From Candidatus Desulfofervidaceae bacterium (lineage in GTDB: Bacteria > Desulfobacterota > Desulfofervidia > Desulfofervidales > Desulfofervidaceae): DNA of 64,000 nucleotides. Position numbers and translations under genes: made by a program. The number at the start of each line of letters is the position of its first letter. The first letter of the stretch is position 1. Below, one piece after another: positions 1-64,000 of this stretch. Where the stretch lies: the NCBI GenBank assembly GCA_027064585.1, contig JAMOPI010000031.1, positions 1 through 64,000 on the forward strand, written 5' to 3'. The notes beneath the pieces are model-generated. The model ran no database searches, was not told where the DNA came from, and saw only the letters and a list, made by a program, of their open reading frames with translations.

Positions 1-1
1 C

Positions 2-103
2 TTCAAAAAATGGATGCGGGAGGCGGTAGGATTTTTATTTGCTCTTTTTGTCTTGATCTGGAATGAGCAATATGAAAAGCAATTGGGGCCGGTTGGAAGC
101 TAA
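2..103 (+). CDS. C-terminal end of an unidentified membrane protein (cut by window edge)
   Basis: An open frame enters from the window edge and stops at a TAA at 101-103, giving 33 residues. It contains one hydrophobic stretch (residues about 9-20, rich in F, L, A, V, I) followed by a charged tail ending GPVGS, so it looks like the last membrane helix of a larger protein. Nothing in this short piece identifies the family, and the frame could be chance. Confidence 0.3.
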   Translation, partial: FKKWMREAVGFLFALFVLIWNEQYEKQLGPVGS

Positions 104-120
104 AACAGAGTTTTTCAGGG

Positions 121-470
121 ACGACTATTTAAAATGTTATCAAGTCGTTTACCCTGATGATAATAAAAACTTCCATATCTATAAATATAATCATTCACAA
201 AATCTACTTTCAATTTTTCCCTATCTGGGAAAAAATTAGACGCACGAAGTCTCTAGAATTTACTTCTTTTACAAAAGGCAAATTGGCCTCCTGAAATGTC
301 TGCATTATTAAACGAAGGTCTTTTCTAAATTAGTAAAGAAATCCAAGTTCTCGCTGTAACGCACAGGATAGTAAAAACGATTTAAAGCAGTCCCACCAGT
401 AAGATAAAAGTTATGGCGTGAGACCTTGTCAAAGACAACCTCCAGAACAATATCTTGGAGCTTGTAAAGC
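121..470 (-). pseudogene. Relic of an AbiEii-family nucleotidyltransferase toxin
   Basis: Reverse-strand translation around 313-468 gives the hallmark of AbiEii/DUF1814 proteins: an FYLTGGTALNRFYY block followed by RYSENLDFFT. This is the nucleotidyltransferase G-G-T-x-L ... D-x-D region with the usual D-L-D reduced to N-L-D. Further downstream, about 121-210, a second piece reads VDFVNDYIYRYGS then RLDNILN, the expected core that follows in this family. The pieces lie in different frames and are separated by stops, so the gene is dead. AbiEii proteins are the toxins of type IV abortive-infection systems, normally paired with an AbiEi regulator; no intact partner is visible. I am confident of the family, not of the exact ends. 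Confidence 0.7.
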
Positions 471-529
471 CTTTGTAATAATTATGTAAATCGCCACTTC
501 GCCCGTGGGATTTCATTTTGTTCTCTCAA

Positions 530-760
530 AATACATTACGCCAAATTTTAACGCGTTCAGAAAGATGAGAAAACTTCTGCTCAGGACAAATTTTAGAAAA
601 ATAGCTCTTAATTTCTTTTTTCTGAAAAGACTTTTATAAAACAGCAGGATTATTAAGATTAAAAAAGGCCTTCCGAAACACGAAAAAACACTTTTCCTCT
701 TTTGAAGAATCAGATAAAATTTGAGCTATCTTTTCTTTCGTATAGGAATAATCTCCCCCA
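530..760 (-). pseudogene. Decayed coding sequence upstream of the AbiEii relic
   Basis: Two overlapping reverse-strand pieces look coding: one with DYSYTKEKIAQIL ... VFRKAFFNLNNPAVL (about 643-760) and one with KEIKSYFSKICPEQKF ... RVKIWRNVF (about 533-640). They join through a frameshift and stop near 640. Their position just upstream of the AbiEii relic suggests a partner gene of the same module, but I do not recognise the family. Confidence 0.35.
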
Positions 761-850
761 AAAAGCCCCTTCCCAGATAATCTCAGCTATTTTTTATTAG
801 ATTTTTGTCTTCTAACTTTTTATTCATTTCTAAGCAGTGTAAATAAAATT

Positions 851-1240
851 TTACACTCTCTCTTCAAGCATTTTTAAAGCTTTTTCTAAACTGGGAGTGT
901 AGATCTTCTTGATTCGCTCAAAAACTTCTTCGGCCGTGGCTTCGTCGTAAATGTGGGAAGTTAAGTTTCTGTCTTCAAGCATGTCAAGAAATATTTCGTC
1001 ATCATCTATCAACCCAACTTTAAAAGCTTCTTTTATTGCCGTCCTGGGTGCTCTCACTTCAATCCCCTTATACTGAAGAATGATTTTTAAGGTCTTCCAG
1101 AAAAGTTCAAAAGTAAATTCAAATCTTTGAATGGCTCCATCCTTTTCTATATCAGTTTTGGCAATTTTTACCCCTTCTTTTAACTTTCCCAGGGCCCTTT
1201 CTAACCTTTCAATTGCTAGAAGAACCTCTACCTTTTTCAT
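851..1240 (-). CDS. hepT: HepT-like HEPN toxin (nucleotidyltransferase substrate-binding family)
   Basis: This protein of about 129 residues belongs to the HI0074/HEPN family that pairs with minimal nucleotidyltransferases. The key sequence is RNLTSHIY near residue 93, which fits the RX4HXY motif of HepT toxins: the Arg and His form the RNase site and the Tyr is the residue that the MntA partner AMPylates in characterised systems. The rest is all-helical. I place the start at the ATG at 1240, preceded by GGGAGAG six bases upstream; the TTG two codons earlier touches the ribosome site. It overlaps the 3' end of mntA by about 30 bases, so the two are translationally coupled. HepT cleaves RNA and stops growth when not neutralised; that role here is inferred from the motif and pairing. 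Confidence 0.85.
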   Translation of the reverse strand: MKKVEVLLAIERLERALGKLKEGVKIAKTDIEKDGAIQRFEFTFELFWKTLKIILQYKGIEVRAPRTAIKEAFKVGLIDDDEIFLDMLEDRNLTSHIYDEATAEEVFERIKKIYTPSLEKALKMLEERV

Positions 1241-1523
1241 AAACAACTCTCCCTGTTTGGAAAATTATTTTTTGAAAACGAGGATCAATCCTTTTTAAAA
1301 ATACTATATCCACGCTGTAAATTCCAGAAATTTCTTCCAACTTTTCTTTAACTTTTCTAAATTCTCTAAAACTTAGTTCTTTCCCTCCCTCTATAGCCAG
1401 ATCTATATCTGAAAAAGGTTTTTCTAAATTTCGTGCCCTTGAGCCAAAAAGAATGATTCTTTCAGGCTCAAAAGTCTTTACAAGAAAGTATACGATTGCT
1501 TCAACCCGGTTTTTAACCTTCAT
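1209..1523 (-). CDS. mntA: MntA-like minimal nucleotidyltransferase antitoxin
   Basis: A 104-residue single-domain nucleotidyltransferase. The GSRARN motif (about residue 27) and the SDIDLA motif thirteen residues later form the MNT active site, with two Asp metal ligands. In characterised MntA-HepT type VII toxin-antitoxin pairs this enzyme transfers AMP to the HepT tyrosine and so silences it. The downstream hepT keeps the modifiable tyrosine, so the pair looks functional. No good ribosome site precedes the ATG at 1523. Both genes stand between dead defence genes, suggesting they have been kept while their neighbours decayed. Confidence 0.85.
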   Translation of the reverse strand: MKVKNRVEAIVYFLVKTFEPERIILFGSRARNLEKPFSDIDLAIEGGKELSFREFRKVKEKLEEISGIYSVDIVFLKRIDPRFQKIIFQTGRVVYEKGRGSSSN

Positions 1524-1776
1524 TGAAGATATAATAACACACTTTTGAAATTAACCAAAGTTTGAAAAGCAAAGCTCTTTTAATAGAATAAAAAGCCTTA
1601 CTTGAACAACTTACAAAGGTTGTAGAAAGTTAAGAAGTTTTTGGGGAGTATTGAAAATTTTTTCCAACTTTTAAATTCATAGGTTATAAATATACCGAAG
1701 GGAAAAACCAAAATTTCTTCTCAAAATGGTGGGTAAAAGATAAAATTAAAATGAAAGCATAATCCGAGGTCAAAAA

Positions 1777-2177
1777 GTGCTAAAAAAGCTTCCACTTGAT
1801 ACGAGTTCATTTAAGAGAATAATAGAAAAAGGTCTGGTTTTTGTGGATAAAACCTTCTGGCTATAGAAGCTTCTGGAAATTAGGACATGTTTTTTTCTTT
1901 CTCGTCCAAGAAGATTTGGAAAATTCTTAACAATTAGCACCCTCGCAGAGTTTTTTAGAGGAAATAAAAACCTTTTTGAGGGATTATTCATTTACGATAA
2001 GTGGAATATGATGTTGAGGTAAAACTTAGCAAGTCTCCCGCCAAGCTTCTGGAAAGACTTGTAAATACTTTATACCGAAAGTTTAAAATGCCGGTGGTTG
2101 TGTTAATTTATGAATACAGCAAGCCTATCCTTGATCATATTGGAGAGGGGGCGTGTCCTGCCCAGACAACTGCTTGA
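1777..2177 (+). pseudogene. Relic of an AAA-ATPase-like / DUF1703 protein
   Basis: The frame starting at a GTG (1777) reads LPLDTSSF, then FVDKT, a TAG stop, then FFLSRPRRFGK, FFRGN and FEGLFIYDKW. This is the N-terminal order of the large AAA-ATPase-like family (Pfam AAA-ATPase_like, usually fused to a PD-(D/E)XK nuclease). After a frameshift near 2010 it continues with MPVVVLIYEYSKPILDHIG, matching the Walker B region with Asp replaced by Tyr and Ser. The C-terminal half is missing. Intact members exceed 500 residues, so this is clearly dead. GAGGT at 1766-1770 is the old ribosome site. Confidence 0.8.
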
Positions 2178-2202
2178 CAAATGATTTCAAAATTTCTAAT
2201 AA
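2174..2202 (+). promoter_or_regulatory. Sigma-70 promoter for the 2256 gene and uvrC
   Basis: TTGACA at 2174-2179 and TAATAA at 2197-2202 are 17 bases apart. Start of transcription would be near 2209, leaving a short leader with GGAAGG before the ATG at 2256. Confidence 0.7.
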
Positions 2203-2255
2203 GAAGTTACTGTTCTTTTTGTTTGAGAGTTTTTTAAGGCAGAAAGGAAGGGAAA

Positions 2256-2585
2256 ATGTCCGATTTAGACTTTAATGACGCATATATCTTTGTAGACGAA
2301 AAGCGCAACCTTCTGGTTATGCGGAAGTTGGGACCTTTACCGGCCGAAATCAATCCTGAAGATCTATCTTTTATCCAAAGACAAGAGATGCGGCCGGTGG
2401 AAAAGGTCATAACCGAAGAGCAATTAGCTTTAACGCAAGAAGGTAAGAAACAGTTAGTAGAGCTAAAAAAGGTAGTTATCACCAAGGACGCCCAAAGTTC
2501 TATGGATATGCCTGGGCGATATTATCTGCATCCTGCCCGTATAGAGATCCTAAAGAAAATCATCAAGCAGTATAGTCAAGAATAG
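2256..2585 (+). CDS. Conserved hypothetical protein, 109 aa, upstream of uvrC
   Basis: I do not recognise this small soluble protein. It has no signal peptide or membrane helix, is rich in charged residues and contains one central acidic-basic helix (about 55-72). GGAAGG lies seven bases before the ATG. It ends ten bases before uvrC and shares its promoter, so the two are co-transcribed; a role linked to repair cannot be deduced from that alone. Confidence 0.7.
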   Translation: MSDLDFNDAYIFVDEKRNLLVMRKLGPLPAEINPEDLSFIQRQEMRPVEKVITEEQLALTQEGKKQLVELKKVVITKDAQSSMDMPGRYYLHPARIEILKKIIKQYSQE

Positions 2586-2595
2586 CCCTTCTTTT

Positions 2596-4377
2596 ATGAA
2601 AAACCAAAGAGAAAAATTGCTAGCAGAAATTAAAACTTTTCCTCATAAACCTGGTGTCTATTTAATGAAAGATGCCAAGGGGCGTATTTTATATGTAGGC
2701 AAGGCAAGGAACTTACAAAAGCGAGTAAAGAGCTATTTTTCCCGCCAGGTCTCAGCTAAAATAGCAGCCATGCTCAGCCATGTTACCCAGATTGATTATA
2801 TCATTACTCCATCTGAAAAAGAGGCTCTAATCCTAGAGTGCAACCTCATTAAGACGCATCGTCCGCGCTATAATGTGGTTTTAAGGGATGATAAAAACTA
2901 TCCCTATTTACGCATAGACCTAAATGAGAAATGGCCTCGTTTTACCATTGTACGGCGGATGCAAAAGGACGGGGCCCGTTATTTTGGTCCCTTTGCCTCG
3001 GCCAAGGCCGTGCGGGAAACGCTTAAATCCATGGGACAACTTTTTCCCCTACGCAAGTGTGGCGACTTTGTGCTCAAACATCGCACACGGCCTTGTTTAA
3101 ATTACCAGATCAAACGCTGCGTTGCTCCGTGTGTAGGGTATATCTCACCAGAGGAATATAAAAAAATTGCCGAGCAAGCATGCCAATTTTTAGAAGGTAA
3201 AGCCGAAGGGCTTTTAGCCGAGCTTGAAAGGCAGATGAAGCAAGCAGCTGCCAGGCTTGAGTTTGAACGGGCGGCTTTTTATCGTGACCGGATTTTTGCC
3301 ATCAAGCGCACCCTCGAAAGACAGGCTATGGTATCTGCTGATTTTGCTAACCGGGATGTAGTAGCCTATCTAAAGTGGCCTGAAGAGGAACGAATAGAAA
3401 TCCTGGTGCTGCAGATCCGCAATGGTTACCTTTTGGCCGAACGCCGTTATTCTTTAAAACTGGCCATGGCCACGCCTGAAGAGGCCTTTTGTGATTTTTT
3501 GGCCCAATATTACTATCGCCAGGATATCGTGCCAGCAGAAATCATCCTGCCCTTTTTACCTGAAGAAAAGGAAATCTTAGAAGAATGGCTTTCAGAAAAG
3601 GCTGGCGAAAAGGTAGTCATTAAAGCAGCTTCTTCTGAAACCGAGAAACGGCTCTTACACATGGCCAATGAAAACCTAAAACACTATCTGCAAAATCAGG
3701 GGCTTGAGGCGTTGAAGGAATTAAAAGAAAGGCTGCACCTCCCTACCCTACCCCAACGGATTGAATGCTTTGATATTTCAAATATCCAGGGGCAATACAC
3801 AGTTGCTTCCATGGTAGTGTTTGAAAATGGTAAGCCAGCTAAAAAAGAATACCGCCGCTACAAGCTCTCTTTAGAAGGCCAACCTAATGATTATGCCATG
3901 ATGGAAGAGGTCTTAAGACGCAGGTATCAGAAACAGGAAAAGCTGCCTGATTTGCTCCTTATAGACGGTGGAAAAGGGCAGTTACAGATTGCCGTCAAGA
4001 TTCTCCAGGCAGAAGGGTTAAATATACCTGTAGTTTCTATTGCTAAAGGGAAAAATGAAGAAGATAAACTTTATCTGCCTGAACGTAAAAATCCTCTCTG
4101 TTTACTCAGCCATTCTTTGGCCCTGAGGCTTTTAAAGCAAATTAGAGATGAGGCCCACCGTTTTGCCATCACCTATTATCAAAAACTCCACCGTCAGGCA
4201 TTGTTAGATTCTGCCTTGGATAAGGTGCCAGGCATTGGACCTAAACGCAAGGCCATTCTCTGGAAACATTTTCATTCTCTAGAGGAAATTAAACAGGCAG
4301 ATATTGCTACCCTTTGTCGTATCGGTCTGCCGCTTTCGGTAGCTGAAGCCTTAAAAAGGGAACTTGAAGCCACTTAA
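2596..4377 (+). CDS. uvrC: UvrC, excinuclease ABC subunit C
   Basis: This 593-residue protein makes the two incisions that flank a lesion in nucleotide excision repair, acting after UvrA and UvrB. The GIY-YIG nuclease domain (3' incision) opens with PGVYLMK and ILYVGKA at residues 19-38. A UVR segment that binds UvrB sits near 200-235 (LEFERAAFYRDRI). The RNase H-like domain for the 5' incision starts at IECFDISN (about 393). Helix-hairpin-helix motifs close the protein (KVPGIGPKRKAIL). The length is normal for the family. Its last four bases overlap the end of the convergent GH57 gene. Confidence 0.97.
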   Translation: MKNQREKLLAEIKTFPHKPGVYLMKDAKGRILYVGKARNLQKRVKSYFSRQVSAKIAAMLSHVTQIDYIITPSEKEALILECNLIKTHRPRYNVVLRDDKNYPYLRIDLNEKWPRFTIVRRMQKDGARYFGPFASAKAVRETLKSMGQLFPLRKCGDFVLKHRTRPCLNYQIKRCVAPCVGYISPEEYKKIAEQACQFLEGKAEGLLAELERQMKQAAARLEFERAAFYRDRIFAIKRTLERQAMVSADFANRDVVAYLKWPEEERIEILVLQIRNGYLLAERRYSLKLAMATPEEAFCDFLAQYYYRQDIVPAEIILPFLPEEKEILEEWLSEKAGEKVVIKAASSETEKRLLHMANENLKHYLQNQGLEALKELKERLHLPTLPQRIECFDISNIQGQYTVASMVVFENGKPAKKEYRRYKLSLEGQPNDYAMMEEVLRRRYQKQEKLPDLLLIDGGKGQLQIAVKILQAEGLNIPVVSIAKGKNEEDKLYLPERKNPLCLLSHSLALRLLKQIRDEAHRFAITYYQKLHRQALLDSALDKVPGIGPKRKAILWKHFHSLEEIKQADIATLCRIGLPLSVAEALKRELEAT

Positions 4378-6455
4378 CAGATTAATTCTATCTTCCACTC
4401 AAGGCAAATAGGCCTATGCGGAGAAAAGGTAATCCTTTTTACGAAGGCAAAACAGGTACCCTGATAGGTTCTTTCGGCCCCAGCCTCAGAAAAGTTGACT
4501 GTTTCTAAGGGAAAATACCAGAGGGTAAAGGTGTCTGAAGAAGAGATTTTTATCTCTGTCCCTGTGTCTTTTTGGACAAGTCTAAATTTCTTAATATCTT
4601 CTATCGCCCTTTTTCTGCGCACCGAAGAGACCTTTGCTCCTAGTTTTAATTCCCAATCAGGTAAAAATAGATTAATTTCTGTGGCAAAAGAAAGTGTGCA
4701 GGAGATAGATGAAAGCAAGGTGTATTTTACATACATGCAGACATTTTCGGCATCTAAAGAAAATTCTTTTTTGATCGTAAAAGGCTCTTTTTCAAAAATC
4801 AGCCCCTCTCTTTCTAATAACAACTCGACACCGTTTGTAGTTTTAAGAAATTTCAAAATTTTATAAGGTTCTAAAGTAAAGTTACCCAGATCATAATAGG
4901 CCGCCCTATAAAATCGCTCCAAATTCACATCTTCTCCTAACAAGTGATCCAAAAAGCTGTAACGCCGGTGCCAATCATAGATAAGGTATTTATCTAAATG
5001 GGGCTCTTTTAGCTTAAATTGTTCATGAATAGTCTTTACTCCCTCTTCCTCTTTTGTCTCCTGCTGCACAAGCTTTTTTATCTTTTCATGATAGGCTTCC
5101 TTGCGCCGGGTAAGGACATTGGTCAAATTTATTTCCCGTTCTACCCAATCAAGCTCTATTAGACTCCCGCCGTAGCTAGGTTTAAAATAGGCATTCAGCT
5201 TGGGGCTGTGAAAGAGATATTCGGAATGGCCATCGCAGTCATAGTCTATTGTTTCTATTTCCATGGTTTGAGGCAGGTGTTTTTGCGCAGCCAAGAGGTG
5301 TTGATAAATGACCTGCCTTAAGTGTCCCAAATATAATCCACCAAAGACACCGTGCCAATAACCACAATTGCACTGGGCCTGCCAGAGATGCCTTCGGGCC
5401 AGGGAAGGACTTTTAGGATCAGATTGAGGATAATGTCTAGCCACCTTTTTGCTCATCAAGATCATCTTTTTGTGCATCCGATTGCTTTCTTCATACTTAC
5501 GTAAAAAGTTGTCCCAGGTGCCCCCCCGTACAAAGGGACGCAACTCTTCCCAATCCGGCCTTTGCTTAAGCTCCTGCACAAATTGCTCATAACGTAGGGC
5601 CATCTCCGGTAAAAGTGTCCATTCCATCATCTCTTCATAGGCTGCCGGAGGCAAATAGATGCGATCCCTTGGTGGAAATGTCTGGATATATTCGCCTAAG
5701 GGCATTACCTTAATCTTGTCCTGATTTTCTTCCAAAAATTCAAGAAACTTTACTAGCCAGCCCTTTTTATACACCCACTCTTTGGTGTTGGGCCAAAGGC
5801 CAAATTTTTCCCCATCGTCACCATAGGTAAGGGTATGGCCAGAAGTATGCCTAAAAAACTCTTCAAAATAGGTCAGGACATCTGCAGGTGGATGAAAGGG
5901 AATGAGATACCGTAATTGCTGACTAATAGGAAAGACATAAATGTGATAACCATCCTTTTCAGTAATGAAGTAACCATGAATTTCCTGGGCCTTAAGACCG
6001 GCATTAAAAAAGTGGGCGTCATCTAAAAGGGTATACTCTATCCCCAAGGAGGCAAGAAGCTTTGGTAAGTCTTGCGTCCAGACCCTTTCGGTTAGCCACA
6101 AGCCTTTGGGTTTTATACCAAAGCGTTTGTTTAAGTAATGAAACATATAGATAAGCTGCCCTTTGGCATCTTCTTCAGGCACAAAAGGCAAAAGGGGCTC
6201 ATAAAATCCGCCTACCATCAATTCTATTTGACCACGAGTTACCATCTCGCCAATAATGTCTATTAAATCTGACGCATTTTCTTCAAACCATTCCCAGAGG
6301 GGGCCAGAAATATGTAAGCTAAACCGGAAAAAGGGATAGTCTTTAACGATACGTAAAAAAGGTGCGTAGCACTCCTGGGTGGCCTTTTTAAACACCTTGG
6401 CAAAATTGCCTACAGGTTGGTGGTTGTGCACGGCAAAAGGTAGGTAAAATGGCAT
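4374..6455 (-). CDS. GH57 glycoside hydrolase, 4-alpha-glucanotransferase type
   Basis: A 693-residue cytoplasmic GH57 enzyme with the layout of Thermococcus litoralis 4-alpha-glucanotransferase: catalytic barrel, then DUF1925 and a beta-rich DUF1926 domain. The HNHQP motif is at residues 10-14. The nucleophile Glu123 lies in GLWLTERVW and the acid Asp214 in YGDDGEKFG; both numbers equal those reported for the archaeal enzyme. It would rearrange alpha-1,4-glucan chains during glycogen or maltodextrin turnover. It sits three bases downstream of a second GH57 gene and is transcribed with it. Alpha-amylase activity is the main alternative. Confidence 0.9.
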   Translation of the reverse strand: MPFYLPFAVHNHQPVGNFAKVFKKATQECYAPFLRIVKDYPFFRFSLHISGPLWEWFEENASDLIDIIGEMVTRGQIELMVGGFYEPLLPFVPEEDAKGQLIYMFHYLNKRFGIKPKGLWLTERVWTQDLPKLLASLGIEYTLLDDAHFFNAGLKAQEIHGYFITEKDGYHIYVFPISQQLRYLIPFHPPADVLTYFEEFFRHTSGHTLTYGDDGEKFGLWPNTKEWVYKKGWLVKFLEFLEENQDKIKVMPLGEYIQTFPPRDRIYLPPAAYEEMMEWTLLPEMALRYEQFVQELKQRPDWEELRPFVRGGTWDNFLRKYEESNRMHKKMILMSKKVARHYPQSDPKSPSLARRHLWQAQCNCGYWHGVFGGLYLGHLRQVIYQHLLAAQKHLPQTMEIETIDYDCDGHSEYLFHSPKLNAYFKPSYGGSLIELDWVEREINLTNVLTRRKEAYHEKIKKLVQQETKEEEGVKTIHEQFKLKEPHLDKYLIYDWHRRYSFLDHLLGEDVNLERFYRAAYYDLGNFTLEPYKILKFLKTTNGVELLLEREGLIFEKEPFTIKKEFSLDAENVCMYVKYTLLSSISCTLSFATEINLFLPDWELKLGAKVSSVRRKRAIEDIKKFRLVQKDTGTEIKISSSDTFTLWYFPLETVNFSEAGAERTYQGTCFAFVKRITFSPHRPICLEWKIELIC

Positions 6456-6458
6456 ATA

Positions 6459-8828
6459 TTAACCCTCCAAACAAAAGTTTAACTCCCTAGCTAAGGAGAG
6501 GATTTCTGGTGGCAAAGACGCATAATGTCTTTTTATAATGGGTAATATGTCCCAAAAGAGATTCTGAATAGGCCAGAGGTTAAGGTTGACACAGAGAGCC
6601 TTACATATATGCAGGGCTTGGCTCAGTTTTTGGATGTGGTCTATATCCCATGATTTGAGAAACTGGGTAAGTTCATTTTGTGCAAACTGGCTTAAGAGCT
6701 GAGTAAAGGGTTTTGTATCTATTTCTATACTTAAGGTACTTGCCTCGTTTATAAGTTCTTTAAGCTGATTAGGCTGACCTTCTAGGTCTTTTTTAAGTTC
6801 TTTTAAGATGGATTTTTCTAACACCGTCCGGGCAATAACGACAAAGACTTCAGGTAAGGGAATATGGAGTTCCTTTAAGGCAAACATTAAAGGCTTGTTT
6901 TCTTGATAGAATTCCAAGTAGGCATTCTGAAATATCTTAAGTTTGTCTTCTACAAGAGAGATGGCCAATTGACGGCGGTTATCAAAAAAGACATCATTGA
7001 TGCTAAAATACCAAGGCATTTCCTTTAATTTGTCTTTAAGTTCATAGAAAGAGAGACCTTTAAATAGTGTCTTTATTTCTTCAACTATTTGCGATGCATG
7101 CGGAGAAAAAACAGCCCCGGTCAGATCAAGACCACCGAGATAAAGCACCGCAGCTACTAGTTCCCTTTCCTCTTCTGTGCGCAGGTGGGTAATATAAAGA
7201 TGATCTAAGTGCAAGTGGCTTCCTCCTGCCTCCTCGGTCTCTCGGTTTTTTACCTTTACTTTAGTGGTGTAAAATCTAGTTTGGGGTGGTGGTTCATCAA
7301 AGAGATGACTAAAGCTAAAATGAACGGCTAGGCGTTCTAGGGAATAAAGAGTAGGCCGGATATGTTCTTTATAAATCCTAGCTCCATCCCCATATTCAGG
7401 CAGGTTACTTTTGGCTTCTTTTAATCGTAAAATGAATTCTTCTTCCAAATTTAGACCAAAGGCTTGCGCTAGCTGAATAGCCCGACTAGCGTAACGAAGG
7501 TTCTGTTGCGGTTCAAGGCCAGAGATATCGTCAAAAAACCAACCGCAACTGGTAAACATAAGTTGACCGTAATACTGCATCTCAAGAAGCTGTAAGGCTT
7601 CAACCCTCTTCTTCTTATCCAAACTACAGCAAGCATGTTTTTGAAAAAACCGTTCTTTTACCTCTGGACTTGGATCAAGGATAATCTCTATGTAATCGTT
7701 TCTCGCTGTCCAGGGATCATAAAAATAGGATCGTCCTTTACTTTCAAAAAGTCTAGCCATTTCATCCCTTAACCAATTTAAGGCCTCCCTCAGAGGCTTA
7801 CGCCACTTTTGGTGCCAGTCTGGATGAGCACCGGTAGAACAACCACAGTCTTCTTTCCACCGGCCAATACCGTGAATACAGCTCCAAGAGGTGTTCTCCC
7901 TAATCTTTACTTCATCAGTAGGAGGGAATTGGCTCAAAAAGGTAGAAAAATTAGTTATTCCTACATGGGAGTGATGCATAAAATAGTAGATCACATAGGC
8001 CAAGGCCATTTCTGCAAACTTCCAGTGATGACCAAAGGTTTCCCCATCCGTAGCCACTGAGACAATCTGGGGCTGGTCACCATAGAGACATTGTTCCAAT
8101 TGGTGGGCCAGCCGTTCTCCGTTTTGCACTAAACCACCAAAGGCAATGCCTTGAGAAAGCCCACCGTGATAAAAGAGAATATCAATGGAGTGCTTGCCGT
8201 CTGGATAGCAACGATAAGGCCTGGTAACATCCAAAGTAAATTCATTCACTGGCTGCCATTTTTCCTGGGATAAAGGTCTAACACTTTCGGCTTGACGGGG
8301 GGCAAGGATGGTAAATTTAATTCCATTTTGAGCCAGAATAGCCAAGGTTTCATTATCTACCGCCGTTTCGGCCAGCCACATTCCTTCTGGAAGACGGCCA
8401 AAGAAGTGTTTGAAGACAGTAATGCCCCATTTTACCTGGGTAACTTTATCCCTTGTGTTAGCTAAAGGCATGATGACATGATTAAACACCTGGGCGATGG
8501 CGTTGCCGTGGCCTTGCAACTCACAACTTTCTCTATCGGCCTCTACAATTTTATTTAAGAGCGCAGGTTTATGCTTTCTGAGCCACAAAAGCAGGGTAGG
8601 CCCAAAATTAAAACTAATGCCCTTGTAATTGTTAACAATCTCTATGACTTTTCCCTTACCGTCTACCCGCCGGGCATAGGCATTGGGAAGATAGCACTCG
8701 GCCGTAATGCGTTCGTTCCAGTCGTGATAGGGCCACGCTGTCCTTTGAAAGGCAATTTCCTCTAGCCATGGATCCTCCCGTGGAGGTTGGTAAAAGTGGC
8801 AGTGAATACAGACAAATTTTCTTTTCAT
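6459..8828 (-). CDS. GH57 family protein with DUF3536
   Basis: A 789-residue protein whose first 300 residues form a GH57 barrel: CIHCHFYQPP near the start (motif 1), GMWLAETAVD (expected nucleophile Glu) and VATDGETFGHH (expected acid Asp). The remaining 450 residues are mainly helical and correspond to DUF3536. Members are widespread in Desulfobacterota and cyanobacteria, commonly near glycogen genes, and their exact reaction is unsettled. The pairing with a second GH57 enzyme suggests a joint job on storage glucan. The ATG at 8828 lies directly after the stop of the small membrane-protein gene. Confidence 0.88.
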   Translation of the reverse strand: MKRKFVCIHCHFYQPPREDPWLEEIAFQRTAWPYHDWNERITAECYLPNAYARRVDGKGKVIEIVNNYKGISFNFGPTLLLWLRKHKPALLNKIVEADRESCELQGHGNAIAQVFNHVIMPLANTRDKVTQVKWGITVFKHFFGRLPEGMWLAETAVDNETLAILAQNGIKFTILAPRQAESVRPLSQEKWQPVNEFTLDVTRPYRCYPDGKHSIDILFYHGGLSQGIAFGGLVQNGERLAHQLEQCLYGDQPQIVSVATDGETFGHHWKFAEMALAYVIYYFMHHSHVGITNFSTFLSQFPPTDEVKIRENTSWSCIHGIGRWKEDCGCSTGAHPDWHQKWRKPLREALNWLRDEMARLFESKGRSYFYDPWTARNDYIEIILDPSPEVKERFFQKHACCSLDKKKRVEALQLLEMQYYGQLMFTSCGWFFDDISGLEPQQNLRYASRAIQLAQAFGLNLEEEFILRLKEAKSNLPEYGDGARIYKEHIRPTLYSLERLAVHFSFSHLFDEPPPQTRFYTTKVKVKNRETEEAGGSHLHLDHLYITHLRTEEERELVAAVLYLGGLDLTGAVFSPHASQIVEEIKTLFKGLSFYELKDKLKEMPWYFSINDVFFDNRRQLAISLVEDKLKIFQNAYLEFYQENKPLMFALKELHIPLPEVFVVIARTVLEKSILKELKKDLEGQPNQLKELINEASTLSIEIDTKPFTQLLSQFAQNELTQFLKSWDIDHIQKLSQALHICKALCVNLNLWPIQNLFWDILPIIKRHYASLPPEILSLARELNFCLEG

Positions 8829-9164
8829 CTAATCACCTAACACTACTAACCAAAAATAGAATAAGCCGGCAACAAGAAATATACTGATGCTTATGAAGAT
8901 CCACCAATTGCCAAAAGGCACGGCCCCTGGATGTCCATAAATACCGATAAAATAAGACCAGCTAACAGCAAAGATAACACCGGCAATGACCAAGCTTAAG
9001 ATACGATACAAACGCACACAAAACAAAAATAAAATTGTCAGACCCAAACTAGCAACAAAAAGGGGATTTTTAAACAGGGGCAATATATTAAAGTCAAACC
9101 TGCCTGCCTTTTGCATAACAGCCCTTATATCCTGCCAATGTTGTTGCAACCATACCCGCCACAT
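8829..9164 (-). CDS. Small membrane protein, 111 aa, unknown
   Basis: Three hydrophobic segments (about residues 35-50, 55-75 and 88-108) predict a three-helix inner-membrane protein with a short amphipathic N-terminus. No family is recognised. It starts eight bases after the AsmA-like gene and its stop abuts the GH57-DUF3536 start, so it is part of the same minus-strand unit. Confidence 0.7.
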   Translation of the reverse strand: MWRVWLQQHWQDIRAVMQKAGRFDFNILPLFKNPLFVASLGLTILFLFCVRLYRILSLVIAGVIFAVSWSYFIGIYGHPGAVPFGNWWIFISISIFLVAGLFYFWLVVLGD

Positions 9165-9172
9165 AAAATCTC

Positions 9173-11482
9173 CTATAAAGAAAGACCCTTTAATTTAAGT
9201 TTTTTCTCCAGGAGCTTCTTTAATGTCTCTTTACCTTTTTCTTTTAATCTTTTTTCAATAGGTCCCTTATCTAATTTTATCTTGGGTGACTTTATATCGC
9301 CAGCAATAAGAAAGGGAACTAGGTAATTGCCTACATCATCTCTAGGCACAAAGGAAAAAAGCTTCTTTGCCTTTGATCCTTGGATCAACTCAGGACTTAG
9401 CCTAATCTGCGCTTTAAGGTCTAATTTTCCTTTTAATGAACTTTTTCCCTTTACCGAAATTCCGTATTCTTTTTGGTTGGCCTTAGTATTAATTCTCACA
9501 TTTCCATCTATTATATGTAAGCGTCCATCAAGCTGGTTAAAATGAAGATTGGCCAATTTAGGTATATCTAAAAAAGCAGCTATTTCTTTTAAGATTGAAT
9601 TACCATAAACAGTCCCATCTCTTACAGATACCTTTGCCTGCGCATTTAGGTATTTTTCCAGAAAACGTAGCGTAAATCCTTTACCCCCAAAGGCAGCTCT
9701 AGCTTCTCCCTCACCATCTATTCTCCCCAAATTAGACGGCAAAAACATAGTAGTAAAATTACCTATATTCACTTCTGTTAACTGGATTTTCCCCTGGTAA
9801 GCAAGATTTCTGAGATTTATTTTTCCCCATCCCTTTAAATTACCTCCTTGAAGTAATTTACCATAAATGGGTCTTAAAACAAGCACATCTTTTTGTAATA
9901 AATAAGGACAGATAAACCGGGTAAACTGAATTTTGTCATAACGAAGGTCATCTGAAGAAATTTTCCCCTTTGCTTCAAAGGGCAAATGGACAGACTGGCG
10001 GGTTTCGTTTGCATTAGATGGTGGGACAGAAATTGGTGCATTGATTTTAGATGGATTACCCTTAAGGACCAAATCCAGGTTTAGCACTCCCTTTAAGGCA
10101 GAAAACTCGGGAAAAAGAGAAGAAAAATCAGTCAATTCCAGGTGAGGTGATTGAATATTTAGTTTTATCCAGCTAGGCCTAGCCGTGCCTGCAAAGAAAA
10201 GTTTAGAATGGTTAAAGTTAAACTGACCTTGCATTAAAACCAGTTTTTTCTGAGAAAAATTGTAACGAAAGCCATTGGTTAGGCCTGCATGTAGTCCCCT
10301 TCCCATCCCCGTCTTGGTCTTCAAAATTAAATCAGACAAATTTAATTTTAATTCCCCCCTTAGACTAGTCTTGTAATCTGTCTTTATCTTCCCTTCTCCT
10401 TGTAAACTTCCCTTTATTACCTTTATCGGAAGCGGTTTGGGATAAATTTTTACCCAAGGAGTAATGTCTGGGGCGGAAAGATCAAATATAAAAATGGCCT
10501 TTTCTTTTCTAAAGTCGCCGTGGCCATTAAGAAGAATACCGTTTAATAAAAAGGTAAGCTTGGTAAGACGAAACCATTCTTTCTCATCTTCCCAATCCCC
10601 AGTCAGGTTACCCTTGAAGTTTAGCTTGGGTATCTTTTGGCCAGATGGCAAGATTAACTCCAGTCCTTGCCCAAGGATACTTCCGTTAATCTGGAATTTT
10701 TTAGGCACATCACTCTTTAAGTGAAGCGCAAGGATAATTCTTCCAGATACAGATTTAAGAAAATTGGAGAAAAGAGGAGCAAGGCCAGCAAAATTATCGC
10801 CAGAAAGCTTTAAATAAAGCTCGCCCGTTAGGTTAATAGGATTAATCTTGCCTTTTATTTCCCCGGGAAGGTCATTTAGCCTAAAGGAAGCCTTTAATGG
10901 GAAGGAATGATTAAGCCCAATATTTTGGGCCTCAAGGTCAATCTCAGTTAAATTTATCACCTTTTGAGCAACTAAATCTTGATAAAAGATTTGCCCATCT
11001 TCTATCTTCACCTTAGAAACCAAGAGAACAAAGGAAGTATTTCCTTTAGGAGAAGGATGAGGAAGGATTTTTTCTCCTTTTTTCTGAGGTTGTTTTAAAA
11101 GATCAGCAAAATTAAATTCACCTTTTTTGTTTTTAATGATATTTATAAAGGGCCTTTTAAGGACAAAAGTTCCTATTTCTAGGCGCTTGGCCAAAAGGGG
11201 CCAAAAGTGGTATTTCAAAATCAATTCATCGCAGCTAACAAATGTCTTTTGGGACCAGCCAGGCCGCTCTTTAAGCTTAAAACTTTTAATTTCAATCCCT
11301 TTAAAGAGGTTAAATCTTATTTTTTCTATCTCTACCCCTCGTCCCAAGCTGACTTCAAGCTTGGGAATAATGAACCTTTTTAGGCGTTCAGATGTAAAGT
11401 AAAAAGAAAAAAACAAATAAACCGAGATAAAAATTGCTAAAAGAGAAATAAAAATGCCTATTAATATCTTTTTTTTAGACAT
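9173..11482 (-). CDS. AsmA-family inner-membrane-anchored protein
   Basis: A 769-residue protein with a single N-terminal membrane helix (about 5-28) and a long periplasmic part made of repeated beta-strand segments. The block at about 620-690 (FLEKYLNAQAKVSVRDG, then KEIAAFLDIP and a predicted DGRLHI) is the C-terminal AsmA_2 region. AsmA-like proteins of Gram-negative bacteria belong to the bridge-like lipid-transfer group (AsmA, TamB, YhdP) and help move phospholipids to, or organise, the outer membrane. The frequent K and E ending is unusual. The first of the minus-strand unit that leads into the GH57 genes. Confidence 0.82.
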   Translation of the reverse strand: MSKKKILIGIFISLLAIFISVYLFFSFYFTSERLKRFIIPKLEVSLGRGVEIEKIRFNLFKGIEIKSFKLKERPGWSQKTFVSCDELILKYHFWPLLAKRLEIGTFVLKRPFINIIKNKKGEFNFADLLKQPQKKGEKILPHPSPKGNTSFVLLVSKVKIEDGQIFYQDLVAQKVINLTEIDLEAQNIGLNHSFPLKASFRLNDLPGEIKGKINPINLTGELYLKLSGDNFAGLAPLFSNFLKSVSGRIILALHLKSDVPKKFQINGSILGQGLELILPSGQKIPKLNFKGNLTGDWEDEKEWFRLTKLTFLLNGILLNGHGDFRKEKAIFIFDLSAPDITPWVKIYPKPLPIKVIKGSLQGEGKIKTDYKTSLRGELKLNLSDLILKTKTGMGRGLHAGLTNGFRYNFSQKKLVLMQGQFNFNHSKLFFAGTARPSWIKLNIQSPHLELTDFSSLFPEFSALKGVLNLDLVLKGNPSKINAPISVPPSNANETRQSVHLPFEAKGKISSDDLRYDKIQFTRFICPYLLQKDVLVLRPIYGKLLQGGNLKGWGKINLRNLAYQGKIQLTEVNIGNFTTMFLPSNLGRIDGEGEARAAFGGKGFTLRFLEKYLNAQAKVSVRDGTVYGNSILKEIAAFLDIPKLANLHFNQLDGRLHIIDGNVRINTKANQKEYGISVKGKSSLKGKLDLKAQIRLSPELIQGSKAKKLFSFVPRDDVGNYLVPFLIAGDIKSPKIKLDKGPIEKRLKEKGKETLKKLLEKKLKLKGLSL

Positions 11483-11545
11483 TACTTCTTCTCACAACAG
11501 TTTCATTCATTAATAATTCCCAATTAGTTATGTTCATCTTTATTA

Positions 11546-11573
11546 GGCCCATAGTCCATCTAGACTACGGGCC
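11546..11573 (-). terminator. Strong hairpin downstream of fbp
   Basis: An 11-base stem (GGCCCGTAGTC with GACTATGGGCC on the minus strand, one G-T pair) and a 6-base loop begin 12 bases after the fbp stop. No uridine run follows, so it may stabilise the mRNA end or need a factor rather than act as a classical terminator. Confidence 0.5.
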
Positions 11574-11584
11574 AGGCAAGTAAA

Positions 11585-12589
11585 TTAGCTGCTGTATTTT
11601 TTAATAAATTCTATAGCCTTTTGTACATCATAAGGACTGCCCAAGATTACTGGCACGCGCTGGTGTAAGCTTTCTGGAACAACCTCTAGGATACGTTGTC
11701 TACCTGTGGAGGCCATTCCTCCGGCTTGCTCAATCAAAAAGGCCATAGGATTGGCTTCATAAAGAAGACGCAGCTTGCCGTTGGGATTTTTCTCATCGGC
11801 TGGGTACATAAAGATGCCACCCTTTAACAAGGTGCGGTGCACATCGGCCACCATACAGCCAACATAACGGGAGGTATAGGGCCTTTTGGTCTCTGGATCC
11901 TTTTCTTTAAGCCAATCTACGTATTTTCTCAATCCTTCCTCCAGCCACCGCTTGGCGTTAGCTTCATTAACTGAATAAATCTTACCCTTTTCTGGAATCT
12001 TGATAGGATCGTGAGAAAGGAGATAGGTCCCCACACTCGGATCAAAGGTAAAACCATAGACACCATGGCCAGTAGTGTAAACAAACATTGTGCTTGAGCC
12101 ATAGATAATGTAACCTGCGGCCACCTGTTTATAGCCAGGTTGAAGCAGATCTTCTACTGCCCCCATTTCTCCCTCAGATATCTTTTTATGAATAGAAAAA
12201 ATCGTCCCGATGCTGACGTTAACATCAATGTTAGAAGAGCCATCTAAAGGATCAAAGGCAATAACATACTGCGCACCATTGGCCATAAGTACGGCCTCAT
12301 TCATCTCTTCTGAAGCAATGGCACAAAAGCGGCCAGAAGTCTTAACGGCCTCTAGAAAGATCTGATTGGACAACTCATCTAGCTTTTGCACCTTTTCACC
12401 TTGAATATTGATCTTACCAGTAAAGCCTAAGACATCTACCAAACCTGCCTTACGCACATGACTAGCAATAACCTGTGAGGCGATAGCGATTTGCTCCATG
12501 ATAATACTAAACTCACCCCTCGCCCCAGGGTGCTTCTTTTGTTCTTCTAAAATAAATCTGGATAAAGGCATTCCTAGCCTTTCACTCAT
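11585..12589 (-). CDS. fbp: Fructose-1,6-bisphosphatase class I
   Basis: A 334-residue enzyme that hydrolyses fructose 1,6-bisphosphate, the committed step of gluconeogenesis. The metal-binding FDPLDGSSNIDVN motif (about residue 113) and the substrate region EANPMAFLIEQAGG (about 280) are intact, and the length is normal. It follows the aldolase gene by 35 bases, so the two consecutive gluconeogenic enzymes are probably co-transcribed from the promoter at 14035-14062. Confidence 0.97.
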   Translation of the reverse strand: MSERLGMPLSRFILEEQKKHPGARGEFSIIMEQIAIASQVIASHVRKAGLVDVLGFTGKINIQGEKVQKLDELSNQIFLEAVKTSGRFCAIASEEMNEAVLMANGAQYVIAFDPLDGSSNIDVNVSIGTIFSIHKKISEGEMGAVEDLLQPGYKQVAAGYIIYGSSTMFVYTTGHGVYGFTFDPSVGTYLLSHDPIKIPEKGKIYSVNEANAKRWLEEGLRKYVDWLKEKDPETKRPYTSRYVGCMVADVHRTLLKGGIFMYPADEKNPNGKLRLLYEANPMAFLIEQAGGMASTGRQRILEVVPESLHQRVPVILGSPYDVQKAIEFIKKYSS

Positions 12590-12623
12590 CGTTGTCCTCC
12601 TTAAGCGGTCCTTTTTTACTTTT

Positions 12624-13997
12624 CTATATACCTTCTGGCTTAGGTGGTAATACCTTCACTGGTTTAATATATTTGTCTACATACCTTTTGGTATCAAATA
12701 CATTAAGTTTTTCAAACAATAGATGGAATTTTTTATAAAGATTATCTAATATCTCACTTTTTACCTCCTCAGGTAAGTCCCAGAAGGTCTTTTTAAACGG
12801 ACCAAAGGCCTTCTTGCGGGTCTTGTAAATAAATTGTTGTTCGGTCATGTCCTCTTTCCACTCAGATTTGAAATTTTCCTTGATGTAGTTATAAATCTCT
12901 TCTCTTATGTCTTCAGGTAAGTGGTCATAGATAATATTCTGAAAGCCTGTCGCTAGATGAATCTCAGAGGTACCTACCTCTGGGAACTTGTCAAACAATT
13001 CATCTGGAAGGGTAGAAGCACCGTGCTGCACTGCTCCAGACATGCCGTATTTTTTACGTGCCACCTCAGAAATACTGCGTAATACCTCAAAATCTAACTT
13101 CACCTTAGCTATCGTGCCATCAGGCAATGGAATACCACCATGGGCTGTTCCCGTCTGCACGCTGATCTTACTAATACCAGGCATTTCACCAAATTTCTTT
13201 AGTGTCTTTAGATATCCTTCCATAAAGGCCTCAAATTCTTCTACCGTAGAGTTTTTACCACCAATATGTCCAATTTCACCCCCGACAGAGATGGTAATTC
13301 CCTTTGGTTCTAAACCCCGGATAAAGGCCGTCATCTTAGCCGTACATTCGTAGTTTTCCTTTTGCTGTTCAATCAAGGTTGGACGCGCGTAATCTACCAG
13401 CGTGGAGGGATCAATGTCTATGTTATAAAAACCGGCCTCTATCGCCTCTTTGGTTATGGTCTTGATTGTTTCAAGCTCTGCCTCAGGGTTCTCAGCAAAT
13501 TTTTTGCGGTTAAACTGAAAATGATCCCCCTGAATAAAAACAGGTCCCCTAAAGCCTTCTTTGATGGCCGCTGCTAAGACACAGGCCGCATACTCAGAAG
13601 GTCGTTGCTCGGTATATCCAATCTCTGATTTGGCAATTTCAAAGATAAAGGCACCTACATCCTTTTCGTTAGCCAATTTGAATACCTGCCTGGCCACATC
13701 ATAGGTCATCCCCCGTAAATTCATGGCCGGAACAGTAAAACCACTAACTTCCTCCCTGCCCATAGCCATATACAAATCGTGGATAGAAGAAGGGATAATC
13801 CCTAAACTCAAGGCCAGGGCCCGAATACTCCACCTGGCTGCTTCTTTTAAGCCTTCATCTTCGGCAAAAACAGCCGTATACACCAATTCATCTATCTTTT
13901 CCTTTAACTTAGTTTCGTCCTTTACAACCAAATTATCCCCTTCCCATGTTGCCACTTCCATTAATGCCTGTTTTAATACATCTTTGTTCTCAAACAA
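12624..13997 (-). CDS. fba: Class II fructose-bisphosphate aldolase, long form
   Basis: A 457-residue zinc-dependent aldolase. Zinc ligands are visible in QGDHFQ (about residue 156), GGEIGHIGG (about 240) and QHGAST (about 324). The glycine-rich phosphate loop is also present. It is about 100 residues longer than common class II aldolases; the extra sequence is a helical N-terminal segment of some 85 residues and a C-terminal extension after 370, resembling the larger variants of anaerobes. Translation should begin at a TTG (13997): GGAGGTGG lies seven bases upstream and no ATG or GTG is suitably placed. With fbp it makes hexose phosphate from triose phosphate. Confidence 0.93.
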   Translation of the reverse strand: MFENKDVLKQALMEVATWEGDNLVVKDETKLKEKIDELVYTAVFAEDEGLKEAARWSIRALALSLGIIPSSIHDLYMAMGREEVSGFTVPAMNLRGMTYDVARQVFKLANEKDVGAFIFEIAKSEIGYTEQRPSEYAACVLAAAIKEGFRGPVFIQGDHFQFNRKKFAENPEAELETIKTITKEAIEAGFYNIDIDPSTLVDYARPTLIEQQKENYECTAKMTAFIRGLEPKGITISVGGEIGHIGGKNSTVEEFEAFMEGYLKTLKKFGEMPGISKISVQTGTAHGGIPLPDGTIAKVKLDFEVLRSISEVARKKYGMSGAVQHGASTLPDELFDKFPEVGTSEIHLATGFQNIIYDHLPEDIREEIYNYIKENFKSEWKEDMTEQQFIYKTRKKAFGPFKKTFWDLPEEVKSEILDNLYKKFHLLFEKLNVFDTKRYVDKYIKPVKVLPPKPEGI

Positions 13998-14034
13998 TGT
14001 TCTCCACCTCCCTTAGATTTTTTGCTTACTTTAA

Positions 14035-14062
14035 GATATAGGAGTTTAGGATTAAAAGTCAA
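14035..14062 (-). promoter_or_regulatory. Promoter of the fba-fbp unit
   Basis: On the minus strand TTGACT (14062-14057) and TATATC (14040-14035) are separated by 16 bases. It lies 38 bases ahead of the TTG start of the aldolase. Confidence 0.55.
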
Positions 14063-14129
14063 GAATTTTCATAAAACTATTTGAAATAAAATCAATATAA
14101 AATCATCACCCTCATCCTGGAGATAAATT

Positions 14130-14322
14130 ATAGTATTCCGCAAAAGGTAATATAAAATAAAGTCAATTCTCCTTTCTCTTTCCTTAAGACCTTAAAAATA
14201 TCATGCGGCCAAGGGTCTTCACGGGCTTGTTCTTAAGTGCATGAGCGAGCGGAACCCACTAATTTATGATTAGGCCTTGGGAGAAAAAGTCTCTCACAAG
14301 TTTAACTATGCGGCTAACCATA
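14130..14322. mobile_element. MITE-like element, short copy
   Basis: The left end starts TATAGTATTCCGCAAAA and the right end, read on the other strand, starts TATGGTTAGCCGCATAG. This gives imperfect terminal inverted repeats of about 17 bases. The internal part contains GCGGCCAAGGGTC and, near the right end, ATTTATGATTAGGCCTTGG. Ends and internal blocks match the longer element at 49006-49401 in the same order, while the unique middle differs. No coding capacity is visible. Confidence 0.65.
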
Positions 14323-14624
14323 AAATATTTTTTCTGTTGTTTTATCGTTAGTTCTGATCAGACATATTGTTTTTGTCTAAAAAGAGAAGAAAGAAAAAGA
14401 AAAAAAAAGTTCTAAAGGTGTTAGCAAAAAGGAAGAAGGAAAATTAATATTAACTAGCCTATATATTACATTTTTTTCTTTTTAAAAATCCCATTTTTTA
14501 GGAAGCTTTGAAAGAAATAACGCCATTTAAGGCTTTAGAAAAAAGTTTAAATTACCTTTAACGCATCTTCACCTAACAGAGCCCTTTTTGACTTTCACCT
14601 TATTTCAAGGTAAAAGGGCCAATC
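14323..14624. other. AT-rich intergenic stretch before the dnaA-like gene
   Basis: About 300 bases, strongly A+T rich, with long purine runs (14380-14410). I see no gene, no DnaA-box cluster and no RNA gene. A small inverted repeat around 14584-14621 (GCCCTTTTTGAC paired loosely with GTAAAAGGGCC) lies just before the ATG of the next gene and may influence its translation. Confidence 0.4.
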
Positions 14625-15980
14625 ATGAAGGAAACAGAAGGCCTTTTAGAAAAAGAGTGGCAACAGGTGTGTGCTTATTTGAGTGAGGTTGTGCCTTCAA
14701 ATCTATATACCCTTTGGATTAAACCCCTCAAACCTTTAGGTATAGAAAACGACCAAGTCATCATTGGATGTCCCAATTCCTTTGTTAAACAGTGGATAAA
14801 GGAACACTTTATTCACTACCTCCAAGAAGCTTGTAGAAGGTGTCGGCCTGAGTGTAAAAAAGTGGTGTTAAAAGTATTGAAAAGAAAAAGAGCTTCAACG
14901 AACGGCCAAAATAGGCGCTTTATTCAACCTTCTTTACCTTTAGCCCCTTCTCGTCCCTGCTTTTGTAAACACTTCACCTTTGAAGAATTTGTAGTAGGAA
15001 AACCAAATGCCTATGCCTATTCAGCCACTTATCATCTTGCCAAAGGAGAATTGGATCAACCCCTTTATCTCTATTCAGATACAGGTTTAGGAAAAAGTCA
15101 CCTCTCTCAGGCCGTAGGCAATTTCATCCTCAGTCAGCAGCAGAATTTACGTATCTTTTATCTCACCACCGAGGAATTTACTAATGAGATGGTCATGGCC
15201 CTTAAAACGAATTATATCTCTGAATTTAAAAAGAAATACCGTAACGAATGTGATATCTTAATCTTAGAAAATATCCACTTTTTAAGCGGCAAAGAAAAAA
15301 TACAGACTGAGCTTGCCTATACACTTGATGCCCTTTTAGAAGCCAAGAAGAGAATTATCTTTACTAGCCTTACACCTCCGCAAAAGATTCCTAGACTTAA
15401 AAAGGAGTTCAAATCCCGCCTGGAAAGTGGCGTATTTGCCTCCATCAATCCGCCGGATAAAGAAACGAGGTTTCACATCTTAAGAAAAAAGGCCCAGAGG
15501 GAAAAGATACATATCCCGGAGAAGGTAATTCAACATTTAACCGAAAAGATAAAAGGAGATGTAAGACGTCTAGAAAGTGCCTTAAAAAATGTAATAGCAC
15601 GGGCCATTGTCCAAAAAAGACCAATAGACCTTGAACTGGCAGAAGAAGTTATTGAGTTTTTTACAGAAAAACATCCACCTTTAGATATAAACACCATTAA
15701 AGAAGTGGTATGTGAACACTATCAGCTCAGCCCAGCCGAATTGATTTCTAAATCACGTAAAAGACGTATTGCTCAACCAAGAAGGGTGGCTATTTATTTG
15801 GCTAAAAGTATATTAGATATTTCTCTAACGGAATTAGGCAAATACTTTCACCGTCATCATGCCACTATTCTAAGTATTTTAAATACGGTAGAAAAGGAAA
15901 TTAATCGCCGTAGTCCTTTGGCGAAGGAAATTGTTTATCTCAAGGAAAAGATCACAAAAAGAGAGGACATTTCTTTATAG
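14625..15980 (+). CDS. Divergent DnaA-like replication initiator ATPase
   Basis: A 451-residue protein with full DnaA layout: domain I (1-80, WxxxCxYL and TLWIKPL), a linker, the AAA+ domain (about 115-330) and a helix-turn-helix domain IV (about 350-445). The Walker A loop is SDTGLGKSHL (151-160). The Walker B region reads ILILENIHFL where DnaA normally has LLIDDIQFL, so both acidic positions differ (Asp-Asp to Glu-Asn). The arginine-finger region SRLESGV is kept. The recognition helix reads FHRHHATILS instead of the usual GRDHTTV, so it would not be expected to read a standard DnaA box. No dnaN or box cluster is nearby. It is probably a second, specialised DnaA paralogue rather than the main initiator. 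Confidence 0.8.
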   Translation: MKETEGLLEKEWQQVCAYLSEVVPSNLYTLWIKPLKPLGIENDQVIIGCPNSFVKQWIKEHFIHYLQEACRRCRPECKKVVLKVLKRKRASTNGQNRRFIQPSLPLAPSRPCFCKHFTFEEFVVGKPNAYAYSATYHLAKGELDQPLYLYSDTGLGKSHLSQAVGNFILSQQQNLRIFYLTTEEFTNEMVMALKTNYISEFKKKYRNECDILILENIHFLSGKEKIQTELAYTLDALLEAKKRIIFTSLTPPQKIPRLKKEFKSRLESGVFASINPPDKETRFHILRKKAQREKIHIPEKVIQHLTEKIKGDVRRLESALKNVIARAIVQKRPIDLELAEEVIEFFTEKHPPLDINTIKEVVCEHYQLSPAELISKSRKRRIAQPRRVAIYLAKSILDISLTELGKYFHRHHATILSILNTVEKEINRRSPLAKEIVYLKEKITKREDISL

Positions 15981-15986
15981 CACTTT

Positions 15987-16871
15987 TTGTCGGATTATAG
16001 GTTGACAAATCGTGTTCTCTCAAGTAAACCAACAGATATGCGCAAGGTTGGCATTCACTACTTTTTATTCTTCCTTACCCTTCTCACTACTACCGCCGCC
16101 GGGGCATTTCAAGCTGGTTATAATCCTTTTACTACCCCTTGGAGTTTGATTAAGGGCTTGCCCTTTTCTCTAACCCTCATGCTCATTCTTCTTTCTCATG
16201 AATTGGGACATTATTTTGCTTCCCGTTACCATCGCATAACCGCCACCCTACCCTATTTCATACCAGCTCCCTCTTTGATTGGCACCTTTGGGGCCTTTAT
16301 TAAAATAAAGGATCCTATGCCCAATAAACGTATCCTTTTTGATGTGGGCATTGCCGGCCCTCTAAGTGGCATAGTTCTTTGTCTTCCTATCCTTATCTAT
16401 GGATTGATGCACTCTAAGGTTATCATTACTCCCCTTCCTTCTCATGGTCTTGTGCTTGGAGAAAATCTATTGCTAAAAATTCTGACCTACCTTATCTGGG
16501 GAAGTCTTCCTCCCAATGCCAATATTATTCTTCATCCAATGGCCTTTGCTGCCTGGATTGGACTTTTTGTCACGGCCTTAAATTTGATTCCGGTAGGGCA
16601 GCTTGACGGTGGACATGTATCTTACGCCGTCTTAGGAGAATATGTTCATGTCTGTTTGTCAAGAACAGCACTTATCCTTCTTCTCTCCCTTGGTTTCTTT
16701 ACCTGGGAAGGCTGGTTGATATGGGCCATACTTTTGATCTTCCTAGGCCTAAACCACCCTCCCCCTTTGGATCCTACTTTACCTTTAGACTTCAAGCGAA
16801 AGTGCCTTAGTATAGTTGCTTTAGGCATATTCATCTTGACCTTCACTCCTGCTCCTTTTGGCATGAGGTAA
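15987..16871 (+). CDS. Site-2 protease-like membrane metalloprotease (M50)
   Basis: About 294 residues with six or seven hydrophobic segments. The zinc motif HELGHYFASRYH lies in an early helix and the third zinc ligand in NLIPVGQLDGGH in a later helix, the pattern of S2P-type intramembrane proteases. This plant-EGY1-like subgroup has no PDZ domain. Such enzymes cut membrane-embedded substrates such as anti-sigma factors; the substrate here is unknown. The longest frame starts at a TTG (15987) six bases after the dnaA-like stop; an ATG at 16038 is an alternative and would remove 17 residues. Confidence 0.85.
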   Translation: MSDYRLTNRVLSSKPTDMRKVGIHYFLFFLTLLTTTAAGAFQAGYNPFTTPWSLIKGLPFSLTLMLILLSHELGHYFASRYHRITATLPYFIPAPSLIGTFGAFIKIKDPMPNKRILFDVGIAGPLSGIVLCLPILIYGLMHSKVIITPLPSHGLVLGENLLLKILTYLIWGSLPPNANIILHPMAFAAWIGLFVTALNLIPVGQLDGGHVSYAVLGEYVHVCLSRTALILLLSLGFFTWEGWLIWAILLIFLGLNHPPPLDPTLPLDFKRKCLSIVALGIFILTFTPAPFGMR

Positions 16872-16878
16872 TATTTTC

Positions 16879-16907
16879 TTGACTTTCTTGTAAACTAGCA
16901 GTATAAA
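16879..16907 (+). promoter_or_regulatory. Sigma-70 promoter for the HDOD gene
   Basis: TTGACT (16879-16884) and TATAAA (16902-16907) are exactly 17 bases apart and lie 35 bases before the start codon of the HDOD protein. Confidence 0.7.
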
Positions 16908-16941
16908 AAAACATATTAATTTTATTTCTTGGGGAAAAACT

Positions 16942-17757
16942 TTGAAGGAAGGCGAAATTAAAAGGCTAATTACTCATCTACCTACTTTTCCCCAAACAGT
17001 AAGAGAAGTGTTATGTCTACTTGATAATCCCAATATCACTAATGAAAAAGTTGCCTCAGCTATTGCTAAAGACCCCCATCTTTCTGCGCGGATTTTAACG
17101 ATCTCTAATTCTGCCTTTTATGGCTTTCCTCATCGGATTAGCAGTATCTCCCATGCTGTTTTGGTTTTGGGCTTGACCCTTATCAAAAGCGTAGTTTTAT
17201 CTACTACTATTTTCCATCTAGTTCCCTCAGCGGCTAAATGGCTTAAAGATCATGCCTGCCAAGTAGCTACTTTAACCTTTAACCTAGCTACCAATCTTCA
17301 GAAGAAACAATTGAAAAAACAAGAGATACGGTCAACACCCCTTGGAAAAATAGAATGGATATGGAACAGACACCTCCTTTCAAATGAGATTCCTACTATT
17401 ACCACGGCTGCCTTGTTACATGATATTGGCAAGTCCATTATCGCTATCCAACTACCTGAAAGGTTTGAAAAAATAAAGGAACTTTCCCAGCAGAAAAAAT
17501 GCTCTTTTATAGAAGCAGAAAGAGAAATTCTAGGCTTTGATCACACTGAAGTAAACAAAGTAGCCTGCGAGCATTGGCATTTTCCTGAAAATTTAAAATA
17601 CCCTATTGTCTGTCATCATTTAACTCTTGATGAAATTCCCCAAAAGATCTCACAAGCGACCATTCAACAATACACAGCCCTTATTCATATTGCTGATAGA
17701 ATAGCTAATAATAGTCCAGAATGGGAGGAAATAAAGAATTATCTCACTTCTATATGA
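16942..17757 (+). CDS. HDOD-domain signalling protein
   Basis: A 271-residue protein. Residues 10-100 carry HDOD features (LPTFPQTVREV, KDPHLSARIL, NSAFYGF and ISHAVLVLG). The C-terminal half retains an HD-like signature, LLHDIGK near 155, which many HDOD proteins have lost, so some metal-dependent phosphohydrolase activity is possible. HDOD proteins act in signalling and stress or cell-cycle control with unclear chemistry. Start is a TTG (16942) with GGGG eight bases upstream. Its 3' end overlaps the convergent nrdG by 19 bases. Confidence 0.88.
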   Translation: MKEGEIKRLITHLPTFPQTVREVLCLLDNPNITNEKVASAIAKDPHLSARILTISNSAFYGFPHRISSISHAVLVLGLTLIKSVVLSTTIFHLVPSAAKWLKDHACQVATLTFNLATNLQKKQLKKQEIRSTPLGKIEWIWNRHLLSNEIPTITTAALLHDIGKSIIAIQLPERFEKIKELSQQKKCSFIEAEREILGFDHTEVNKVACEHWHFPENLKYPIVCHHLTLDEIPQKISQATIQQYTALIHIADRIANNSPEWEEIKNYLTSI

Positions 17758-18410
17758 AAGCCTTGTTTGTTGCTTATAAAGTTTAACAATTTTTCCTTTG
17801 TATAGGTATTTTGTACATTATATTTGGGTGTAGGGTTGCATATTTGGAAAACAAGGGAGTAACCTGGCCCGACTATATCTATAATCTTTTCCAAATCTTC
17901 TAAGGTTAATAAGGCACTGTGTACCGTGGTACGAAACTCACAGGCAATTTTACTTTCTTTTATTAATTGTAGGCATTCTTTTATAATTTCTACAGGAAAG
18001 TCTTTTTGGATAATCCGTGAATACTTCTCCCAAGGGGCCTTAATATCCATGGCAATAAAGTCAACGAGTCGCTTCTCTATCAGCAACCGCAGCATCAAGG
18101 GATTTGTGCCATTAGTATCCAGCTTTACCGCAAGCCCCATCTCCTTCAGCCATGCACAAAAAGAAGGTAAATCCTTGTGAATGGTAGGTTCGCCCCCGCT
18201 AACAACTACACCATCTATAATCCGCCGTCTGGCTTCCAAAAAGGCTTGTAGTTGATCCTGGGTAAAGGGCGTTTCTCTTTTCTCTACCAGCCGATAGTTA
18301 TGACAATAAAGGCAGCGGAAGTTACACCCTTGGGTGTAAATTACCGCTGCCAAACGCCCAGGATAGTCAATTGTAGAAAGGGGGGTTACACCACCGATAT
18401 TAATCTGCAT
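17739..18410 (-). CDS. nrdG: Anaerobic ribonucleotide reductase activating radical-SAM enzyme
   Basis: A 223-residue radical-SAM protein. Cys29, Cys33 and Cys36 (CNFRCLYCHN) bind the 4Fe-4S cluster and VVSGGEPT supplies the SAM-binding GGE motif. It generates the glycyl radical on NrdD. The gene abuts nrdD (shared base at 18410), so the pair forms one unit. The length is longer than the short E. coli NrdG and nearer the type with a full barrel, as usual in anaerobes. Confidence 0.95.
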   Translation of the reverse strand: MQINIGGVTPLSTIDYPGRLAAVIYTQGCNFRCLYCHNYRLVEKRETPFTQDQLQAFLEARRRIIDGVVVSGGEPTIHKDLPSFCAWLKEMGLAVKLDTNGTNPLMLRLLIEKRLVDFIAMDIKAPWEKYSRIIQKDFPVEIIKECLQLIKESKIACEFRTTVHSALLTLEDLEKIIDIVGPGYSLVFQICNPTPKYNVQNTYTKEKLLNFISNKQGFHIEVR

Positions 18411-20494
18411 TAGCCTGCTACTCCTTCTACCTTATATGACCGACGGTGTTTATACTCTTCCTGCTTGCCTCTATTCCAATTGGACACCGGACGGTAATAA
18501 CCCACAACCCGTGAATAAACCTCACATTCCTCACCACATTCTGGGCAATGCCAGTGTTCCCCGCTCAAATAGCCATGTTTAGGACACACACTAAAGGTAG
18601 GGGTAATAGAGAGATAAGGAATGCGGTAACGGCTCAGAATACGTTTTACAAGCAGCTTACAGGTTCTGGCATCAGGTAGGGCCTCACCAACGAAGAAATG
18701 AAAGACTGTGCCGCCGGTGTATTTGGCTTGTAATTCTTCCTGATGATTAAGTGCCTCTATTGGGTCGTCCGTAAAATCTACAGGTAACTGGGTGGAGTTA
18801 GTGTAATAAGGTGCATCCTCTGTCCCTGCTGTAATAATGTCTGGAAACTCCTTTTTATCAATCTTGGCCAAACGATAACTAGTACCTTCGGCTGGTGTAG
18901 CTTCTAAATTATAGAGATTGCCAGTTTCTTCCTGAAATTCCACCAACTTGTTCCGCATAAAGTCTAATACAGCTAAGGCCAATCTGTGTCCCCTTTCACT
19001 GGCAATATTTTCACCTAGAAGGTTAAGACAGGCCTCATTCATGCCCACAAGACCAATTGTAGAAAAGTGATGCTTAAATGAAGGTAAATATCGGGCCGTG
19101 TAAGGATAAAGCCCCTTTTTCAGGTTATTTTCAAGCATCTTTCGTTTGATTTCCAAAGAATTTTTCGCTAAAATCATGTACCTTTCAATGAGTTTAAAGA
19201 ACTTATCTACATCCCCCTTACTCAAATAGGCCAGCCGCGGCATGTTAAGCGTTACCACCCCAATGGAACCAGTGGCATCACCGGCCCCAAAAAGGCCACC
19301 CGTCTTTTGCCGCAATTCTCTTAAGTTCATAGACAGGCGGCAGCACATGCTGCGCACATCCTCGGGATGAAGGTCAGAGTTAATAAAATTCTGAAAATAG
19401 GGGGTGCCGTATTTGGCCGTCATCTTAAAAAGAAGTTCTGCATTTTCACTGTCCCAGGCAAAGTCCTTAGTAATGTTATAGGTCGGGATGGGAAAGGAAA
19501 AGATGCGTCCCTGATAGTCGCCTTCAAGCATCACCTCAATAAAGGCACGATTGATCATATCTACCTCTTTTTGATAATCCGCATAGGTTTCATCTAGCAA
19601 CTTTCCTCCCCAAACCACTGCCTCTTTTTTAAGATGGTCAGGGATAGTAAAATCAAGTGTGATATTAGTAAAAGGCGATTGCCCCCCCCACCTAGAAGTG
19701 GTGTTAACAGAAAATATAAATTGCTGAATACCCTGTTTTACTTCTTTATATGACAACTTGTCTCTACGTACATAAGGTGCTAATAAGGTATCAAAATTGT
19801 TAAAGGCCATTGCGCCAGCCCACTCGTTTTGAAGGGTGCCCAAGAAGTTGACCATCTGTCCCAGGGCGGTATCAAAGTGTTTAGCCGGCCCCGCCGCTAC
19901 CTTGTTTTTAGGCCCATTAAATCCCTCTAAAAGCAGCTGCTTTAGGGACCAACCTGCACAATAACCACAGGTACCCATACCCAGGTCGTGGATATGGAAA
20001 AAGCCGTGTAGATGGGCCTCTTTTATTTCCTGAGTGTAGACATTGTTTAAAACATAATTGGCAATGACGGCACTAGCTGTGTGCAACATAAGGCCAGAGT
20101 GGGAAAAATCTATGTTGGCGTTTTCCTTGATGCGCCAGTCCACCTGATTGATGTATTCGTCAATCGTTTTTTGAATGTTTAAAAGCAGGGCTTTGGCATT
20201 GCGGATCTGTGTGCGTTTGTCCCGATAAAGGATATAGGCCTTGGCCGTTTTGGCATGACCATTTTCAATCAGGATCTTTTCCACAACATCCTGCACTTCT
20301 TCCACTGTAGGCTTTAGATTTCCGTGTTTGACCAGATAATCATAAACCTGAATAGCCAAGCGCCAGGCGGTTACTTGGTCACTTCCTCCTACGGCCTGCG
20401 CTGCCTTAAAGATAGCACGTTGAATACGACTGATATCAAAGGGTACTTCTCGTCCATCTCGCTTGATAATCGTCTTTATTTCTCCTCCAGTCAT
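18410..20494 (-). CDS. nrdD: Anaerobic ribonucleoside-triphosphate reductase, class III
   Basis: A 694-residue glycyl-radical enzyme that converts ribonucleotides to deoxyribonucleotides without oxygen. An ATP-cone (residues 8-95, IKRDGREVPFD) gives allosteric control. The C-terminus has a four-cysteine zinc site (CPKHGY ... HWHCPECGEEC) followed by RVVGYYRP, which contains the radical glycine. It is the only reductase in the window. Transcription is expected to be controlled by NrdR through the two boxes upstream. Confidence 0.97.
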   Translation of the reverse strand: MTGGEIKTIIKRDGREVPFDISRIQRAIFKAAQAVGGSDQVTAWRLAIQVYDYLVKHGNLKPTVEEVQDVVEKILIENGHAKTAKAYILYRDKRTQIRNAKALLLNIQKTIDEYINQVDWRIKENANIDFSHSGLMLHTASAVIANYVLNNVYTQEIKEAHLHGFFHIHDLGMGTCGYCAGWSLKQLLLEGFNGPKNKVAAGPAKHFDTALGQMVNFLGTLQNEWAGAMAFNNFDTLLAPYVRRDKLSYKEVKQGIQQFIFSVNTTSRWGGQSPFTNITLDFTIPDHLKKEAVVWGGKLLDETYADYQKEVDMINRAFIEVMLEGDYQGRIFSFPIPTYNITKDFAWDSENAELLFKMTAKYGTPYFQNFINSDLHPEDVRSMCCRLSMNLRELRQKTGGLFGAGDATGSIGVVTLNMPRLAYLSKGDVDKFFKLIERYMILAKNSLEIKRKMLENNLKKGLYPYTARYLPSFKHHFSTIGLVGMNEACLNLLGENIASERGHRLALAVLDFMRNKLVEFQEETGNLYNLEATPAEGTSYRLAKIDKKEFPDIITAGTEDAPYYTNSTQLPVDFTDDPIEALNHQEELQAKYTGGTVFHFFVGEALPDARTCKLLVKRILSRYRIPYLSITPTFSVCPKHGYLSGEHWHCPECGEECEVYSRVVGYYRPVSNWNRGKQEEYKHRRSYKVEGVAG

Positions 20495-20506
20495 AATTTC
20501 TCCCCT

Positions 20507-20562
20507 TCATAGATATTGTATTTATCAAAAATGAATATACAACATATTGTAGTCTTTGTCAA
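20507..20562 (-). promoter_or_regulatory. nrdDG promoter with paired NrdR boxes
   Basis: On the minus strand TTGACA (20562-20557) and TATATT (20539-20534) are 17 bases apart. A near-perfect palindrome, TACAATATGTTGTA (20551-20538), fills the spacer and enters the -10 element. A second copy, TACAATATCTATGA (20520-20507), starts exactly 31 bases away, three helical turns. Paired boxes at this spacing are the known arrangement for the repressor NrdR at ribonucleotide reductase genes. Confidence 0.8.
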
Positions 20563-20603
20563 GAAAGAGCTTAACCCAAAATCCGCGATTGGCCTAAAAA
20601 GAA

Positions 20604-20679
20604 ACCCGCAAGTGTGATAAAATAGGTTAATTTTTAAAAAGACTCCTCCACCTAAAGGGTGAGAAGTACACTTGCGGGT
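20604..20679 (+). repeat. Leader hairpin of the IS1380-like element
   Basis: A perfect 12-base inverted repeat (ACCCGCAAGTGT at 20604-20615, ACACTTGCGGGT at 20668-20679) encloses a smaller stem (CCACCT ... AGGGTG). A decayed version is present in the second relic at 38924-38998, so it is part of the element and may limit entry of outside transcripts into the transposase gene. Confidence 0.7.
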
Positions 20680-20693
20680 AAGGACAATAATAA

Positions 20694-21251
20694 AACAAAA
20701 AAAGCTCTAAAGTAAAGCAAACTGTTTTACCATTTATTTTAGGGACTACTCAGGAAATTATCACTCCAAGAGCAGGTTTAGTTTTATTTGGGGAGTTTAT
20801 CTATGGAATAAAGCTTGATCAAAGGGCAGATAAATATCTGCTTCTGCCTAAAAGCGGCAGAGGATATAAGCCTAAAGCATTTATTCTACGGCGCTTAGGC
20901 AAAAAATTTCCAGATGGAGTTAGGAGAAAGGGCCTGAGCCTTATTAGTGACAATGGTTCACAACCAACTTCAAGATCATTTATGGGAAAGATGGCCATTT
21001 TAGGGATTGAGCAGATATTTACAAGTTATGATAATCCTAAAGGAAATGCAGAAACGCAACGGATGATACGGACGATAAAGGAAGAAGTTATTTGGCAGCA
21101 TGGGTTTGCAAGCTTAACAGAAGCAAGGGAAATTATAGGGAATTGGATTGAGAAGTATAACCGTGGCTATGTGCATTCGGCCTTGGGTTATTTAAGCCCA
21201 CTTGCATTTGAACAGAAGTTTTATCAAAATTATCACCAGGAGGCTGCTTAA
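20694..21251 (+). pseudogene. Chimeric transposase frame: IS1380 N-terminus joined to IS3 OrfB C-terminus
   Basis: One uninterrupted frame runs from 20694 to the TAA at 21251 but has no good start codon. Codons up to about 20885 read ITPRAGLVLFGEF and PKSGRGYKPKAF, typical of the N-terminus of DDE group 1 (IS1380) transposases. From about 20890 it reads KFPDGVRRKGLSLISDNGS, then FTSYDNPKGNAETQR and YVHSALGYLSP, the C-terminal third of an IS3-family integrase-type transposase with its second Asp and the catalytic Glu region. The join is in frame. It is not expected to be an active enzyme because both halves lack essential parts. Confidence 0.75.
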
Positions 21252-21452
21252 TGACCTCTACCTTAAAATGGGTTAAAATGTGTCCACCCTGGAGGGGGCA
21301 TTACAGTAACTTAAATTATTTATATTTCCTAACATAACTCGTCAATGTTTATTTTAGCAAAAATCAACGCGGATTTTAGGTAAGTCCAGTAAGTTGCTAA
21401 ATTAGCAAGTTATGCGTTTAAAACACATGATAAAGAATGATACATCACGCTT

Positions 21453-23893
<2,441 letters not shown>

Positions 23894-23970
23894 AGGAAAT
23901 TAATAGCAGATAAGTATACAATAAGCAAGCACCTTGTCTGAAAGCAAAATAAGTGCTAAAAAGCAGTGCT

Positions 23971-24750
23971 ATGTCTGTCCTAGAAAAGATCATTCAACAC
24001 AAAAAAGGAGAGGTAGAAGAACTTAAGAAACAGCGGCCTCTAGATGAGACTGTTTTTGAATTTACCCTTTATCCATCTATCACTTTTTCTGAGGCAATCA
24101 GTCATCCTGGAAGGTTAAATATTATCGCTGAATTAAAAAAGGCCTCTCCTTCTTTAGGGCTCATTCGTCCGGATTTTGACCCAGTCAAGATTGCTCGTAT
24201 TTATGCCCAAAATGGAGTTAGTGCCATCTCGGTTATCACAGATAAGAAGTTCTTTCAAGGAGATATCAAATTCTTGGCCGAGGTGAAGACAGCCGTTAAT
24301 CTGCCTGTGTTACGCAAGGATTTTATTATTGATCCCTATCAGATATACGAGGCCAAGCTTTATGGAGCTGATGCCCTGCTTTTAATAGCCACTGCCCTCT
24401 CTGAGGCTCAGTTAAAAGATTTATTGGACTTAACTTACGAAGTGGGATTAGAGGCATTAGTGGAAGTACATGACGAAAGAGATTTAGAAAAGGCCCTTAA
24501 GGTAGAGGCAAAAATCATAGGCATTAACAACCGCAATTTAAAGACCCTTAAAACAGGCATAAACACCTGTTTAAAATTGGTAAACCAAATACCTGAGGAC
24601 AAAATAAAGGTGGCTGAAAGCGGGATCAAGACAAAAGCAGATATAAACATTATAAAAAAGGCAGGGTTTAATGCCGTTTTGATTGGCACTGTTTTAATGC
24701 AAGCCGAAGATATTGGCAAAAAACTTAAAGAATTGCTTTTAGATGCATAA
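23971..24750 (+). CDS. trpC: Indole-3-glycerol phosphate synthase
   Basis: A 259-residue TIM-barrel enzyme that makes indole-3-glycerol phosphate in tryptophan synthesis. IIAELKKASPSLG (about 43-55), VLRKDFIID and ESGIKT near the end carry the catalytic Lys/Glu residues and the phosphate site. I prefer the ATG at 23971; a GTG six codons upstream is possible, and neither has a strong ribosome site. Its end overlaps the MarC start by eight bases. Confidence 0.94.
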   Translation: MSVLEKIIQHKKGEVEELKKQRPLDETVFEFTLYPSITFSEAISHPGRLNIIAELKKASPSLGLIRPDFDPVKIARIYAQNGVSAISVITDKKFFQGDIKFLAEVKTAVNLPVLRKDFIIDPYQIYEAKLYGADALLLIATALSEAQLKDLLDLTYEVGLEALVEVHDERDLEKALKVEAKIIGINNRNLKTLKTGINTCLKLVNQIPEDKIKVAESGIKTKADINIIKKAGFNAVLIGTVLMQAEDIGKKLKELLLDA

Positions 24751-25393
24751 AGAGTTAGCCTTTTTTATAAAAGCCGTAGTATCTATCTTTATCATTGTTA
24801 ATCCTATCGGTGCTGTGCCCATTTATTTAGGAATGTCTGAAGGTCAAGACCTATCTAAACATTATCATACTGTACGCGTGGCATCCATTACCTGTTTTTG
24901 TGTACTTCTGGTTTTTACCCTTTTAGGAAATAATATCCTCCACTTTTTTGGTATTACTCTTCCTTCTTTTCGCATTGCAGGTGGAATCATTCTCTTTATC
25001 GTTTCTCTGCACATGCTTCAAGCCAAGTCCTCACGGGTGAAAACTACTCCAGAAGAACATCAAGAGGGAAGCCAGAAGGAAGACATTGCGGTTGTGCCCC
25101 TTGCCGTTCCGTTGTTAAGCGGGCCTGCCGCTATTACAACGGTGTTGGTATTGAGAGCAAATGCCAAGAATCTTTGGGAAGTAAGCAGTATTCTTTTAGC
25201 AATTGGGCTTACTTCTTGGAGCGCTTATATCGTTTTGAAAGAATCTGTATATATTCAAAAAATCTTAGGGCAAACGGGTATTAATATTATCACCCGAATT
25301 ATGGGGCTCATTCTGGCAGCTATTTCAGTACAGTTTATTATGGGAGGAGTCCATGATTCAATGCCTTATTTGTTAGAAAAGGTAATCCGTTAA
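24743..25393 (+). CDS. MarC-family inner-membrane protein
   Basis: A 216-residue protein with six predicted membrane helices and the family start FIIVNPIGAVPIYLG. MarC proteins have no settled function; early reports of a role in multiple antibiotic resistance were not supported. It is wedged between trpC and trpF with overlap or tight spacing, so it must be co-expressed with the trp genes, which hints at, but does not prove, a link to amino-acid transport. Confidence 0.88.
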   Translation: MHKELAFFIKAVVSIFIIVNPIGAVPIYLGMSEGQDLSKHYHTVRVASITCFCVLLVFTLLGNNILHFFGITLPSFRIAGGIILFIVSLHMLQAKSSRVKTTPEEHQEGSQKEDIAVVPLAVPLLSGPAAITTVLVLRANAKNLWEVSSILLAIGLTSWSAYIVLKESVYIQKILGQTGINIITRIMGLILAAISVQFIMGGVHDSMPYLLEKVIR

Positions 25394-25432
25394 GCCCTTG
25401 TAGATTAAATCTGCAAATGTTAATCTTGGCAC

Positions 25433-26059
25433 ATGCAAAAGACGCGTGTTAAAATTTGTGGCATAACCCGTTTAGAAGACGCCCTTTTGGCCGTATCTTT
25501 AGGTGCCCATGCCTTGGGCTTTATCTTTTTTAAAAAGAGCCCGCGCTATATCTTACCAGAAACGGCCAAGGATATCATTCAATCCTTACCTCCCTTTGTG
25601 CAGACTGTAGGTGTATTTGTAAACGAAAGGGCTGAAGTGATAAAAGAGATTGCCCAATTTTGCGGGCTAAATCTTATCCAGCTCCATGGCAATGAGTCAC
25701 CAGATTTTTGTGTGGAACTAGGTTTACCTTGCATTAAGGCCTTTCGCATAAAGGATGAAGAAAGTCTGGAAAGGTTGCCTTCTTATAAAGGCAAGGTAAA
25801 GGCCTGGCTGTTAGACACATATAAAAAAGGTTTGCCTGGTGGTACAGGAGAGACATTTAATTGGAATTTGGCTGTTAAGGCCAAGGCCTACGGCGTGCCT
25901 ATTATCTTAGCAGGAGGCCTAGGGCCGGACAATATTGAAGCGGCCATTAAGACGGTACAACCCTATGCCGTAGATGTGAATAGTGGCGTAGAGGTTGGCC
26001 CTGGCATAAAGGATAAAGAATTAATGCAAAGGTTGTTTAGCATCTGGCAAAATATTTAA
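25433..26059 (+). CDS. trpF: Phosphoribosylanthranilate isomerase
   Basis: A 208-residue TIM barrel that performs the Amadori rearrangement before the TrpC step. VKICGIT near the start holds the catalytic Cys, [18 protein letters not shown] (about 125-142) the catalytic Asp, and ILAGGL plus VDVNSGVE the phosphate site. Full length. Placed directly before trpB with ten bases between. Confidence 0.95.
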
Positions 26060-26069
26060 GGAGTGGTTT

Positions 26070-27260
26070 ATGTTACCTGACAAAAGAGGACGCTTTGGTA
26101 TTTATGGTGGTAAATATGTGCCTGAGACCTTAATGCCCCTTTTGGCTGAGCTAGAAGAAGCCTATAAAGAGGCAAAGAGGGATAAGGCTTTTAAAGAAGA
26201 GTTTCATTATTATCTTCGGCAATACGCTGGTCGGCCTACCCCGTTATACTTTGCTGAAAGGCTGACTAAACACCTAGGTGGAGCCAAAATTTATCTAAAA
26301 AGAGAAGACCTAACCCACACCGGAGCCCATAAGATCAATAACACCATTGGTCAGGCCCTTTTAGCCAAAAGGATGGGCAAAAAACGGATTATTGCTGAAA
26401 CTGGAGCTGGTCAGCACGGCGTAGCTACGGCTACGGCCTGTGCCTTGCTTGGACTTGAGTGCGTCGTCTATATGGGTGAGGAAGACACCAAGCGGCAGGA
26501 GATGAATGTCTTTCGCATGAAGCTCTTGGGGGCAGAAGTCATTCCGGTTAAACAAGGCAGCTGTACCTTAAAAGATGCCATTAATGAGGCCATAAGAGAC
26601 TGGGTTACCAATGTATGCACGACTTATTACTTAATTGGCTCGGTCGTTGGTCCTCATCCTTATCCCATGATGGTGCGGGATTTTCAAAGTATTATTGGTC
26701 AAGAGGCAAAAAAGCAGCTTATGCAGGCCGAAGGCCGCTTGCCAGACTATATCATTGCCTGTGTTGGCGGTGGTAGCAATGCCATGGGTATCTTTTATCC
26801 CTTTAGAAACGATAAAGTGAAACTTATCGGCGTTGAGGCCGCTGGTTTGGGCTTGGACAAAGGCAACCACTCTGCTACCTTATGTGCAGGCAGCATAGGT
26901 ATCTTACATGGGGCGATGAGCTATCTTTTACAGACACCAGATGGTCAGATTCAACCTACCCATTCTATTGCGCCAGGTCTTGACTACCCAGGTGTTGGAC
27001 CAGAACATAGTTATTATAAGGATAAAAAAATTGCCTTTTATACCTCCATTACCGACGATGAAGCCCTAGAAGCATTTCATCTTCTTTCTAAGGTAGAAGG
27101 GATTATCCCGGCCCTAGAGAGTGCCCATGCGGTGGCTTATGCTATGAAATTGGCACCAAAACTGTCTAAGGAAGAAATTGTCGTTATTAACCTCTCTGGC
27201 AGGGGAGATAAGGATTTAGGTATTGTATTTGAAAGAGTAAAAAAGGAGCAAGGAGAATGA
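26070..27260 (+). CDS. trpB: Tryptophan synthase beta chain
   Basis: A 396-residue PLP enzyme that condenses indole with serine. The Schiff-base lysine is in HTGAHKINN (about residue 89), and GGGSNAMG (about 234) binds the PLP phosphate. EETGAGQHG type active-site Glu is present in AETGAGQHG. The length and motifs are of the classical TrpB1 type that channels indole from TrpA. GGAG lies eight bases before the ATG; the stop overlaps the trpA start by four bases. Confidence 0.97.
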
Positions 27261-28057
27261 CGATCACACAGATATTCAAAAAGGCACAGAGACAAGGACG
27301 ACGGGTTTTAATTCCTTTTATCACGGCTGGTGATCCTGATCTTGAAACTACAAAAAGGCTCATATTTACCATTGCCCAAAACGGTGGTGATATTTTGGAA
27401 CTGGGCGTACCCTTTTCTGACCCTCTAGCCGATGGCCCTACCATTCAGGCTGCTTCTCAGCGAGCTCTAAAAAACGGCCTCACCTTAAAAGAGATTCTTG
27501 ATCTGGTAAAAGATATCCGGGCAGAGATAAATATGCCTATAGTCTTAATGGGGTATTATAATCCCTTTTTCCAATACGGCCTTGAGCGCCTGGCTCAAGA
27601 TGCAGCTAAAGCAGGGGTGAATGGATTTATTATTCCTGATCTACCGATTGAAGAAGCAGAGGAATGGTTAAAACACAGCCGCAAGCACAAATTAGACACC
27701 ATCTTTTTGGTCACTCCTACAACACCTCTAAGCCGCGCCAAAAAGATTACCCAAAAAAGCAGTGGCTTTATCTATTATGTTTCTGTTACAGGCGTTACGG
27801 GAGCAAGAAAGGAGTTGCCAAAAGACCTTATTGCCAATCTAAAACAGCTAAAACAAATTACCCGCAAGCCCATCGGTGTTGGTTTTGGTATTTCCTCCCC
27901 TGAACATGTGCAAAGGCTAGTACCCTATGCCGATGGCATCGTTGTGGGTAGTGCTATCGTGCGCATCATAGAAAAAGGCCAAAATCCAGATGAAATCTGT
28001 GCCAAGGTAGGAAAATTTATTCAAGACCTAGCCCAGGCAACAAAGATAAAAAATTAA
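27257..28057 (+). CDS. trpA: Tryptophan synthase alpha chain
   Basis: A 266-residue TIM barrel that splits indole-3-glycerol phosphate. The catalytic Glu is in [15 protein letters not shown] (about residue 50) and the catalytic Asp in [21 protein letters not shown] binds phosphate. ATGA overlap with trpB fits coupling for the two-subunit complex. trpE, trpG and trpD are not in the window. Confidence 0.96.
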
Positions 28058-28067
28058 ATTGCCCCTC

Positions 28068-28095
28068 TTGATTTTTTTAAAAAATTTGTTATTAA
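28068..28095 (+). promoter_or_regulatory. Promoter of tRNA-Asn
   Basis: TTGATT (28068-28073) and TATTAA (28090-28095) are 16 bases apart; transcription would start a few bases before the mature 5' end at 28108. Confidence 0.6.
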
Positions 28096-28107
28096 GTAAA
28101 CAGTTGC

Positions 28108-28183
28108 TCCCCGGTAGCTCAATCGGCAGAGCGGGTGGCTGTTAACCACTAGGTTGCTGGTTCGAGTCCGGCCCGGGGAGCCA
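28108..28183 (+). tRNA. tRNA-Asn (GTT)
   Basis: A complete cloverleaf: acceptor TCCCCGG pairs with CCGGGGA, then discriminator G and an encoded CCA (28181-28183). D arm AGCTCAATCGGCAGAGC, anticodon stem GTGG/CCAC with loop CTGTTAA (anticodon GTT at 28141-28143), and T loop TTCGAGT are all present. Its 3' end forms the left attachment site of the integrative element that follows, and integration leaves the mature tRNA intact. Confidence 0.97.
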
Positions 28184-28548
28184 TTTTGATGGCTGTTTCA
28201 AACTCATTCAAAGTATCCTTCCGACTTGTCCGCACAAGGAAAAAGGCAGGAAAAATAAAAATCTCTCTTTTTCCTATTCTGGATTGATGATAATGAAGCC
28301 CACCCGCACCCACCCTGAAAAGGAAAAATTTTTGAAAAATGGACTTGACTTTTTGTTTTTCTTTGCTACATATTATTATGTGATGTTAAACGATGATAAA
28401 CTTTGGCAGGCTCAAAAGGAGTTGAAACTATGATGGAAGGTTTCTCTGAAATAATGACCCTTGAGGAAACCGCAAAATATTTAAAAATAGGAAAATTTAC
28501 TCTTTATAAAATGGCGAGGGAAGGAAAAATTCCTGCTGTGGAGATCAA
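28175..28548 (+). repeat. Inverted repeat A, left arm (includes attL core)
   Basis: This 374-base segment returns in inverted orientation at 32948-33319, about 95% or more identical by eye over the first 270 bases. It holds the attachment core, an old recombinase tail (ILMAVSNSFKVSF ... SLFPILD, stop near 28287), a promoter-like TTGACT at about 28344 and the first part of the excisionase gene. Confidence 0.85.
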
Positions 28549-28684
28549 GTCTAAAAACACGAAAAGCAGGGATGTGTCTTATATTCAGAAACTTTCAGAA
28601 CATAATAGCTCAAAAGAAGTTTTTACTCATGTCAGCACAAAAGATCTTTCTGCAATAAAAAAAACTCACTTGACAGCCTTTTAG
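28430..28684 (+). pseudogene. Excisionase N-terminus fused to a dead tyrosine-recombinase tail
   Basis: Starting at the ATG at 28430 (AAGGAG upstream), the first 40 residues are an excisionase/MerR-type winged helix (IMTLEETAKYLKIGK, ALYKMAREGKIPAV), nearly identical to the intact copy at 32870-33064. After about 28548 the sequence changes to DVSYIQKLSEHNSS and FTHVSTKDLSAIK. That matches the C-terminal end of tyrosine recombinases (DIRYIQELLGH, YTHVS), with the catalytic Tyr changed to Phe. A neighbouring frame restores the usual ending (LLAGDET, stop near 28700). So the frame joins two unrelated relics. Confidence 0.75.
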
Positions 28685-28835
28685 CAGGGGATGAGACATG
28701 AATAAAAGAATAAAAGATAGTGGTCGTATAGAAGGATGTATATACGAACAGTTTGTATATTTCTCCAAATCAGGAGTATATCCGAATAGTTCAGGTATGA
28801 ATAAGGTATGCGACATTGTGCAGGAGGTTCCATAG

Positions 28836-29999
28836 ATGATAAAGCTAGAATATAATGGAAAAAAGTCAGAAAGAGAAATTCTGAATAAACCAATTAAAGG
28901 ATATACTTTAAAGGAAATAAGATCTTATGGTAATTCAAGATTAGATGGATGGAAAAATATGTTAATATTTGGGGACAATTTTATTGCACTGAAGTTATTA
29001 CTTAATAATCCTCAGGTTAGAGGAAAAGTGCGACTGATATATATAGATCCACCGTTCTCTACAAATCAAGTATTTAAAGCAGGAAACAATAGAACAGCAA
29101 CCATTAGCAGAAGTGAGGATGATTTGATTGCTTATAAAGATACTTTAAGTGGTGCTGAATATTTGGAATTTCTTAGAGAACGATTGATTTTATTAAAAGA
29201 AATACTTGCGGATGATGGATCAATTTATCTTCATATTGATTGCAAAATAGGGCATTATGTAAAAATAATAATGGATGAAATTTTTGGTCCTGAAAGATTT
29301 ATAAATGACATTACAAGGATTAAATGTAATCCAAAAAATTTTGAAAGAAAAGCCTACGGAAATATTAAAGATATGATATTGTTTTATTCTAAAACCTCTA
29401 AATATGTTTGGAATGATCCTAGGGAGGAACTTACTGAAGAAGACATAAAGAGACTTTTTCCTAAAATTGATAGTAATGGAAGAAGGTATACCACAACTCC
29501 ACTTCATGCTCCCGGAGAAACAAAAAATGGGCCTACAGGGCAACCTTGGAGAGGAATAAAGCCACCAAAAGGAAGGCATTGGAGATATCCTCCAGAAGAG
29601 TTAGAACGACTAGATAAAATGGGATTAATTGAGTGGTCATCAACAGGGAATCCACGTAAAAAAATTTATGCAGATAAGGTATTAGCAAAAGGGAAAAAAA
29701 GACAGGATGTATGGGAATTCAAAGATCCTCCATACCCTACATATCCAACAGAAAAAAATTTGAAGATGCTTAAAACAATAATCGAAGCATCATCAAAACC
29801 AGACGACATAGTATTAGATTGTTTTGTCGGCTCTGGAACTACCTTAATAGCCGCAGAGGAAACTGGACGTAGATGGATAGGGATAGATAATTCTAAAATA
29901 GCTATTGAAACGTGTCAAAAAAGAATCGATAAAATAAAACATCATTCTGCCTATACTTTGTTTGAAGTAGTCAAAAATGGAGGTGTTGAAGATGAATGA
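28836..29999 (+). CDS. Site-specific DNA methyltransferase (N6-adenine or N4-cytosine, beta class)
   Basis: A 387-residue methyltransferase. The catalytic motif IV (IYIDPPFSTNQ, about residue 70) comes first and the SAM-binding motif I (VLDCFVGSGTTLIAA, about 330) last, which is the beta-class order. A variable target-recognition region fills the middle (about 170-310). AGGAGG lies nine bases before the ATG. Its stop overlaps the start of the downstream nuclease gene, the usual sign of a type II restriction-modification pair. The recognition sequence cannot be deduced. Confidence 0.92.
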   Translation: MIKLEYNGKKSEREILNKPIKGYTLKEIRSYGNSRLDGWKNMLIFGDNFIALKLLLNNPQVRGKVRLIYIDPPFSTNQVFKAGNNRTATISRSEDDLIAYKDTLSGAEYLEFLRERLILLKEILADDGSIYLHIDCKIGHYVKIIMDEIFGPERFINDITRIKCNPKNFERKAYGNIKDMILFYSKTSKYVWNDPREELTEEDIKRLFPKIDSNGRRYTTTPLHAPGETKNGPTGQPWRGIKPPKGRHWRYPPEELERLDKMGLIEWSSTGNPRKKIYADKVLAKGKKRQDVWEFKDPPYPTYPTEKNLKMLKTIIEASSKPDDIVLDCFVGSGTTLIAAEETGRRWIGIDNSKIAIETCQKRIDKIKHHSAYTLFEVVKNGGVEDE

Positions 30000-30765
30000 G
30001 TGGATTCGAAGAAGCATAGAAATCGCAAATGCACCTGGATACTTAGACAATTTATTGAAGGTGTATCCTGTGACTCAAGAGACCGAAAGGTATATACCTA
30101 GTGAAATAAAGGAAGACTTAAGAGAACTTTTTTACGGTGAAGACGACTATGCACTTATTAAGAAGCTTCTAGAACTGCCTAAATTTCCCATTAAAGACCC
30201 ATATGTAGCTTTTCTACGTAAACGCGAGATATTCTTGGAGTATAATCCGCGTACTGTCCAGAGACTAGCAGAACGTATTCGCTCTATGGGCTATGAAAAT
30301 ATGATAAAGGCTATTGAAGAACCTAAAGAATTCAATAGGCAAATAGGTACCTTGTTTAAAAGGTGGTTGAGAACACTGGGATATCCCTTCTTAAATGATG
30401 AAGTTTTTGTATCTTCACATGACATATCATTTTTGGAAGGCAGTGAAAACCATTTGTTAAACTTTGCCAATAGTTATCTTGGATGTAACCTGAATAAAGG
30501 TCCCGATTTTATAGCAAAAGTTGGAGATGTATATATTATCGGTGAGGCGAAATTTTTAACAGATTACGGAGGACACCAAAATGCCCAATTTGAGGATGCC
30601 TTAAGACTATTAAGAGGGTCTGAAGGCAATGCTTTGAGAGTTGCCGTGCTTGATGGTGTGGTCTGGATAAAAGATGGCACGAAAATGTATAGAACAGTTT
30701 GTGGATTAGAAAAACCTGCATTTACGGCACTTTTATTGAGAGACTTTTTAGAAAGCTTGGGGTAA
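29992..30765 (+). CDS. Type II restriction endonuclease (PD-(D/E)XK)
   Basis: A 257-residue protein with a helical N-terminal half and a nuclease core: NKGPDFIAKVGD then VYIIGEAKFL (about residues 165-187) gives the P-D ... E-A-K arrangement of metal-dependent restriction enzymes. I choose the ATG at 29992 because GGAGGTG sits six bases upstream; it overlaps the methyltransferase stop by eight bases. The pairing supports a restriction role. The target is presumably the one modified by the neighbouring methyltransferase. Confidence 0.8.
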   Translation: MNEWIRRSIEIANAPGYLDNLLKVYPVTQETERYIPSEIKEDLRELFYGEDDYALIKKLLELPKFPIKDPYVAFLRKREIFLEYNPRTVQRLAERIRSMGYENMIKAIEEPKEFNRQIGTLFKRWLRTLGYPFLNDEVFVSSHDISFLEGSENHLLNFANSYLGCNLNKGPDFIAKVGDVYIIGEAKFLTDYGGHQNAQFEDALRLLRGSEGNALRVAVLDGVVWIKDGTKMYRTVCGLEKPAFTALLLRDFLESLG

Positions 30766-30907
30766 TAAAGATGAATTACAATTCAACATTGCACAACACA
30801 CAACAAGTAGGTATCTGGCTTTGGCTTACGCCTTCGCCCAAATTCAGCCTACGGATAGACTTCAGATGCCAGCTCCAGATGAATGCTTTATAGTGAGAGG
30901 ATGAAAA

Positions 30908-32689
30908 GTGGCTGAAAATACAAAAGAAATAAGAAGATTTTTGAAAGAGTTAGATATAGTATCAGAACAAATCTCAGAACATAACGTCTCTGAAAAAATT
31001 AGGAGTTTCATTAAGGAAAATTTTAGTAAAAATCCACCAGATGTTTTAATTTGGGAACAAATGGCTTTTGATTTTACCGAAAATTATCCGGATGACAAAT
31101 CAGGATGGGGTACTTATTTTGGACCTATGTTTGTTTTTCCTAACGAAGAAGGTAAAATGGTTGAATACCCAAGTATTCAAAAAATAACTCCTGATATTAT
31201 TTCTTATTGGGAAAAACGTGCTAAAGAATCTGAAAATCCTATCCTAAAAGCGAGATACTCCAATTTGGTTTGGGATTTTTCAGAAAAGGTGAAAGGAGAA
31301 AAACCTCATTATACAATTGCTCAAGTTTTTATAGATTCTGTCGTGGAAATAGCTGAAAAAGATTTGCATAAATATAGCGTTGATGTGATAAAAAAGTTAG
31401 GACGGGCTTTATCTATTGCATTAAGTACCAACGACAAACAACGAATAAATAAATTAGCGGATACAATAATCGTTTATGAAAGAAAGATCGCAGAAGATGA
31501 TAAACCGGGCTTGTGGGGCTTTTCATACGAGTTACTTGTCAAAAATAAAAAAGTATCATTAAGTAAAGATAAAAAGCATATTATCCTCAACGATCTGGAA
31601 AGAAGATTTGAACGCTTATTAAAAGGCAATGACCATTGGGCTGCTAAAAGAGCTGCGGTTTTACTGGTGGACTATTATTCCAGACTTGGAAATAAAGAGA
31701 AAACAAAGGAAATACTGCTCAAACTTGGTAAAATGATTCAAAAGCAAGCAGAACAAGCCTCACCTCTTGTTGCAAGTGCATGGTTAGAAGAACTATATCA
31801 TCTCTATTTACAATATGGTATGAAGGATGAGGCAGATAGAATTTCAAATAAAATCAGAGAATTAGGCGAAGAAGCCAAATCTGAGCTCAAAGAAATCAAG
31901 GCTTCCATAGAAATTCCTAAGGATAAACTTGAGAAATATACTAAATGGTTAACTGATGGTGATCTTGATACTGTTCTAACAAAGATTGCTGTAAATTACA
32001 TCCCAAAAAAAGATGAAGTTACAAAACAAATACAAGATCTTTCTAAAAAAGCACCTATTTCATTTCTATTTACTCACAAAATTATGGACGCCGAAGGACG
32101 CCCTATAGCGACAGTAGGTTCATTGGAAGATGATATTGAGGGACATATAGTTCTCCAAATTTCACAAAATATGCAAATTAGTTCCTTCTTTTTGAGGGAA
32201 ACTTTAAATGCTCTAATAGATAAATTTAATTTAACTGTCAAAGAAATAGTAAATTATCTCTATAAATCACCTATCTTTGATAAAAGAAGAAAAGAACTTC
32301 TTATCAGAGGCATAGAATCTTATCTAAATAGAGATTTTTTAGTTTCATTGCATATATTAATTCCTCAGATTGAGGCAATCATTAGAAATCTAGCTGAAAA
32401 AATAGGAATTCCTATTTTAAAATCTTCTCGTTCTGGAGGCTTTTTCTACCGAACACTTGACGAATTATTACGAGAAGAGGGAATTATAAGTGTGTTAGGT
32501 GAAGATATGTGCCTTTATTTTAGAGTTTTATTAACAGATCCACGGGGATGGAATATACGTAATGATGTATGTCATGGTATAAGTGGGCCTGAAAATTTTA
32601 ATCAAATGGTCGCTGATAGGATATTTCATGTACTCTTATGTTTAGCTCTGGTAAAAGAAAGGAGGAAGAAGAATGATTTCAAGCATTGA
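30908..32689 (+). CDS. DUF4209 HEPN-type protein next to the restriction system
   Basis: A 593-residue, mostly helical soluble protein. Near the C-terminus (about residue 560) it has RNDVCHG, which is exactly the RNxxxHG motif that defines DUF4209 and also fits the Rx4H RNase motif of HEPN domains. A preceding stretch (IPQIEAIIRNLAEKIGI) is the usual DUF4209 approach to it. The N-terminal 350 residues look like helical repeats. Translation starts at a GTG (30908) after GAGAGG. It follows the restriction gene by 142 bases, so it is plausibly part of the same defence cargo, perhaps a suicide RNase; that function is inferred only from the motif and the setting. Confidence 0.75.
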   Translation: MAENTKEIRRFLKELDIVSEQISEHNVSEKIRSFIKENFSKNPPDVLIWEQMAFDFTENYPDDKSGWGTYFGPMFVFPNEEGKMVEYPSIQKITPDIISYWEKRAKESENPILKARYSNLVWDFSEKVKGEKPHYTIAQVFIDSVVEIAEKDLHKYSVDVIKKLGRALSIALSTNDKQRINKLADTIIVYERKIAEDDKPGLWGFSYELLVKNKKVSLSKDKKHIILNDLERRFERLLKGNDHWAAKRAAVLLVDYYSRLGNKEKTKEILLKLGKMIQKQAEQASPLVASAWLEELYHLYLQYGMKDEADRISNKIRELGEEAKSELKEIKASIEIPKDKLEKYTKWLTDGDLDTVLTKIAVNYIPKKDEVTKQIQDLSKKAPISFLFTHKIMDAEGRPIATVGSLEDDIEGHIVLQISQNMQISSFFLRETLNALIDKFNLTVKEIVNYLYKSPIFDKRRKELLIRGIESYLNRDFLVSLHILIPQIEAIIRNLAEKIGIPILKSSRSGGFFYRTLDELLREEGIISVLGEDMCLYFRVLLTDPRGWNIRNDVCHGISGPENFNQMVADRIFHVLLCLALVKERRKKNDFKH

Positions 32690-32741
32690 ACTAACAGTGG
32701 GCATACGGCTAAGGTGCGCCGCACCTCTGCCTAAATTAGAC

Positions 32742-32838
32742 AAAGCCGAATTTTGTATGTCCACAAACTTAAATAATAGAGAAGCCTGCATCTTCATACA
32801 TACCAAATAGTTTCCAACCCTCAAACTTTCGGCTTTTT
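32742..32838 (+). terminator. Extended hairpin after the DUF4209 gene
   Basis: AAAGCCGA (32742-32749) pairs with TCGGCTTT (32829-32836), with GTATG/CATAC pairing inside, and the 3' arm runs on into TT. A second smaller hairpin, GGTGCGCCGCACC, lies at 32713-32725. Both are placed to stop transcription of the cargo genes. Confidence 0.45.
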
Positions 32839-32869
32839 AAGACTTAAGATAAGAAAGAGAGAAATAAAT

Positions 32870-33064
32870 TTATTTTCCTTTAGTAGTGTTTCTTACTTCC
32901 TGCCACCACTTGTCAATTTCATCTTTTCTAAATCTCCATTGATTAGCAATTTTCACGGCGGGTATTTTGCCTTCCCTTGCCATTTTATAAAGAGTAGATT
33001 TTCCTATTTTTAAATATTTTGCGGTCTCCTCAAGGGTCATTATTTCAGAGAAACCTTCCATCAT
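32870..33064 (-). CDS. Excisionase-family DNA-binding protein, intact copy
   Basis: A 64-residue winged-helix protein of the excisionase/MerR-like family (MTLEETAKYLKIGKSTLY, AREGKIPAVKI, WRFRKDEIDKWW). AAGGAG lies eight bases before the ATG at 33064. Proteins like this direct recombinases toward excision. It stands in the inverted segment, opposite in orientation to the recombinase, and is the complete version of the gene that is broken at 28430. Confidence 0.88.
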   Translation of the reverse strand: MMEGFSEIMTLEETAKYLKIGKSTLYKMAREGKIPAVKIANQWRFRKDEIDKWWQEVRNTTKGK

Positions 33065-33319
33065 AGTTTCAACTCCTTTTGAGACTGCCAAAGTTTATCA
33101 TCGTTTAACATCACATAATAATATGTAGCAAAGAAAAACAAAAAGTCAAGTCCATTTTTCAAAAATTTTTCCTTTTCAGGGTGGGTGCGGGTGGGCTTCA
33201 TTATCATCAATCCACAATAGGAAAAAGAGAGAGTTTTATTTTTCCTGCTTTCCTCCTTGTGCGGACGAGTCGGAAGGATACTTTGAATGAGTTTGAAACA
33301 GCCATCAAAATGGCTCCCC
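32948..33319 (-). repeat. Inverted repeat A, right arm
   Basis: Inverted counterpart of 28175-28548. With the left arm it brackets the methyltransferase, nuclease and DUF4209 genes. Its outer end contains the attachment core as ATGGCTCCCC (33310-33319). Confidence 0.85.
33310..33319 (-). repeat. Attachment core, attP-like junction (inverted)
   Basis: Third copy of GGGGAGCCAT in the element. Its left flank equals that of attR (36781-36789) and its right flank equals that of attL (28185 onward), which is what a circular element or a tandem junction would have. Confidence 0.85.
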
Positions 33320-33620
33320 TTATTGACGGCTCTTTCAAAATCTGGACAGGCTCCTGATGGGCAAGTTCTGGAAACTCAAGAAATTCAATATCTACCTTAT
33401 CATTGAAAATTTTTACCTCTTTTATAAAAAGCCTTGCCAGTGCCTGCCTTTCCTTTGGTTCAAGTGAAGGATAAACCTTATAAAATCCTTCAAATCCTTT
33501 CTTTATTATTTCAAAATCAATGACCGTGCTTTCCTTTCTCCTTATTTTAAGCCTTATTTCTTCAAGTTTTTTCTCTAATTCTTCCTTTTCCTTTGACCGC
33601 TTATTGACTTCTTCCCTTAC
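33320..33620 (-). repeat. Inverted repeat B, inner arm
   Basis: About 300 bases that match 36489-36789 in inverted orientation with few differences; the match ends abruptly at 33620/36489. Confidence 0.85.
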
Positions 33621-33703
33621 GCACTACCTTTGGGTTTGTAATTACAATATGGGGTCATTTTGTAAATCACAAAACTAAGCCTTAATTTTGGTGAAAATAA
33701 CAT

Positions 33704-33732
33704 TTGACAAATGCATCTTTTTAGAGTATATT
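33704..33732 (+). promoter_or_regulatory. Promoter of the vapB-like cassette and recombinase
   Basis: TTGACA (33704-33709) and TATATT (33727-33732) are 17 bases apart, close to consensus. No other promoter is visible before the recombinase, whose gene overlaps the cassette. Confidence 0.75.
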
Positions 33733-33774
33733 TATAGTGTTATGAAAGGACGAAATTCTAAGAGGACGGAAAAC

Positions 33775-33978
33775 ATGAACACCAAAAAGAACATTTTGAG
33801 ATTCACGGTTTCAATGGATAAAGACTTGCTTGATGAGTTATTGAGAGTTACTGGACAGAAAAAGAAAAGCAGAGCCGTTAATGCTGCTTGCTGGGAGTTT
33901 GTAAAAATGAAACAAAAGGAAATTTTATTAACACTTAAAGGAAGTATAAATTTGAGGAGTAATGCCAATGATAGATGA
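33775..33978 (+). CDS. VapB-like antitoxin (ribbon-helix-helix)
   Basis: A 67-residue protein with a VapB layout: a short N-terminal strand (ILRFTVSMDKDLL), then LLRVTGQKKKSRAVNAA and a C-terminal toxin-binding tail (EILLTLKGSINLR). I choose the ATG at 33775 because GAGGACGG precedes it; an upstream ATG at 33742 would begin almost at the transcription start. Its end overlaps the start of the 308-aa gene by 17 bases. VapB normally binds a PIN toxin encoded next door; here an unrelated gene lies between. Confidence 0.75.
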   Translation: MNTKKNILRFTVSMDKDLLDELLRVTGQKKKSRAVNAACWEFVKMKQKEILLTLKGSINLRSNANDR

Positions 33979-34888
33979 GCAAAGTTTAATAAGATGGCTT
34001 AAAGGAGCAGATGAAATATTTGAAGCTTTAGAAGGTAGAGGAGATGCTTATAATCTTTGCAGAAGATGGGTAGAAGAATGGTTTAGCTGTGGAAAATTCA
34101 GTATTACTGATGAAGATAGAAATTTTTTAAAAGAGTTTGAATTACTGATATTCAATGAAAGAGTAAAATCAAAGATAGAAAATAATTTAGCCCAATTAAA
34201 AGAAAAATTAGAGAACCATACAGAAGATATTGCCTTTGCATTCTCTTTGTACTTGATTTCATGGAATATTAGAAGATTTGAAACTTACTTTGAGAGAAAC
34301 ACTGATTTTAGCTTTGAAGATTTCTTTGTTTCTTTAAGTGAGGTGTTTGATAAAACTTTTCTAAATAATGTGAAGGAATTAAGAAAACTACATCTTTTTA
34401 AAAATGAGGTAAAAGATGAATTAATTGCCGATATTTATAAAAAATTGGAAGAAAAAATAAAACAAATAGTCTCTACTCAAAATGAACCTGTAGCTACAAT
34501 AAAAATTATGCATATTATAGCTCCTTATTATATTCCTTTACTTGATAATCCAATTGCCAAAGCTTTAAAAAGAGAAAAACTGTGCGATTTTTTTAATTTT
34601 ATTCCACCTTCACGAGATTTTTGGAAAAACTTAAAGAGATTGAAAAATGGTGAATTGAAGTTATACGAAATAAAGAAAATTGTTAAAGGAATGCATGATG
34701 ATCTTGAAAGCGTAAAACTGGATATAGAAGCATTTTTAAACTACATTAAATGGATAAGGAAAGAATTTAATAAGTTTAAAGATGTGATCTACAAGATAGA
34801 AAAAGACACGCAGAAAAGTTTTTTAAAACTTCTGGATCAGGCCTTCTACATAAGGTACTCAATTGATATAGGGAGACGATTAAAATGA
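33962..34888 (+). CDS. Unknown 308-aa protein between VapB-like and PIN-like genes
   Basis: I do not recognise the family with confidence. The protein is soluble, helical and acidic-basic, with coiled-coil-like stretches near 70-95 and 240-290. Near residue 183 it has IKIMHIIAPYYIPLLDNPIA, which resembles the H-x3-P-x3-P-x2-D-x2-I block of several uncharacterised proteins. GAGG sits eight bases before the ATG (33962). It overlaps vapB at one end and the PIN gene at the other (ATGA, 34885-34888), so the four genes are translationally coupled. A third component of a toxin-antitoxin module is one reading. Confidence 0.6.
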   Translation: MPMIDEQSLIRWLKGADEIFEALEGRGDAYNLCRRWVEEWFSCGKFSITDEDRNFLKEFELLIFNERVKSKIENNLAQLKEKLENHTEDIAFAFSLYLISWNIRRFETYFERNTDFSFEDFFVSLSEVFDKTFLNNVKELRKLHLFKNEVKDELIADIYKKLEEKIKQIVSTQNEPVATIKIMHIIAPYYIPLLDNPIAKALKREKLCDFFNFIPPSRDFWKNLKRLKNGELKLYEIKKIVKGMHDDLESVKLDIEAFLNYIKWIRKEFNKFKDVIYKIEKDTQKSFLKLLDQAFYIRYSIDIGRRLK

Positions 34889-35268
34889 AGGGGATAATGG
34901 TAGAGAGTTTAATTTGGAAGGAATATTTGGAAAAGGGAAATACAAGAGAGGCTGAAATTTTAGAGAAGTTGATTAAAGGAGATAAGGTTATAATTTGCGG
35001 TTATACCCTTGCCGAAATTCTGAAAGATATAAAAGACAGAGAAACTTTTGAGAAACTTTTAAAGGGTTTTCTTGCTTTACCTTATGTGGAGATAGAGAAA
35101 GAAGACTGGATAAAAGCAAGTGAACTTGTTTTTGAGTTTGAAGGTTTGTCTATTGAGTTGGGTTTACTTTGTGCTTTAAGCCAGAGAAAAAACTTAAAAA
35201 TCTTGACCAAAAATAAACAGATTAAAAAGATTAAAAGTGTAAAACTCTATGAAGATGAAAAAGAATAA
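34885..35268 (+). CDS. PIN-domain (VapC-like) protein with degraded active site
   Basis: A 127-residue protein with the PIN layout: MVESLIWKEYL, then GYTLAEIL, LSIELGLLCAL and KILTKNKQIKKI. In active VapC toxins these positions read DTSVWI, E-x-x, D-x-x-IA and LTxDxDF. Here the first Asp is Glu, the third Asp is Glu or Leu, and the LTxD Asp is Asn; only the central Glu is clearly kept. Loss of three metal ligands predicts no nuclease activity. It may act as a binding partner for the neighbouring proteins. Its 3' end overlaps the recombinase start by 20 bases. Confidence 0.65.
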   Translation: MKGIMVESLIWKEYLEKGNTREAEILEKLIKGDKVIICGYTLAEILKDIKDRETFEKLLKGFLALPYVEIEKEDWIKASELVFEFEGLSIELGLLCALSQRKNLKILTKNKQIKKIKSVKLYEDEKE

Positions 35269-36488
35269 GAAAAAAGAAGTTGTCAGGTGTGCGGTCTATA
35301 CAAGAGTATCAACGGAGAATCAGGCTGAAAAGGATTACAGTTCTCTTGAATCCCAGAAAGAGCATATTTTGAATTTTATAAAAAGCCGAAGGTTTGAGGG
35401 CTGGGAACTTTTTGGTATTTATGAAGATGCGGGCTTCTCCGCCGCTTCCTTAGAAAGACCAGAACTTCAAAGAATGTTAAGAGATATAAGAAAGGGTTTA
35501 ATTGATGTTGTCCTTGTTTATAAAATTAACCGATTAACACGGAGCCACTATGAAGGATTTTTATTATCTGATTGAATTTTTTGACAAATACAATGTTGAG
35601 CTTGTTGCTGTAACCCAGAAGTTTGATACCACCAACGCAATGAGAAGACTTTTAAGAAGCATAATGCTTGACTTTGCACAGTTTGAAAGAGAGATGACAG
35701 CCGAACGAACAAGAGACAAAATGAAGGCAAGAGCCAAGAAAGGACTATGGAACGGTGGTTGTTTGCCTTTAGGTTATGACTAGGATCCAGAAAGCAAAAA
35801 ACTTATCATCAATACAAAAGAGGCTAAAATTGTTAAGTTTATTTTTGAGACTTACCTAAAGGAAGGTTCTATCTCCAAGGTTGTTAAGGCACTAAATAAG
35901 AAAAGGTATAAAACAAAGAACGGAAATGATTTTATTTATACCAGCACAAGGCACATCTTGGAAAACCCTATCTATGCAGGAAAAATAAAATATAGTGGTG
36001 AAATCTATCAAGGAAACCATGAGGCTATAATTGACGAGAGGATTTTTGAAGAAGTCCAGAGAATGCTTAACCGAAATAAAAAAGAATGCAAATCAATTAA
36101 ACAGAACAAATATGATTTTCTTTTAAGAGGACTTTTAAAGTGTGGTTATTGTGGATCAAATTTAACCACTCATTACACCCTTAAAAACGGAGACAAATTC
36201 TTTTATTACAAATGCACAAGGATACAGCACAGAGATAAAACAGCCTGTCTATCAAAACCTTTACCGGCAAGAGAGTTTGACAATGTGATTGTTGAATCAA
36301 TCGGTAATATGGCAAAAGATAATCGTTTACTTAAAAGAATTCTTGAAAGGTCAAACCGTGTTGTTTTAAATGAAATAGAGGAATTGAGAAAAGAGGAAAT
36401 TAAACTTGCAAAAGAGATTGAAAGAAAGAGTGAAGAAATAAGGAAACTCTTAAATTTATTCCTTCTTGATAAAAACCCGCCGATAGAG

Positions 36489-36789
36489 GTAAGGGAAGAA
36501 GTCAATAAGCGGTCAAAGGAAAAGGAAGAATTGGAGAAAAAACTTGAAGAAATAAGGCTTAAAATAAGAAGAAAGGAAAGCACGGTCATTGATTTTGAAA
36601 TAATAAAGAAAGGATTTGAAGGATTTTATAAGGTTTATCCTTCACTTGAACCAAAGGAAAGGCAGGCACTGGCAAGGCTTTTTATAAAAGAGGTAAAAAT
36701 TTTCAATGATAAGGTAGATATTGAATTTCTTGAGTTTCCAGAACTTGCCCATCAGGAGCCTGTCCAGATTTTGAAAGAGCCGTCAATTA
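36489..36789 (+). repeat. Inverted repeat B, outer arm
   Basis: The 3' part of the recombinase gene, present in inverted orientation at 33320-33620. It ends exactly at the attachment core. Confidence 0.85.
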
Positions 36790-36799
36790 GGGGAGCCAT
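36790..36799 (+). repeat. Attachment core, attR
   Basis: GGGGAGCCAT identical to the 3' end of tRNA-Asn at 28175-28184. A G-C rich hairpin (GGCCCC ... GGGGGCC, 36819-36840) lies just outside it, where the tRNA-Asn transcript would end if the element were absent. Confidence 0.8.
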
Positions 36800-36846
36800 A
36801 TGGAACGCTCACAAAAACCGGCCCCAGAAGAAAGGGGGCCGATATC

Positions 36847-37068
36847 TCATAACTCAAGTTTGATCTTTCCCACTTCTCCTCTCTGTTTGGTTTCTTTGCC
36901 GTAATAGACAATTCTTTTTATCAAAAGGTGAAGTAAGTCATATTTCTCTTCAGGTGTAAGGTGTTCAAATACATCTTTGAAATATTTGAAATTTGCCTTA
37001 AGGGTTTTAGCATTTAAACAGTTAATTCCTGCTTCATTTATTTTATTTATTTTAAATTCAATTTTTAC
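36847..37068 (-). pseudogene. C-terminal relic of a second, different serine recombinase
   Basis: On the minus strand the frame ending with TGA at 36849-36847 reads INEAGINCLNAKTL, FKYFKDVFEHLTPEEK and LLIKRIVYYGKET, then GEVGKIKLEL. This is the C-terminal end of a large serine recombinase (conserved LT-x-E-E-K ... LIKRI ... GKIKLEL). It is not a copy of the recombinase in the element. It is truncated upstream near 37068. It points to an earlier insertion at the same place. Confidence 0.7.
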
Positions 37069-37233
37069 GATAAAATTTTACTGTAAAACACAAAATATTT
37101 TGTTCATGAACTGATTCGTCTATGTTTTGAATAACTCCTCAAACCCTAAAAATTTTTAAATGTGTCTTTTAAGCTTTTTCTTTTACTTTTTCTCTTATTT
37201 TTTACTTCAGCCAAAATACTCTTTCCCTCTCTC

Positions 37234-37333
37234 ACTATTAATGGGAGCATTTTTTATCCGACATTAACTTTTAAGACCCATGCAACTTTGGCGCTGCAAA
37301 AATGTTGGGTCTTTAATGACCCCATTAATAACT
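37234..37333. repeat. 100-bp palindromic element overlapping the kinase stop codon
   Basis: The outer ends are inverted repeats of about 18 bases (ACTATTAATGGGAGCATT and, on the other strand, AGTTATTAATGGGGTCATT). Inside, AAGACCCA (37273-37280) pairs with TGGGTCTT (37306-37313). The right end contains the TAA of the histidine kinase gene (37325-37327). It could be a very small MITE, or a terminator for the kinase gene. The upstream 37069-37233 is A+T rich and shows no feature. Confidence 0.5.
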
Positions 37334-38821
37334 ATCTGTTAAGGCCTTTTCTAGCATTTCGGCCAGCTTATTTATTTTGATAGGCTTTTCTAGTACAGCC
37401 ACAACGTCCTCGCCCCAATCTTTCTTCCAACCTGAGGATAATGGATAACCAGTCATTAATACTATTTTTACTTTTCCTCCTTGTTCTTTTAACTTTTTGA
37501 TTAATTCTATCCCATTCATTTTAGGCATGACTAAATCAGCAATAACAAGGCAGATTTTATCTTTGTATTGGGCATAAACTTTAAGAGCTTCTTCTCCATT
37601 ATGGGCAGTAATAGTCTGATACCCAAGGTTTTCTAACATTAACTTTATAACCTCCAGTGGTGTCCTCTCATCTTCTACTACAAGAATTAACTTCCCCTTC
37701 CCTTTCCCTATTTCTATTTCGTTTTTTTTAGAAATAGTATCCTCTTTCTCCCTTTTGCTAAAGGTAGGAAGATAAATAATAAAGCTTGTTCCTTCTCCAA
37801 CTTTTGTCTTCACATCAATAAACCCATTATGTTGCTTGATAATCCCATACACCTGTGCCAATCCCAGTCCAGAACCTTTGCCTGGTTCTTTGGTGGTAAA
37901 AAAGGGTTCAAAGATGTGGGGAAGCACTTCTGGTGGAATACCACAGCCGGTGTCTGCTACTTCTATGACAACCCACCTTCCTGCTTTCATCTGAGGAAAA
38001 GGTGGGGATCGATCAGGTTTAAATTCAATTTGATAAAGCTTCACCGTAATCTTTCCCTTTCCGGGAATAGCATCCTTCGCATTTATGATTAAGTTCATAA
38101 GGACATCCTGCATCTGTACTAAATCAGCTTTAACCCAATATTCTCCCGGCTCAATAGAAAGTTCTATTTCTATAGTCTCAGGAATGAGATTACGAAACAG
38201 TCTCAATGTTTCTTTTAAAAAGGACGCCAAGTTAAGAGGCTTTTGCTCAGAGGGAGATTTACGACTAAAGTCTAGGATCTGCCGTATAAGTTTGGCCGCC
38301 CGTTCTCCTTGGACGACAATGTTTTCTAAAAGGGTTTTGGCCTCAGGGGGAATATCTTGGCGCAGTTGCAAAAGTTGGGTATAGCCTAATATGCTGGTAA
38401 GAATATTATTAAAGTCATGAGCAATTCCAGCTGCTAGCTGGCCTATAGCAGCCAAACGTTCTCCCTGCTGTAATTTCTCCTGAAGTTCCCTCTCTTTAGT
38501 AATATCTCTTATAACCAACACCCAACCCTCTATTTTGGCTTTTAAAGAATGACCGCTAATAGCAAATAATCTCCGTTGAGGAGATTTAACTTCAATTTCA
38601 TAAGGCCTACCCTCTGCTGTTGCCTTCAGGATGTCTTTAACAGAATGGCCACCTAGGAAAAGCATTTCTGTTTGCGAAGTACAATTAAGAGCAGATAGAT
38701 ACTCATCTGCCCTAGCGTTGGTAAGAATTGGACGAAAGTTTTTATTTAGTACTAGCACTCCTTCATTAGTGCTGTCAAGCACAGCTCTTAAAAAGCTCTT
38801 ATTTACGAATGTTGCTTCCAT
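37325..38821 (-). CDS. Hybrid histidine kinase: PAS, HisKA, HATPase, receiver
   Basis: A 498-residue cytoplasmic protein with no membrane helix. Order: PAS domain (about 8-115), DHp helix with phospho-acceptor His in IAHDFNNILTSIL (about 135), ATPase domain with DTGCGIPPEV and GKGSGLGLAQVYG (about 270-320), and a C-terminal receiver (about 375-495) with VVEDE, the phospho-Asp in VIADLVMPKMNG and a Lys near LEKPIK. The H-box DFNN type is common in kinases of deltaproteobacterial lineage. It has no separate regulator beside it; an intramolecular relay or a distant partner is likely. Confidence 0.93.
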   Translation of the reverse strand: MEATFVNKSFLRAVLDSTNEGVLVLNKNFRPILTNARADEYLSALNCTSQTEMLFLGGHSVKDILKATAEGRPYEIEVKSPQRRLFAISGHSLKAKIEGWVLVIRDITKERELQEKLQQGERLAAIGQLAAGIAHDFNNILTSILGYTQLLQLRQDIPPEAKTLLENIVVQGERAAKLIRQILDFSRKSPSEQKPLNLASFLKETLRLFRNLIPETIEIELSIEPGEYWVKADLVQMQDVLMNLIINAKDAIPGKGKITVKLYQIEFKPDRSPPFPQMKAGRWVVIEVADTGCGIPPEVLPHIFEPFFTTKEPGKGSGLGLAQVYGIIKQHNGFIDVKTKVGEGTSFIIYLPTFSKREKEDTISKKNEIEIGKGKGKLILVVEDERTPLEVIKLMLENLGYQTITAHNGEEALKVYAQYKDKICLVIADLVMPKMNGIELIKKLKEQGGKVKIVLMTGYPLSSGWKKDWGEDVVAVLEKPIKINKLAEMLEKALTDSY

Positions 38822-38893
38822 AGTGTAAACTTAAAAGAAAGGGTTTACTTTCTTATACCATTTGTTTTTTCTAGATGCAAGAAAGTTCTCCAA

Positions 38894-39449
38894 TTTCAGA
38901 TCCGTAATTACCCTACAAGAAACCCGCAAGTGTGTTAAAACAATTTTAAAAAACACATGTTCACCTCAAAGATGAAAAACACACTCACGGGATAAGAACA
39001 AGAATTAAACTAAGACGAGCTATTTTGCATTTATTTTAGAAAAGACTTACGAAATTATCATTTCCTAAACAGGTTTAGTTTTATTTGGTGAGTTTGTTTA
39101 TGGACTAAGGCTTAATCAAAGAACAGATAAATATTTGCCTCCACCCAAAAGTGGTAGAGGATACAAACCGAAAGATCTTGTTTTACCCTTGTACTCATGG
39201 TAGGCAGTGTCCTGTCCCCTCTTTTGGAGATAGAGGTGTCCCCCAAATGGGGCATCTACAAATTGATTAATACTAAATCTGTTTCTCTTCATGGTTGTTC
39301 CCTTTAATCCCAATCCAAAAAATGGGGATCAATCCAGTTTTTAAGACTTGTCGTAAGAAATCTCTTATAGATAGAACTTCTACCTTTCTCTCTTAATTTG
39401 CCCTTACTAAAAATACCCTTATTCAAAAATCAATCGCGGATTTTGAAAA
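38894..39449. mobile_element. Second, more decayed IS1380-like relic
   Basis: The left end (38894-38915) is a worn version of the end seen at 20573. AACCCGCAAGTGTG (38923) and CACACTCACGGG (38984) are the leader hairpin. From about 39060 the N-terminus of the transposase can be read with lesions (GLVLFGEF, PKSGRGYKPKDLVLP). The coding part breaks off after 39192. Unassigned sequence follows, then the right end CAATCGCGGATTTTG (39431-39445). Most of the transposase is gone. It lies only 50 bases from the tRNA-Sec gene. Confidence 0.65.
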
Positions 39450-39499
39450 GGAAAATGGAGTTGAAAGAAGTACTTTTGTTTGGTATATCTAGAAAAGTG

Positions 39500-39597
39500 T
39501 GGCGGAAGCGCATGGGAATCGAACCCACCACGGACACCTCTCCGTGCCCGTCACTGGATTTGAAGTCCAGGGGCCCCACCAGGGACCGTCCGCTTCC
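39500..39597 (-). tRNA. selC: tRNA-Sec (TCA)
   Basis: On the minus strand GGAAGCG (39597-39591) pairs with CGCTTCC, followed by G and an encoded CCA ending at 39500. The anticodon loop CTTCAAA gives UCA, which reads UGA. The variable arm is long and fully paired (ACGGGCACGGAGAGGTGTCCGT region), and the T loop is TTCGATT. All are marks of selenocysteine tRNA. It shows that the organism makes selenoproteins; none is encoded in this window. Confidence 0.95.
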
Positions 39598-39607
39598 GCG
39601 GAGTATA

Positions 39608-39636
39608 ATAATATTACGCTTGACTGAGGTTGTCAA
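39608..39636 (-). promoter_or_regulatory. Promoter of selC
   Basis: On the minus strand TTGACA (39636-39631) and TATTAT (39613-39608) are 17 bases apart and end 11 bases before the tRNA. The -35 element lies two bases ahead of the start codon of the divergent ispH-ubiA gene, so the two genes share a compact control region. Confidence 0.75.
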
Positions 39637-39638
39637 TC

Positions 39639-41339
39639 GTGAGAATCATTTTAGCACAAAAGGCAGGGTTTTGTATGGGAGTTAAAAGGGCCGTAGAATT
39701 GGTCTTTAAAACGGCCCGCCAATATAAAAATAGGCCAGTATTTACCCTTGGCCCTATCATTCATAATCCACAAGTATTGGAACTTTTGGAAAAACAGGGA
39801 GTGCATATCCTTAAACGGCCCGAAGAGGCCCCACCAGGCAGTGTGGTTGTCATTCGGGCCCATGGTGTCCCTCCCCAGGTAAAGGACATACTAAAGAAAA
39901 GAGAAGTTAAGGTAATAGACGCTACGTGCCCTAGAGTCATTAAGGTACAACTCATCATACGTAAATTTTTTAAAAAAGGATATAAGGTCATCATTATAGG
40001 CGAAAAGGACCATCCAGAAGTAAAAGGGCTTATGGGATATGCAGATAACCAGGCATGGATTATTTCCACGCCAGAGGAGATAGAAAATTTACCTCCGGCA
40101 GAAGCCGTTTTGGTTGTGGCCCAGACGACTCAGAACGAAAAGTTATTTAAGGAAATGGCTGAAAGGATTAAAGGCCGCTATCAGGAAGTAAAGGTCTTTA
40201 ACACTATTTGTAATGCTACCCATAACCGCCAAGAAGAAGTAAGGCGTCTGGCCAAGCTGGTCGATGTCTTTGTCGTCGTAGGGGGTAAAATCAGTGGCAA
40301 TACAAGACGACTGGCACAGATTGCCCAAAGTTGTGGTGTTAAAACATACCATATTGAAACCGAAGACGAATTGCCGGCGGAAGAGATTAAGCAGTTTAAT
40401 ACCATTGCCGTAACGGCAGGGGCCTCTACCCCTTACTGGCTAATCCGCCGGGTTGTTTACCGTTTAGAAGAAATCCTAGCCAGTAAGACTCCCTTTTGGT
40501 GGCGCATCTTATATACCTGGTTAAAGGTCTTACTCTCTACAAACTTTTGGGCAGCCTTAGCCGGAGCATCTTTAACAGTATTGGGTTGTCGGTTAAGCGG
40601 GATAAAAATAAATGAGGCCCCTTTCATTACCTTCTTTTACCTTTGGGCCATGCATTTATTGAATCATTTGACAGATTTAAAGACAACCTCCTTAACCGAC
40701 CCCACGCGTTTTGCCTTTTTTTCTCGCCATCGTCTTCTTTTTATTACCATTGGCATTGTCTGCATTTTTTTTGCCCTCTTTCTTAGCCTCCGTCGCCCAT
40801 TAGCCTTTATGTTTATTTTATCCTTGACCGGACTAGGACTTATCTATAATGTAGAAATTCCCTTTTTTAAAATAAAGTTTAAAAACCTACCTGGTTCTAA
40901 AACTATATTAGTGCCCCTCACTTGGGGCATATTAGGAAGTTTCTTACCCTGGTTTTTAAAAGGCATATTCGTTATTCCTCCTTCTACCTTTTTGATCCTT
41001 TTATATCTCTCTACCCTAGCCTTCATTCGGACTTGTTGCTATGATTTATTGGACATTCAAGGAGACCAAATGGTAGGCAAGGAAACCCTGCCTATCGTCC
41101 TTGGCGAAAAAACCAGTTTTAGATTGCTTTATATTCTTATCTTAGGGCTCAGTTTGGCAAGTATTTGGCTAGTTTATATATATAATTTTCCAGCTATTAT
41201 TCTAGCTAATGCGATTATTTTGATCGGTTTCCTTATCTATCTTTGGCAGGTAGAACATAAACACCTAAGGCCTGGTGTTTTATCTGATGCCCTAGTAGAT
41301 GGAGGATTAATCTTGATGGGATTCTTAAGCCTACTATGA
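39639..41339 (+). CDS. ispH: IspH (HMBPP reductase) fused to a UbiA-superfamily prenyltransferase domain
   Basis: A 566-residue fusion. Residues 1-285 are a complete IspH, which makes IPP and DMAPP in the last step of the MEP pathway. The three cluster cysteines are in GFCMGV, IDATCPR and NTICNATHNRQ, with His in GPIIHNP and EKDHPE. Residues about 295-566 form eight or so membrane helices of UbiA type: the second Asp motif is intact (CYDLLDIQGDQMVGKETLPIVLG), while the first motif reads NHLTDLKTTSLTD instead of NDxxDxxxD. Translation starts at the GTG at 39639 (GAGG nine bases upstream), which gives the usual MxIILA start. The membrane domain may use the prenyl product directly; substrate unknown. 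Confidence 0.88.
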   Translation: MRIILAQKAGFCMGVKRAVELVFKTARQYKNRPVFTLGPIIHNPQVLELLEKQGVHILKRPEEAPPGSVVVIRAHGVPPQVKDILKKREVKVIDATCPRVIKVQLIIRKFFKKGYKVIIIGEKDHPEVKGLMGYADNQAWIISTPEEIENLPPAEAVLVVAQTTQNEKLFKEMAERIKGRYQEVKVFNTICNATHNRQEEVRRLAKLVDVFVVVGGKISGNTRRLAQIAQSCGVKTYHIETEDELPAEEIKQFNTIAVTAGASTPYWLIRRVVYRLEEILASKTPFWWRILYTWLKVLLSTNFWAALAGASLTVLGCRLSGIKINEAPFITFFYLWAMHLLNHLTDLKTTSLTDPTRFAFFSRHRLLFITIGIVCIFFALFLSLRRPLAFMFILSLTGLGLIYNVEIPFFKIKFKNLPGSKTILVPLTWGILGSFLPWFLKGIFVIPPSTFLILLYLSTLAFIRTCCYDLLDIQGDQMVGKETLPIVLGEKTSFRLLYILILGLSLASIWLVYIYNFPAIILANAIILIGFLIYLWQVEHKHLRPGVLSDALVDGGLILMGFLSLL

Positions 41340-41596
41340 GTAAGGTTATTCCCTTTCCTAAAAAGAGAAAGAATAAGGTAGAAAATGAATCTGCGTGGGT
41401 AGTCTTACATAAAACCCCTCTTGTGTATGAAGCTCATCTTATCTGTGGATTGTTAAAGACATACGGTATTCCCCACTACTTAGAATGCCTTAAACATCTT
41501 CCACATCCAGTTTCATCCAGTCAGTTGGGAGAGTATATTATCTGGGTATCCCGGGACTGGTTCAAGATCGCCAAGGCGGTAATTGATAGTAACTAA
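41336..41596 (+). CDS. DUF2007-like small protein
   Basis: An 86-residue protein with the DUF2007 pattern: AWVVLHKTPLVYEAHLICGLLKTYGIPHYLE, then EYIIWVSRDWFKIAKAVI. Such domains resemble P-II signalling proteins but have no assigned role. It starts inside the last codons of the ispH-ubiA gene (ATGA), so it is made together with it. Confidence 0.75.
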   Translation: MSKVIPFPKKRKNKVENESAWVVLHKTPLVYEAHLICGLLKTYGIPHYLECLKHLPHPVSSSQLGEYIIWVSRDWFKIAKAVIDSN

Positions 41597-41616
41597 TAAC
41601 TGGTGGGTAGTGAGTA

Positions 41617-42453
41617 ATGAAGGTCAGCGTGATCATTCCCACCTACAACCGGGTCCATTTTTTAAAGGAGGCAATAGATTCAGTATTAAGCCAGACTTAC
41701 CCTCATTTTGAGCTTTTAATCGTAGATGACGGTTCAGAAGACAAAACAGAGGCTCTTGTAAGAAGTTATCAAGATAAAAGAATTAGATATCTTTTCATAC
41801 CCCACCAAGGGGTAAGTAAGGCCCGTAATGTTGGTGTCAAAGAGGCCAAGGCTGAACTGATTGCCTTTTTGGACTCAGATGACCTCTGGTTGCCGAGAAA
41901 GCTAGAGGTGCAAGTAAACTTTTTTCAAAAACGGCCGGATGCCCTTATTTGTCAGACTGAGGAAATCTGGATTCGCTACGGTAGACGTGTCAATCCTAAA
42001 AAATATCACAAAAAACCCTCAGGTATGATATTTAAAGAGAGCCTAAGGCGGTGTCTCATCAGTCCTTCGGCGGTGATGATGCGCAGGGAATTGTTTGAAC
42101 GTGTAGGCCTTTTTGATGAAGGTATGCCTGCCTGTGAAGACTATGACATGTGGCTGCGGGTTACAGTTAGGCATCCAGTTTACCTTTTACCTGAACCGCT
42201 GGTGATCAAACGAGGCGGACATCCTGATCAGCTCTCTCGGAGTATTCCAGCTCTGGATAAGTGGCGTATTAAGGCAATTGTGAAGATTTTAAACAATGGC
42301 ACCTTAACACCTGAACAAAGGACTCTGGCCTTAGAAGAACTTGTTTATAAAACACAAATTTACGGCCAGGGCTGTCTAAAGAGAAAAAAATACAATGAAG
42401 CCCTTTTTTACCTTACCCTCCCAGAAACGCATTATCTGAGCTGGATAATTTAA
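41617..42453 (+). CDS. Family 2 glycosyltransferase
   Basis: A 278-residue GT-A enzyme. VSVIIPTYNR at the start, DDGSEDKT (nucleotide-sugar site) and FLDSDDLW (the D-x-D metal motif, about residue 92) are clear; CEDYDMWLR gives the acceptor-side E-D motif. No membrane anchor. Sugar and acceptor cannot be told; surface polysaccharide synthesis is the usual role. It follows the DUF2007 gene by 20 bases and converges with the HIT gene. Confidence 0.9.
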   Translation: MKVSVIIPTYNRVHFLKEAIDSVLSQTYPHFELLIVDDGSEDKTEALVRSYQDKRIRYLFIPHQGVSKARNVGVKEAKAELIAFLDSDDLWLPRKLEVQVNFFQKRPDALICQTEEIWIRYGRRVNPKKYHKKPSGMIFKESLRRCLISPSAVMMRRELFERVGLFDEGMPACEDYDMWLRVTVRHPVYLLPEPLVIKRGGHPDQLSRSIPALDKWRIKAIVKILNNGTLTPEQRTLALEELVYKTQIYGQGCLKRKKYNEALFYLTLPETHYLSWII

Positions 42454-42459
42454 AAAAAT

Positions 42460-42873
42460 TTACACCGCTGCCTTAATCTTTTCTCCTATTTCCTTAATCT
42501 TTTCCATATCTCCAGGTACAGGCTCCCACCGAGAAACCTTAAGCCCATCGTTTTCCCATCTAGGGACAAGATGAATGTGCAGATGTGGTACAACCTGACC
42601 AGCCGCCTTTTTATTGAGTTGAATAATGGTCAAGCCATCGGGATTTAATGCCTTTTTAATGGCATTAGCTACTTTTTGTGCCACTTTGATAGCAGCCGCT
42701 AGATCTTCTGGGTCAATTTCAAAGATAGTTTCAGCGTGTTTTTTGGGAATGACTAAGGTATGACCATCATTAAGAGGATTGATATCCATAAAGGCCAGCA
42801 CACGTTCGTCTTCATATACCTTTACCGCTGGGATCTCTCCGTTAACTATCTTACAAAAGATACAATCAGCCAT
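42460..42873 (-). CDS. HIT-family nucleotide-binding protein
   Basis: A 137-residue histidine-triad protein with HLHIHLVPRW (the H-x-H-x-H motif, about residue 98) and an N-terminal CIFCKI zinc-binding start. Bacterial members hydrolyse adenosine phosphoramidates or AMP-lysine and act in the cytosol. Normal length. It is the last gene of the minus-strand run from gatC. Confidence 0.93.
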   Translation of the reverse strand: MADCIFCKIVNGEIPAVKVYEDERVLAFMDINPLNDGHTLVIPKKHAETIFEIDPEDLAAAIKVAQKVANAIKKALNPDGLTIIQLNKKAAGQVVPHLHIHLVPRWENDGLKVSRWEPVPGDMEKIKEIGEKIKAAV

Positions 42874-42931
42874 TTTTTACCTCCTTTTTTGTTAGATTTT
42901 AATTCCGTTTTAAGTACAAGTCAAATAAAGG

Positions 42932-44269
42932 CTAAAGCCCATATTCTTTGATCTTATACTGCAGGCTGCGCAAAGAAATGCCAAGTAGTTCGGCCGCCTT
43001 TTTCCGATGTCCACCTGTCTTTTTAAGGGCAAGTTTTATGGCTTCTCTTTCTAATTCTTTCAGATTGACTGAGGGAAGAGAAGGCACATCTAAACTAGGA
43101 GATGGCTTTGTTCCAAGGGGTGGTAGGATAAGCTTATCTTTGTGACGGGAAAGAATAAGGCTTCTTTCAAGTACATTCTGCAGCTCCCGCACATTACCAG
43201 GCCAGTCATAAGACATAAGGGTGTTTATCACTTCATCAGAAAGGATTGGTGGGGTCATATTTTGTTGCCGGGCCAGTTTCTGCACAAGGTATTTGGCCAA
43301 GGCAGGAATGGCCTCTTTCCGGCTGCGCAAGGGAGGCAGAGTAATAGGAAAGACATTAAGGCGATAAAAGAGGTCTTCCCTAAACCGTTTTTCCTTTACG
43401 GCTGCCTCTAGATCCTGGTTGGTCGCTGCAATCAAGCGGGTATTAGTATGAAGGGTAGTTATACCCCCTAAGCGTTCAAATGTCCTTTCTTGTAAAACGC
43501 GTAGCAATTTTGCCTGCGCGGTCAAGGGCATCTCGGCAATCTCATCTAAAAAGAGCGTGCCCTTATCGGCCAGTTCAAACTTACCTGGTTTGGCCTTTAT
43601 CGCCCCAGTAAAAGCACCTTTTTCATAACCAAAAAGCTCGGCTTCAATTAAGTTTTCTGGTAAGGCCGCACAATTTACCTCTATAAACGGCCCTTTGCGT
43701 TGGCTCAATTGATGAATAATTTTGGCCACTACGCCCTTGCCTGTGCCACTTTCACCTAACAGCAATACCGTTGCCTCGGTTGGGGCCACTTGTTTGACTA
43801 ATTCCCAGACTTCTTCTATACCTTTAAATACAATTTCAAGGGGGGGTAATTCTTCCCACTGGGCCTCTTTTAAGGCAAGATTTTCCTGCCGTAAGCAAAA
43901 CTGTTTATAGGCCTTTTTGACTACGGTGCGGAGCTGGTCAGGACTATCTAAAGGTTTGGTCAGGTAATCTATGGCCCCTTGTTTCATAGCCTCTACCGCT
44001 GAGCCAATAGAACCAAAGGCCGTAATGACCATGCAGTCTATCTCTGGCCATTTTCTCTTTATTTCTCTCAAGAGATCAAGACCGCTCATACCAGGCATCT
44101 TTAGGTCGGTAATAACCAAGTGGGGAGAAAAAAGATCTATCTTCTTTAAGGCCTCTTTGCCACCTGCGGCCGTTTCTACTTTATAGCCTTCATCTTTTAA
44201 AATGTCTTGCAAAAGGCGGGCAAAATCTATTTCATCGTCTACAACCAAAATGCGAAAATTCTTAGTCAT
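42932..44269 (-). CDS. NtrC-family sigma-54-dependent response regulator
   Basis: A 445-residue protein: receiver domain (1-120, phospho-Asp in [10 protein letters not shown]), AAA+ activator domain (about 140-370) with Walker A GESGTGKG, the sigma-54 contact loop GAFTGA and Walker [10 protein letters not shown], then a Fis-type helix-turn-helix ([24 protein letters not shown]). It drives transcription with the RpoN encoded at 56036-57439. No kinase gene is adjacent. It sits four bases after the SDR gene in the gatC operon. Confidence 0.95.
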
Positions 44270-44272
44270 GAC

Positions 44273-45064
44273 TTAAAGCAATCCCCGGTAATATCCCCCA
44301 TCGGCGGCAATCACAAGGCCGGTGAGATAACTTGCCTTTTCTGAGGCCAAAAAGACCACCAGATTGGTAATCTCTTCAGGATCAGCCAGACGGCCAAGAG
44401 GAATTTGTCTTTCCCAGCCTTGAAAGGCTTCTTCCACAGAGATGCCCTTTTGTTTGGCAATATTTTCGGCCAGGGCCTTCACCCGCTCGGTTAAGGTATA
44501 GCCAGGGCAGACACTATTTACAAGAATATTATCCTTGGCCACCTCATCGGCCAGGGTCTTTGTCCAGCCCACCACAGCCGCTCGGATACTGTTTGACAAA
44601 ATTAGGCGTTCAATGGGCTGCTTGACCGAAATAGAGGTCATAGTGATAATACGTCCCCACTTTTGTTTTTGCATATAGGGAATGGCTTCCCAGGCCATGT
44701 TCAAGGCACTCATTAAGGTAAGGTGAAAGGCCTCCTCCCACATCTTGGGATTGGTCTCAGCAAAATAGGCAGGTGGTGGCCCTCCGGCATTGGTTACCAA
44801 GATGTGCACTGTCCCCCATTTTTGCGCCGCCTGCTTGACAAAACCCCTTGCTTCACTCTCTTTAAACACATCGGCCACTATTGGTAAAACCTCACTACCC
44901 GTTTGGGCGGCAATCTCGGCGGCTGTTTTTTCTAATTGTCCTTTGTTACGGGCACAAATGGCCACTTTTGCTCCTTCTCTAGCCAGCCCTAAGGCAATGG
45001 CCTTACCAATCCCCTTACTTGCCCCAGCGACAACGGCAATTTTATCTTTTAGGCCTAATTCCAT
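44273..45064 (-). CDS. Short-chain dehydrogenase with atypical active site
   Basis: A 263-residue SDR protein. GASKGIGKAIA near the start binds NAD(P), and NAGG and DGGYY are family features. The usual catalytic Y-x-x-x-K is replaced: the aligned stretch reads LILSNSIRAAV, giving Ser and Arg in place of Tyr and Lys. A described subgroup of beta-ketoacyl-ACP-reductase-like SDRs has this same S-N-x-x-R pattern, so it is a stable variant. The reaction is unknown. It lies between pepA and the sigma-54 regulator. Confidence 0.88.
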   Translation of the reverse strand: MELGLKDKIAVVAGASKGIGKAIALGLAREGAKVAICARNKGQLEKTAAEIAAQTGSEVLPIVADVFKESEARGFVKQAAQKWGTVHILVTNAGGPPPAYFAETNPKMWEEAFHLTLMSALNMAWEAIPYMQKQKWGRIITMTSISVKQPIERLILSNSIRAAVVGWTKTLADEVAKDNILVNSVCPGYTLTERVKALAENIAKQKGISVEEAFQGWERQIPLGRLADPEEITNLVVFLASEKASYLTGLVIAADGGYYRGLL

Positions 45065-45076
45065 AAGACAGCCCCT

Positions 45077-46543
45077 TTACTTTTCTCTTAAAAGTTCCAC
45101 CATCGTCCTTACAGGCACGCCCGTGGCCCCTTCGGCATAATACTTCCAAGGCTTTTCTAAAAAGGCTGGGCCAGCGATATCCAAGTGCACCCAGTTTTTC
45201 ACCTCTTCTCCGACAAATTCTTTAAGGAAAAGGGCGGCGGTAATAGCCCCGCCATAGCGAGAGCCTACATTCTTTATGTCGGCAAAAGTGCTTTTTAGTT
45301 CTTCTTTTAGGTCATCATCCAAAGGTAGTTGCCAAAATTTCTCTCCAGTTTTTTCTCCCAGGGCCTTTATCTTGGCTGCCAATTCTTCCTGTGGGGTAAA
45401 GATACCAGTGGTAAATCTTCCTAAGGCCACCATGCAGGCCCCGGTTAGGGTAGCCATATCAATCATGATATCCGGCTTAAGGGCAGAACCATAGATAAGG
45501 GCATCGGCTAAAATCAATCTGCCTTCAGCATCAGTATTGGCAATCTCAACACCCTTGCCGTTTTTATAAACAATAATATCATCTGGCCGAAAGGCATTTC
45601 CACCAGGCATGTTTTCAGCCGTCGGGATGAGGCCATGCACTTCTACATCCAATTTTAATTCAGCCACGGCCTTCATAATGCCCAAGACAGCACAGGCACC
45701 GGCCTTGTCGCATTTCATTGTTTTCATATATTGCTCTGGCTTTATGTCCAGTCCACCGCTGTCAAAGGTAATACCCTTTCCGATAAACACTACCCGTTTG
45801 CTGGGGTTTTGCGGTTTATAGACAAGGTGAATAAACCGTGGGGGATGGGCACTACCCTGACCTACGGCCAGAATGCCATGCATCTTTTCTGCCTTAAGAC
45901 GTTCTTCGTCATAAACGGTGCATTCTAAACCATATTTTTCTGCCAGTTTTTGGGCAATTTCAGCCAAATCCGCTGGTTTAATCACATTGCCTGGTTCATT
46001 GACAATGTTCCTGGTAAAGTTAGCTGCTTCGGCCAATTTTTGGCCAAGCTCAAGCCAATTTTTTAGCTTTTCTTCTCCCAATATCTTTACTTTTTCTATC
46101 TTTACCTCATCTTCTTTCTTTTTGTATTTATCAAACTGATAATCACCTAACTCTACGCCTTCTGCTAGGGCCTTGGCTGTTTCGTCGCCTAAGGTTTCTT
46201 CTCCTAAAAGCTCAAAACACACCTCTTTATGCCGCAGTTCCTTGGCCTTTTTTAGACCTGCGGCCGCTGCCTGCCGCACGGTATCAAGACTTAGCTTTTC
46301 TTTTTCTCCTAAGCCGACCATAATGATATTTTTAAACTTTACCTCTTTATGCCCAGGCATAAAAACACACTCGCCTACCTCAGCCTTAAAATGAATATCC
46401 TTTAAAAAGTCCTTTAAAAGGGAAGACATCTTTTCATCTATTCTGGCGGCTACCGGGCTTAAAACTTGCTCTTGATACACCCCAACAACCAATGCCTCGC
46501 CTTGTAGGGAATTTATATCTTTTCCTATAACCTGGAACTCCAC
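45077..46543 (-). CDS. pepA: Leucyl aminopeptidase (M17)
   Basis: A 488-residue cytosolic aminopeptidase. The two-metal site is formed by FIGKGITFDSGGLDIKP (about residue 255) and NTDAEGRLILADAL (about 335). The N-terminal macro-like domain is typical. It releases N-terminal residues from peptides as a hexamer. Normal length; 21 bases downstream of the Uma2 gene. Confidence 0.96.
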   Translation of the reverse strand: MEFQVIGKDINSLQGEALVVGVYQEQVLSPVAARIDEKMSSLLKDFLKDIHFKAEVGECVFMPGHKEVKFKNIIMVGLGEKEKLSLDTVRQAAAAGLKKAKELRHKEVCFELLGEETLGDETAKALAEGVELGDYQFDKYKKKEDEVKIEKVKILGEEKLKNWLELGQKLAEAANFTRNIVNEPGNVIKPADLAEIAQKLAEKYGLECTVYDEERLKAEKMHGILAVGQGSAHPPRFIHLVYKPQNPSKRVVFIGKGITFDSGGLDIKPEQYMKTMKCDKAGACAVLGIMKAVAELKLDVEVHGLIPTAENMPGGNAFRPDDIIVYKNGKGVEIANTDAEGRLILADALIYGSALKPDIMIDMATLTGACMVALGRFTTGIFTPQEELAAKIKALGEKTGEKFWQLPLDDDLKEELKSTFADIKNVGSRYGGAITAALFLKEFVGEEVKNWVHLDIAGPAFLEKPWKYYAEGATGVPVRTMVELLREK

Positions 46544-46564
46544 CGTTACCCTCCTATTTGTTTT

Positions 46565-47122
46565 TTATGTAAAAATCTCTTCAACTTCAAAATCTATCTC
46601 ACAACCATTGATTTCAAAAACAAACCTTCCCTGCCTTTTAAAAGTTGCTTGTTTTTCATACTTTTTGTTTTTTAACTGGAAAACCTCCACTATCTCCTCA
46701 TCAGGATCAACCAGGACATAATATTTAACACCTGCATCCTGATAGAGATTAAATTTCAAAACTTTATCTTTACTTCTTGTAGAGGAAGAAAGCACTTCAA
46801 AGATTAATACAGGTGCTTTAGTTAAAAAGGGTGCTTTTAATATTTCTTCTATATTTTCAGCACAAACCACCAGATTGTCAGGCTGAACGATTGTATCTCC
46901 ACTTATTTTCCAATCCACGGGCAAAAGGGCTTTACAGTGTTTGCAATGTTTAAGCTTCTCATGTAAAAGCCAGGCAATCTTATTACTGACATATTGGTGC
47001 CTTAAATGAGGCATGGGTGCCATGGCATAAGGGATACCCTCTATCAACTCCCATCTTCCTTCCCAACACTGATAATCCTTAAAGGTATAGTGCGGTAAAT
47101 ATTCTTTTTTAAGGATACCCAT
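46565..47122 (-). CDS. Uma2-family endonuclease-like protein
   Basis: A 185-residue DUF820/Uma2 protein, a PD-(D/E)XK fold: VQPDNLVVC holds the Asp, PVLIFEVLSSSTRSKDK the Glu and the downstream Lys/Asp, and YYVLVDPDEE the conserved end. The family is abundant in cyanobacteria and thermophiles and scattered in others; biological targets are unknown. It begins two bases from the gatA stop, so it is embedded in a housekeeping operon. Confidence 0.85.
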   Translation of the reverse strand: MGILKKEYLPHYTFKDYQCWEGRWELIEGIPYAMAPMPHLRHQYVSNKIAWLLHEKLKHCKHCKALLPVDWKISGDTIVQPDNLVVCAENIEEILKAPFLTKAPVLIFEVLSSSTRSKDKVLKFNLYQDAGVKYYVLVDPDEEIVEVFQLKNKKYEKQATFKRQGRFVFEINGCEIDFEVEEIFT

Positions 47123-47124
47123 TT

Positions 47125-48576
47125 TTACAACTCTGGCTTCTCCTTCATTCCCAACGCCTGCTCAAATTGATAGGCCACTTTAAATAGTTCTACTTCACTA
47201 AAATGCGGCCCAATAATTTGCAGACCTATCGGCAGCCTGTCCTTACTTAAACCGCCTGGTAAAGAAATGGCCGGAACCCCTGCTAAGTTGATGGGAATGG
47301 TATAAATATCAGAGAGATACATCTGTAACGGATCATCCGTCTTTTCCCCAATCTTAAAGGCAGGGGTAGGAGAAACCGGGGTAATAATAAAATCACACTG
47401 TTTAAAGGCATTTAAGAAGTCCTCTTTTATCAATGTCCTTACCTGCGAGGCCTTTTTGTAATAGGCATCGTAATAACCTGCCGAAAGGACATAGGTGCCT
47501 AGCATAATCCGTCTTTTTACCTCTGGTCCAAATCCTTTAGAGCGGGTTTGACAATACATGTCAATCAAGTTACCTGCCTCTTTATCTCTAAAACCGTATT
47601 TTACGCCGTCATAACGGGCGAGGTTAGAGCTGGCCTCAGCCGGGGCAATGATGTAATAGACGGCAACGGCATATTCAAGATGAGGCAAGGAAACCTCTAT
47701 TACCTCTGCACCCAGGTCAGAAAAGATTTGAATGTTCCTTTCTAATGTCGTCTTTACCTCTTCTTCCAACCCTTCACCAAATGCCTCTTTAGGCACACCA
47801 ATTTTTATTCCTTTGATCTCTTCACCTATCTTTTGCGCATAATCCTTTTTTTCTAACGGCGCAGACGTAGAATCATAGGGATCATGCCCGGCAATGGCAC
47901 TTAAAAGAATGGCGGCATCCCTTACATCCTTGGCCAAGGGACCAATTTGATCAAGGGACGAGGCAAAGGCCACCAGGCCAAAACGGGAAACACAACCATA
48001 AGTAGGTTTTACCCCCACAACGCCACAAAAGCCCGCCGGCTGTCTGATGGAACCACCTGTATCCGAACCCAAGGCGGCGATACACTCATCCGCCGCCACG
48101 GCTGCTGCCGAACCACCAGATGACCCCCCTGGCACACGGTCTAAGTCCCAAGGATTATGCGTAATCTGAAAGGCCGAGTTTTCGGTGGATGAACCCATGG
48201 CAAACTCATCCATATTGGTCTTGCCCACCATTACTGCCCCTTCGGCCTTTAAGGCCTTTATTACCGTGGCGTCATAAGGGGGAACAAAGTTTTCTAGCAT
48301 CTTGGATGCACAGGTTGTTTTTATGCCTTCAGTACAGATATTGTCCTTTATGGCCAAGGAAATGCCGGTTAAAGGAGAGACCTCTCCTTTTAAAATTTTC
48401 TTTTCGGCCTCTTCTGCCTGTTTTAAGGCTAATTCCTTGGTCAAAGAAAGATAGGCCTTGACCTTATCCTCTACCGCCTCAATACGTTTAAATACATCTT
48501 CTACGATTTCTTGGGGGCGAATTTCTTTTTTCACAAGCAAGTCGTGCAGTTCATGTATAGTCTTTGCCGCGAGCAT
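47125..48576 (-). CDS. gatA: Glutamyl-tRNA(Gln)/aspartyl-tRNA(Asn) amidotransferase subunit A
   Basis: A 483-residue amidase-signature protein. The Ser-cis-Ser-Lys site is seen in LAIKDNIC (Lys), [13 protein letters not shown] and [12 protein letters not shown]. It frees ammonia from glutamine for GatB, which amidates mischarged tRNA. gatC is 13 bases upstream; gatB is not in the window. The organism may therefore make Gln-tRNA, Asn-tRNA or both indirectly. Confidence 0.97.
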
Positions 48577-48589
48577 TTTCTCCTCCTTC

Positions 48590-48877
48590 TTAATTAATCA
48601 CCCGGGGCACCACGAACATATCTTTATCAGCCTGTGGGGCATTGGCCAATACCTTTTGGGTGGCAAGGGATGGTTTTACCTTGTCTTCCCGCATAACATT
48701 CGTCAACTCTAAGGCGTGATATGTCGGTTTAACATGTTGGGTATTCAGTTCATTTAGTTTTTCCATATAAAGCAAAATCTGATTGAGTTGTTCGGTGAAA
48801 AGCTCCATTTCTTTTTCCGAAAAGGAAAGCCTGGCCAATTTGGCCACATGGGCAACCTCGGCCTTAGTAATTTTCAT
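48590..48877 (-). CDS. gatC: Amidotransferase subunit C
   Basis: A 95-residue helical protein with the standard start [19 protein letters not shown] and the ending DMFVVPRVI. GatC wraps around GatA and GatB and stabilises the complex. Ribosome site GGAGG lies before the ATG. First gene of the seven-gene minus-strand run that ends with the HIT gene. Confidence 0.95.
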
Positions 48878-48983
48878 GCCTACCTCCTGTGTAGAAAGGA
48901 TTTATTACATTAATGCTTGGGATTTAACACAAAAAATCTTACGATGCAAGGCATTGAAAGAGGCTGTTTGAAAATTGAACATT

Positions 48984-49003
48984 GACCCAAAATCAGCGAT
49001 TGA
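48984..49003. repeat. Solitary copy of the IS1380-like terminal repeat
   Basis: GACCCAAAATCAGCGATTGA closely matches the left end of the IS relic at 20573, but no other part of that IS is present. It lies two bases left of the MITE-like element that follows. Confidence 0.5.
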
Positions 49004-49005
49004 TT

Positions 49006-49401
49006 TATAGTATTCCGTAAAAATTGATGAGTTTCCCTTCCTCCTTACTTACAGAAATTATACGCCAAGACCTCGTTAGGTGGTCAAGGGTCTACGCTCG
49101 CTGCTCGCTGTGGACCTGCGCCAAAGGCGCAGGCTGCGCCCTTCGGGCTTGCCCTTGACCACACTCGGCCTTGGCCAAAAAAGAAGTTGTGAAAGGAGGA
49201 AAGGGGAAAAAGAAAATTTTCCTTTTTCCTTCCAGCCTCAAATAAAAAGTCAGCGCCGAAGCGAGCGAGGTCAAGGCAGTCGTCAGCCACCCGCAGGGCT
49301 TGGCCTTGACCGCAAAGTGAGCGGAGGCGCTATAATTATGATTGGGCCTTGGAAGGGAAAAAGGTCTCCACAAATTACATAGAATTATGCGGTTAACTAT
49401 A
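49006..49401. mobile_element. MITE-like element, long copy
   Basis: The left end is TATAGTATTCCGTAAAA; the right end, read on the other strand, is TATAGTTAACCGCATAA. Thus both ends share about 17 bases with each other and with the element at 14130-14322. The interior holds two G-C rich palindromic blocks: GGTCAAGGG (49080) with CCCTTGACC (49152), and GGTCAAGGC (49268) with GCCTTGACC (49302). They can fold into long hairpins. A block near the right end (ATAATTATGATTGGGCCTTGG) is shared with the short copy. No protein is predicted; open frames here are by-products of the symmetry. Confidence 0.65.
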
Positions 49402-49431
49402 TTTTTCAAGCAGCCTCAGGCATCCCAATCC

Positions 49432-50712
49432 TTAGGAAACCTTTTTCACCCGCAGTTTTAACCCTTCTACGCCAATTACTTCTATCGTTTCATCCTTCTT
49501 AATTTCTTCTTCACTTTCTGCATTCCAAAGTTCACCATGAACAAAGGCCCTACCAATCTTTCCTGGAAGAATCTCAGTCAGTGCCCTACCCTTTTCCCCA
49601 ATAAGGGCCTCTAATCCGCTTTTTATTTTTGTCCTTTGCGCCTTAACGACAAGGGATAACACCCCGATAAAGAAGAGAGAAATAAAGGTAAGGGTGGTAA
49701 TCAGGGTTGTCCAAGAAAGGCGCAGGTACTTAGGGGCATGGTGAAAAAGCATGATGGAGCCAAGGGTATAACAAAAGAGGGCCGCCACGGTCAGGAGACC
49801 ATAGCTTGTAATTTTAAGTTCCAGGATAAAAAAGATAATCCCTAAGACAATAAGAAGAATACCAGCATAACTTACCGGTAGGATCTGAAAGGCAAAGAAG
49901 GCTAGCACCAAAGAAATGGCACCTACCACTCCAGGCAGAATTACCCCTGGATGGGCTAATTCAAAATAAAGCCCAGCCAGACCAATCATCATGAGGAGGT
50001 AGGCAATCTCAGGATTGCTCAATATGCGTAGGATGTCATACCGAAGCCCACCCTTTAAGACAACAACCTGAGCATTTTTGGTATGCAATGTCTTTTTCCC
50101 TGTTTCTAAATTGACTGTCTTTCCATCAATCTTTTCAAGAAGATCGGCCAAGTTATCGGCCATCAAATCAATTACCTTGGCCTTTAAGGCCTCTTTAGCG
50201 GTTAAGGAAACACTTTCACGCACCATCTTGGCTACTACCTTGGCATTACGATGGCGTTTATCGGCAATACTGCGCACATAGGCCACCATATCGTTGACAA
50301 TCTTTTTCTGCATTTCCTTAGGAATTTTCTTCCTGGCCAAGTTCACTGGATGGGCTGCCCCAATATTAGTACCAGGGGCCATAGCGGCAATGTGGGCGGC
50401 TAAAGTAATAATGGCCCCAGCCGAAGCGGCCTTGGCCCCACTAGGGGCAACATAAACCACGATAGGCACAGGGCTGTTTAAGATCATCTTAATAATCTTT
50501 TGCATGGAATTGGCCAGTCCCCCAGGGGTATCTAGTTCAATGATAAGGCACTCGGCTTCCTTTTGTTTTGCTTGTAAAATGGCCGTATCTATTAAGTCTG
50601 CGACCGCAGGTGAAATAATCTCTTCTACCCTAACCAAACATACTTCCTTGGCCCAAGTTAAAGAAGAAAAGAGGAAAAGCAAAAGACAGGAAATAAGAAC
50701 AATACGTTTCAT
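49432..50712 (-). CDS. NfeD-family membrane serine protease (ClpP class)
   Basis: A 426-residue protein with a signal peptide (residues 1-20). Residues 22-215 are a ClpP-class protease domain with catalytic Ser in AKAASAGA (about 98) and the Lys in SLTAKEALK. Four membrane helices follow (about 235-350), then a soluble NfeD OB-fold (about 365-426). Members of this type are thought to work with stomatin-like proteins in membrane quality control; no stomatin gene is beside it here. GltX is divergent. Confidence 0.92.
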   Translation of the reverse strand: MKRIVLISCLLLFLFSSLTWAKEVCLVRVEEIISPAVADLIDTAILQAKQKEAECLIIELDTPGGLANSMQKIIKMILNSPVPIVVYVAPSGAKAASAGAIITLAAHIAAMAPGTNIGAAHPVNLARKKIPKEMQKKIVNDMVAYVRSIADKRHRNAKVVAKMVRESVSLTAKEALKAKVIDLMADNLADLLEKIDGKTVNLETGKKTLHTKNAQVVVLKGGLRYDILRILSNPEIAYLLMMIGLAGLYFELAHPGVILPGVVGAISLVLAFFAFQILPVSYAGILLIVLGIIFFILELKITSYGLLTVAALFCYTLGSIMLFHHAPKYLRLSWTTLITTLTFISLFFIGVLSLVVKAQRTKIKSGLEALIGEKGRALTEILPGKIGRAFVHGELWNAESEEEIKKDETIEVIGVEGLKLRVKKVS

Positions 50713-50770
50713 AAACTATATGCTAAACTAAAGGCAGATAGGGGTCAAGGAAAAATAGATATTTTACATC

Positions 50771-50799
50771 TTGACTTCTTTTCATATCCTATTTAGGAT
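50771..50799 (+). promoter_or_regulatory. Promoter of gltX
   Basis: TTGACT (50771-50776) and TAGGAT (50794-50799) are 17 bases apart, 25 bases before the start codon of gltX. GAGG at 50814-50817 is the ribosome site. Confidence 0.6.
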
Positions 50800-50824
50800 T
50801 GCCCCAAAACACTGAGGTAGAAAA

Positions 50825-52225
50825 ATGAATTTAAGAGTCCGTTTTGCCCCAAGTCCTACAGGAAGTTTACACCTAGGCAATGCCCGCACGGCCATCTTTA
50901 ACTGGCTCTTTGCCCGCCATCATAAAGGGCAGTTTGTCCTGCGTATAGAGGATACAGATAGAGAACGCTCTAAGCCTGAATACGAAGTCCAATTGATAGA
51001 AAGCCTTAAGTGGCTTGGTCTTGATTGGGATGAAGGACCGGATAAAGGAGGGCCCTTTGGACCGTATCGGCAGTCAGAACGATTGGAAATTTATCAAGAA
51101 TATGTTCAGAGATTGCTAAAAGAAGGCAAGGCCTATTATTGTTACTGCAGCCAAGAGGAACTTGAAGCTGAAAGAAGGCAGTGTCTAGCCAAAGGCATTC
51201 CGCCTAGATATTCCGGCAAGTGCCGTGAGCTAACTGAAAGACAAAGGCAACAATACGAAAAAGAAGGCCGCCGTCCAGCCATTAGGTTTAGGGTGCCAGA
51301 TGAAGTAGTGGAGTTTGAGGATTTAATCAAAGGCAAGATGCGTTTTTATGCTGGGGATATTGGTGATTTTATTATCGTGCGGTCAAATGGACTACCTGCC
51401 TACAACTTTGCCGTGGTCATAGACGATGCCTTTATGCAGATCACGCACGTGATAAGGGGAGAAGACCATCTGGCCAATACGGCCTGCCAGCTTTTGCTTT
51501 ATGAGGCCCTTAATCTCACGCCTCCTAAATTTGCCCATCATCCCCTACTCTTAGCCCCAGACCGAACAAAGTTGAGCAAACGCCACGGAGCGGTTTCGGT
51601 GGAAGAATACAAAAAAGAAGGCTTTTTACCCCAGGCCCTCCTTTTTTATCTGACCACACTGGGTAGTGGTGCCCAAAAGGAGATATGGGACAAAGACACC
51701 CTTATTGAACGGTTTGACCTGAAAATGACGGGAAAAGGCAACGTGATTTTTGACAGAAATCAGCTTTTGTGGGTAAACAGACAATTCTTACGGTCATTAC
51801 CCATAGAAACCATTGCAAATTACGCTAAAGACTTTGTGCCAGAAAAGACAGATAATAAAACCCTTAAAGATTTTCTTGGTCTTATTCGGGAAAATATTGC
51901 TACCCTTAGCGAAATTTCTACCTTTTGGCCGGTATTTAATCAGCCTGAAATAAACCTCAGTGAAGAAGCTATTTCTACCTTAAAAGAAGAAGCTGCCCAG
52001 ATGGTCATTAAACTCTTTTATGGAGCCCTTGAGAGTGGCCGTTCTGATTATGAAAGTATTTTAAAAGAAATACAGCAAAAAACAGGTCTAAAAGGGCGCA
52101 AACTATTGTTTCCCTTGCGTCTTGCCCTTACTAGTCAAAAAAGCGGCCCGCAATTACATCAAATCTTAGAGTATCTCCCTAGGGAATGGATAAAATTACG
52201 GCTTAAACAGGCATTTTTTGCTTAA
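50825..52225 (+). CDS. gltX: Glutamyl-tRNA synthetase
   Basis: A 466-residue class I synthetase. The HIGH motif reads SLHLGNARTA (about residue 15) and the KMSKS motif KLSKRHGA (about 240). CYCSQEE and a later Cys keep part of the zinc-binding knuckle. With gatCA present, it may also charge tRNA-Gln with Glu. The 3' end overlaps the convergent amidohydrolase gene by 23 bases. Confidence 0.96.
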   Translation: MNLRVRFAPSPTGSLHLGNARTAIFNWLFARHHKGQFVLRIEDTDRERSKPEYEVQLIESLKWLGLDWDEGPDKGGPFGPYRQSERLEIYQEYVQRLLKEGKAYYCYCSQEELEAERRQCLAKGIPPRYSGKCRELTERQRQQYEKEGRRPAIRFRVPDEVVEFEDLIKGKMRFYAGDIGDFIIVRSNGLPAYNFAVVIDDAFMQITHVIRGEDHLANTACQLLLYEALNLTPPKFAHHPLLLAPDRTKLSKRHGAVSVEEYKKEGFLPQALLFYLTTLGSGAQKEIWDKDTLIERFDLKMTGKGNVIFDRNQLLWVNRQFLRSLPIETIANYAKDFVPEKTDNKTLKDFLGLIRENIATLSEISTFWPVFNQPEINLSEEAISTLKEEAAQMVIKLFYGALESGRSDYESILKEIQQKTGLKGRKLLFPLRLALTSQKSGPQLHQILEYLPREWIKLRLKQAFFA

Positions 52226-53528
52226 CCTTTTGCTTTACCTGTTCAGCAATTTTTAACACATGTCTTTTTATTATTTCAGTATCAAAACTAATAGGCCTTC
52301 TTTCTTCTAGCACGATTTTTCCATTTATGATAACAGTCTCTACATCGGCCCCATGCACGGCATAAACCAGATGTGAATACGGATCATAAAGAGGAAAAAG
52401 ATGCGGTTGTTTAGGATCAAGAATAATGATATCGGCTAAGGTCCCTTCTTTTAGCCGGCCAGTATTAAGCTTAAACATCTGGGCAGGAATCGTCGTAGCC
52501 ATTTTTAAAACACTCTTGGCAGGCATCACCGTCGGATCAAGCTGAATGCCTTTATGTATCTTGGCCGCGGTATCCATTTCTTGAAACATATCTAGATTAT
52601 TATTGCTGGCTGGCCCATCAGTGCCAAGGGCAACCGGAATGTCTTGACTTAAAAGCCTAGGCACCGGACAAAGACCAGAGGCCAACTTGAGATTGCTCTC
52701 TGGATTGTGGACCACTCCCACCCCGGTGTCTTTTATGATTTTTATCTCTTCTTCGGTTAGCCAATTGGCATGAATGATAATAGTGTTTTCATCTAAAATA
52801 CCTAAGCTATGCAAATAGGCCACCGGTGTAAGTCCATGTTCTTTTTTGATTTGTTCTACTTCCCAATTCGTTTCGGCTACATGGATAAAGAGAAAAGTCT
52901 CATAAGCCTTGGTCAACTCCTTGGCCTGTTTTAGCGTCTCGGCTGAACAGGTGTAAGGAGCATGTGTAAATACGGCTGGAATAATAAGCTCTGAACATCC
53001 CTGCCATTTTTGTAAAAAGAGCTTTGCCTGGGCAATATTTTCTTTGGGATCTGGCACACCAGGGGCAGGAAAGTCAATTACTCCCTGCGCTAGCACTGCC
53101 CTTATGCCTAAATCCATACACGCCCTTACGGCCCCATCTTCACAGAAATAACCATCAGCAAAACAAGTAGTCCCACTTAAAAGCATCTCCCAACCGGCCA
53201 GCATTGTGCCCCAATAGACAAATTCTTCATTGACCAGAGCGCGTTCGGCTGGAAAGATGTATTCATGTAACCATTTATCCAAGGGCAGATCATCGGCCAA
53301 TCCTCGTAAAAGGCTCATGGCTGCATGGTTATGGGCATTTATCAGCCCAGGCATAACTAACTTATCCGTGGCCTTAATGACCTTCTTGGCAGATTGCAAG
53401 TACTTTTCAGGAGGTTCTCCCTTACCTATATACACAATCTGATTGTCTTTTAAGAAAATACATCCCTTTTCTATCCACCCTTCATCGTTAAGGGTTAAAA
53501 GCATGGCATCATAAACAAGAATATCCAT
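52203..53528 (-). CDS. mtaD: Amidohydrolase, MTA/SAH deaminase type
   Basis: A 441-residue metal-dependent hydrolase of the adenosine-deaminase-like amidohydrolase group. Metal ligands: INAHNHAAMSLLRG (about residue 60), IHVAETNWE (about 215), IHANW (about 250) and LGTDGPASNNN (about 300). SDH-type enzymes convert S-adenosylhomocysteine or methylthioadenosine to inosyl derivatives. Chlorohydrolase-like annotation is an alternative; substrate is not certain. The two flanking minus-strand genes are more than 100 bases away. Confidence 0.87.
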   Translation of the reverse strand: MDILVYDAMLLTLNDEGWIEKGCIFLKDNQIVYIGKGEPPEKYLQSAKKVIKATDKLVMPGLINAHNHAAMSLLRGLADDLPLDKWLHEYIFPAERALVNEEFVYWGTMLAGWEMLLSGTTCFADGYFCEDGAVRACMDLGIRAVLAQGVIDFPAPGVPDPKENIAQAKLFLQKWQGCSELIIPAVFTHAPYTCSAETLKQAKELTKAYETFLFIHVAETNWEVEQIKKEHGLTPVAYLHSLGILDENTIIIHANWLTEEEIKIIKDTGVGVVHNPESNLKLASGLCPVPRLLSQDIPVALGTDGPASNNNLDMFQEMDTAAKIHKGIQLDPTVMPAKSVLKMATTIPAQMFKLNTGRLKEGTLADIIILDPKQPHLFPLYDPYSHLVYAVHGADVETVIINGKIVLEERRPISFDTEIIKRHVLKIAEQVKQKVKQKMPV

Positions 53529-53658
53529 TGCCTATTCTCCTTAAGAGGGAATTTGGGTATAAGGAGTTAACACATCTTCAGACAAAGGGCAAGAAGTCTG
53601 TTTGGTAAAAGGTGTGGAGTAAATGAGTACCTCCCATCTACGTATTAGGGAAAAATCG

Positions 53659-54117
53659 TCATTTAGCTTTATTTTTTAGCTTCAGCTCCATCAAAATGGC
53701 ATCTTCGCCTGTATCATGATAATATCGTGGTCTTCTTCCTATCTTTTTAAAACCAAATTTATGATAGAAATTGATGGCCCGGTGGTTAGAGGCTCGGACC
53801 TCAAGGCCTACCCATTTTAATCCCCTTTGGCGGGCATAGGATAAGACCTTTTCTAGCAAACGGCTACCAATTCCTTGCCCTTGAAATGCCTTTTTTACGG
53901 CAAAATTTAAGATGTGCATTTCGTCCCAAAGTACCCAGAAGCAAATGAAGCCTAGGACTGTCTGTGTTTGCTTATCCTTAGCCACCCAAAGAGAACTATA
54001 AGAATGTTTTAGTTCTTCATAAAAGCTTTCTTTACTCCAAGGAGTAGAAAAGCATTCCTTTTCTATAGCATAAATTTGATCTATATCTGTCGTCTGGGCC
54101 GGAACAATGAGCCACAT
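53659..54117 (-). CDS. rimI: Ribosomal-protein-S18-alanine N-acetyltransferase (RimI-like)
   Basis: A 152-residue GNAT protein. The acetyl-CoA loop is AFQGQGIGSRLLEKVL and the C-terminal part VGLEVRASNHRAINFYHKFGF is the RimI pattern. It acetylates the N-terminus of S18 in E. coli, though bacterial RimI enzymes often have broader targets. The gene shares a base with the PTS IIA gene at 54117. Confidence 0.88.
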   Translation of the reverse strand: MWLIVPAQTTDIDQIYAIEKECFSTPWSKESFYEELKHSYSSLWVAKDKQTQTVLGFICFWVLWDEMHILNFAVKKAFQGQGIGSRLLEKVLSYARQRGLKWVGLEVRASNHRAINFYHKFGFKKIGRRPRYYHDTGEDAILMELKLKNKAK

Positions 54118-54512
54118 TATTGGCTTAATTCTTCACTCGCCAGGATAATGGCGTTACAGGCCTTTTCTTTGACAAAGGCAGCCAAATCTTTCACTCCCAA
54201 TTCTTCCTGTTTATTAATTGCTCCCAATAGCATTGGCAAGTTAACCCCTGTAATCACCTCTACTTCTCCTGGTTCTAAAAAGGAGTAGCTTAGATTAGAA
54301 GGAGTGCCACCAAACATATCCGTCAGGATCAAAACACCCTTTCCTGTATTGACCTTGTCAATCGCCTTAGCAATGGCCTTTCGGAGGTCGTCTATGGCCT
54401 CATCCTGTACACTTACAACTTGGACATTTTTGACCTTACCGCTAATAAAGGTAGCGGCCTCTAATAAGGCCTTGCCTAGATTACAGTGGGTTATAAGTAC
54501 AATACCTACCAT
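54117..54512 (-). CDS. PTS mannose-family EIIA-like protein
   Basis: A 131-residue EIIA-Man fold. His9 in VLITHCNLGKALL is the phospho-acceptor, and LILTDMFGGTPSN is the second conserved block. No PTS permease is seen, so a regulatory role is likely. Its place beside rapZ, hpf and rpoN is the same as in the nitrogen-PTS neighbourhood of many proteobacteria, here with a mannose-type IIA rather than PtsN. Confidence 0.9.
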   Translation of the reverse strand: MVGIVLITHCNLGKALLEAATFISGKVKNVQVVSVQDEAIDDLRKAIAKAIDKVNTGKGVLILTDMFGGTPSNLSYSFLEPGEVEVITGVNLPMLLGAINKQEELGVKDLAAFVKEKACNAIILASEELSQ

Positions 54513-54516
54513 TTTT

Positions 54517-55392
54517 TTACCCCGCTAAGATGTCACGGTGTGTTAAGGAAATATCGTATTCATAAGGATTATCTAAACTTCCCTTAAGGGCCTTTGTCAA
54601 GGCTTCAGCGACTACCACTGAACGATGTTTACCTCCAGTGCAGCCTATGGCGATGTTAAGATAATTTTTACCTTCTCGCTTGTAAAAGGGCAAAAGGAAT
54701 TGTAATAAGTCAAGAATTTTTTTCAAAAATATTTGCATTTCTTCACTTTTCATGACATAATTTCTCACCCTTTCATCTCGTCCATCTAATGCCTTTAACT
54801 CTGGCACAAAATAGGGATTAGGTAAAAAACGCACATCTAACACTAAATCAGCTTCATACGGAAGTCCGTACTTGAAGCCAAAAGAGAAAATATGCACATT
54901 CAGGCGCCGAAGAGCTGTCTCTTTGTATCGGGCCTCTATCCATCGTTTTAGATCATGCACACTGAAAGATGAGGTATCAATAATTTGGGTAGCTAGCTTT
55001 CTTATCTCTTGTAGATATTTTCTCTCCTCAATAATACTTTCAGTAATACTTTTCCCCTTTTTGGCCAGGGGATGCTTACGCCGTGTTTCTTTGAAGCGGC
55101 GAATAATAACTTCATTTTGGGCATCAAAAAAAAGAATTTCAGGTTTATATCCCCTACTCTCAATCTCCCTTAAAATATCATTTCCCTTTTGGGCAAATTG
55201 CTTCTCACGAATATCCATTACCAAAGCAACTTTATCCACTTTACTTTCACGAACTAGACTTAAAAATTTGGGTAAAAGAAAAAGGGGCAGGTTATCTACG
55301 CAAAAAAAGCCTAAGTCCTCAAATGTTTTTAAGGCCGTGCTTTTACCTGCCCCAGAAGTACCTGTAATAATAACTAATTTAAACTGTTTCAT
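54517..55392 (-). CDS. rapZ: RNase adapter / nucleotide-binding protein RapZ
   Basis: A 291-residue P-loop protein. Walker A GTSGAGKST (10-18), Walker B-like region FFDAQNEV and the C-terminal GCTGGKHRSVVVAE block (about 255-268) are all intact. In E. coli it hands small RNAs to RNase E and senses glucosamine-6-phosphate; whether this holds here is unknown. It lies three bases after hpf. Confidence 0.93.
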   Translation of the reverse strand: MKQFKLVIITGTSGAGKSTALKTFEDLGFFCVDNLPLFLLPKFLSLVRESKVDKVALVMDIREKQFAQKGNDILREIESRGYKPEILFFDAQNEVIIRRFKETRRKHPLAKKGKSITESIIEERKYLQEIRKLATQIIDTSSFSVHDLKRWIEARYKETALRRLNVHIFSFGFKYGLPYEADLVLDVRFLPNPYFVPELKALDGRDERVRNYVMKSEEMQIFLKKILDLLQFLLPFYKREGKNYLNIAIGCTGGKHRSVVVAEALTKALKGSLDNPYEYDISLTHRDILAG

Positions 55393-55395
55393 AGG

Positions 55396-55908
55396 TTAAA
55401 AGTTAGGTTCAACTAAGTCATAATTACCGTCATCTCTTTTGTGAAGCACACAAACTTTCTTTGTATCAGCATTAATAAAAACTAATAGGTGAGCTCCCGT
55501 AACTTCCATTTGTTCAACGGCTTCTTCTATATCCATCGGTTTAGGAGAAAAACTATCACTCTTTATAATTTGAGGTCCAGCAGGCACCCCCGGTTCAACA
55601 GAAGTAGTTTCTCCTGTGTGTCTTGGTATTCTCTTTTCCTTTAGTTTATTAAGTTGCCTTTCTATTTTATCTACTACCTTATCAATAGCGGCATATATGT
55701 CATCGGCCTCTTCCTTGCTGTATATTTTTTCACCATCAGCCCAAAGGTTTAACTCAGCAATGTGCCTGTATTTTTCTACGGAAAGGACTAGATTGGCTTC
55801 CATATTGTCCGTCCCCAAAAAACGAGGCAGTCTTTTAAGCTTTTTGCTGGCATAACTTTTTATCCCCTCAGAAGAATGGATGTTACGGAATGTAACAGAA
55901 ATCTGCAT
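55396..55908 (-). CDS. hpf: Ribosome hibernation-promoting factor, long form
   Basis: A 170-residue protein. The N-terminal HPF/YfiA domain (1-100) binds in the decoding site of idle ribosomes; the C-terminal domain (about 118-170: KPMDIEEAVEQM, GAHLLVFINADT) forms dimers that join two 70S particles. The long form is typical outside gammaproteobacteria. GGAGG sits before the ATG. Its position after rpoN is the usual one. Confidence 0.94.
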   Translation of the reverse strand: MQISVTFRNIHSSEGIKSYASKKLKRLPRFLGTDNMEANLVLSVEKYRHIAELNLWADGEKIYSKEEADDIYAAIDKVVDKIERQLNKLKEKRIPRHTGETTSVEPGVPAGPQIIKSDSFSPKPMDIEEAVEQMEVTGAHLLVFINADTKKVCVLHKRDDGNYDLVEPNF

Positions 55909-56035
55909 CTTTCCCTCCTCCTAACTGAATTTTATTGAAAAAAATTGTTTCACCTTTTCCTTTATCTATCGTCAACTCTACTGCCAAAGATTCCCCTCGC
56001 CATGTGGGAAATCATAAATACTTCAGCAACCGCAT

Positions 56036-57439
56036 TTACCAAAATCTCTTTCTTTGGGATGAAGGCAATATTCCCAAAGATTCCCGGTACTTGGCCACGG
56101 TGCGCCTCGCAATATTAATCCCCTGTTCTTTCAATATCTTAGTAATTTTTTGGTCACTATAAGGCTTCTGTGGATCTTCAGAGGCAATGATCTCTCTTAT
56201 CTTTGCCTTAATACTTTCAGCCGAAAGTAGATTACCTGAATTGGTGTTTATACCTGTATTAAAGAAAAACTTTAACTCAAATATTCCATAAGGCGTCTGT
56301 ACGTATTTATTAGCCGTTACCCTTGAAACAGTAGATTCATGTAATCCAACATCGTCAGCCACATCTTTAAGGACAAGTGGCCGCAAGTATTCTATCCCTT
56401 TTTCTAAAAATTCCCGCTGAAATTTAAATATACTACAGGCTACTCGGTATAATGTCCGTTGTCTTTGATGAATACTTTTAATAAGCCAAACGGCCGATTT
56501 GAATTTACTTTGCAAGAAATTTTTTACCCTCTCGGAAAGATTACCGTTAACCATCAACCGACGATAATAATCATTAATATGGAGTTTTGGCAATCCATCT
56601 TCGTTTAAAACAACTACAAAATCGTCTTCCACTTTATATACATACACGTCAGGCACAATATAAATAGGCACTTCTGTATTATATTGTCTACCTGGCTTAG
56701 GCTCTAGGCTTAAAATAACCTCTACAGCCCTTTTTATTTCTTCTAGTGGGGCCTTAAGTCTTTTGGCTAGACCTTTTAGGTCTTTCTTACCTAGATATGA
56801 AAGATATTCTTGAACAATTTCTCTTACCCAAGGGAGATCTATCTTGAAATGTTCTATTTGCAATAAAAGGCATTCCTTTAAATCCCTAGCGGCTACGCCA
56901 ATAGGATCAAATTCTTGAATTCGTTTCAGAACTTTTTTTACTTCTTCTATAGATGTGTCTGTATGTGTAGCAATTTCTTTCAGGGAAATTTTTAAATAAC
57001 CATCATCATCTAGGTTACCAATAATATAGCCTCCAATTTCCTTTTCTTTTTCCGTAAAGTGAGATAAATTAAGCTGCCACATTAAATGATCACAAAGGGA
57101 AGGCCGCTTAGAAACAATATTCTCCCAGGGCAATTCTTCTTTTTCTTCCTTCTGGTGTAAACCCATTTCCTTTAGATATGAGTCTTCGCTGTATTGCTCC
57201 CAAAACTCGGCTAGGACTTCTAATCTTTTTTCCTCAGCCTTATTTTCATACTCATCAAGGGTAGTTAAAGAATAAAAAGGTTCTTCATATTCAAGGACAG
57301 GATTTGTCTCCATCTCTTGTTTAATGGTATGGATTAATTCTAGACGGGAAAGTTGCAGCAGTTTTATTGCCTGCTGCAACTGCGGTGTCATGATCAGTTG
57401 TTGCGTAAGCTTTAGCTGTTGGCGTAGTTCTAAAGCCAA
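56036..57439 (-). CDS. rpoN: RNA polymerase sigma-54 factor
   Basis: A 467-residue sigma factor. Region I is glutamine- and leucine-rich (LRQQLKLTQQLIMTPQLQQAIKLLQ). The core-binding region fills the middle. The DNA-reading HTH is near 365 (VGLHESTVSRVTANKYVQTP), and the RpoN box ARRTVAKYRE lies near 445. It serves the NtrC-type regulator at 42932-44269. Following lptB by 14 bases, it sits in the common lpt-rpoN-hpf-rapZ block. Confidence 0.96.
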   Translation of the reverse strand: MALELRQQLKLTQQLIMTPQLQQAIKLLQLSRLELIHTIKQEMETNPVLEYEEPFYSLTTLDEYENKAEEKRLEVLAEFWEQYSEDSYLKEMGLHQKEEKEELPWENIVSKRPSLCDHLMWQLNLSHFTEKEKEIGGYIIGNLDDDGYLKISLKEIATHTDTSIEEVKKVLKRIQEFDPIGVAARDLKECLLLQIEHFKIDLPWVREIVQEYLSYLGKKDLKGLAKRLKAPLEEIKRAVEVILSLEPKPGRQYNTEVPIYIVPDVYVYKVEDDFVVVLNEDGLPKLHINDYYRRLMVNGNLSERVKNFLQSKFKSAVWLIKSIHQRQRTLYRVACSIFKFQREFLEKGIEYLRPLVLKDVADDVGLHESTVSRVTANKYVQTPYGIFELKFFFNTGINTNSGNLLSAESIKAKIREIIASEDPQKPYSDQKITKILKEQGINIARRTVAKYRESLGILPSSQRKRFW

Positions 57440-57453
57440 TGTTCAGCCCTCTC

Positions 57454-58176
57454 TTAAAGTGTGAAGTCCTGCCCTAAATAAAACTGTTTTGCCAAAGGGC
57501 TATTCACAATTTTTTCTGGTGTGCCTGTCTCTAAAATTTTTCCCTCATTTAGAATATAAGCCCGATCACACAGCTTTAAGGTTTCTCTTACATTATGGTC
57601 AGAAATAAGAATTCCTATCCTTTGGTTCTTTAAACGTCTTATAATTTCTTTAATCTCTGCCACCGCAATTGGATCTACCCCAGCAAAGGGCTCATCTAAA
57701 ATCATAAAGTAAGGGGAGGTAACCAAGGCCCTTGTAATCTCTACTCTTCTTTTTTCCCCTCCAGAAAGTGTAGATGCCTTATTTTTAGCTAAATGCTCAA
57801 GGCGCAATTCTTTAAGCAGCTCCTTTAGTCGCCTTTGTCTTTCTGTTGGGGAGAGGGAGAGAGTTTCTAAAATGGCTAAGATGTTTTCCTCTACGGTCAT
57901 CCGCCGAAAAACAGACGTCTCTTGAGGTAGATAGTAAATTCCTTTCCTTGCCCTTTTATACATAGGCAGAGAAGTCAAATCTTCCCCATCAAAAAGAATT
58001 TTCCCTCTATCTGGTTTGATAATACCTATAATCATATAAAAAGTAGTAGTCTTCCCTGCCCCATTAGGCCCTAACAATCCCACTACCTCTTGAGACTTCA
58101 CCTCTAGGGAAAGATTATCTACTACCTTTCTACCTTTGTAGATTTTGGTCAGGTTTTTTACCTTCAGTGTGTGCAT
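57454..58176 (-). CDS. lptB: LPS export ATPase LptB
   Basis: A 240-residue ABC ATPase that powers LPS extraction from the inner membrane together with LptF and LptG (not in this window). Walker A GPNGAGKTT (35-43), signature LSGGEKRRVE (about 137), Walker B YFMILDEPFAGVD (about 157) and the His switch SDHNV are intact. Its start overlaps the 3' end of lptA by 47 bases. Confidence 0.96.
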   Translation of the reverse strand: MHTLKVKNLTKIYKGRKVVDNLSLEVKSQEVVGLLGPNGAGKTTTFYMIIGIIKPDRGKILFDGEDLTSLPMYKRARKGIYYLPQETSVFRRMTVEENILAILETLSLSPTERQRRLKELLKELRLEHLAKNKASTLSGGEKRRVEITRALVTSPYFMILDEPFAGVDPIAVAEIKEIIRRLKNQRIGILISDHNVRETLKLCDRAYILNEGKILETGTPEKIVNSPLAKQFYLGQDFTL

Positions 58177-58672
58177 CCTTCTTTATTTTTTGAGGATAAA
58201 TTACTGCCTCAACTGGTAGTTCTCCGCCCAATACTATCATTTTATTTTCATTCAAAGATATAATTACTTTTTCCCCTTTAATCACGTTCTCACCTTCTTG
58301 CAATAGTGGATGTCCAGTAAGGATAATCTTTCCTTTATCCTTCAAAAAGAGAGCCCTTTCTCCTTTAGCCTTCCTCTCTCCTTGGGTAATAATCACATGT
58401 CCCTCGGCTTCAATGCGTTCAATCTGTTGTTTAGAGATATTTTTTGTCTCTTTTTCTTGGGTAGAAGAAGTTTTATAGTATACTCGCATTAAATCGGCTT
58501 GCACAATTATGTCCTCCTGTTTAGCCTTAGCATGTCCAGTAAAAACAATTACCCTCTTGTTGTGGTCTACTTCCATCTGGTCAGATTGAATATAAAGAGG
58601 GGCTTGCTTTGCCCATAAAAATACACTTCCAACCATAAATATCCATACAAATAATAAACTCTTTTTCCACAT
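58130..58672 (-). CDS. lptA: LPS transport periplasmic protein LptA
   Basis: About 180 residues: signal peptide (KKSLLFVWIFMVGSVFLWA) and an OstA beta-jellyroll with the repeated pattern QSDQMEVDHN, FTGHAKAKQED and AEGHVIITQGE. It forms the periplasmic bridge for LPS. I place the start at 58672 (AGAGG upstream) rather than at an earlier ATG inside lptC. The C-terminal tail extends into lptB and ends in a highly charged stretch. Confidence 0.9.
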   Translation of the reverse strand: MWKKSLLFVWIFMVGSVFLWAKQAPLYIQSDQMEVDHNKRVIVFTGHAKAKQEDIIVQADLMRVYYKTSSTQEKETKNISKQQIERIEAEGHVIITQGERKAKGERALFLKDKGKIILTGHPLLQEGENVIKGEKVIISLNENKMIVLGGELPVEAVIYPQKIKKDAHTEGKKPDQNLQR

Positions 58673-58674
58673 CT

Positions 58675-59226
58675 TTAATCCTCTACATAGAAGCAACTCT
58701 TTACCTCCTTATAAAAGACAATCCTATTCTCTTTTACAAAAAACTGCATTCTTTTTGCCTGCAGATGAAGGTCTTTCCTCGTAATAGTGACGGGGGTAGT
58801 AGTGTAGAGAAGATCTTTTTTGGGGGTATAAACCACCATCGTGGTAGAAAAGGTATATCCCCCAGGTTGCCAGATATGAACATTGCCCTTTAATATAAAA
58901 TCTTTCGTTTTTGTGTTGAAAATTCCCTTTTCGGCTTCTAAATATACAGGCAACCCTTGCTGAAGATAAAAAATGGCCTTTACTTTTACTAACCTCAACT
59001 TTTCTGTATCTCCTTGAATCCTCTGGGCCTCCTGTGCTTTTAATTCCCAAAATTTAATCCCGTTTTTTACCTCCTGGTAGTGAAGGTGAGAAAATAAGGT
59101 AGAGGTATCTTTTACATCAACACATTTAACCTCCTTGGAAGAACGAGTAAAAAAATAAATTCCCCCTATCACCAAAAAATTAAGAAAAAAACCTAACAGA
59201 AGGAGTTTCTTAAACCTACTTTGCAT
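58675..59226 (-). CDS. lptC: LPS export protein LptC
   Basis: About 183 residues with one N-terminal membrane helix (LLLLGFFLNFLVIGGIYFF) and a periplasmic jellyroll typical of LptC (DUF1239). It passes LPS from the LptBFG motor to LptA. I take the ATG at 59226 as start, since the upstream extension adds a second hydrophobic stretch not seen in the family; no clear ribosome site is visible. It ends two bases before lptA starts. Confidence 0.87.
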   Translation of the reverse strand: MQSRFKKLLLLGFFLNFLVIGGIYFFTRSSKEVKCVDVKDTSTLFSHLHYQEVKNGIKFWELKAQEAQRIQGDTEKLRLVKVKAIFYLQQGLPVYLEAEKGIFNTKTKDFILKGNVHIWQPGGYTFSTTMVVYTPKKDLLYTTTPVTITRKDLHLQAKRMQFFVKENRIVFYKEVKSCFYVED

Positions 59227-59304
59227 TGTGTTTTTAATATAACAAACAACCAGCAAAATGTAAAGCAAAAAAGATGCCAAAATTGATAAAAAGGCTAAAA
59301 AAAT

Positions 59305-59826
59305 TCAACTGCCTTGAATCTTATCCTTAGCGAATTCCTTTTGTGTATCTATAATCAGTTCGGCAATTTCCCTCAGTGCCCCCTTACCTCCTGGGGCAGT
59401 AGTAACATAATCGGCCTTTGCCTTTAAGGCCTTGACGGCATTGCTTACAGTAAAACCTACACCTACCTTTTCTAAAACGGCCAGGTCTGGCAAATCATCT
59501 CCGACAAAGGCAATTTCTTCAAGACTGTATTTTGCAGTCAATTTTTCTAAGATATCTTCTTTATTCCGGACGCCCTGGTATACACTTTGAATACCTAGCT
59601 CCCGACATCTCCTTTGCACAGCTTCAGAATAACGCGCAGTAACGACAACAACCTCTATCCCATGTTCCATAAGCATCTTAATACCAAGACCATCCTTTAC
59701 ATCAAAGTGTTTGACCTCCAGCTCTCCATCAGCATAACAAATACACCCATCTGTCCATACTCCATCTACATCTGTAATAAGGACTTTTATCTTTTTTAGC
59801 TTTTCTAAAAAGGCCAAATATTCCAT
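59305..59826 (-). CDS. kdsC: KDO-8-phosphate phosphatase
   Basis: About 173 residues, a small tetrameric HAD phosphatase without a cap domain. LITDVDGVWTDG (residues about 17-28) holds the nucleophile and acid Asp; VVTARYS, a Lys in RNKED and FVGDDLPDL complete the site. It makes free KDO for LPS inner core. AGGAG seven bases before the ATG at 59826 decides the start. Context with lptC, lptA and lptB is classical. Confidence 0.93.
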   Translation of the reverse strand: MEYLAFLEKLKKIKVLITDVDGVWTDGCICYADGELEVKHFDVKDGLGIKMLMEHGIEVVVVTARYSEAVQRRCRELGIQSVYQGVRNKEDILEKLTAKYSLEEIAFVGDDLPDLAVLEKVGVGFTVSNAVKALKAKADYVTTAPGGKGALREIAELIIDTQKEFAKDKIQGS

Positions 59827-59896
59827 CGCCCTTCTCCTAAAGACCTCCAGTGTTAGTCCAAAAGATACCAGTAAGGAAAAAAATGCGCAAGCAGGG

Positions 59897-61183
59897 CTAA
59901 AACCGCATAACAAAGCAGGTTCTATTTGGATGACTTTCTACGTCAATTTCTCCGCCTATGGCCTCTACCCATTTCTTGGCAATGGCTAGGCCAAGCCCTG
60001 TCCCCTTAGCCTTGGTTGTAAAAAAGGGCTGAAAGATCTTTGTCTGCTCAGAAGGGGGAATAATCGGTCCGTTGTTACATACAGATAAAATGATCCTCCT
60101 CCTTTCTTTCTTTGCCATAAGCTTTATTTCTCCACCCTTTTCTATGGCCTCTAAGGCGTTTTGAAGCAAATTTATAAGCACCTGTTTCATCTTTTCTCTA
60201 TTCGTCTTAAGATACAATGGTTGAGGACAATCTACACTTAAAACAGGATTTTTTTCTGACCACACTGAAAGGTGTTTTAACTCTTCTATTACTTCCTGAC
60301 AAAGAGAAAAAAGATCAACTTCTTCCTCTTTAAACTTTTCTTCTCTGGCAAAGGTTAAAAGTTCATTGGCAAGGCGCTCAAGTTGAGCTGTATTTTCTAC
60401 AATAGTAGAAAGTCCTATTTGAAGGTCAATAAATAGCTGTGCATTCAAAGGTCGTTTTCCAAAAATAGCCTCCCCTAGCCTTTCCTTGTGTAATTGGGCA
60501 AAGCCTTTGATCTTGGCCAAGGGGTTTCTGATTTCATGGGCCAAAATAGCAGCCATCTCTCCCAAACTAGCCAGTTGTCTTTGTCGCCATATCCGTTGTT
60601 GTAAGACCAGATTTTTCTGCCATAAACGCCAGACATAAATGGCCAAAGCCCAGAGAAACACAAGGACAAAAAGCATTATTCCTATTTGCAATCTTGCTTG
60701 TTTTATCACCTGAAAAGCAGGATAGGGATGAAGGGCTACGCGCAGAAGAAAGTAGCGTATCTTCTTTTTTTCATGCAGATGACAGGGAAAATCAAAGACA
60801 AAGACCTTTTCTTGTGTAAGTAAGGGTTGATAGTAATAGCGAGGATGTTTTGTTTTAAAAATATCACGAATAGAACTAGGATTAAGGCGATGCCCAATCA
60901 AATTGGGGTTTGAGTGAAGAACAATGCTACCGTCTTCTCTTATTAAGGCCAGATAAGCCAAGTCTGGCCAGCACAGGCTGTTTAAAATGTTTTTAAAGAG
61001 TTGTTTATCCTGAAGACCTTTGTCCTGTAATAGGAACTCTAAATTAACCGCAATGTCAAAGCCACGTGTTTCTAAAAGTCTGCTTGCTGCCTCTAAGGCA
61101 AAACGGTGTAAGCGGTAAATGTTAAAAAGCATAAAAAAGGAGAGGACAAATAAAAAAAGGAGAAGTCCCTTATAGGGTCTCAT
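59897..61183 (-). CDS. Membrane sensor histidine kinase
   Basis: A 428-residue kinase with two membrane helices (about 7-25 and 168-188) and a periplasmic sensor of some 140 residues between them, of the extracellular-PAS type (EDGSIVLHSNPNLIGH). The DHp His is in AILAHEIRNPLAKIKGFAQLH (about 215). ATPase motifs NLLQNALEAIEKGG and KGTGLGLAIAKK are intact. No response regulator is beside it; the DNA-binding partner is elsewhere. It starts inside the last codon of the 139-aa secreted protein, which could be part of its sensing unit. Confidence 0.92.
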   Translation of the reverse strand: MRPYKGLLLFLFVLSFFMLFNIYRLHRFALEAASRLLETRGFDIAVNLEFLLQDKGLQDKQLFKNILNSLCWPDLAYLALIREDGSIVLHSNPNLIGHRLNPSSIRDIFKTKHPRYYYQPLLTQEKVFVFDFPCHLHEKKKIRYFLLRVALHPYPAFQVIKQARLQIGIMLFVLVFLWALAIYVWRLWQKNLVLQQRIWRQRQLASLGEMAAILAHEIRNPLAKIKGFAQLHKERLGEAIFGKRPLNAQLFIDLQIGLSTIVENTAQLERLANELLTFAREEKFKEEEVDLFSLCQEVIEELKHLSVWSEKNPVLSVDCPQPLYLKTNREKMKQVLINLLQNALEAIEKGGEIKLMAKKERRRIILSVCNNGPIIPPSEQTKIFQPFFTTKAKGTGLGLAIAKKWVEAIGGEIDVESHPNRTCFVMRF

Positions 61184-61599
61184 TGGTAAGGCCTCTGGTG
61201 GCGTTTTCCCCGCCAGCAGGGGGTACCATTTGGATGGCGAAATATATATGTCTTTTGCGTGGTTAAATCAACGACTTTACGGGCAATCAGACAAATTTGC
61301 CCTGCATCGTTATAAAATTTACATCCTACTACCTCTACCTCATCTCCTACTTTAAATGTTATCTTTTTCTTCTCCAGAAACCACCAAGGGGCCAAAAAAA
61401 CTAAAATCCTTTTGTCATCCACCTGTAACCAAAACCGCTGGGGACCACCACGGTGATAAGGATCAAAGAAGGTAATTTTGCCTTGCACTGTTACTTCTGT
61501 ATTTGGATCATAACACCGCGTCCAATTGGCAAAAACAAAAGATGAATAAAGCAAAAACAAAAAAAACAAAAAAAGGTATAAAAGAGTAATCTTTCTCAT
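61180..61599 (-). CDS. Secreted PWWF protein, paralogue 2 (139 aa)
   Basis: A signal peptide (residues 1-24) precedes a small domain of beta strands. Conserved with its neighbour: a G-K/T-x-T/V turn early on, PWWF (about residue 71), a G-D/E-E-V/I-x-V strand and GQICLIARKV. The pattern GTPCWRG near the end also recurs. This is consistent with an OB-like barrel exposed to the periplasm. The function is unknown. It overlaps the histidine kinase by four bases and lies 55 bases after its paralogue. Confidence 0.7.
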   Translation of the reverse strand: MRKITLLYLFLFFLFLLYSSFVFANWTRCYDPNTEVTVQGKITFFDPYHRGGPQRFWLQVDDKRILVFLAPWWFLEKKKITFKVGDEVEVVGCKFYNDAGQICLIARKVVDLTTQKTYIFRHPNGTPCWRGKRHQRPYQ

Positions 61600-61654
61600 A
61601 TTTTTTATTCTATCCTTTCTTTAAAGGGGAAGGCAAGCCCTTCCCCTTGTTTTC

Positions 61655-62080
61655 TTATCTGTTACGCATCATAGATCTATTACGCATGGGACCACTCCAT
61701 AAAGGCAGACCTGTTTCTGCATCTCTTAATTTCAAAGTTCCTTGTTTTGTTTCAATTTCTTTGGCAATTAAACAAGTTTGCCCATTTTTCAAAGCAAGCT
61801 CATAAACCGTAACTGTAATTTCTTCTCCCCTGCGTGGTCTTGTTATCCCCTGTGAACGCCAAAACCACCAAGGCCCGATGCCGTAGACAACGACTTCTTC
61901 TCCTTCATCTGTTTGTATAATCAAACCTGGCCAGGCGTAACCTACCACTGTGCCTTGGATAGTTTTCTCAGGTGCGTTCTGAATGGCCAACCACCAACAA
62001 CATCTAGGTGGTTGGGCCACTACTTGTGTAACCAAAAACAAACCTAAGCCAACCGCTACTAATGCTACCCATTTTCTCAT
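61655..62080 (-). CDS. Secreted PWWF protein, paralogue 1 (141 aa)
   Basis: A signal peptide (1-22) is followed by a domain aligned along its length with the neighbouring paralogue: TIQGTVVGY, GIGPWWFWRSQGI, GEEITVTVY, GQTCLIAKEI and GLPLWSG. It has CC at the mature N-terminus and several tryptophans and methionines. No family recognised. Its start overlaps the DUF4405 gene by four bases, so all three genes are coupled. Confidence 0.7.
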   Translation of the reverse strand: MRKWVALVAVGLGLFLVTQVVAQPPRCCWWLAIQNAPEKTIQGTVVGYAWPGLIIQTDEGEEVVVYGIGPWWFWRSQGITRPRRGEEITVTVYELALKNGQTCLIAKEIETKQGTLKLRDAETGLPLWSGPMRNRSMMRNR

Positions 62081-62856
62081 TTTTGCCCTCCTTTGATGAT
62101 TTCTACTATTTCTACTGGCCTAAGGCCAACGCGTTGGCCTATTTCCCTTAAGCTATCTTGAGGATTAGCTGTAATTCCCTTGGTCTCAAGTCTCGCTAAG
62201 GCCTCTGATATCGGAATATGTAGTTTTTCACATACTTCTTTCAAAGACATCCTGCCATAACCAGCCAGGGGCATAGAGGTCACCTGCTGTATGAGGCTGA
62301 AGATGTGTTGAGGGGAAGTGTGATTTTGCTGGGCAATTTCCTTTAAAGTCTGGTCAGGAGATTCGTATTCAATTCCCGCTGCCTCCAGTTTGGCCAAGGC
62401 CTTTTTAAGGGAAAATTGGAATTTATGACAACACGCCCGCAGGGATAAAAGCTCAAGGTGGGGAATGGGAGGAGGAGTCTCATTAACGGTCCATGCGGAT
62501 TTAATCTTTTCGCTAAGGTTCATAATGGAACTAAAGGGAGGTAATCCGCTAATAGTGGCAATCATTACCAAAACAACTACACTAATGGCCACAAAAAGTT
62601 CTTTTATCCGTTGGTTAAGATAATGTAAGAATAAACGCCAGTTAAAATAAAGGTGAAAAGAGGCAGTTATAAGAAACAAAAGGCCAGCGATAGTATGTAC
62701 GGCCTCCCACTGGTCTTTACCCAGGCCAAGGAAGTGCCAGTTCGTCCAATAGGCAATGCGGCCATGAGGGGTAATATAAAGAACAAAACCTGAAAACACG
62801 GTCAGACCAAAACCAAAACCAGTTAAAAGGGTAAAAAGGCTGCGTGTATGAAAACG
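62077..62856 (-). CDS. DUF4405 membrane protein with two C-terminal helical repeats
   Basis: About 259 residues. The first 120 contain three or four membrane helices with His residues in the DUF4405 places (WEAVHTIAGLLFLI and FHLYFNWRLF), which may bind haem. The C-terminal half is soluble and has two related units: PDQTLKEIAQQNHTSPQHI and PQDSLREIGQRVGLRPVEI. I start at the ATG at 62856, preceded by AAGGAG. It heads the run that includes the two secreted paralogues, the kinase and probably the lpt genes. Confidence 0.82.
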   Translation of the reverse strand, partial: RFHTRSLFTLLTGFGFGLTVFSGFVLYITPHGRIAYWTNWHFLGLGKDQWEAVHTIAGLLFLITASFHLYFNWRLFLHYLNQRIKELFVAISVVVLVMIATISGLPPFSSIMNLSEKIKSAWTVNETPPPIPHLELLSLRACCHKFQFSLKKALAKLEAAGIEYESPDQTLKEIAQQNHTSPQHIFSLIQQVTSMPLAGYGRMSLKEVCEKLHIPISEALARLETKGITANPQDSLREIGQRVGLRPVEIVEIIKGGQK

Positions 62857-63047
62857 CATTGGACACTCCTTATAGCTGATTTGCTTAATTTTATAAGGCA
62901 AATTTTATGCCACATCAATATTGGTAAGTGATAAGTGATGAATAATGAACAAAAAGAAGGGCTTAGTATGAGATGCTAGATATTGAACAACTTCTCACTT
63001 TATGCAATTTTTGCATGTAAAAAGATGCAAATTTTGCACAAAGGAAA

Positions 63048-63812
63048 TTACCTGTTAAGAAAGGCCCTTACCTTTTCAAGTACCTCTCCTTCTAAAAGGG
63101 AGAAGCCATGTTCATAACCTTTTAAAGGCACAAATTGATAATTCCTCTTGCCAATCTCTTTAAATCGTTCTACAAGAATTTCGCTCTGACTAATAGGGAC
63201 AACGGTATCGTCTGTACCGTGCAAAATCAGCACCGGGGCTTTGATTTCTTCAGCCAGATAATAAGGTGATCGTCTTTTTATACACTCTTCTAAACCAAGT
63301 CCGCTCTCTTTACATTCTTTTTCGGTTGCCTGAATATAATCAGCCCAATCTATGTCTAGTTGCGGGTTCTCTTTAGTGGCAAAGGTTTGCATTCTCAAAA
63401 GGTCTGTAGGCCCATAGGCGTCTATCACACCCTCTACTTCCTCTTGTGCCGCTGCCAAGAGGGCTAGATAGGCCCCATGACTTTCTCCAATGAGATAAAT
63501 TTTTTGTATACCTAAGTTTTTAACATAAGATATGGCCTTTAATACATCTTCAAGCTCCTTTCCGCCATAACTACTAAATCGGTAATCTACAGAAATGATA
63601 GTAAATGCAGGAAAAAAGTAAGTAGCATATTCTTCTCCCATCTTTTTCGTCACCTCGGTAGAGGCTTTTCCTCCATGCACCAAAACAATAGCTTTTTCTT
63701 TACTGCCTGCCCAAACAAACAAATGGGCACCTCGATAAATCACCTCTTTCATCTTACATCCTAAAAAACAAAGAAATAAAAAGATAAATATCCTTCTTTT
63801 ACTATCCACCAT
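63048..63812 (-). CDS. Alpha/beta hydrolase, putative lipoprotein
   Basis: A 254-residue hydrolase resembling peptidase S9/dienelactone-hydrolase types. The nucleophile Ser is in LIGESHGAY (about residue 110), the Asp in LHGTDDTVVP and the His in GYEHGF. The N-terminus (FIFLFLCFLGC) has a lipobox with Cys near 19, so it may be a membrane-anchored esterase facing the periplasm. Substrate unknown. A small hairpin (TTTGCAT ... ATGCAAA, near 63011-63033) lies after its stop. Confidence 0.85.
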   Translation of the reverse strand: MVDSKRRIFIFLFLCFLGCKMKEVIYRGAHLFVWAGSKEKAIVLVHGGKASTEVTKKMGEEYATYFFPAFTIISVDYRFSSYGGKELEDVLKAISYVKNLGIQKIYLIGESHGAYLALLAAAQEEVEGVIDAYGPTDLLRMQTFATKENPQLDIDWADYIQATEKECKESGLGLEECIKRRSPYYLAEEIKAPVLILHGTDDTVVPISQSEILVERFKEIGKRNYQFVPLKGYEHGFSLLEGEVLEKVRAFLNR

Positions 63813-63884
63813 AGCTATCAGGCAAGGTAAACTACCTTATGGAAGAAGTCAAGGCAGTTAGGGAGCAATATTAGTGCTTTCTGG

Positions 63885-63950
63885 TTGACTAATGAACCCC
63901 ATAAGCATATTTAATTGGGACTTGACCTCTATTATTAGTTATTGCATAAT
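63885..63950 (+). promoter_or_regulatory. Tandem sigma-70 promoters for a gene beyond the window
   Basis: First: TTGACT (63885) and TATTTA (63908) 17 bases apart. Second: TTGACC (63922) and CATAAT (63945), also 17 bases apart. Both point rightward toward the window edge. No start codon with a ribosome site is visible before 64000. Confidence 0.5.
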
Positions 63951-64000
63951 TTAATAGAGAAGAGTAGGCACTTTTTGAAGAAGCAAACAGGTAGCTTAAA

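Follow-up and report, generated by a model that had tools for sequence, protein, structure and literature searches.

The only DnaA found in a Desulfofervidaceae genome belongs to a divergent DnaA lineage

The dnaA gene and its product

In a window of 64,000 nucleotides from a Candidatus Desulfofervidaceae bacterium (contig JAMOPI010000031.1; the window denotes this whole stretch), open reading frame and profile searches locate a dnaA gene at 14625–15980 on the forward strand, an intact frame with an ATG start that encodes 451 residues. Profile matches, each above its gathering score, place DnaA_N at residues 10–71 (domain I, 14652–14837, forward strand), Bac_DnaA at 115–271 and Bac_DnaA_C at 355–420, giving the order domain I, AAA+ and helix-turn-helix domain IV with all three found. 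The NCBI equivalog model for DnaA, TIGR00362, is passed with 396.4 bits against a cut-off of 343.9, while the Hda model yields 93.4 bits, below its cut-off of 194.8. Since Hda-type regulators consist of AAA+ without domain I or IV and both domains are present here, the protein is not of the Hda type. An AlphaFold model (16-sequence alignment) reached a pLDDT of 86, and a structure search with this model returned DnaA in its top six matches (Z 25.6–30.9), led by 8btg (Z 30.9, 331 residues aligned, rmsd 7.5), 8bv3 (Z 29.9, 233, rmsd 1.3) and 2z4r (Z 29.2, 239, rmsd 2.3), with alignments beginning at residue 111 or 112 and covering domains III–IV. Canonical DnaA (E. coli, B. subtilis, A. aeolicus; TIGR00362) thus provides the best matches in fold and sequence, and shares with the window protein domain I, the Walker A lysine, the arginine finger, sensor 2, the helix-turn-helix domain IV and the minor-groove arginine. 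The protein is filed as DnaA of a divergent lineage and not as a new family.

A preliminary description of the locus had called the gene full length, free of decay and under selection, which is borne out: the frame aligns over its full length with four family members at 68–53% identity, and compared with the copy of the same genus codon positions 1, 2 and 3 differ at 26, 14 and 54% of 448 codons, a third-position bias that points to purifying selection.

Residues were aligned to and numbered after E. coli DnaA from NC_000913; all coordinates below are on the forward strand. Walker A reads SDTGLGKS (residues 151–158, 15075–15098), in which GK(S) with Lys157 is retained and the first glycine of GxxxxGK[ST] is a serine. 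Canonical DnaA carries D-D in Walker B (D235-D236), whereas the window protein has E215-N216 (15267–15272) within ILILENIHFL, in place of hhhhDD. Sensor-1 Asp269, box VII Arg281 and Asp433 of canonical DnaA are likewise lost, being replaced by L249 (15369–15371), E261 (within 15405–15419) and H411, while the arginine finger R265 (R285, within 15405–15419), sensor-2 R314 (R334, 15564–15566) and R378 (R399, the minor-groove reader, 15756–15758) are kept. The start of the recognition helix, FHRHHATI (15846–15869), is one residue shorter than its counterpart; H411, H412, A413 and T414 stand for D433, H434, T435 and T436 of GRDHTT, so that T435 is replaced by A413 in addition to the exchange at D433, and G430 is deleted ahead of the helix. 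Further changes are Q408 to R387 and R245 to K225. The two motif changes of the preliminary description, LILENIHFL for LLIDDIQFL and FHRHHATI for GRDHTTV, are therefore confirmed, and relatives share them: LENIHF occurs in all five genomes of the family, which argues against a chance change of the Walker B pair, and RHHAT in four, with RHHSS in the fifth. Its statement that domain I, Walker A and the arginine finger are kept is correct for domain I, R265 and Lys157, and fails for the first Walker A glycine.

The genome of the window comprises 1,923,821 bases in 38 contigs, with completeness 100 and contamination 0.78. PF00308 and PF08299 each match once, both at the gene described here, and no other Bac_DnaA or DnaA_C domain and no Hda-type paralogue was found in these 1.92 Mb. 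Canonical dnaA usually, though not universally, lies beside dnaN. The window gene lies on contig C31, unlike canonical dnaA not adjoining dnaN, which is found on C10 in the order gyrA, 307 bp, dnaN, gyrB, a stretch that lacks dnaA; gyrA and gyrB were identified by eye. Among the 59 phylum genomes searched, the four family relatives hold one full-length DnaA each and no additional match above 42.2 bits (G002 being a single contig at 99% completeness, G004 81% complete); extra matches in these two score 21–42 bits and cover profile positions 38–246 or 139–236. As the sole carrier of Bac_DnaA and DnaA_C in a genome rated 100% complete, the protein would in all likelihood be the initiator and not an additional DnaA, and its role as chromosomal replication initiator of its bacterium is strongly indicated. 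The earlier proposal of a second initiator-like protein is thus not upheld for this genome, and a purely regulatory role in replication or transcription, also suggested, is unlikely, because some protein must initiate.

A DnaA lineage of Desulfobacterota

A single-protein search of genome contigs returned no relative, and relatives came from an alignment-based profile search, of whose 586 loci the best 80, a profile-biased list, were named and used. Together with 62 rows from the window and the 59-genome phylum set and with E. coli DnaA they form an alignment of 143 DnaAs, from which the two pieces of the split G040 gene were left out. In a quick tree 91 of the 143 rows, 27 from phylum genomes and 64 from the best 80 of 586, form one clade (SH-aLRT 99), for which we coined the name clade II. 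A careful tree was computed with trait columns removed from 65 rows, namely the phylum-genome rows less four short or near-duplicate ones, plus seven outgroup rows, the clade II rows of the best 80 of 586 loci being set aside; it unites all 26 clade II rows (bootstrap 100, SH-aLRT 93) and the family of the window (100/100). In this sample (best 80 of 586 and 59 phylum genomes) clade II members are Desulfobacterota-type records only, and records titled Desulfobotulus, Desulforhopalus, Desulfopila, Mailhella and Thermosulfurimonas (among the best 80 of 586) fall into the same clade as the window DnaA. Among open-licence PMC articles, judged by title and start of abstract, no published description of the lineage was recognised.

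Across the 143 rows, best 80 of 586 included, Asp269 of sensor 1 occurs in 1 of 91 clade II proteins vs 51 of 52 others and Arg281 of box VII in 3 of 91 vs 50 of 52, a near-universal loss inside the clade and near-absent outside, which marks a lineage-wide change and not scatter. In the same rows the deletion at 430 is present in 91 of 91 vs none of 52, Asp235 in 8 of 91 vs 51 of 52 (the remaining 83 having Glu), Asp433 in 32 of 91 vs 50 of 52, and an acid at 236 in 75 of 91 vs 52 of 52, with eight changes needed on the tree for the non-acid state. The Walker A lysine is kept in clade II, as are, again counting the best 80 of 586, Arg285 (87 of 91 vs 52 of 52), Arg334 (91 of 91 vs 51 of 52) and Arg399 (91 of 91 vs 33 of 52, the remainder Lys). 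The window DnaA belongs to clade II by tree, by the lack of Asp269 and Arg281, by the deletion at 430 and by Glu at 235; it differs from the clade at large, in which the acid at 236 is mostly kept (75 of 91, best 80 of 586 included), by its Asn. At position 433 the 91 clade II rows (best 80 of 586 included) show 32 Asp, 20 Tyr, 12 Asn, 9 Ser and 6 His, five of the six His belonging to the family of the window.

Profile scores fail to separate the two DnaA types, and the census therefore rests on the tree. Clade II occurs in 27 of the 59 phylum genomes: seven are dual, one (G009) carries canonical-like fragments in addition, and in the other 19 clade II is the sole type, 16 of these 19 being at least 97% complete and three single contigs. 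Canonical type only was found in 28 (in G040 in two pieces), and none or weak partial matches only in four. No dnaN was found in the fetched flank of any of the 91 clade II genes (best 80 of 586 included), 81 of which have at least 1.5 kb downstream, whereas 32 of 35 canonical-type genes of the 59 genomes have dnaN there, though their flanks are mostly shorter; the three without it are L021, L027, which is at the end of a contig, and L050, which G023 carries as a second copy. In all seven dual genomes the canonical-type copy adjoins dnaN; its match lacks the N-terminal part in G006 and G045 and is divergent in G044. The idea of a second DnaA, which fails for the window genome, hence applies to these seven of 59. 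Clade II is a separate gene away from dnaN and the only DnaA found in some genomes, including those of the window's family.

Three further loci were observed in the course of the census. The dnaN-side DnaA of dual genome G044 (L049, 5970–7280) is strongly divergent, with no Asp269, no Arg281 and a long branch, as if a canonical copy were decaying beside clade II. Two different clade II dnaA genes, L089 and L105 (among the best 80 of 586), stem from one Desulfobacteraceae MAG with the same record prefix and isolate name, so that clade II itself may be duplicated there. In G014 (L178, 2015–3121), a C-terminal stretch of a transposase-like protein matches the DnaA profile; we take this product to resemble a REP-associated transposase and not an initiator.

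Upstream region, DNA reading and origin candidates

A promoter-like element on the forward strand (14588–14616), TTGACT-17 bp-TAAAAG, lies 8 bp before the dnaA ATG, and TTGAC[T/A]-17-TAAAAG is found 7–8 bp before an ATG at dnaA in five of five family genomes; from this spacing, the dnaA transcript may be nearly leaderless. Upstream comparison within the family brought out a purine-rich tract and this promoter. In the intergenic region upstream of dnaA (13998–14624) a motif search found no TT[A/T]T[C/T][A/C]ACA box, and Rfam yielded nothing above gathering score and a single match below threshold. A dispersed intergenic repeat of about 250–350 nt with paired CCTTGACC/GGTCAAGG arms was observed at 49060–49400 of the window and at 10150–10440 and 17570–17800 of L206 (contig C37 of G000); two copies were read and a third is suspected from a repeated word. 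A degenerate piece of it may lie upstream of dnaA at 14200–14330.

For E. coli DnaA, the excerpted text of PMC5742627 assigns base reading to helix 434–451 and Arg399. The recognition segment of Thermotoga maritima DnaA, fnrshpvv, aligns without gap and has Ser at Asp433, while its D-D Walker B and sensor-1 Asp are kept, unlike E-N and L249 here. The box published for the Thermotoga protein, ACCTACCAC, bears little resemblance to TTATNCACA (PMC10316083 and PMC10797057, in excerpt); in four genomes of the window's family ACCTACCAC is neither enriched nor clustered (12/12, 12/21, 15/15 and 7/15, motif/control).

Boxes upstream of clade II genes differ between groups of the clade. Up to 640 bp upstream and with the best 80 of 586 included, 14 of the 32 Asp433 loci together hold 15 copies of TTATC[A/C]ACA (against 0.40 in shuffles, which reach 3 at most), and TTATTAACA occurs three times at Asp433 loci, while Tyr433 genes show TTATTAACA seven times in 7 of 20 loci (shuffles 0.28, maximum 2) and TTATC[A/C]ACA four times. 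Within the flanks, TA:CA amounts to 8:4 at Tyr433 loci vs 3:14 at Asp433 loci (Fisher p 0.018, among related sequences, best 80 of 586 included), and a link of Tyr433 with TTATTAACA is suggestive. TTAT[C/T]AACA also occurs upstream of some other clade II dnaA genes (best 80 of 586 included). Both TTATC[A/C]ACA and TTATTAACA were absent from the 640 bp upstream at the five loci of the window's family; the Asn433 and Ser433 groups, with three and two box copies in 12 and 9 loci (best 80 of 586 included), show few boxes as well, so that this family is not alone in lacking them.

Across whole genomes, TTATCCACA shows no enrichment over the reversed control in four members of the family (20/24, 23/24, 40/30 and 47/44) and forms no cluster. 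Among genomes with canonical DnaA only, it stands out in G026 (8/2, five of the eight flanking dnaA) and G036 (28/8, one of the 28 at dnaA) and not in G012 (8/13), which renders its absence non-specific; in clade II-bearing G019 (15/10), G056 (7/7), G020 (6/8) and G033 (18/19) it does not stand out. TTATYAACA lies slightly above control in three family genomes (72/59, 76/69 and 95/79). For the same motif, G033 (clade II only, Gln433) was observed to hold 100 copies against 19 of the reversed control, five other genomes showing 1.1- to 1.2-fold.

The origin of the family was not located by TTATCCACA, ACCTACCAC, TTATYAACA, repeated words or GC skew. The skew of G002, computed from 20 stretches of which one was masked throughout and two in part, is too weak to place it, and words recurring around dnaA, dnaN, parS/parB and rpmH formed no cluster common to genomes; one striking repeated-word cluster was rejected as an origin, being a dispersed repeat. 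Among the TTATYAACA sites listed for part of G002, three fall within 1.3 kb, 1.8–3 kb downstream of dnaA, at least one of them inside an open reading frame. With the looser TTWTYMACA, 3 of 17 family loci hold three sites inside a span of 1 kb; dinucleotide shuffles average 0.95 such loci, and none of 40 reaches three. The groups in G000 and G003 (L065, 6636–7314; L211, 9537–9690) are near dnaN and fall in part within gyrA, and that in G002 (L037, 8218–8786) sits at the beginning of dnaA; all are possible origin candidates. Separately, parS-like sites next to parB were observed at G002:C1:1534655 (exact), G003:C2:69243 (one mismatch) and G000:C24:29667 (two mismatches; here the reversed control also matches elsewhere), with none found in G001.

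The new site preference proposed in the preliminary description is accordingly plausible, with indirect support in that the helix that reads DNA has an altered start, boxes vary upstream of clade II genes and TTATCCACA is not enriched, and is called into question by the loose box-like groups at three loci of the family, close to dnaN or dnaA, which slightly lower the odds for a new box. That the box of the window's family differs from TTATCCACA can be held with weak to moderate confidence.

The nucleotide switch and competing readings

In textbook accounts, hydrolysis of DnaA-ATP and a tight grip on the nucleotide help to set when bacterial chromosomes replicate. In the excerpted text of PMC5742627, sensor 1 of E. 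coli DnaA contributes to the 10–100 nM affinity for ATP and ADP, contacts of domain III and the loading of helicase depend on Arg281, which also represses the intrinsic ATPase, Arg285 is required for intrinsic ATPase activity as well as for ATP-dependent activation, and hydrolysis requires Arg334; an excerpt of PMC4661922 ties Lys178, Asp235 and Asp269 to nucleotide binding. Clade II DnaA most likely acts like DnaA, in that domain IV would bind boxes, ATP-bound AAA+ domains would stack via the retained sensor 2 and arginine finger, and a filament so formed would open the origin. In a DnaA that has lost Asp269, Arg281 and Asp235 while retaining Lys178, Arg285 and Arg334, ATP-dependent assembly should persist, with nucleotide held less tightly, and for the family's Asn at the second Walker B position general AAA+ knowledge leads us to expect slow hydrolysis. 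With the sensor-1 Asp, the box VII Arg and mostly the Walker B Asp gone, and N216 in the family, holding of ATP and ADP and fast hydrolysis are probably weakened. We therefore propose an altered nucleotide cycle in clade II with moderate confidence, against which stand the kept arginine finger, sensor 2 and Lys157, a pattern that also fits an ordinary ATP cycle with E215 compensating, and the acid retained at 236 in 75 of 91 clade II rows (best 80 of 586 included).

The explanation we consider probable as a whole is that this clade II DnaA is the chromosomal initiator of its bacterium, with a nucleotide cycle that is probably altered and a box that is probably not TTATCCACA. A possible, if unlikely, alternative is an ordinary DnaA whose motif changes reflect neutral drift: it would cycle ATP and recognise boxes essentially as other DnaAs do, E215 would take over the Walker B function, and its boxes near dnaN or dnaA would be relaxed. 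Such drift would agree with the kept Lys157, R265, R314 and R378, with near-canonical TTATC[A/C]ACA upstream of Asp433 clade II genes (15 copies in 14 of 32 loci, best 80 of 586 included) and with the loose box groups in 3 of 17 family loci, yet it sits poorly with a loss of D269 and R281 that is near-universal within clade II and near-absent outside, and with box sequences that differ among clade II groups. A bolder version of the preferred explanation, which we rate as rather unlikely, holds that clade II gave up the tight ATP/ADP switch, that the family lost hydrolysis (N216) and acquired a new DNA target, and that the lineage fully replaced canonical DnaA in many Desulfobacterota, so that replication would be limited by something other than DnaA-ATP hydrolysis.

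That the protein is a second, regulatory DnaA-like protein while the true initiator, a canonical dnaA, is missing from the draft assembly is very improbable: the assembly does consist of 38 contigs and seven of 59 phylum genomes carry both DnaA types, but completeness is 100%, dnaN lies between gyrA and gyrB (by eye) with no dnaA there, and the four family relatives, including single-contig G002 (99%), have no other DnaA match above 42.2 bits. A decaying paralogue or mobile-element remnant is hardly credible. Its non-canonical motifs and the lack of a widely shared neighbourhood (the commonest flanking family occurs in 15 of 91 clade II loci, best 80 of 586 included) could be read in that sense, but the gene is full length, shares 68–53% identity with four family members, shows strong third-position bias of changes and is the sole DnaA found.

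We therefore return to the reading in which a separate DnaA lineage has likely replaced the canonical one, with an altered nucleotide switch and perhaps an altered box. Origin prediction from TTATCCACA and replication-gene neighbours, as used in the excerpted part of PMC4403523, may mislead in these bacteria. If the reading is true, a DnaA lineage that lost residues linked to the switch and is the sole DnaA found in 19 of 59 genomes would constitute a natural test of how much of the switch is needed.

Follow-up and report, generated by a model that had tools for sequence, protein, structure and literature searches.

A composite defence island at a tRNA-Asn gene contains an inverted attP-type joint that was probably inherited rather than made locally

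INTRODUCTION

Among the closest described systems are the ssrA islands of Dehalococcoides, whose recombinase DsiB is CcrB-like and is encoded by a gene that overlaps the attachment site, with a stop codon that depends on integration (PMC3146451). These islands target the 3' end of an RNA gene and are stacked in tandem, and for some of them, which lack autonomy, movement by accretion has been proposed (PMC3146451). The Streptomyces island PAISt has one internal and two flanking att sites; its internal site is a direct repeat, its recombinase is of the tyrosine type, and its excision is modular (PMC4057263). Stacked islands and internal att sites as such are already known (PMC3146451; PMC4057263).

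The current study deals with a stretch of 64,000 nucleotides from a Candidatus Desulfofervidaceae bacterium (GenBank assembly GCA_027064585.1, contig JAMOPI010000031.1, positions 1 to 64,000), which is referred to as the window. An earlier note on this DNA had described an attP-type junction in inverted orientation within an integrated element and had explained it by an inversion at this very locus. The follow-up analysis points to a composite defence island at tRNA-Asn whose inverted attP joint was, on balance, probably inherited in an old circulating module and not made locally.

RESULTS

Structure of the internal joint

The minus strand of positions 32949-33620 reads from the 3' end of a serine recombinase gene (int) through the core GGGGAGCCAT into the left (P') arm (Table 1). 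The inverted recombinase end is 97% identical to the end at attR, and the inverted P' arm is 96% identical to the attL end. An inverted-repeat search paired 28175-28545 with 32949-33319 for the P' arm (371 nt, 96%; E = 7.5e-173 in gapped BLAST) and 33300-33620 with 36489-36809 for the P arm (321 nt, 98%; E = 3.4e-158 in BLAST); in the gapped alignment, the P pair extends over 33310-33640 and 36470-36799 (97%), i.e., homology with the P arm reaches approximately position 33640. Both tracts stop at one and the same core (33310-33319, minus strand), as in the joint of a circle, with CCGTCAATAA on the P-arm side and TTTGATGGCTG on the P'-arm side. These flanks match the attP predicted from attL (28175) and attR (36790), namely, the pre-core sequence of attR and the post-core sequence of attL. 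According to a whole-genome search, copies of core and arms are limited to three places in the 1.92-Mb genome. Chance or unrelated repeats are excluded as a source of the inverted copies by E-values on the order of 1e-173 and 1e-158, and the two tracts meet exactly at the core.

The inverted circle-type joint proposed in the earlier note was thus confirmed by inverted-repeat search and gapped alignment, and the same holds for the 370-base inverted repeats (28175-28545 and 32949-33319) that bracket the restriction cargo. The extent given for the block, 32948-33620, was too short, because the block includes xis to 32870 and an int fragment at 32779-32839. On the minus strand, the order is int end, core, P' arm, xis, and int N-terminal fragment; the fragment after xis has also been kept in loci L026, L144, and L157. 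The excisionase had rightly been called intact (HTH_17 and TIGR01764 matches), and its gene overruns the left edge assigned to the junction. The integration target, tRNA-Asn, is also used in L025, L027, L133, L135, L136, L138, L143, L146, and L154.

Imperfect palindromes that look like attC sites are located exactly between cargo and int fragment in the window (32690-32776), in L144 (541-645), and in L157 (7060-7172), and that of L144 has the ends GCGGACATAC...GTATGTCCGCTGTTAGGC. Two of the three fold better than shuffled sequences (z = -2.9 and -3.3), and the third falls short (z = -1.6); the cargo may have entered as integron-like cassettes. Direct repeats of 164 nt (77%) are located on either side of the region, at 20726-20889 and 39023-39186, and the former copy is followed directly by a short ORF that resembles a transposase (20982-21251).

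Table 1. Features of the tRNA-Asn island in the window
Feature	Position	Strand	Evidence
tRNA-Asn (GTT), integration target; 3' end is the attB half of attL	28108..28183	+	ARAGORN
attL core (28175-28184), P' arm, and first 39 codons of HTH gene	28175..28540	+	96% to inverted copy
Decayed HTH::tyrosine-recombinase fusion with HTH head and C-terminal tail IQKLSEHNSSKEVFTHVSTKDLSAIK on either side of a large internal deletion, and conserved downstream region	28403..28818	+	BLASTP, DNA match
Cargo: N6/N4 DNA methyltransferase	28836-29999	+	Pfam N6_N4_Mtase 6.2e-47; PADLOC MTase_II
Cargo: Tsp45I-type restriction enzyme	29977-30765	+	Pfam Tsp45I 5.4e-78; PADLOC REase_II
Cargo: DUF4209 protein, candidate defence protein PDC-S39	30908..32689	+	Domain and defence-system searches
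Imperfect palindrome between cargo and int fragment, attC-like in look	32690..32776	.	DNA fold z = -2.9; similar in L144
Fragment F, serine recombinase N-terminus (int nt 131-191), 61 nt	32779..32839	-	90% to 35379-35439
Intact 64-aa HTH protein "xis" (HTH_17/excisionase family)	32870..33064	-	Pfam 6.3e-19; TIGR01764 7.7e-17
Inverted P' arm of internal attP joint	32954..33319	-	Inverted-repeat search, alignment
Third core GGGGAGCCAT, attP type	33310..33319	-	Alignment
Inverted P arm, last ~110 codons of serine recombinase	33310..33640	-	97% to 36470-36799
RHH gene (ribbon-helix-helix-like, inferred) and promoter region	33641..33978	+	Always diverging from inverted P arm
Variable gene, slot between RHH and PIN	33962..34888	+	Comparison of islands
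PIN-domain protein (VapC-like), conserved int neighbour	34885..35268	+	Pfam PIN 2.8e-5; NCBIfam VapC 1.1e-10, below curated cut-off
Serine recombinase gene, broken	35249..36863	+	Resolvase 2.8e-21; Zn_ribbon_recom 2.6e-11; Recombinase 1.4e-5
P arm and attR core (36790-36799)	36470..36799	+	Alignment

The left end of the island

The xis copy at attL, which the earlier note had taken for a broken excisionase, departs from xis after codon 39 and proved to be the 39-aa HTH head of a fusion with a tyrosine recombinase. By BLASTP, the window ORF at 28403-28684 aligns in two pieces, the HTH head and the C-terminal tail, to an intact 391-aa ORF of L136 (9316-10491), in which a tyrosine recombinase continues in frame from the P' arm and HTH head; L143 (318-1160) has the same arrangement. 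Intact relatives of the fusion match Pfam Phage_integrase (5.6e-47) and HTH_17. Past the deletion, the tail and downstream region of the fusion survive at 28580-28818; the DNA of this stretch matches L139 and L152, and that of 28580-28714 matches L091, at 71-74%. Random truncation of an excisionase is ruled out by the match to HTH::tyrosine-recombinase ORFs. Judged by its sequence, the attL end is therefore a decayed HTH::tyrosine-recombinase element and not a damaged small excisionase. The fusion, which is intact in L136 and decayed in the window, carries a HARP-like region and adjoins the tRNA-Asn attachment arm.

Recurrence of the junction and the block in other bacteria

A species-genome scan with the recombinase end as the query yielded seven loci. 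The stretch 33313-33953, comprising the inverted int end and the start of the RHH gene, is colinear at about 87-92% in G003, a genome of the same family (L005/L030/L137), and in L023 (WOR-3), L025 (Leptospiraceae, 998-kb contig), L027 (GBS-1, 687-kb contig), and L028 (a Microgenomates bin). The junction is also present in L026 (an Actinomycetota bin), where the whole block 32765-33944 is matched without interruption at 86%. The contigs of L026 and L028 are short and may have been binned under the wrong taxon, whereas L025 and L027 are situated on long ones. In all aligned loci (six besides the window), the breakpoint is the same and falls between ...TGTAATTACAAACC and CGCCGATAGAGGTAAGGG. Further family members occur in Aquificota, in the phylum of the window, and in WOR-3, and viral contigs yielded no relative. 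A complete island with both ends and the inverted joint was seen only in the window; the comparison contigs of L023, L026, L028, G003, and L144 end inside or near the arms.

The junction is common to separate assemblies at 8-13% divergence, which rules out an assembly error, or an event limited to this locus, as its source. That an assembly artefact joined two copies in opposite orientation is very improbable: the arms are indeed long repeats in which many contigs of the family end, but they differ by 3-4%, which is enough to separate them, the same joints were assembled independently in other data sets, in L026 without a break from one end of the block to the other, and the one-contig genome G002 also contains an inverted P' arm of a similar kind. 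The misassembly that the earlier note had considered is accordingly unlikely. Contamination by the window's element as the source of the junctions in other genomes is likewise unlikely in view of the 8-13% divergence.

The earlier note's inversion at this locus was not upheld, as the same junction between inverted int end and RHH gene, or the whole block, resides in islands of several phyla. The other case that the note had set against its own reading, a relative in which the block belongs to a separate element, applies in part: in relatives, the block is a regular component of the islands that they harbour. From these sequence comparisons, the inverted joint block is best described as a long-standing, inherited component of a mosaic family of islands.

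The RHH gene (33641-33978) had no Pfam match. Between the RHH and PIN genes, other islands hold ThsB-TIR or ApeA-like genes; the gene set of this slot differs by island (L023, 7737-8932; L025, 8476-9665; L027, 8478-9329; L026, 212-1119), with ThsB-TIR and ApeA-type defence in some of them. In G001, a genome of the same genus, this trpB-trpA-tRNA-Asn site (L146) is occupied by an unrelated island that retains no more than 122 nt of the P' arm. The trpB-trpA-tRNA-Asn site is a hotspot with turnover.

Kinship of the arms and rearranged forms

The P' arms of the window are 96.2% alike versus at most 92.2% to any other arm, and the P arms are 97.3% alike versus at most 96.5%. The positions at which the two P' arms differ are concentrated in 28227-28279 and 28497-28543, and the 188 bases from 28280 to 28467 contain a single mismatch. 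Taken together with the older junctions, the likeness of the arms would fit homogenisation between the inverted copies, by gene conversion or inversion, and a recent local duplication would give the same closest kinship. The paired arms are each other's nearest relatives and direct tandems are known in the family, as expected if tandem copies, or a second circle, had been present at this tRNA-Asn and a part had then been inverted in this lineage. We nevertheless regard such a local event as unlikely, because the RHH/inverted-int-end junction and the block of int fragment, xis, attP, and int end are already present in other lineages, and the inversion junctions are therefore older than the locus in the window.

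In the window, the recombinase end is placed at attR and the RHH end inside, whereas the RHH end is found at the outer core in L023, L025, L027, and L028; hence, both orientations of the segment bounded by the P arms exist. Across the other islands compared, only this int-side segment between the P arms, and not the cargo segment (28549-32947 in the window), was seen in both orientations. L025 and L027 have a split recombinase, with N-terminal nt 1-195 reversed and the C-terminal end at the core. This form may have arisen from a window-like island by a flip via the P arms and a subsequent deletion between direct copies of the int N-terminus, or alternatively by one inversion-deletion in a simpler ancestor.

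Accreted and tandem forms, for which the earlier note had suggested a comparison with related genomes, do occur in the family. G775 has a direct tandem with attL, attP joint, and attR in one direction. In G061, contig C18 represents the same locus without the L025 element, the P' arm and xis' leading directly into the next cargo; the downstream flank common to both G061 forms extends over 5.1 kb at 99.65%. These two cases establish that accretion happens in the family. L025 and L093 of G061 are one locus in two assembled forms within one bin, with and without a 5.3-kb stretch that holds the element, possibly a population mixture caught in one assembly. In the one-contig genome G002, 7.5 kb of cargo separate a tRNA-Asn attL from a reversed xis that retains a portion of the P' arm; this is the same bracket as around the restriction cargo of the window, but the rest of the joint is gone. 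As in an accreted island, an attP-type joint lies between the parts of the window island, but its orientation is inverted and not direct with respect to the outer att sites.

The recombinase and the crossover

By its domains (resolvase, recombinase, and zinc ribbon), the recombinase is a large serine type and CcrB/CcrC-like. Its best NCBIfam relatives are CcrB and CcrC, with a score of 76.9 versus a family cut-off of 900 bits. A frame change near 35570 and an in-frame stop near 35781 disrupt the gene, and a second related serine recombinase is absent from the genome of the window. The joint is therefore probably inert in cis here. No second small recombinase (CcrA/DsiA), and thus no ccrA/ccrB pair, was found among the ORFs of the island, which is why the island was not filed as an SCC or ssrA-GI member.

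The reading frame of int extends across both attR and the internal attP joint, and in L023, it is open as far as the contig end. Because the frame crosses the attachment site, the C-terminus of the recombinase is predicted to differ between the integrated and circular forms: as read from the sequence, the frame of the circle form would end ...EPSIRGAILMAVSNSF..., and the attR frame ends ...EPSIRGAIWNAHKNRPQKKGGRYLITQV.

Serine recombinases exchange two bases. Across the loci, P is constant through GGGGAG and P' from CAT, and variation on the chromosomal side leaves only GAG in common. Such a short crossover would be consistent with a 2-bp exchange; GAG would be more than a serine recombinase needs but falls short of the overlap of six to eight bases in tyrosine recombinases. 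Inversion driven by the integrase through a symmetric crossover was considered and rejected, since the site of exchange is confined to GAG, which contains no palindromic dinucleotide.

DISCUSSION

The history that we infer starts with an island family in which the gene of a CcrB-like serine recombinase runs into its own attachment site and the P' arm carries a small HTH gene, and whose members would stack at tRNA-Asn. In an ancestor, an ancient inversion, a reconstructed step, would have set the int end back-to-back with the RHH promoter. The resulting module (int fragment, xis, attP, int end/RHH, variable gene, PIN, int) would then have spread among hot-spring bacteria and, in the window, have been joined tail to tail with a second, decayed element at the same tRNA, consisting of the HTH::tyrosine-recombinase end and the Tsp45I restriction cargo. 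The joining agent was presumably accretion combined with homologous recombination through the shared arms. Thereafter, the inverted arms would have served as homology by which cargo is exchanged, segments are flipped, and parts are deleted. With its recombinase broken, the island is apparently frozen. In cis, its joint is probably a fossil, of which only homologous recombination, or a recombinase provided in trans, could still make use. The family is likely driven by accretion together with homologous rearrangement.

A functional role of the inverted joint was weighed as well. Excision between attL and attR would produce a circle with two inverted attP sites, and it is improbable that the inverted joint is a switch selected for this function; it is equally doubtful that integration via either attP yields the whole island in both orientations. 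The int-side segment does occur as two isomers, core and arms of the internal joint are intact, and so is the adjacent xis. However, the recombinase of the window is broken and has no second copy, the left ends in L025 and L027 are better explained by homologous recombination plus deletion than by alternate attP use, and no locus was seen with the full order of tRNA-Asn, xis, int fragment, and reversed cargo. We give little credence to the idea that the inverted attP has a working role in the design of these islands, with the circle inserting through either of two inverted attP sites or flipping via its arms; if it were, tRNA-adjacent cargo would be exchanged and defence modules shuffled between hot-spring phyla.

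The mosaic family of tRNA-Asn defence islands reaches several phyla in hot habitats, with arms, cargo, and recombinases being reshuffled. With the joint read as an inherited component, an internal inverted circle joint can be passed on as a stable island part. The naturally rearranged forms offer material for testing inversion versus accretion. The literature searched contained no inherited, inverted, full attP joint within a family of serine-recombinase islands.

With the Dehalococcoides ssrA islands (PMC3146451), the window shares a CcrB-like recombinase gene that overlaps the att site, the 3' end of an RNA gene as the target, and stacking; unlike them, it targets tRNA-Asn, a DsiA partner was not seen, and an RHH-PIN module is fused to its joint, which is inverted. 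SCC and ECC elements (CcrAB; PMC6222049) likewise rely on a serine recombinase and integrate at the 3' end of a conserved gene, but the window recombinase scores far below the family cut-offs, no ccrA/ccrB pair was found, and the target is a different one. In Streptomyces PAISt (PMC4057263), too, three att copies split the island into modules, whereas the internal site of the window is inverted and of the full attP type. Finally, as in the ICESt1-type accretion of ICEs and cis-mobilizable elements (cited in PMC3146451), related islands stack via shared arms; in contrast to the direct repeats of classical ICE accretion, the middle joint of the window is inverted, and the block has been inherited in that state.
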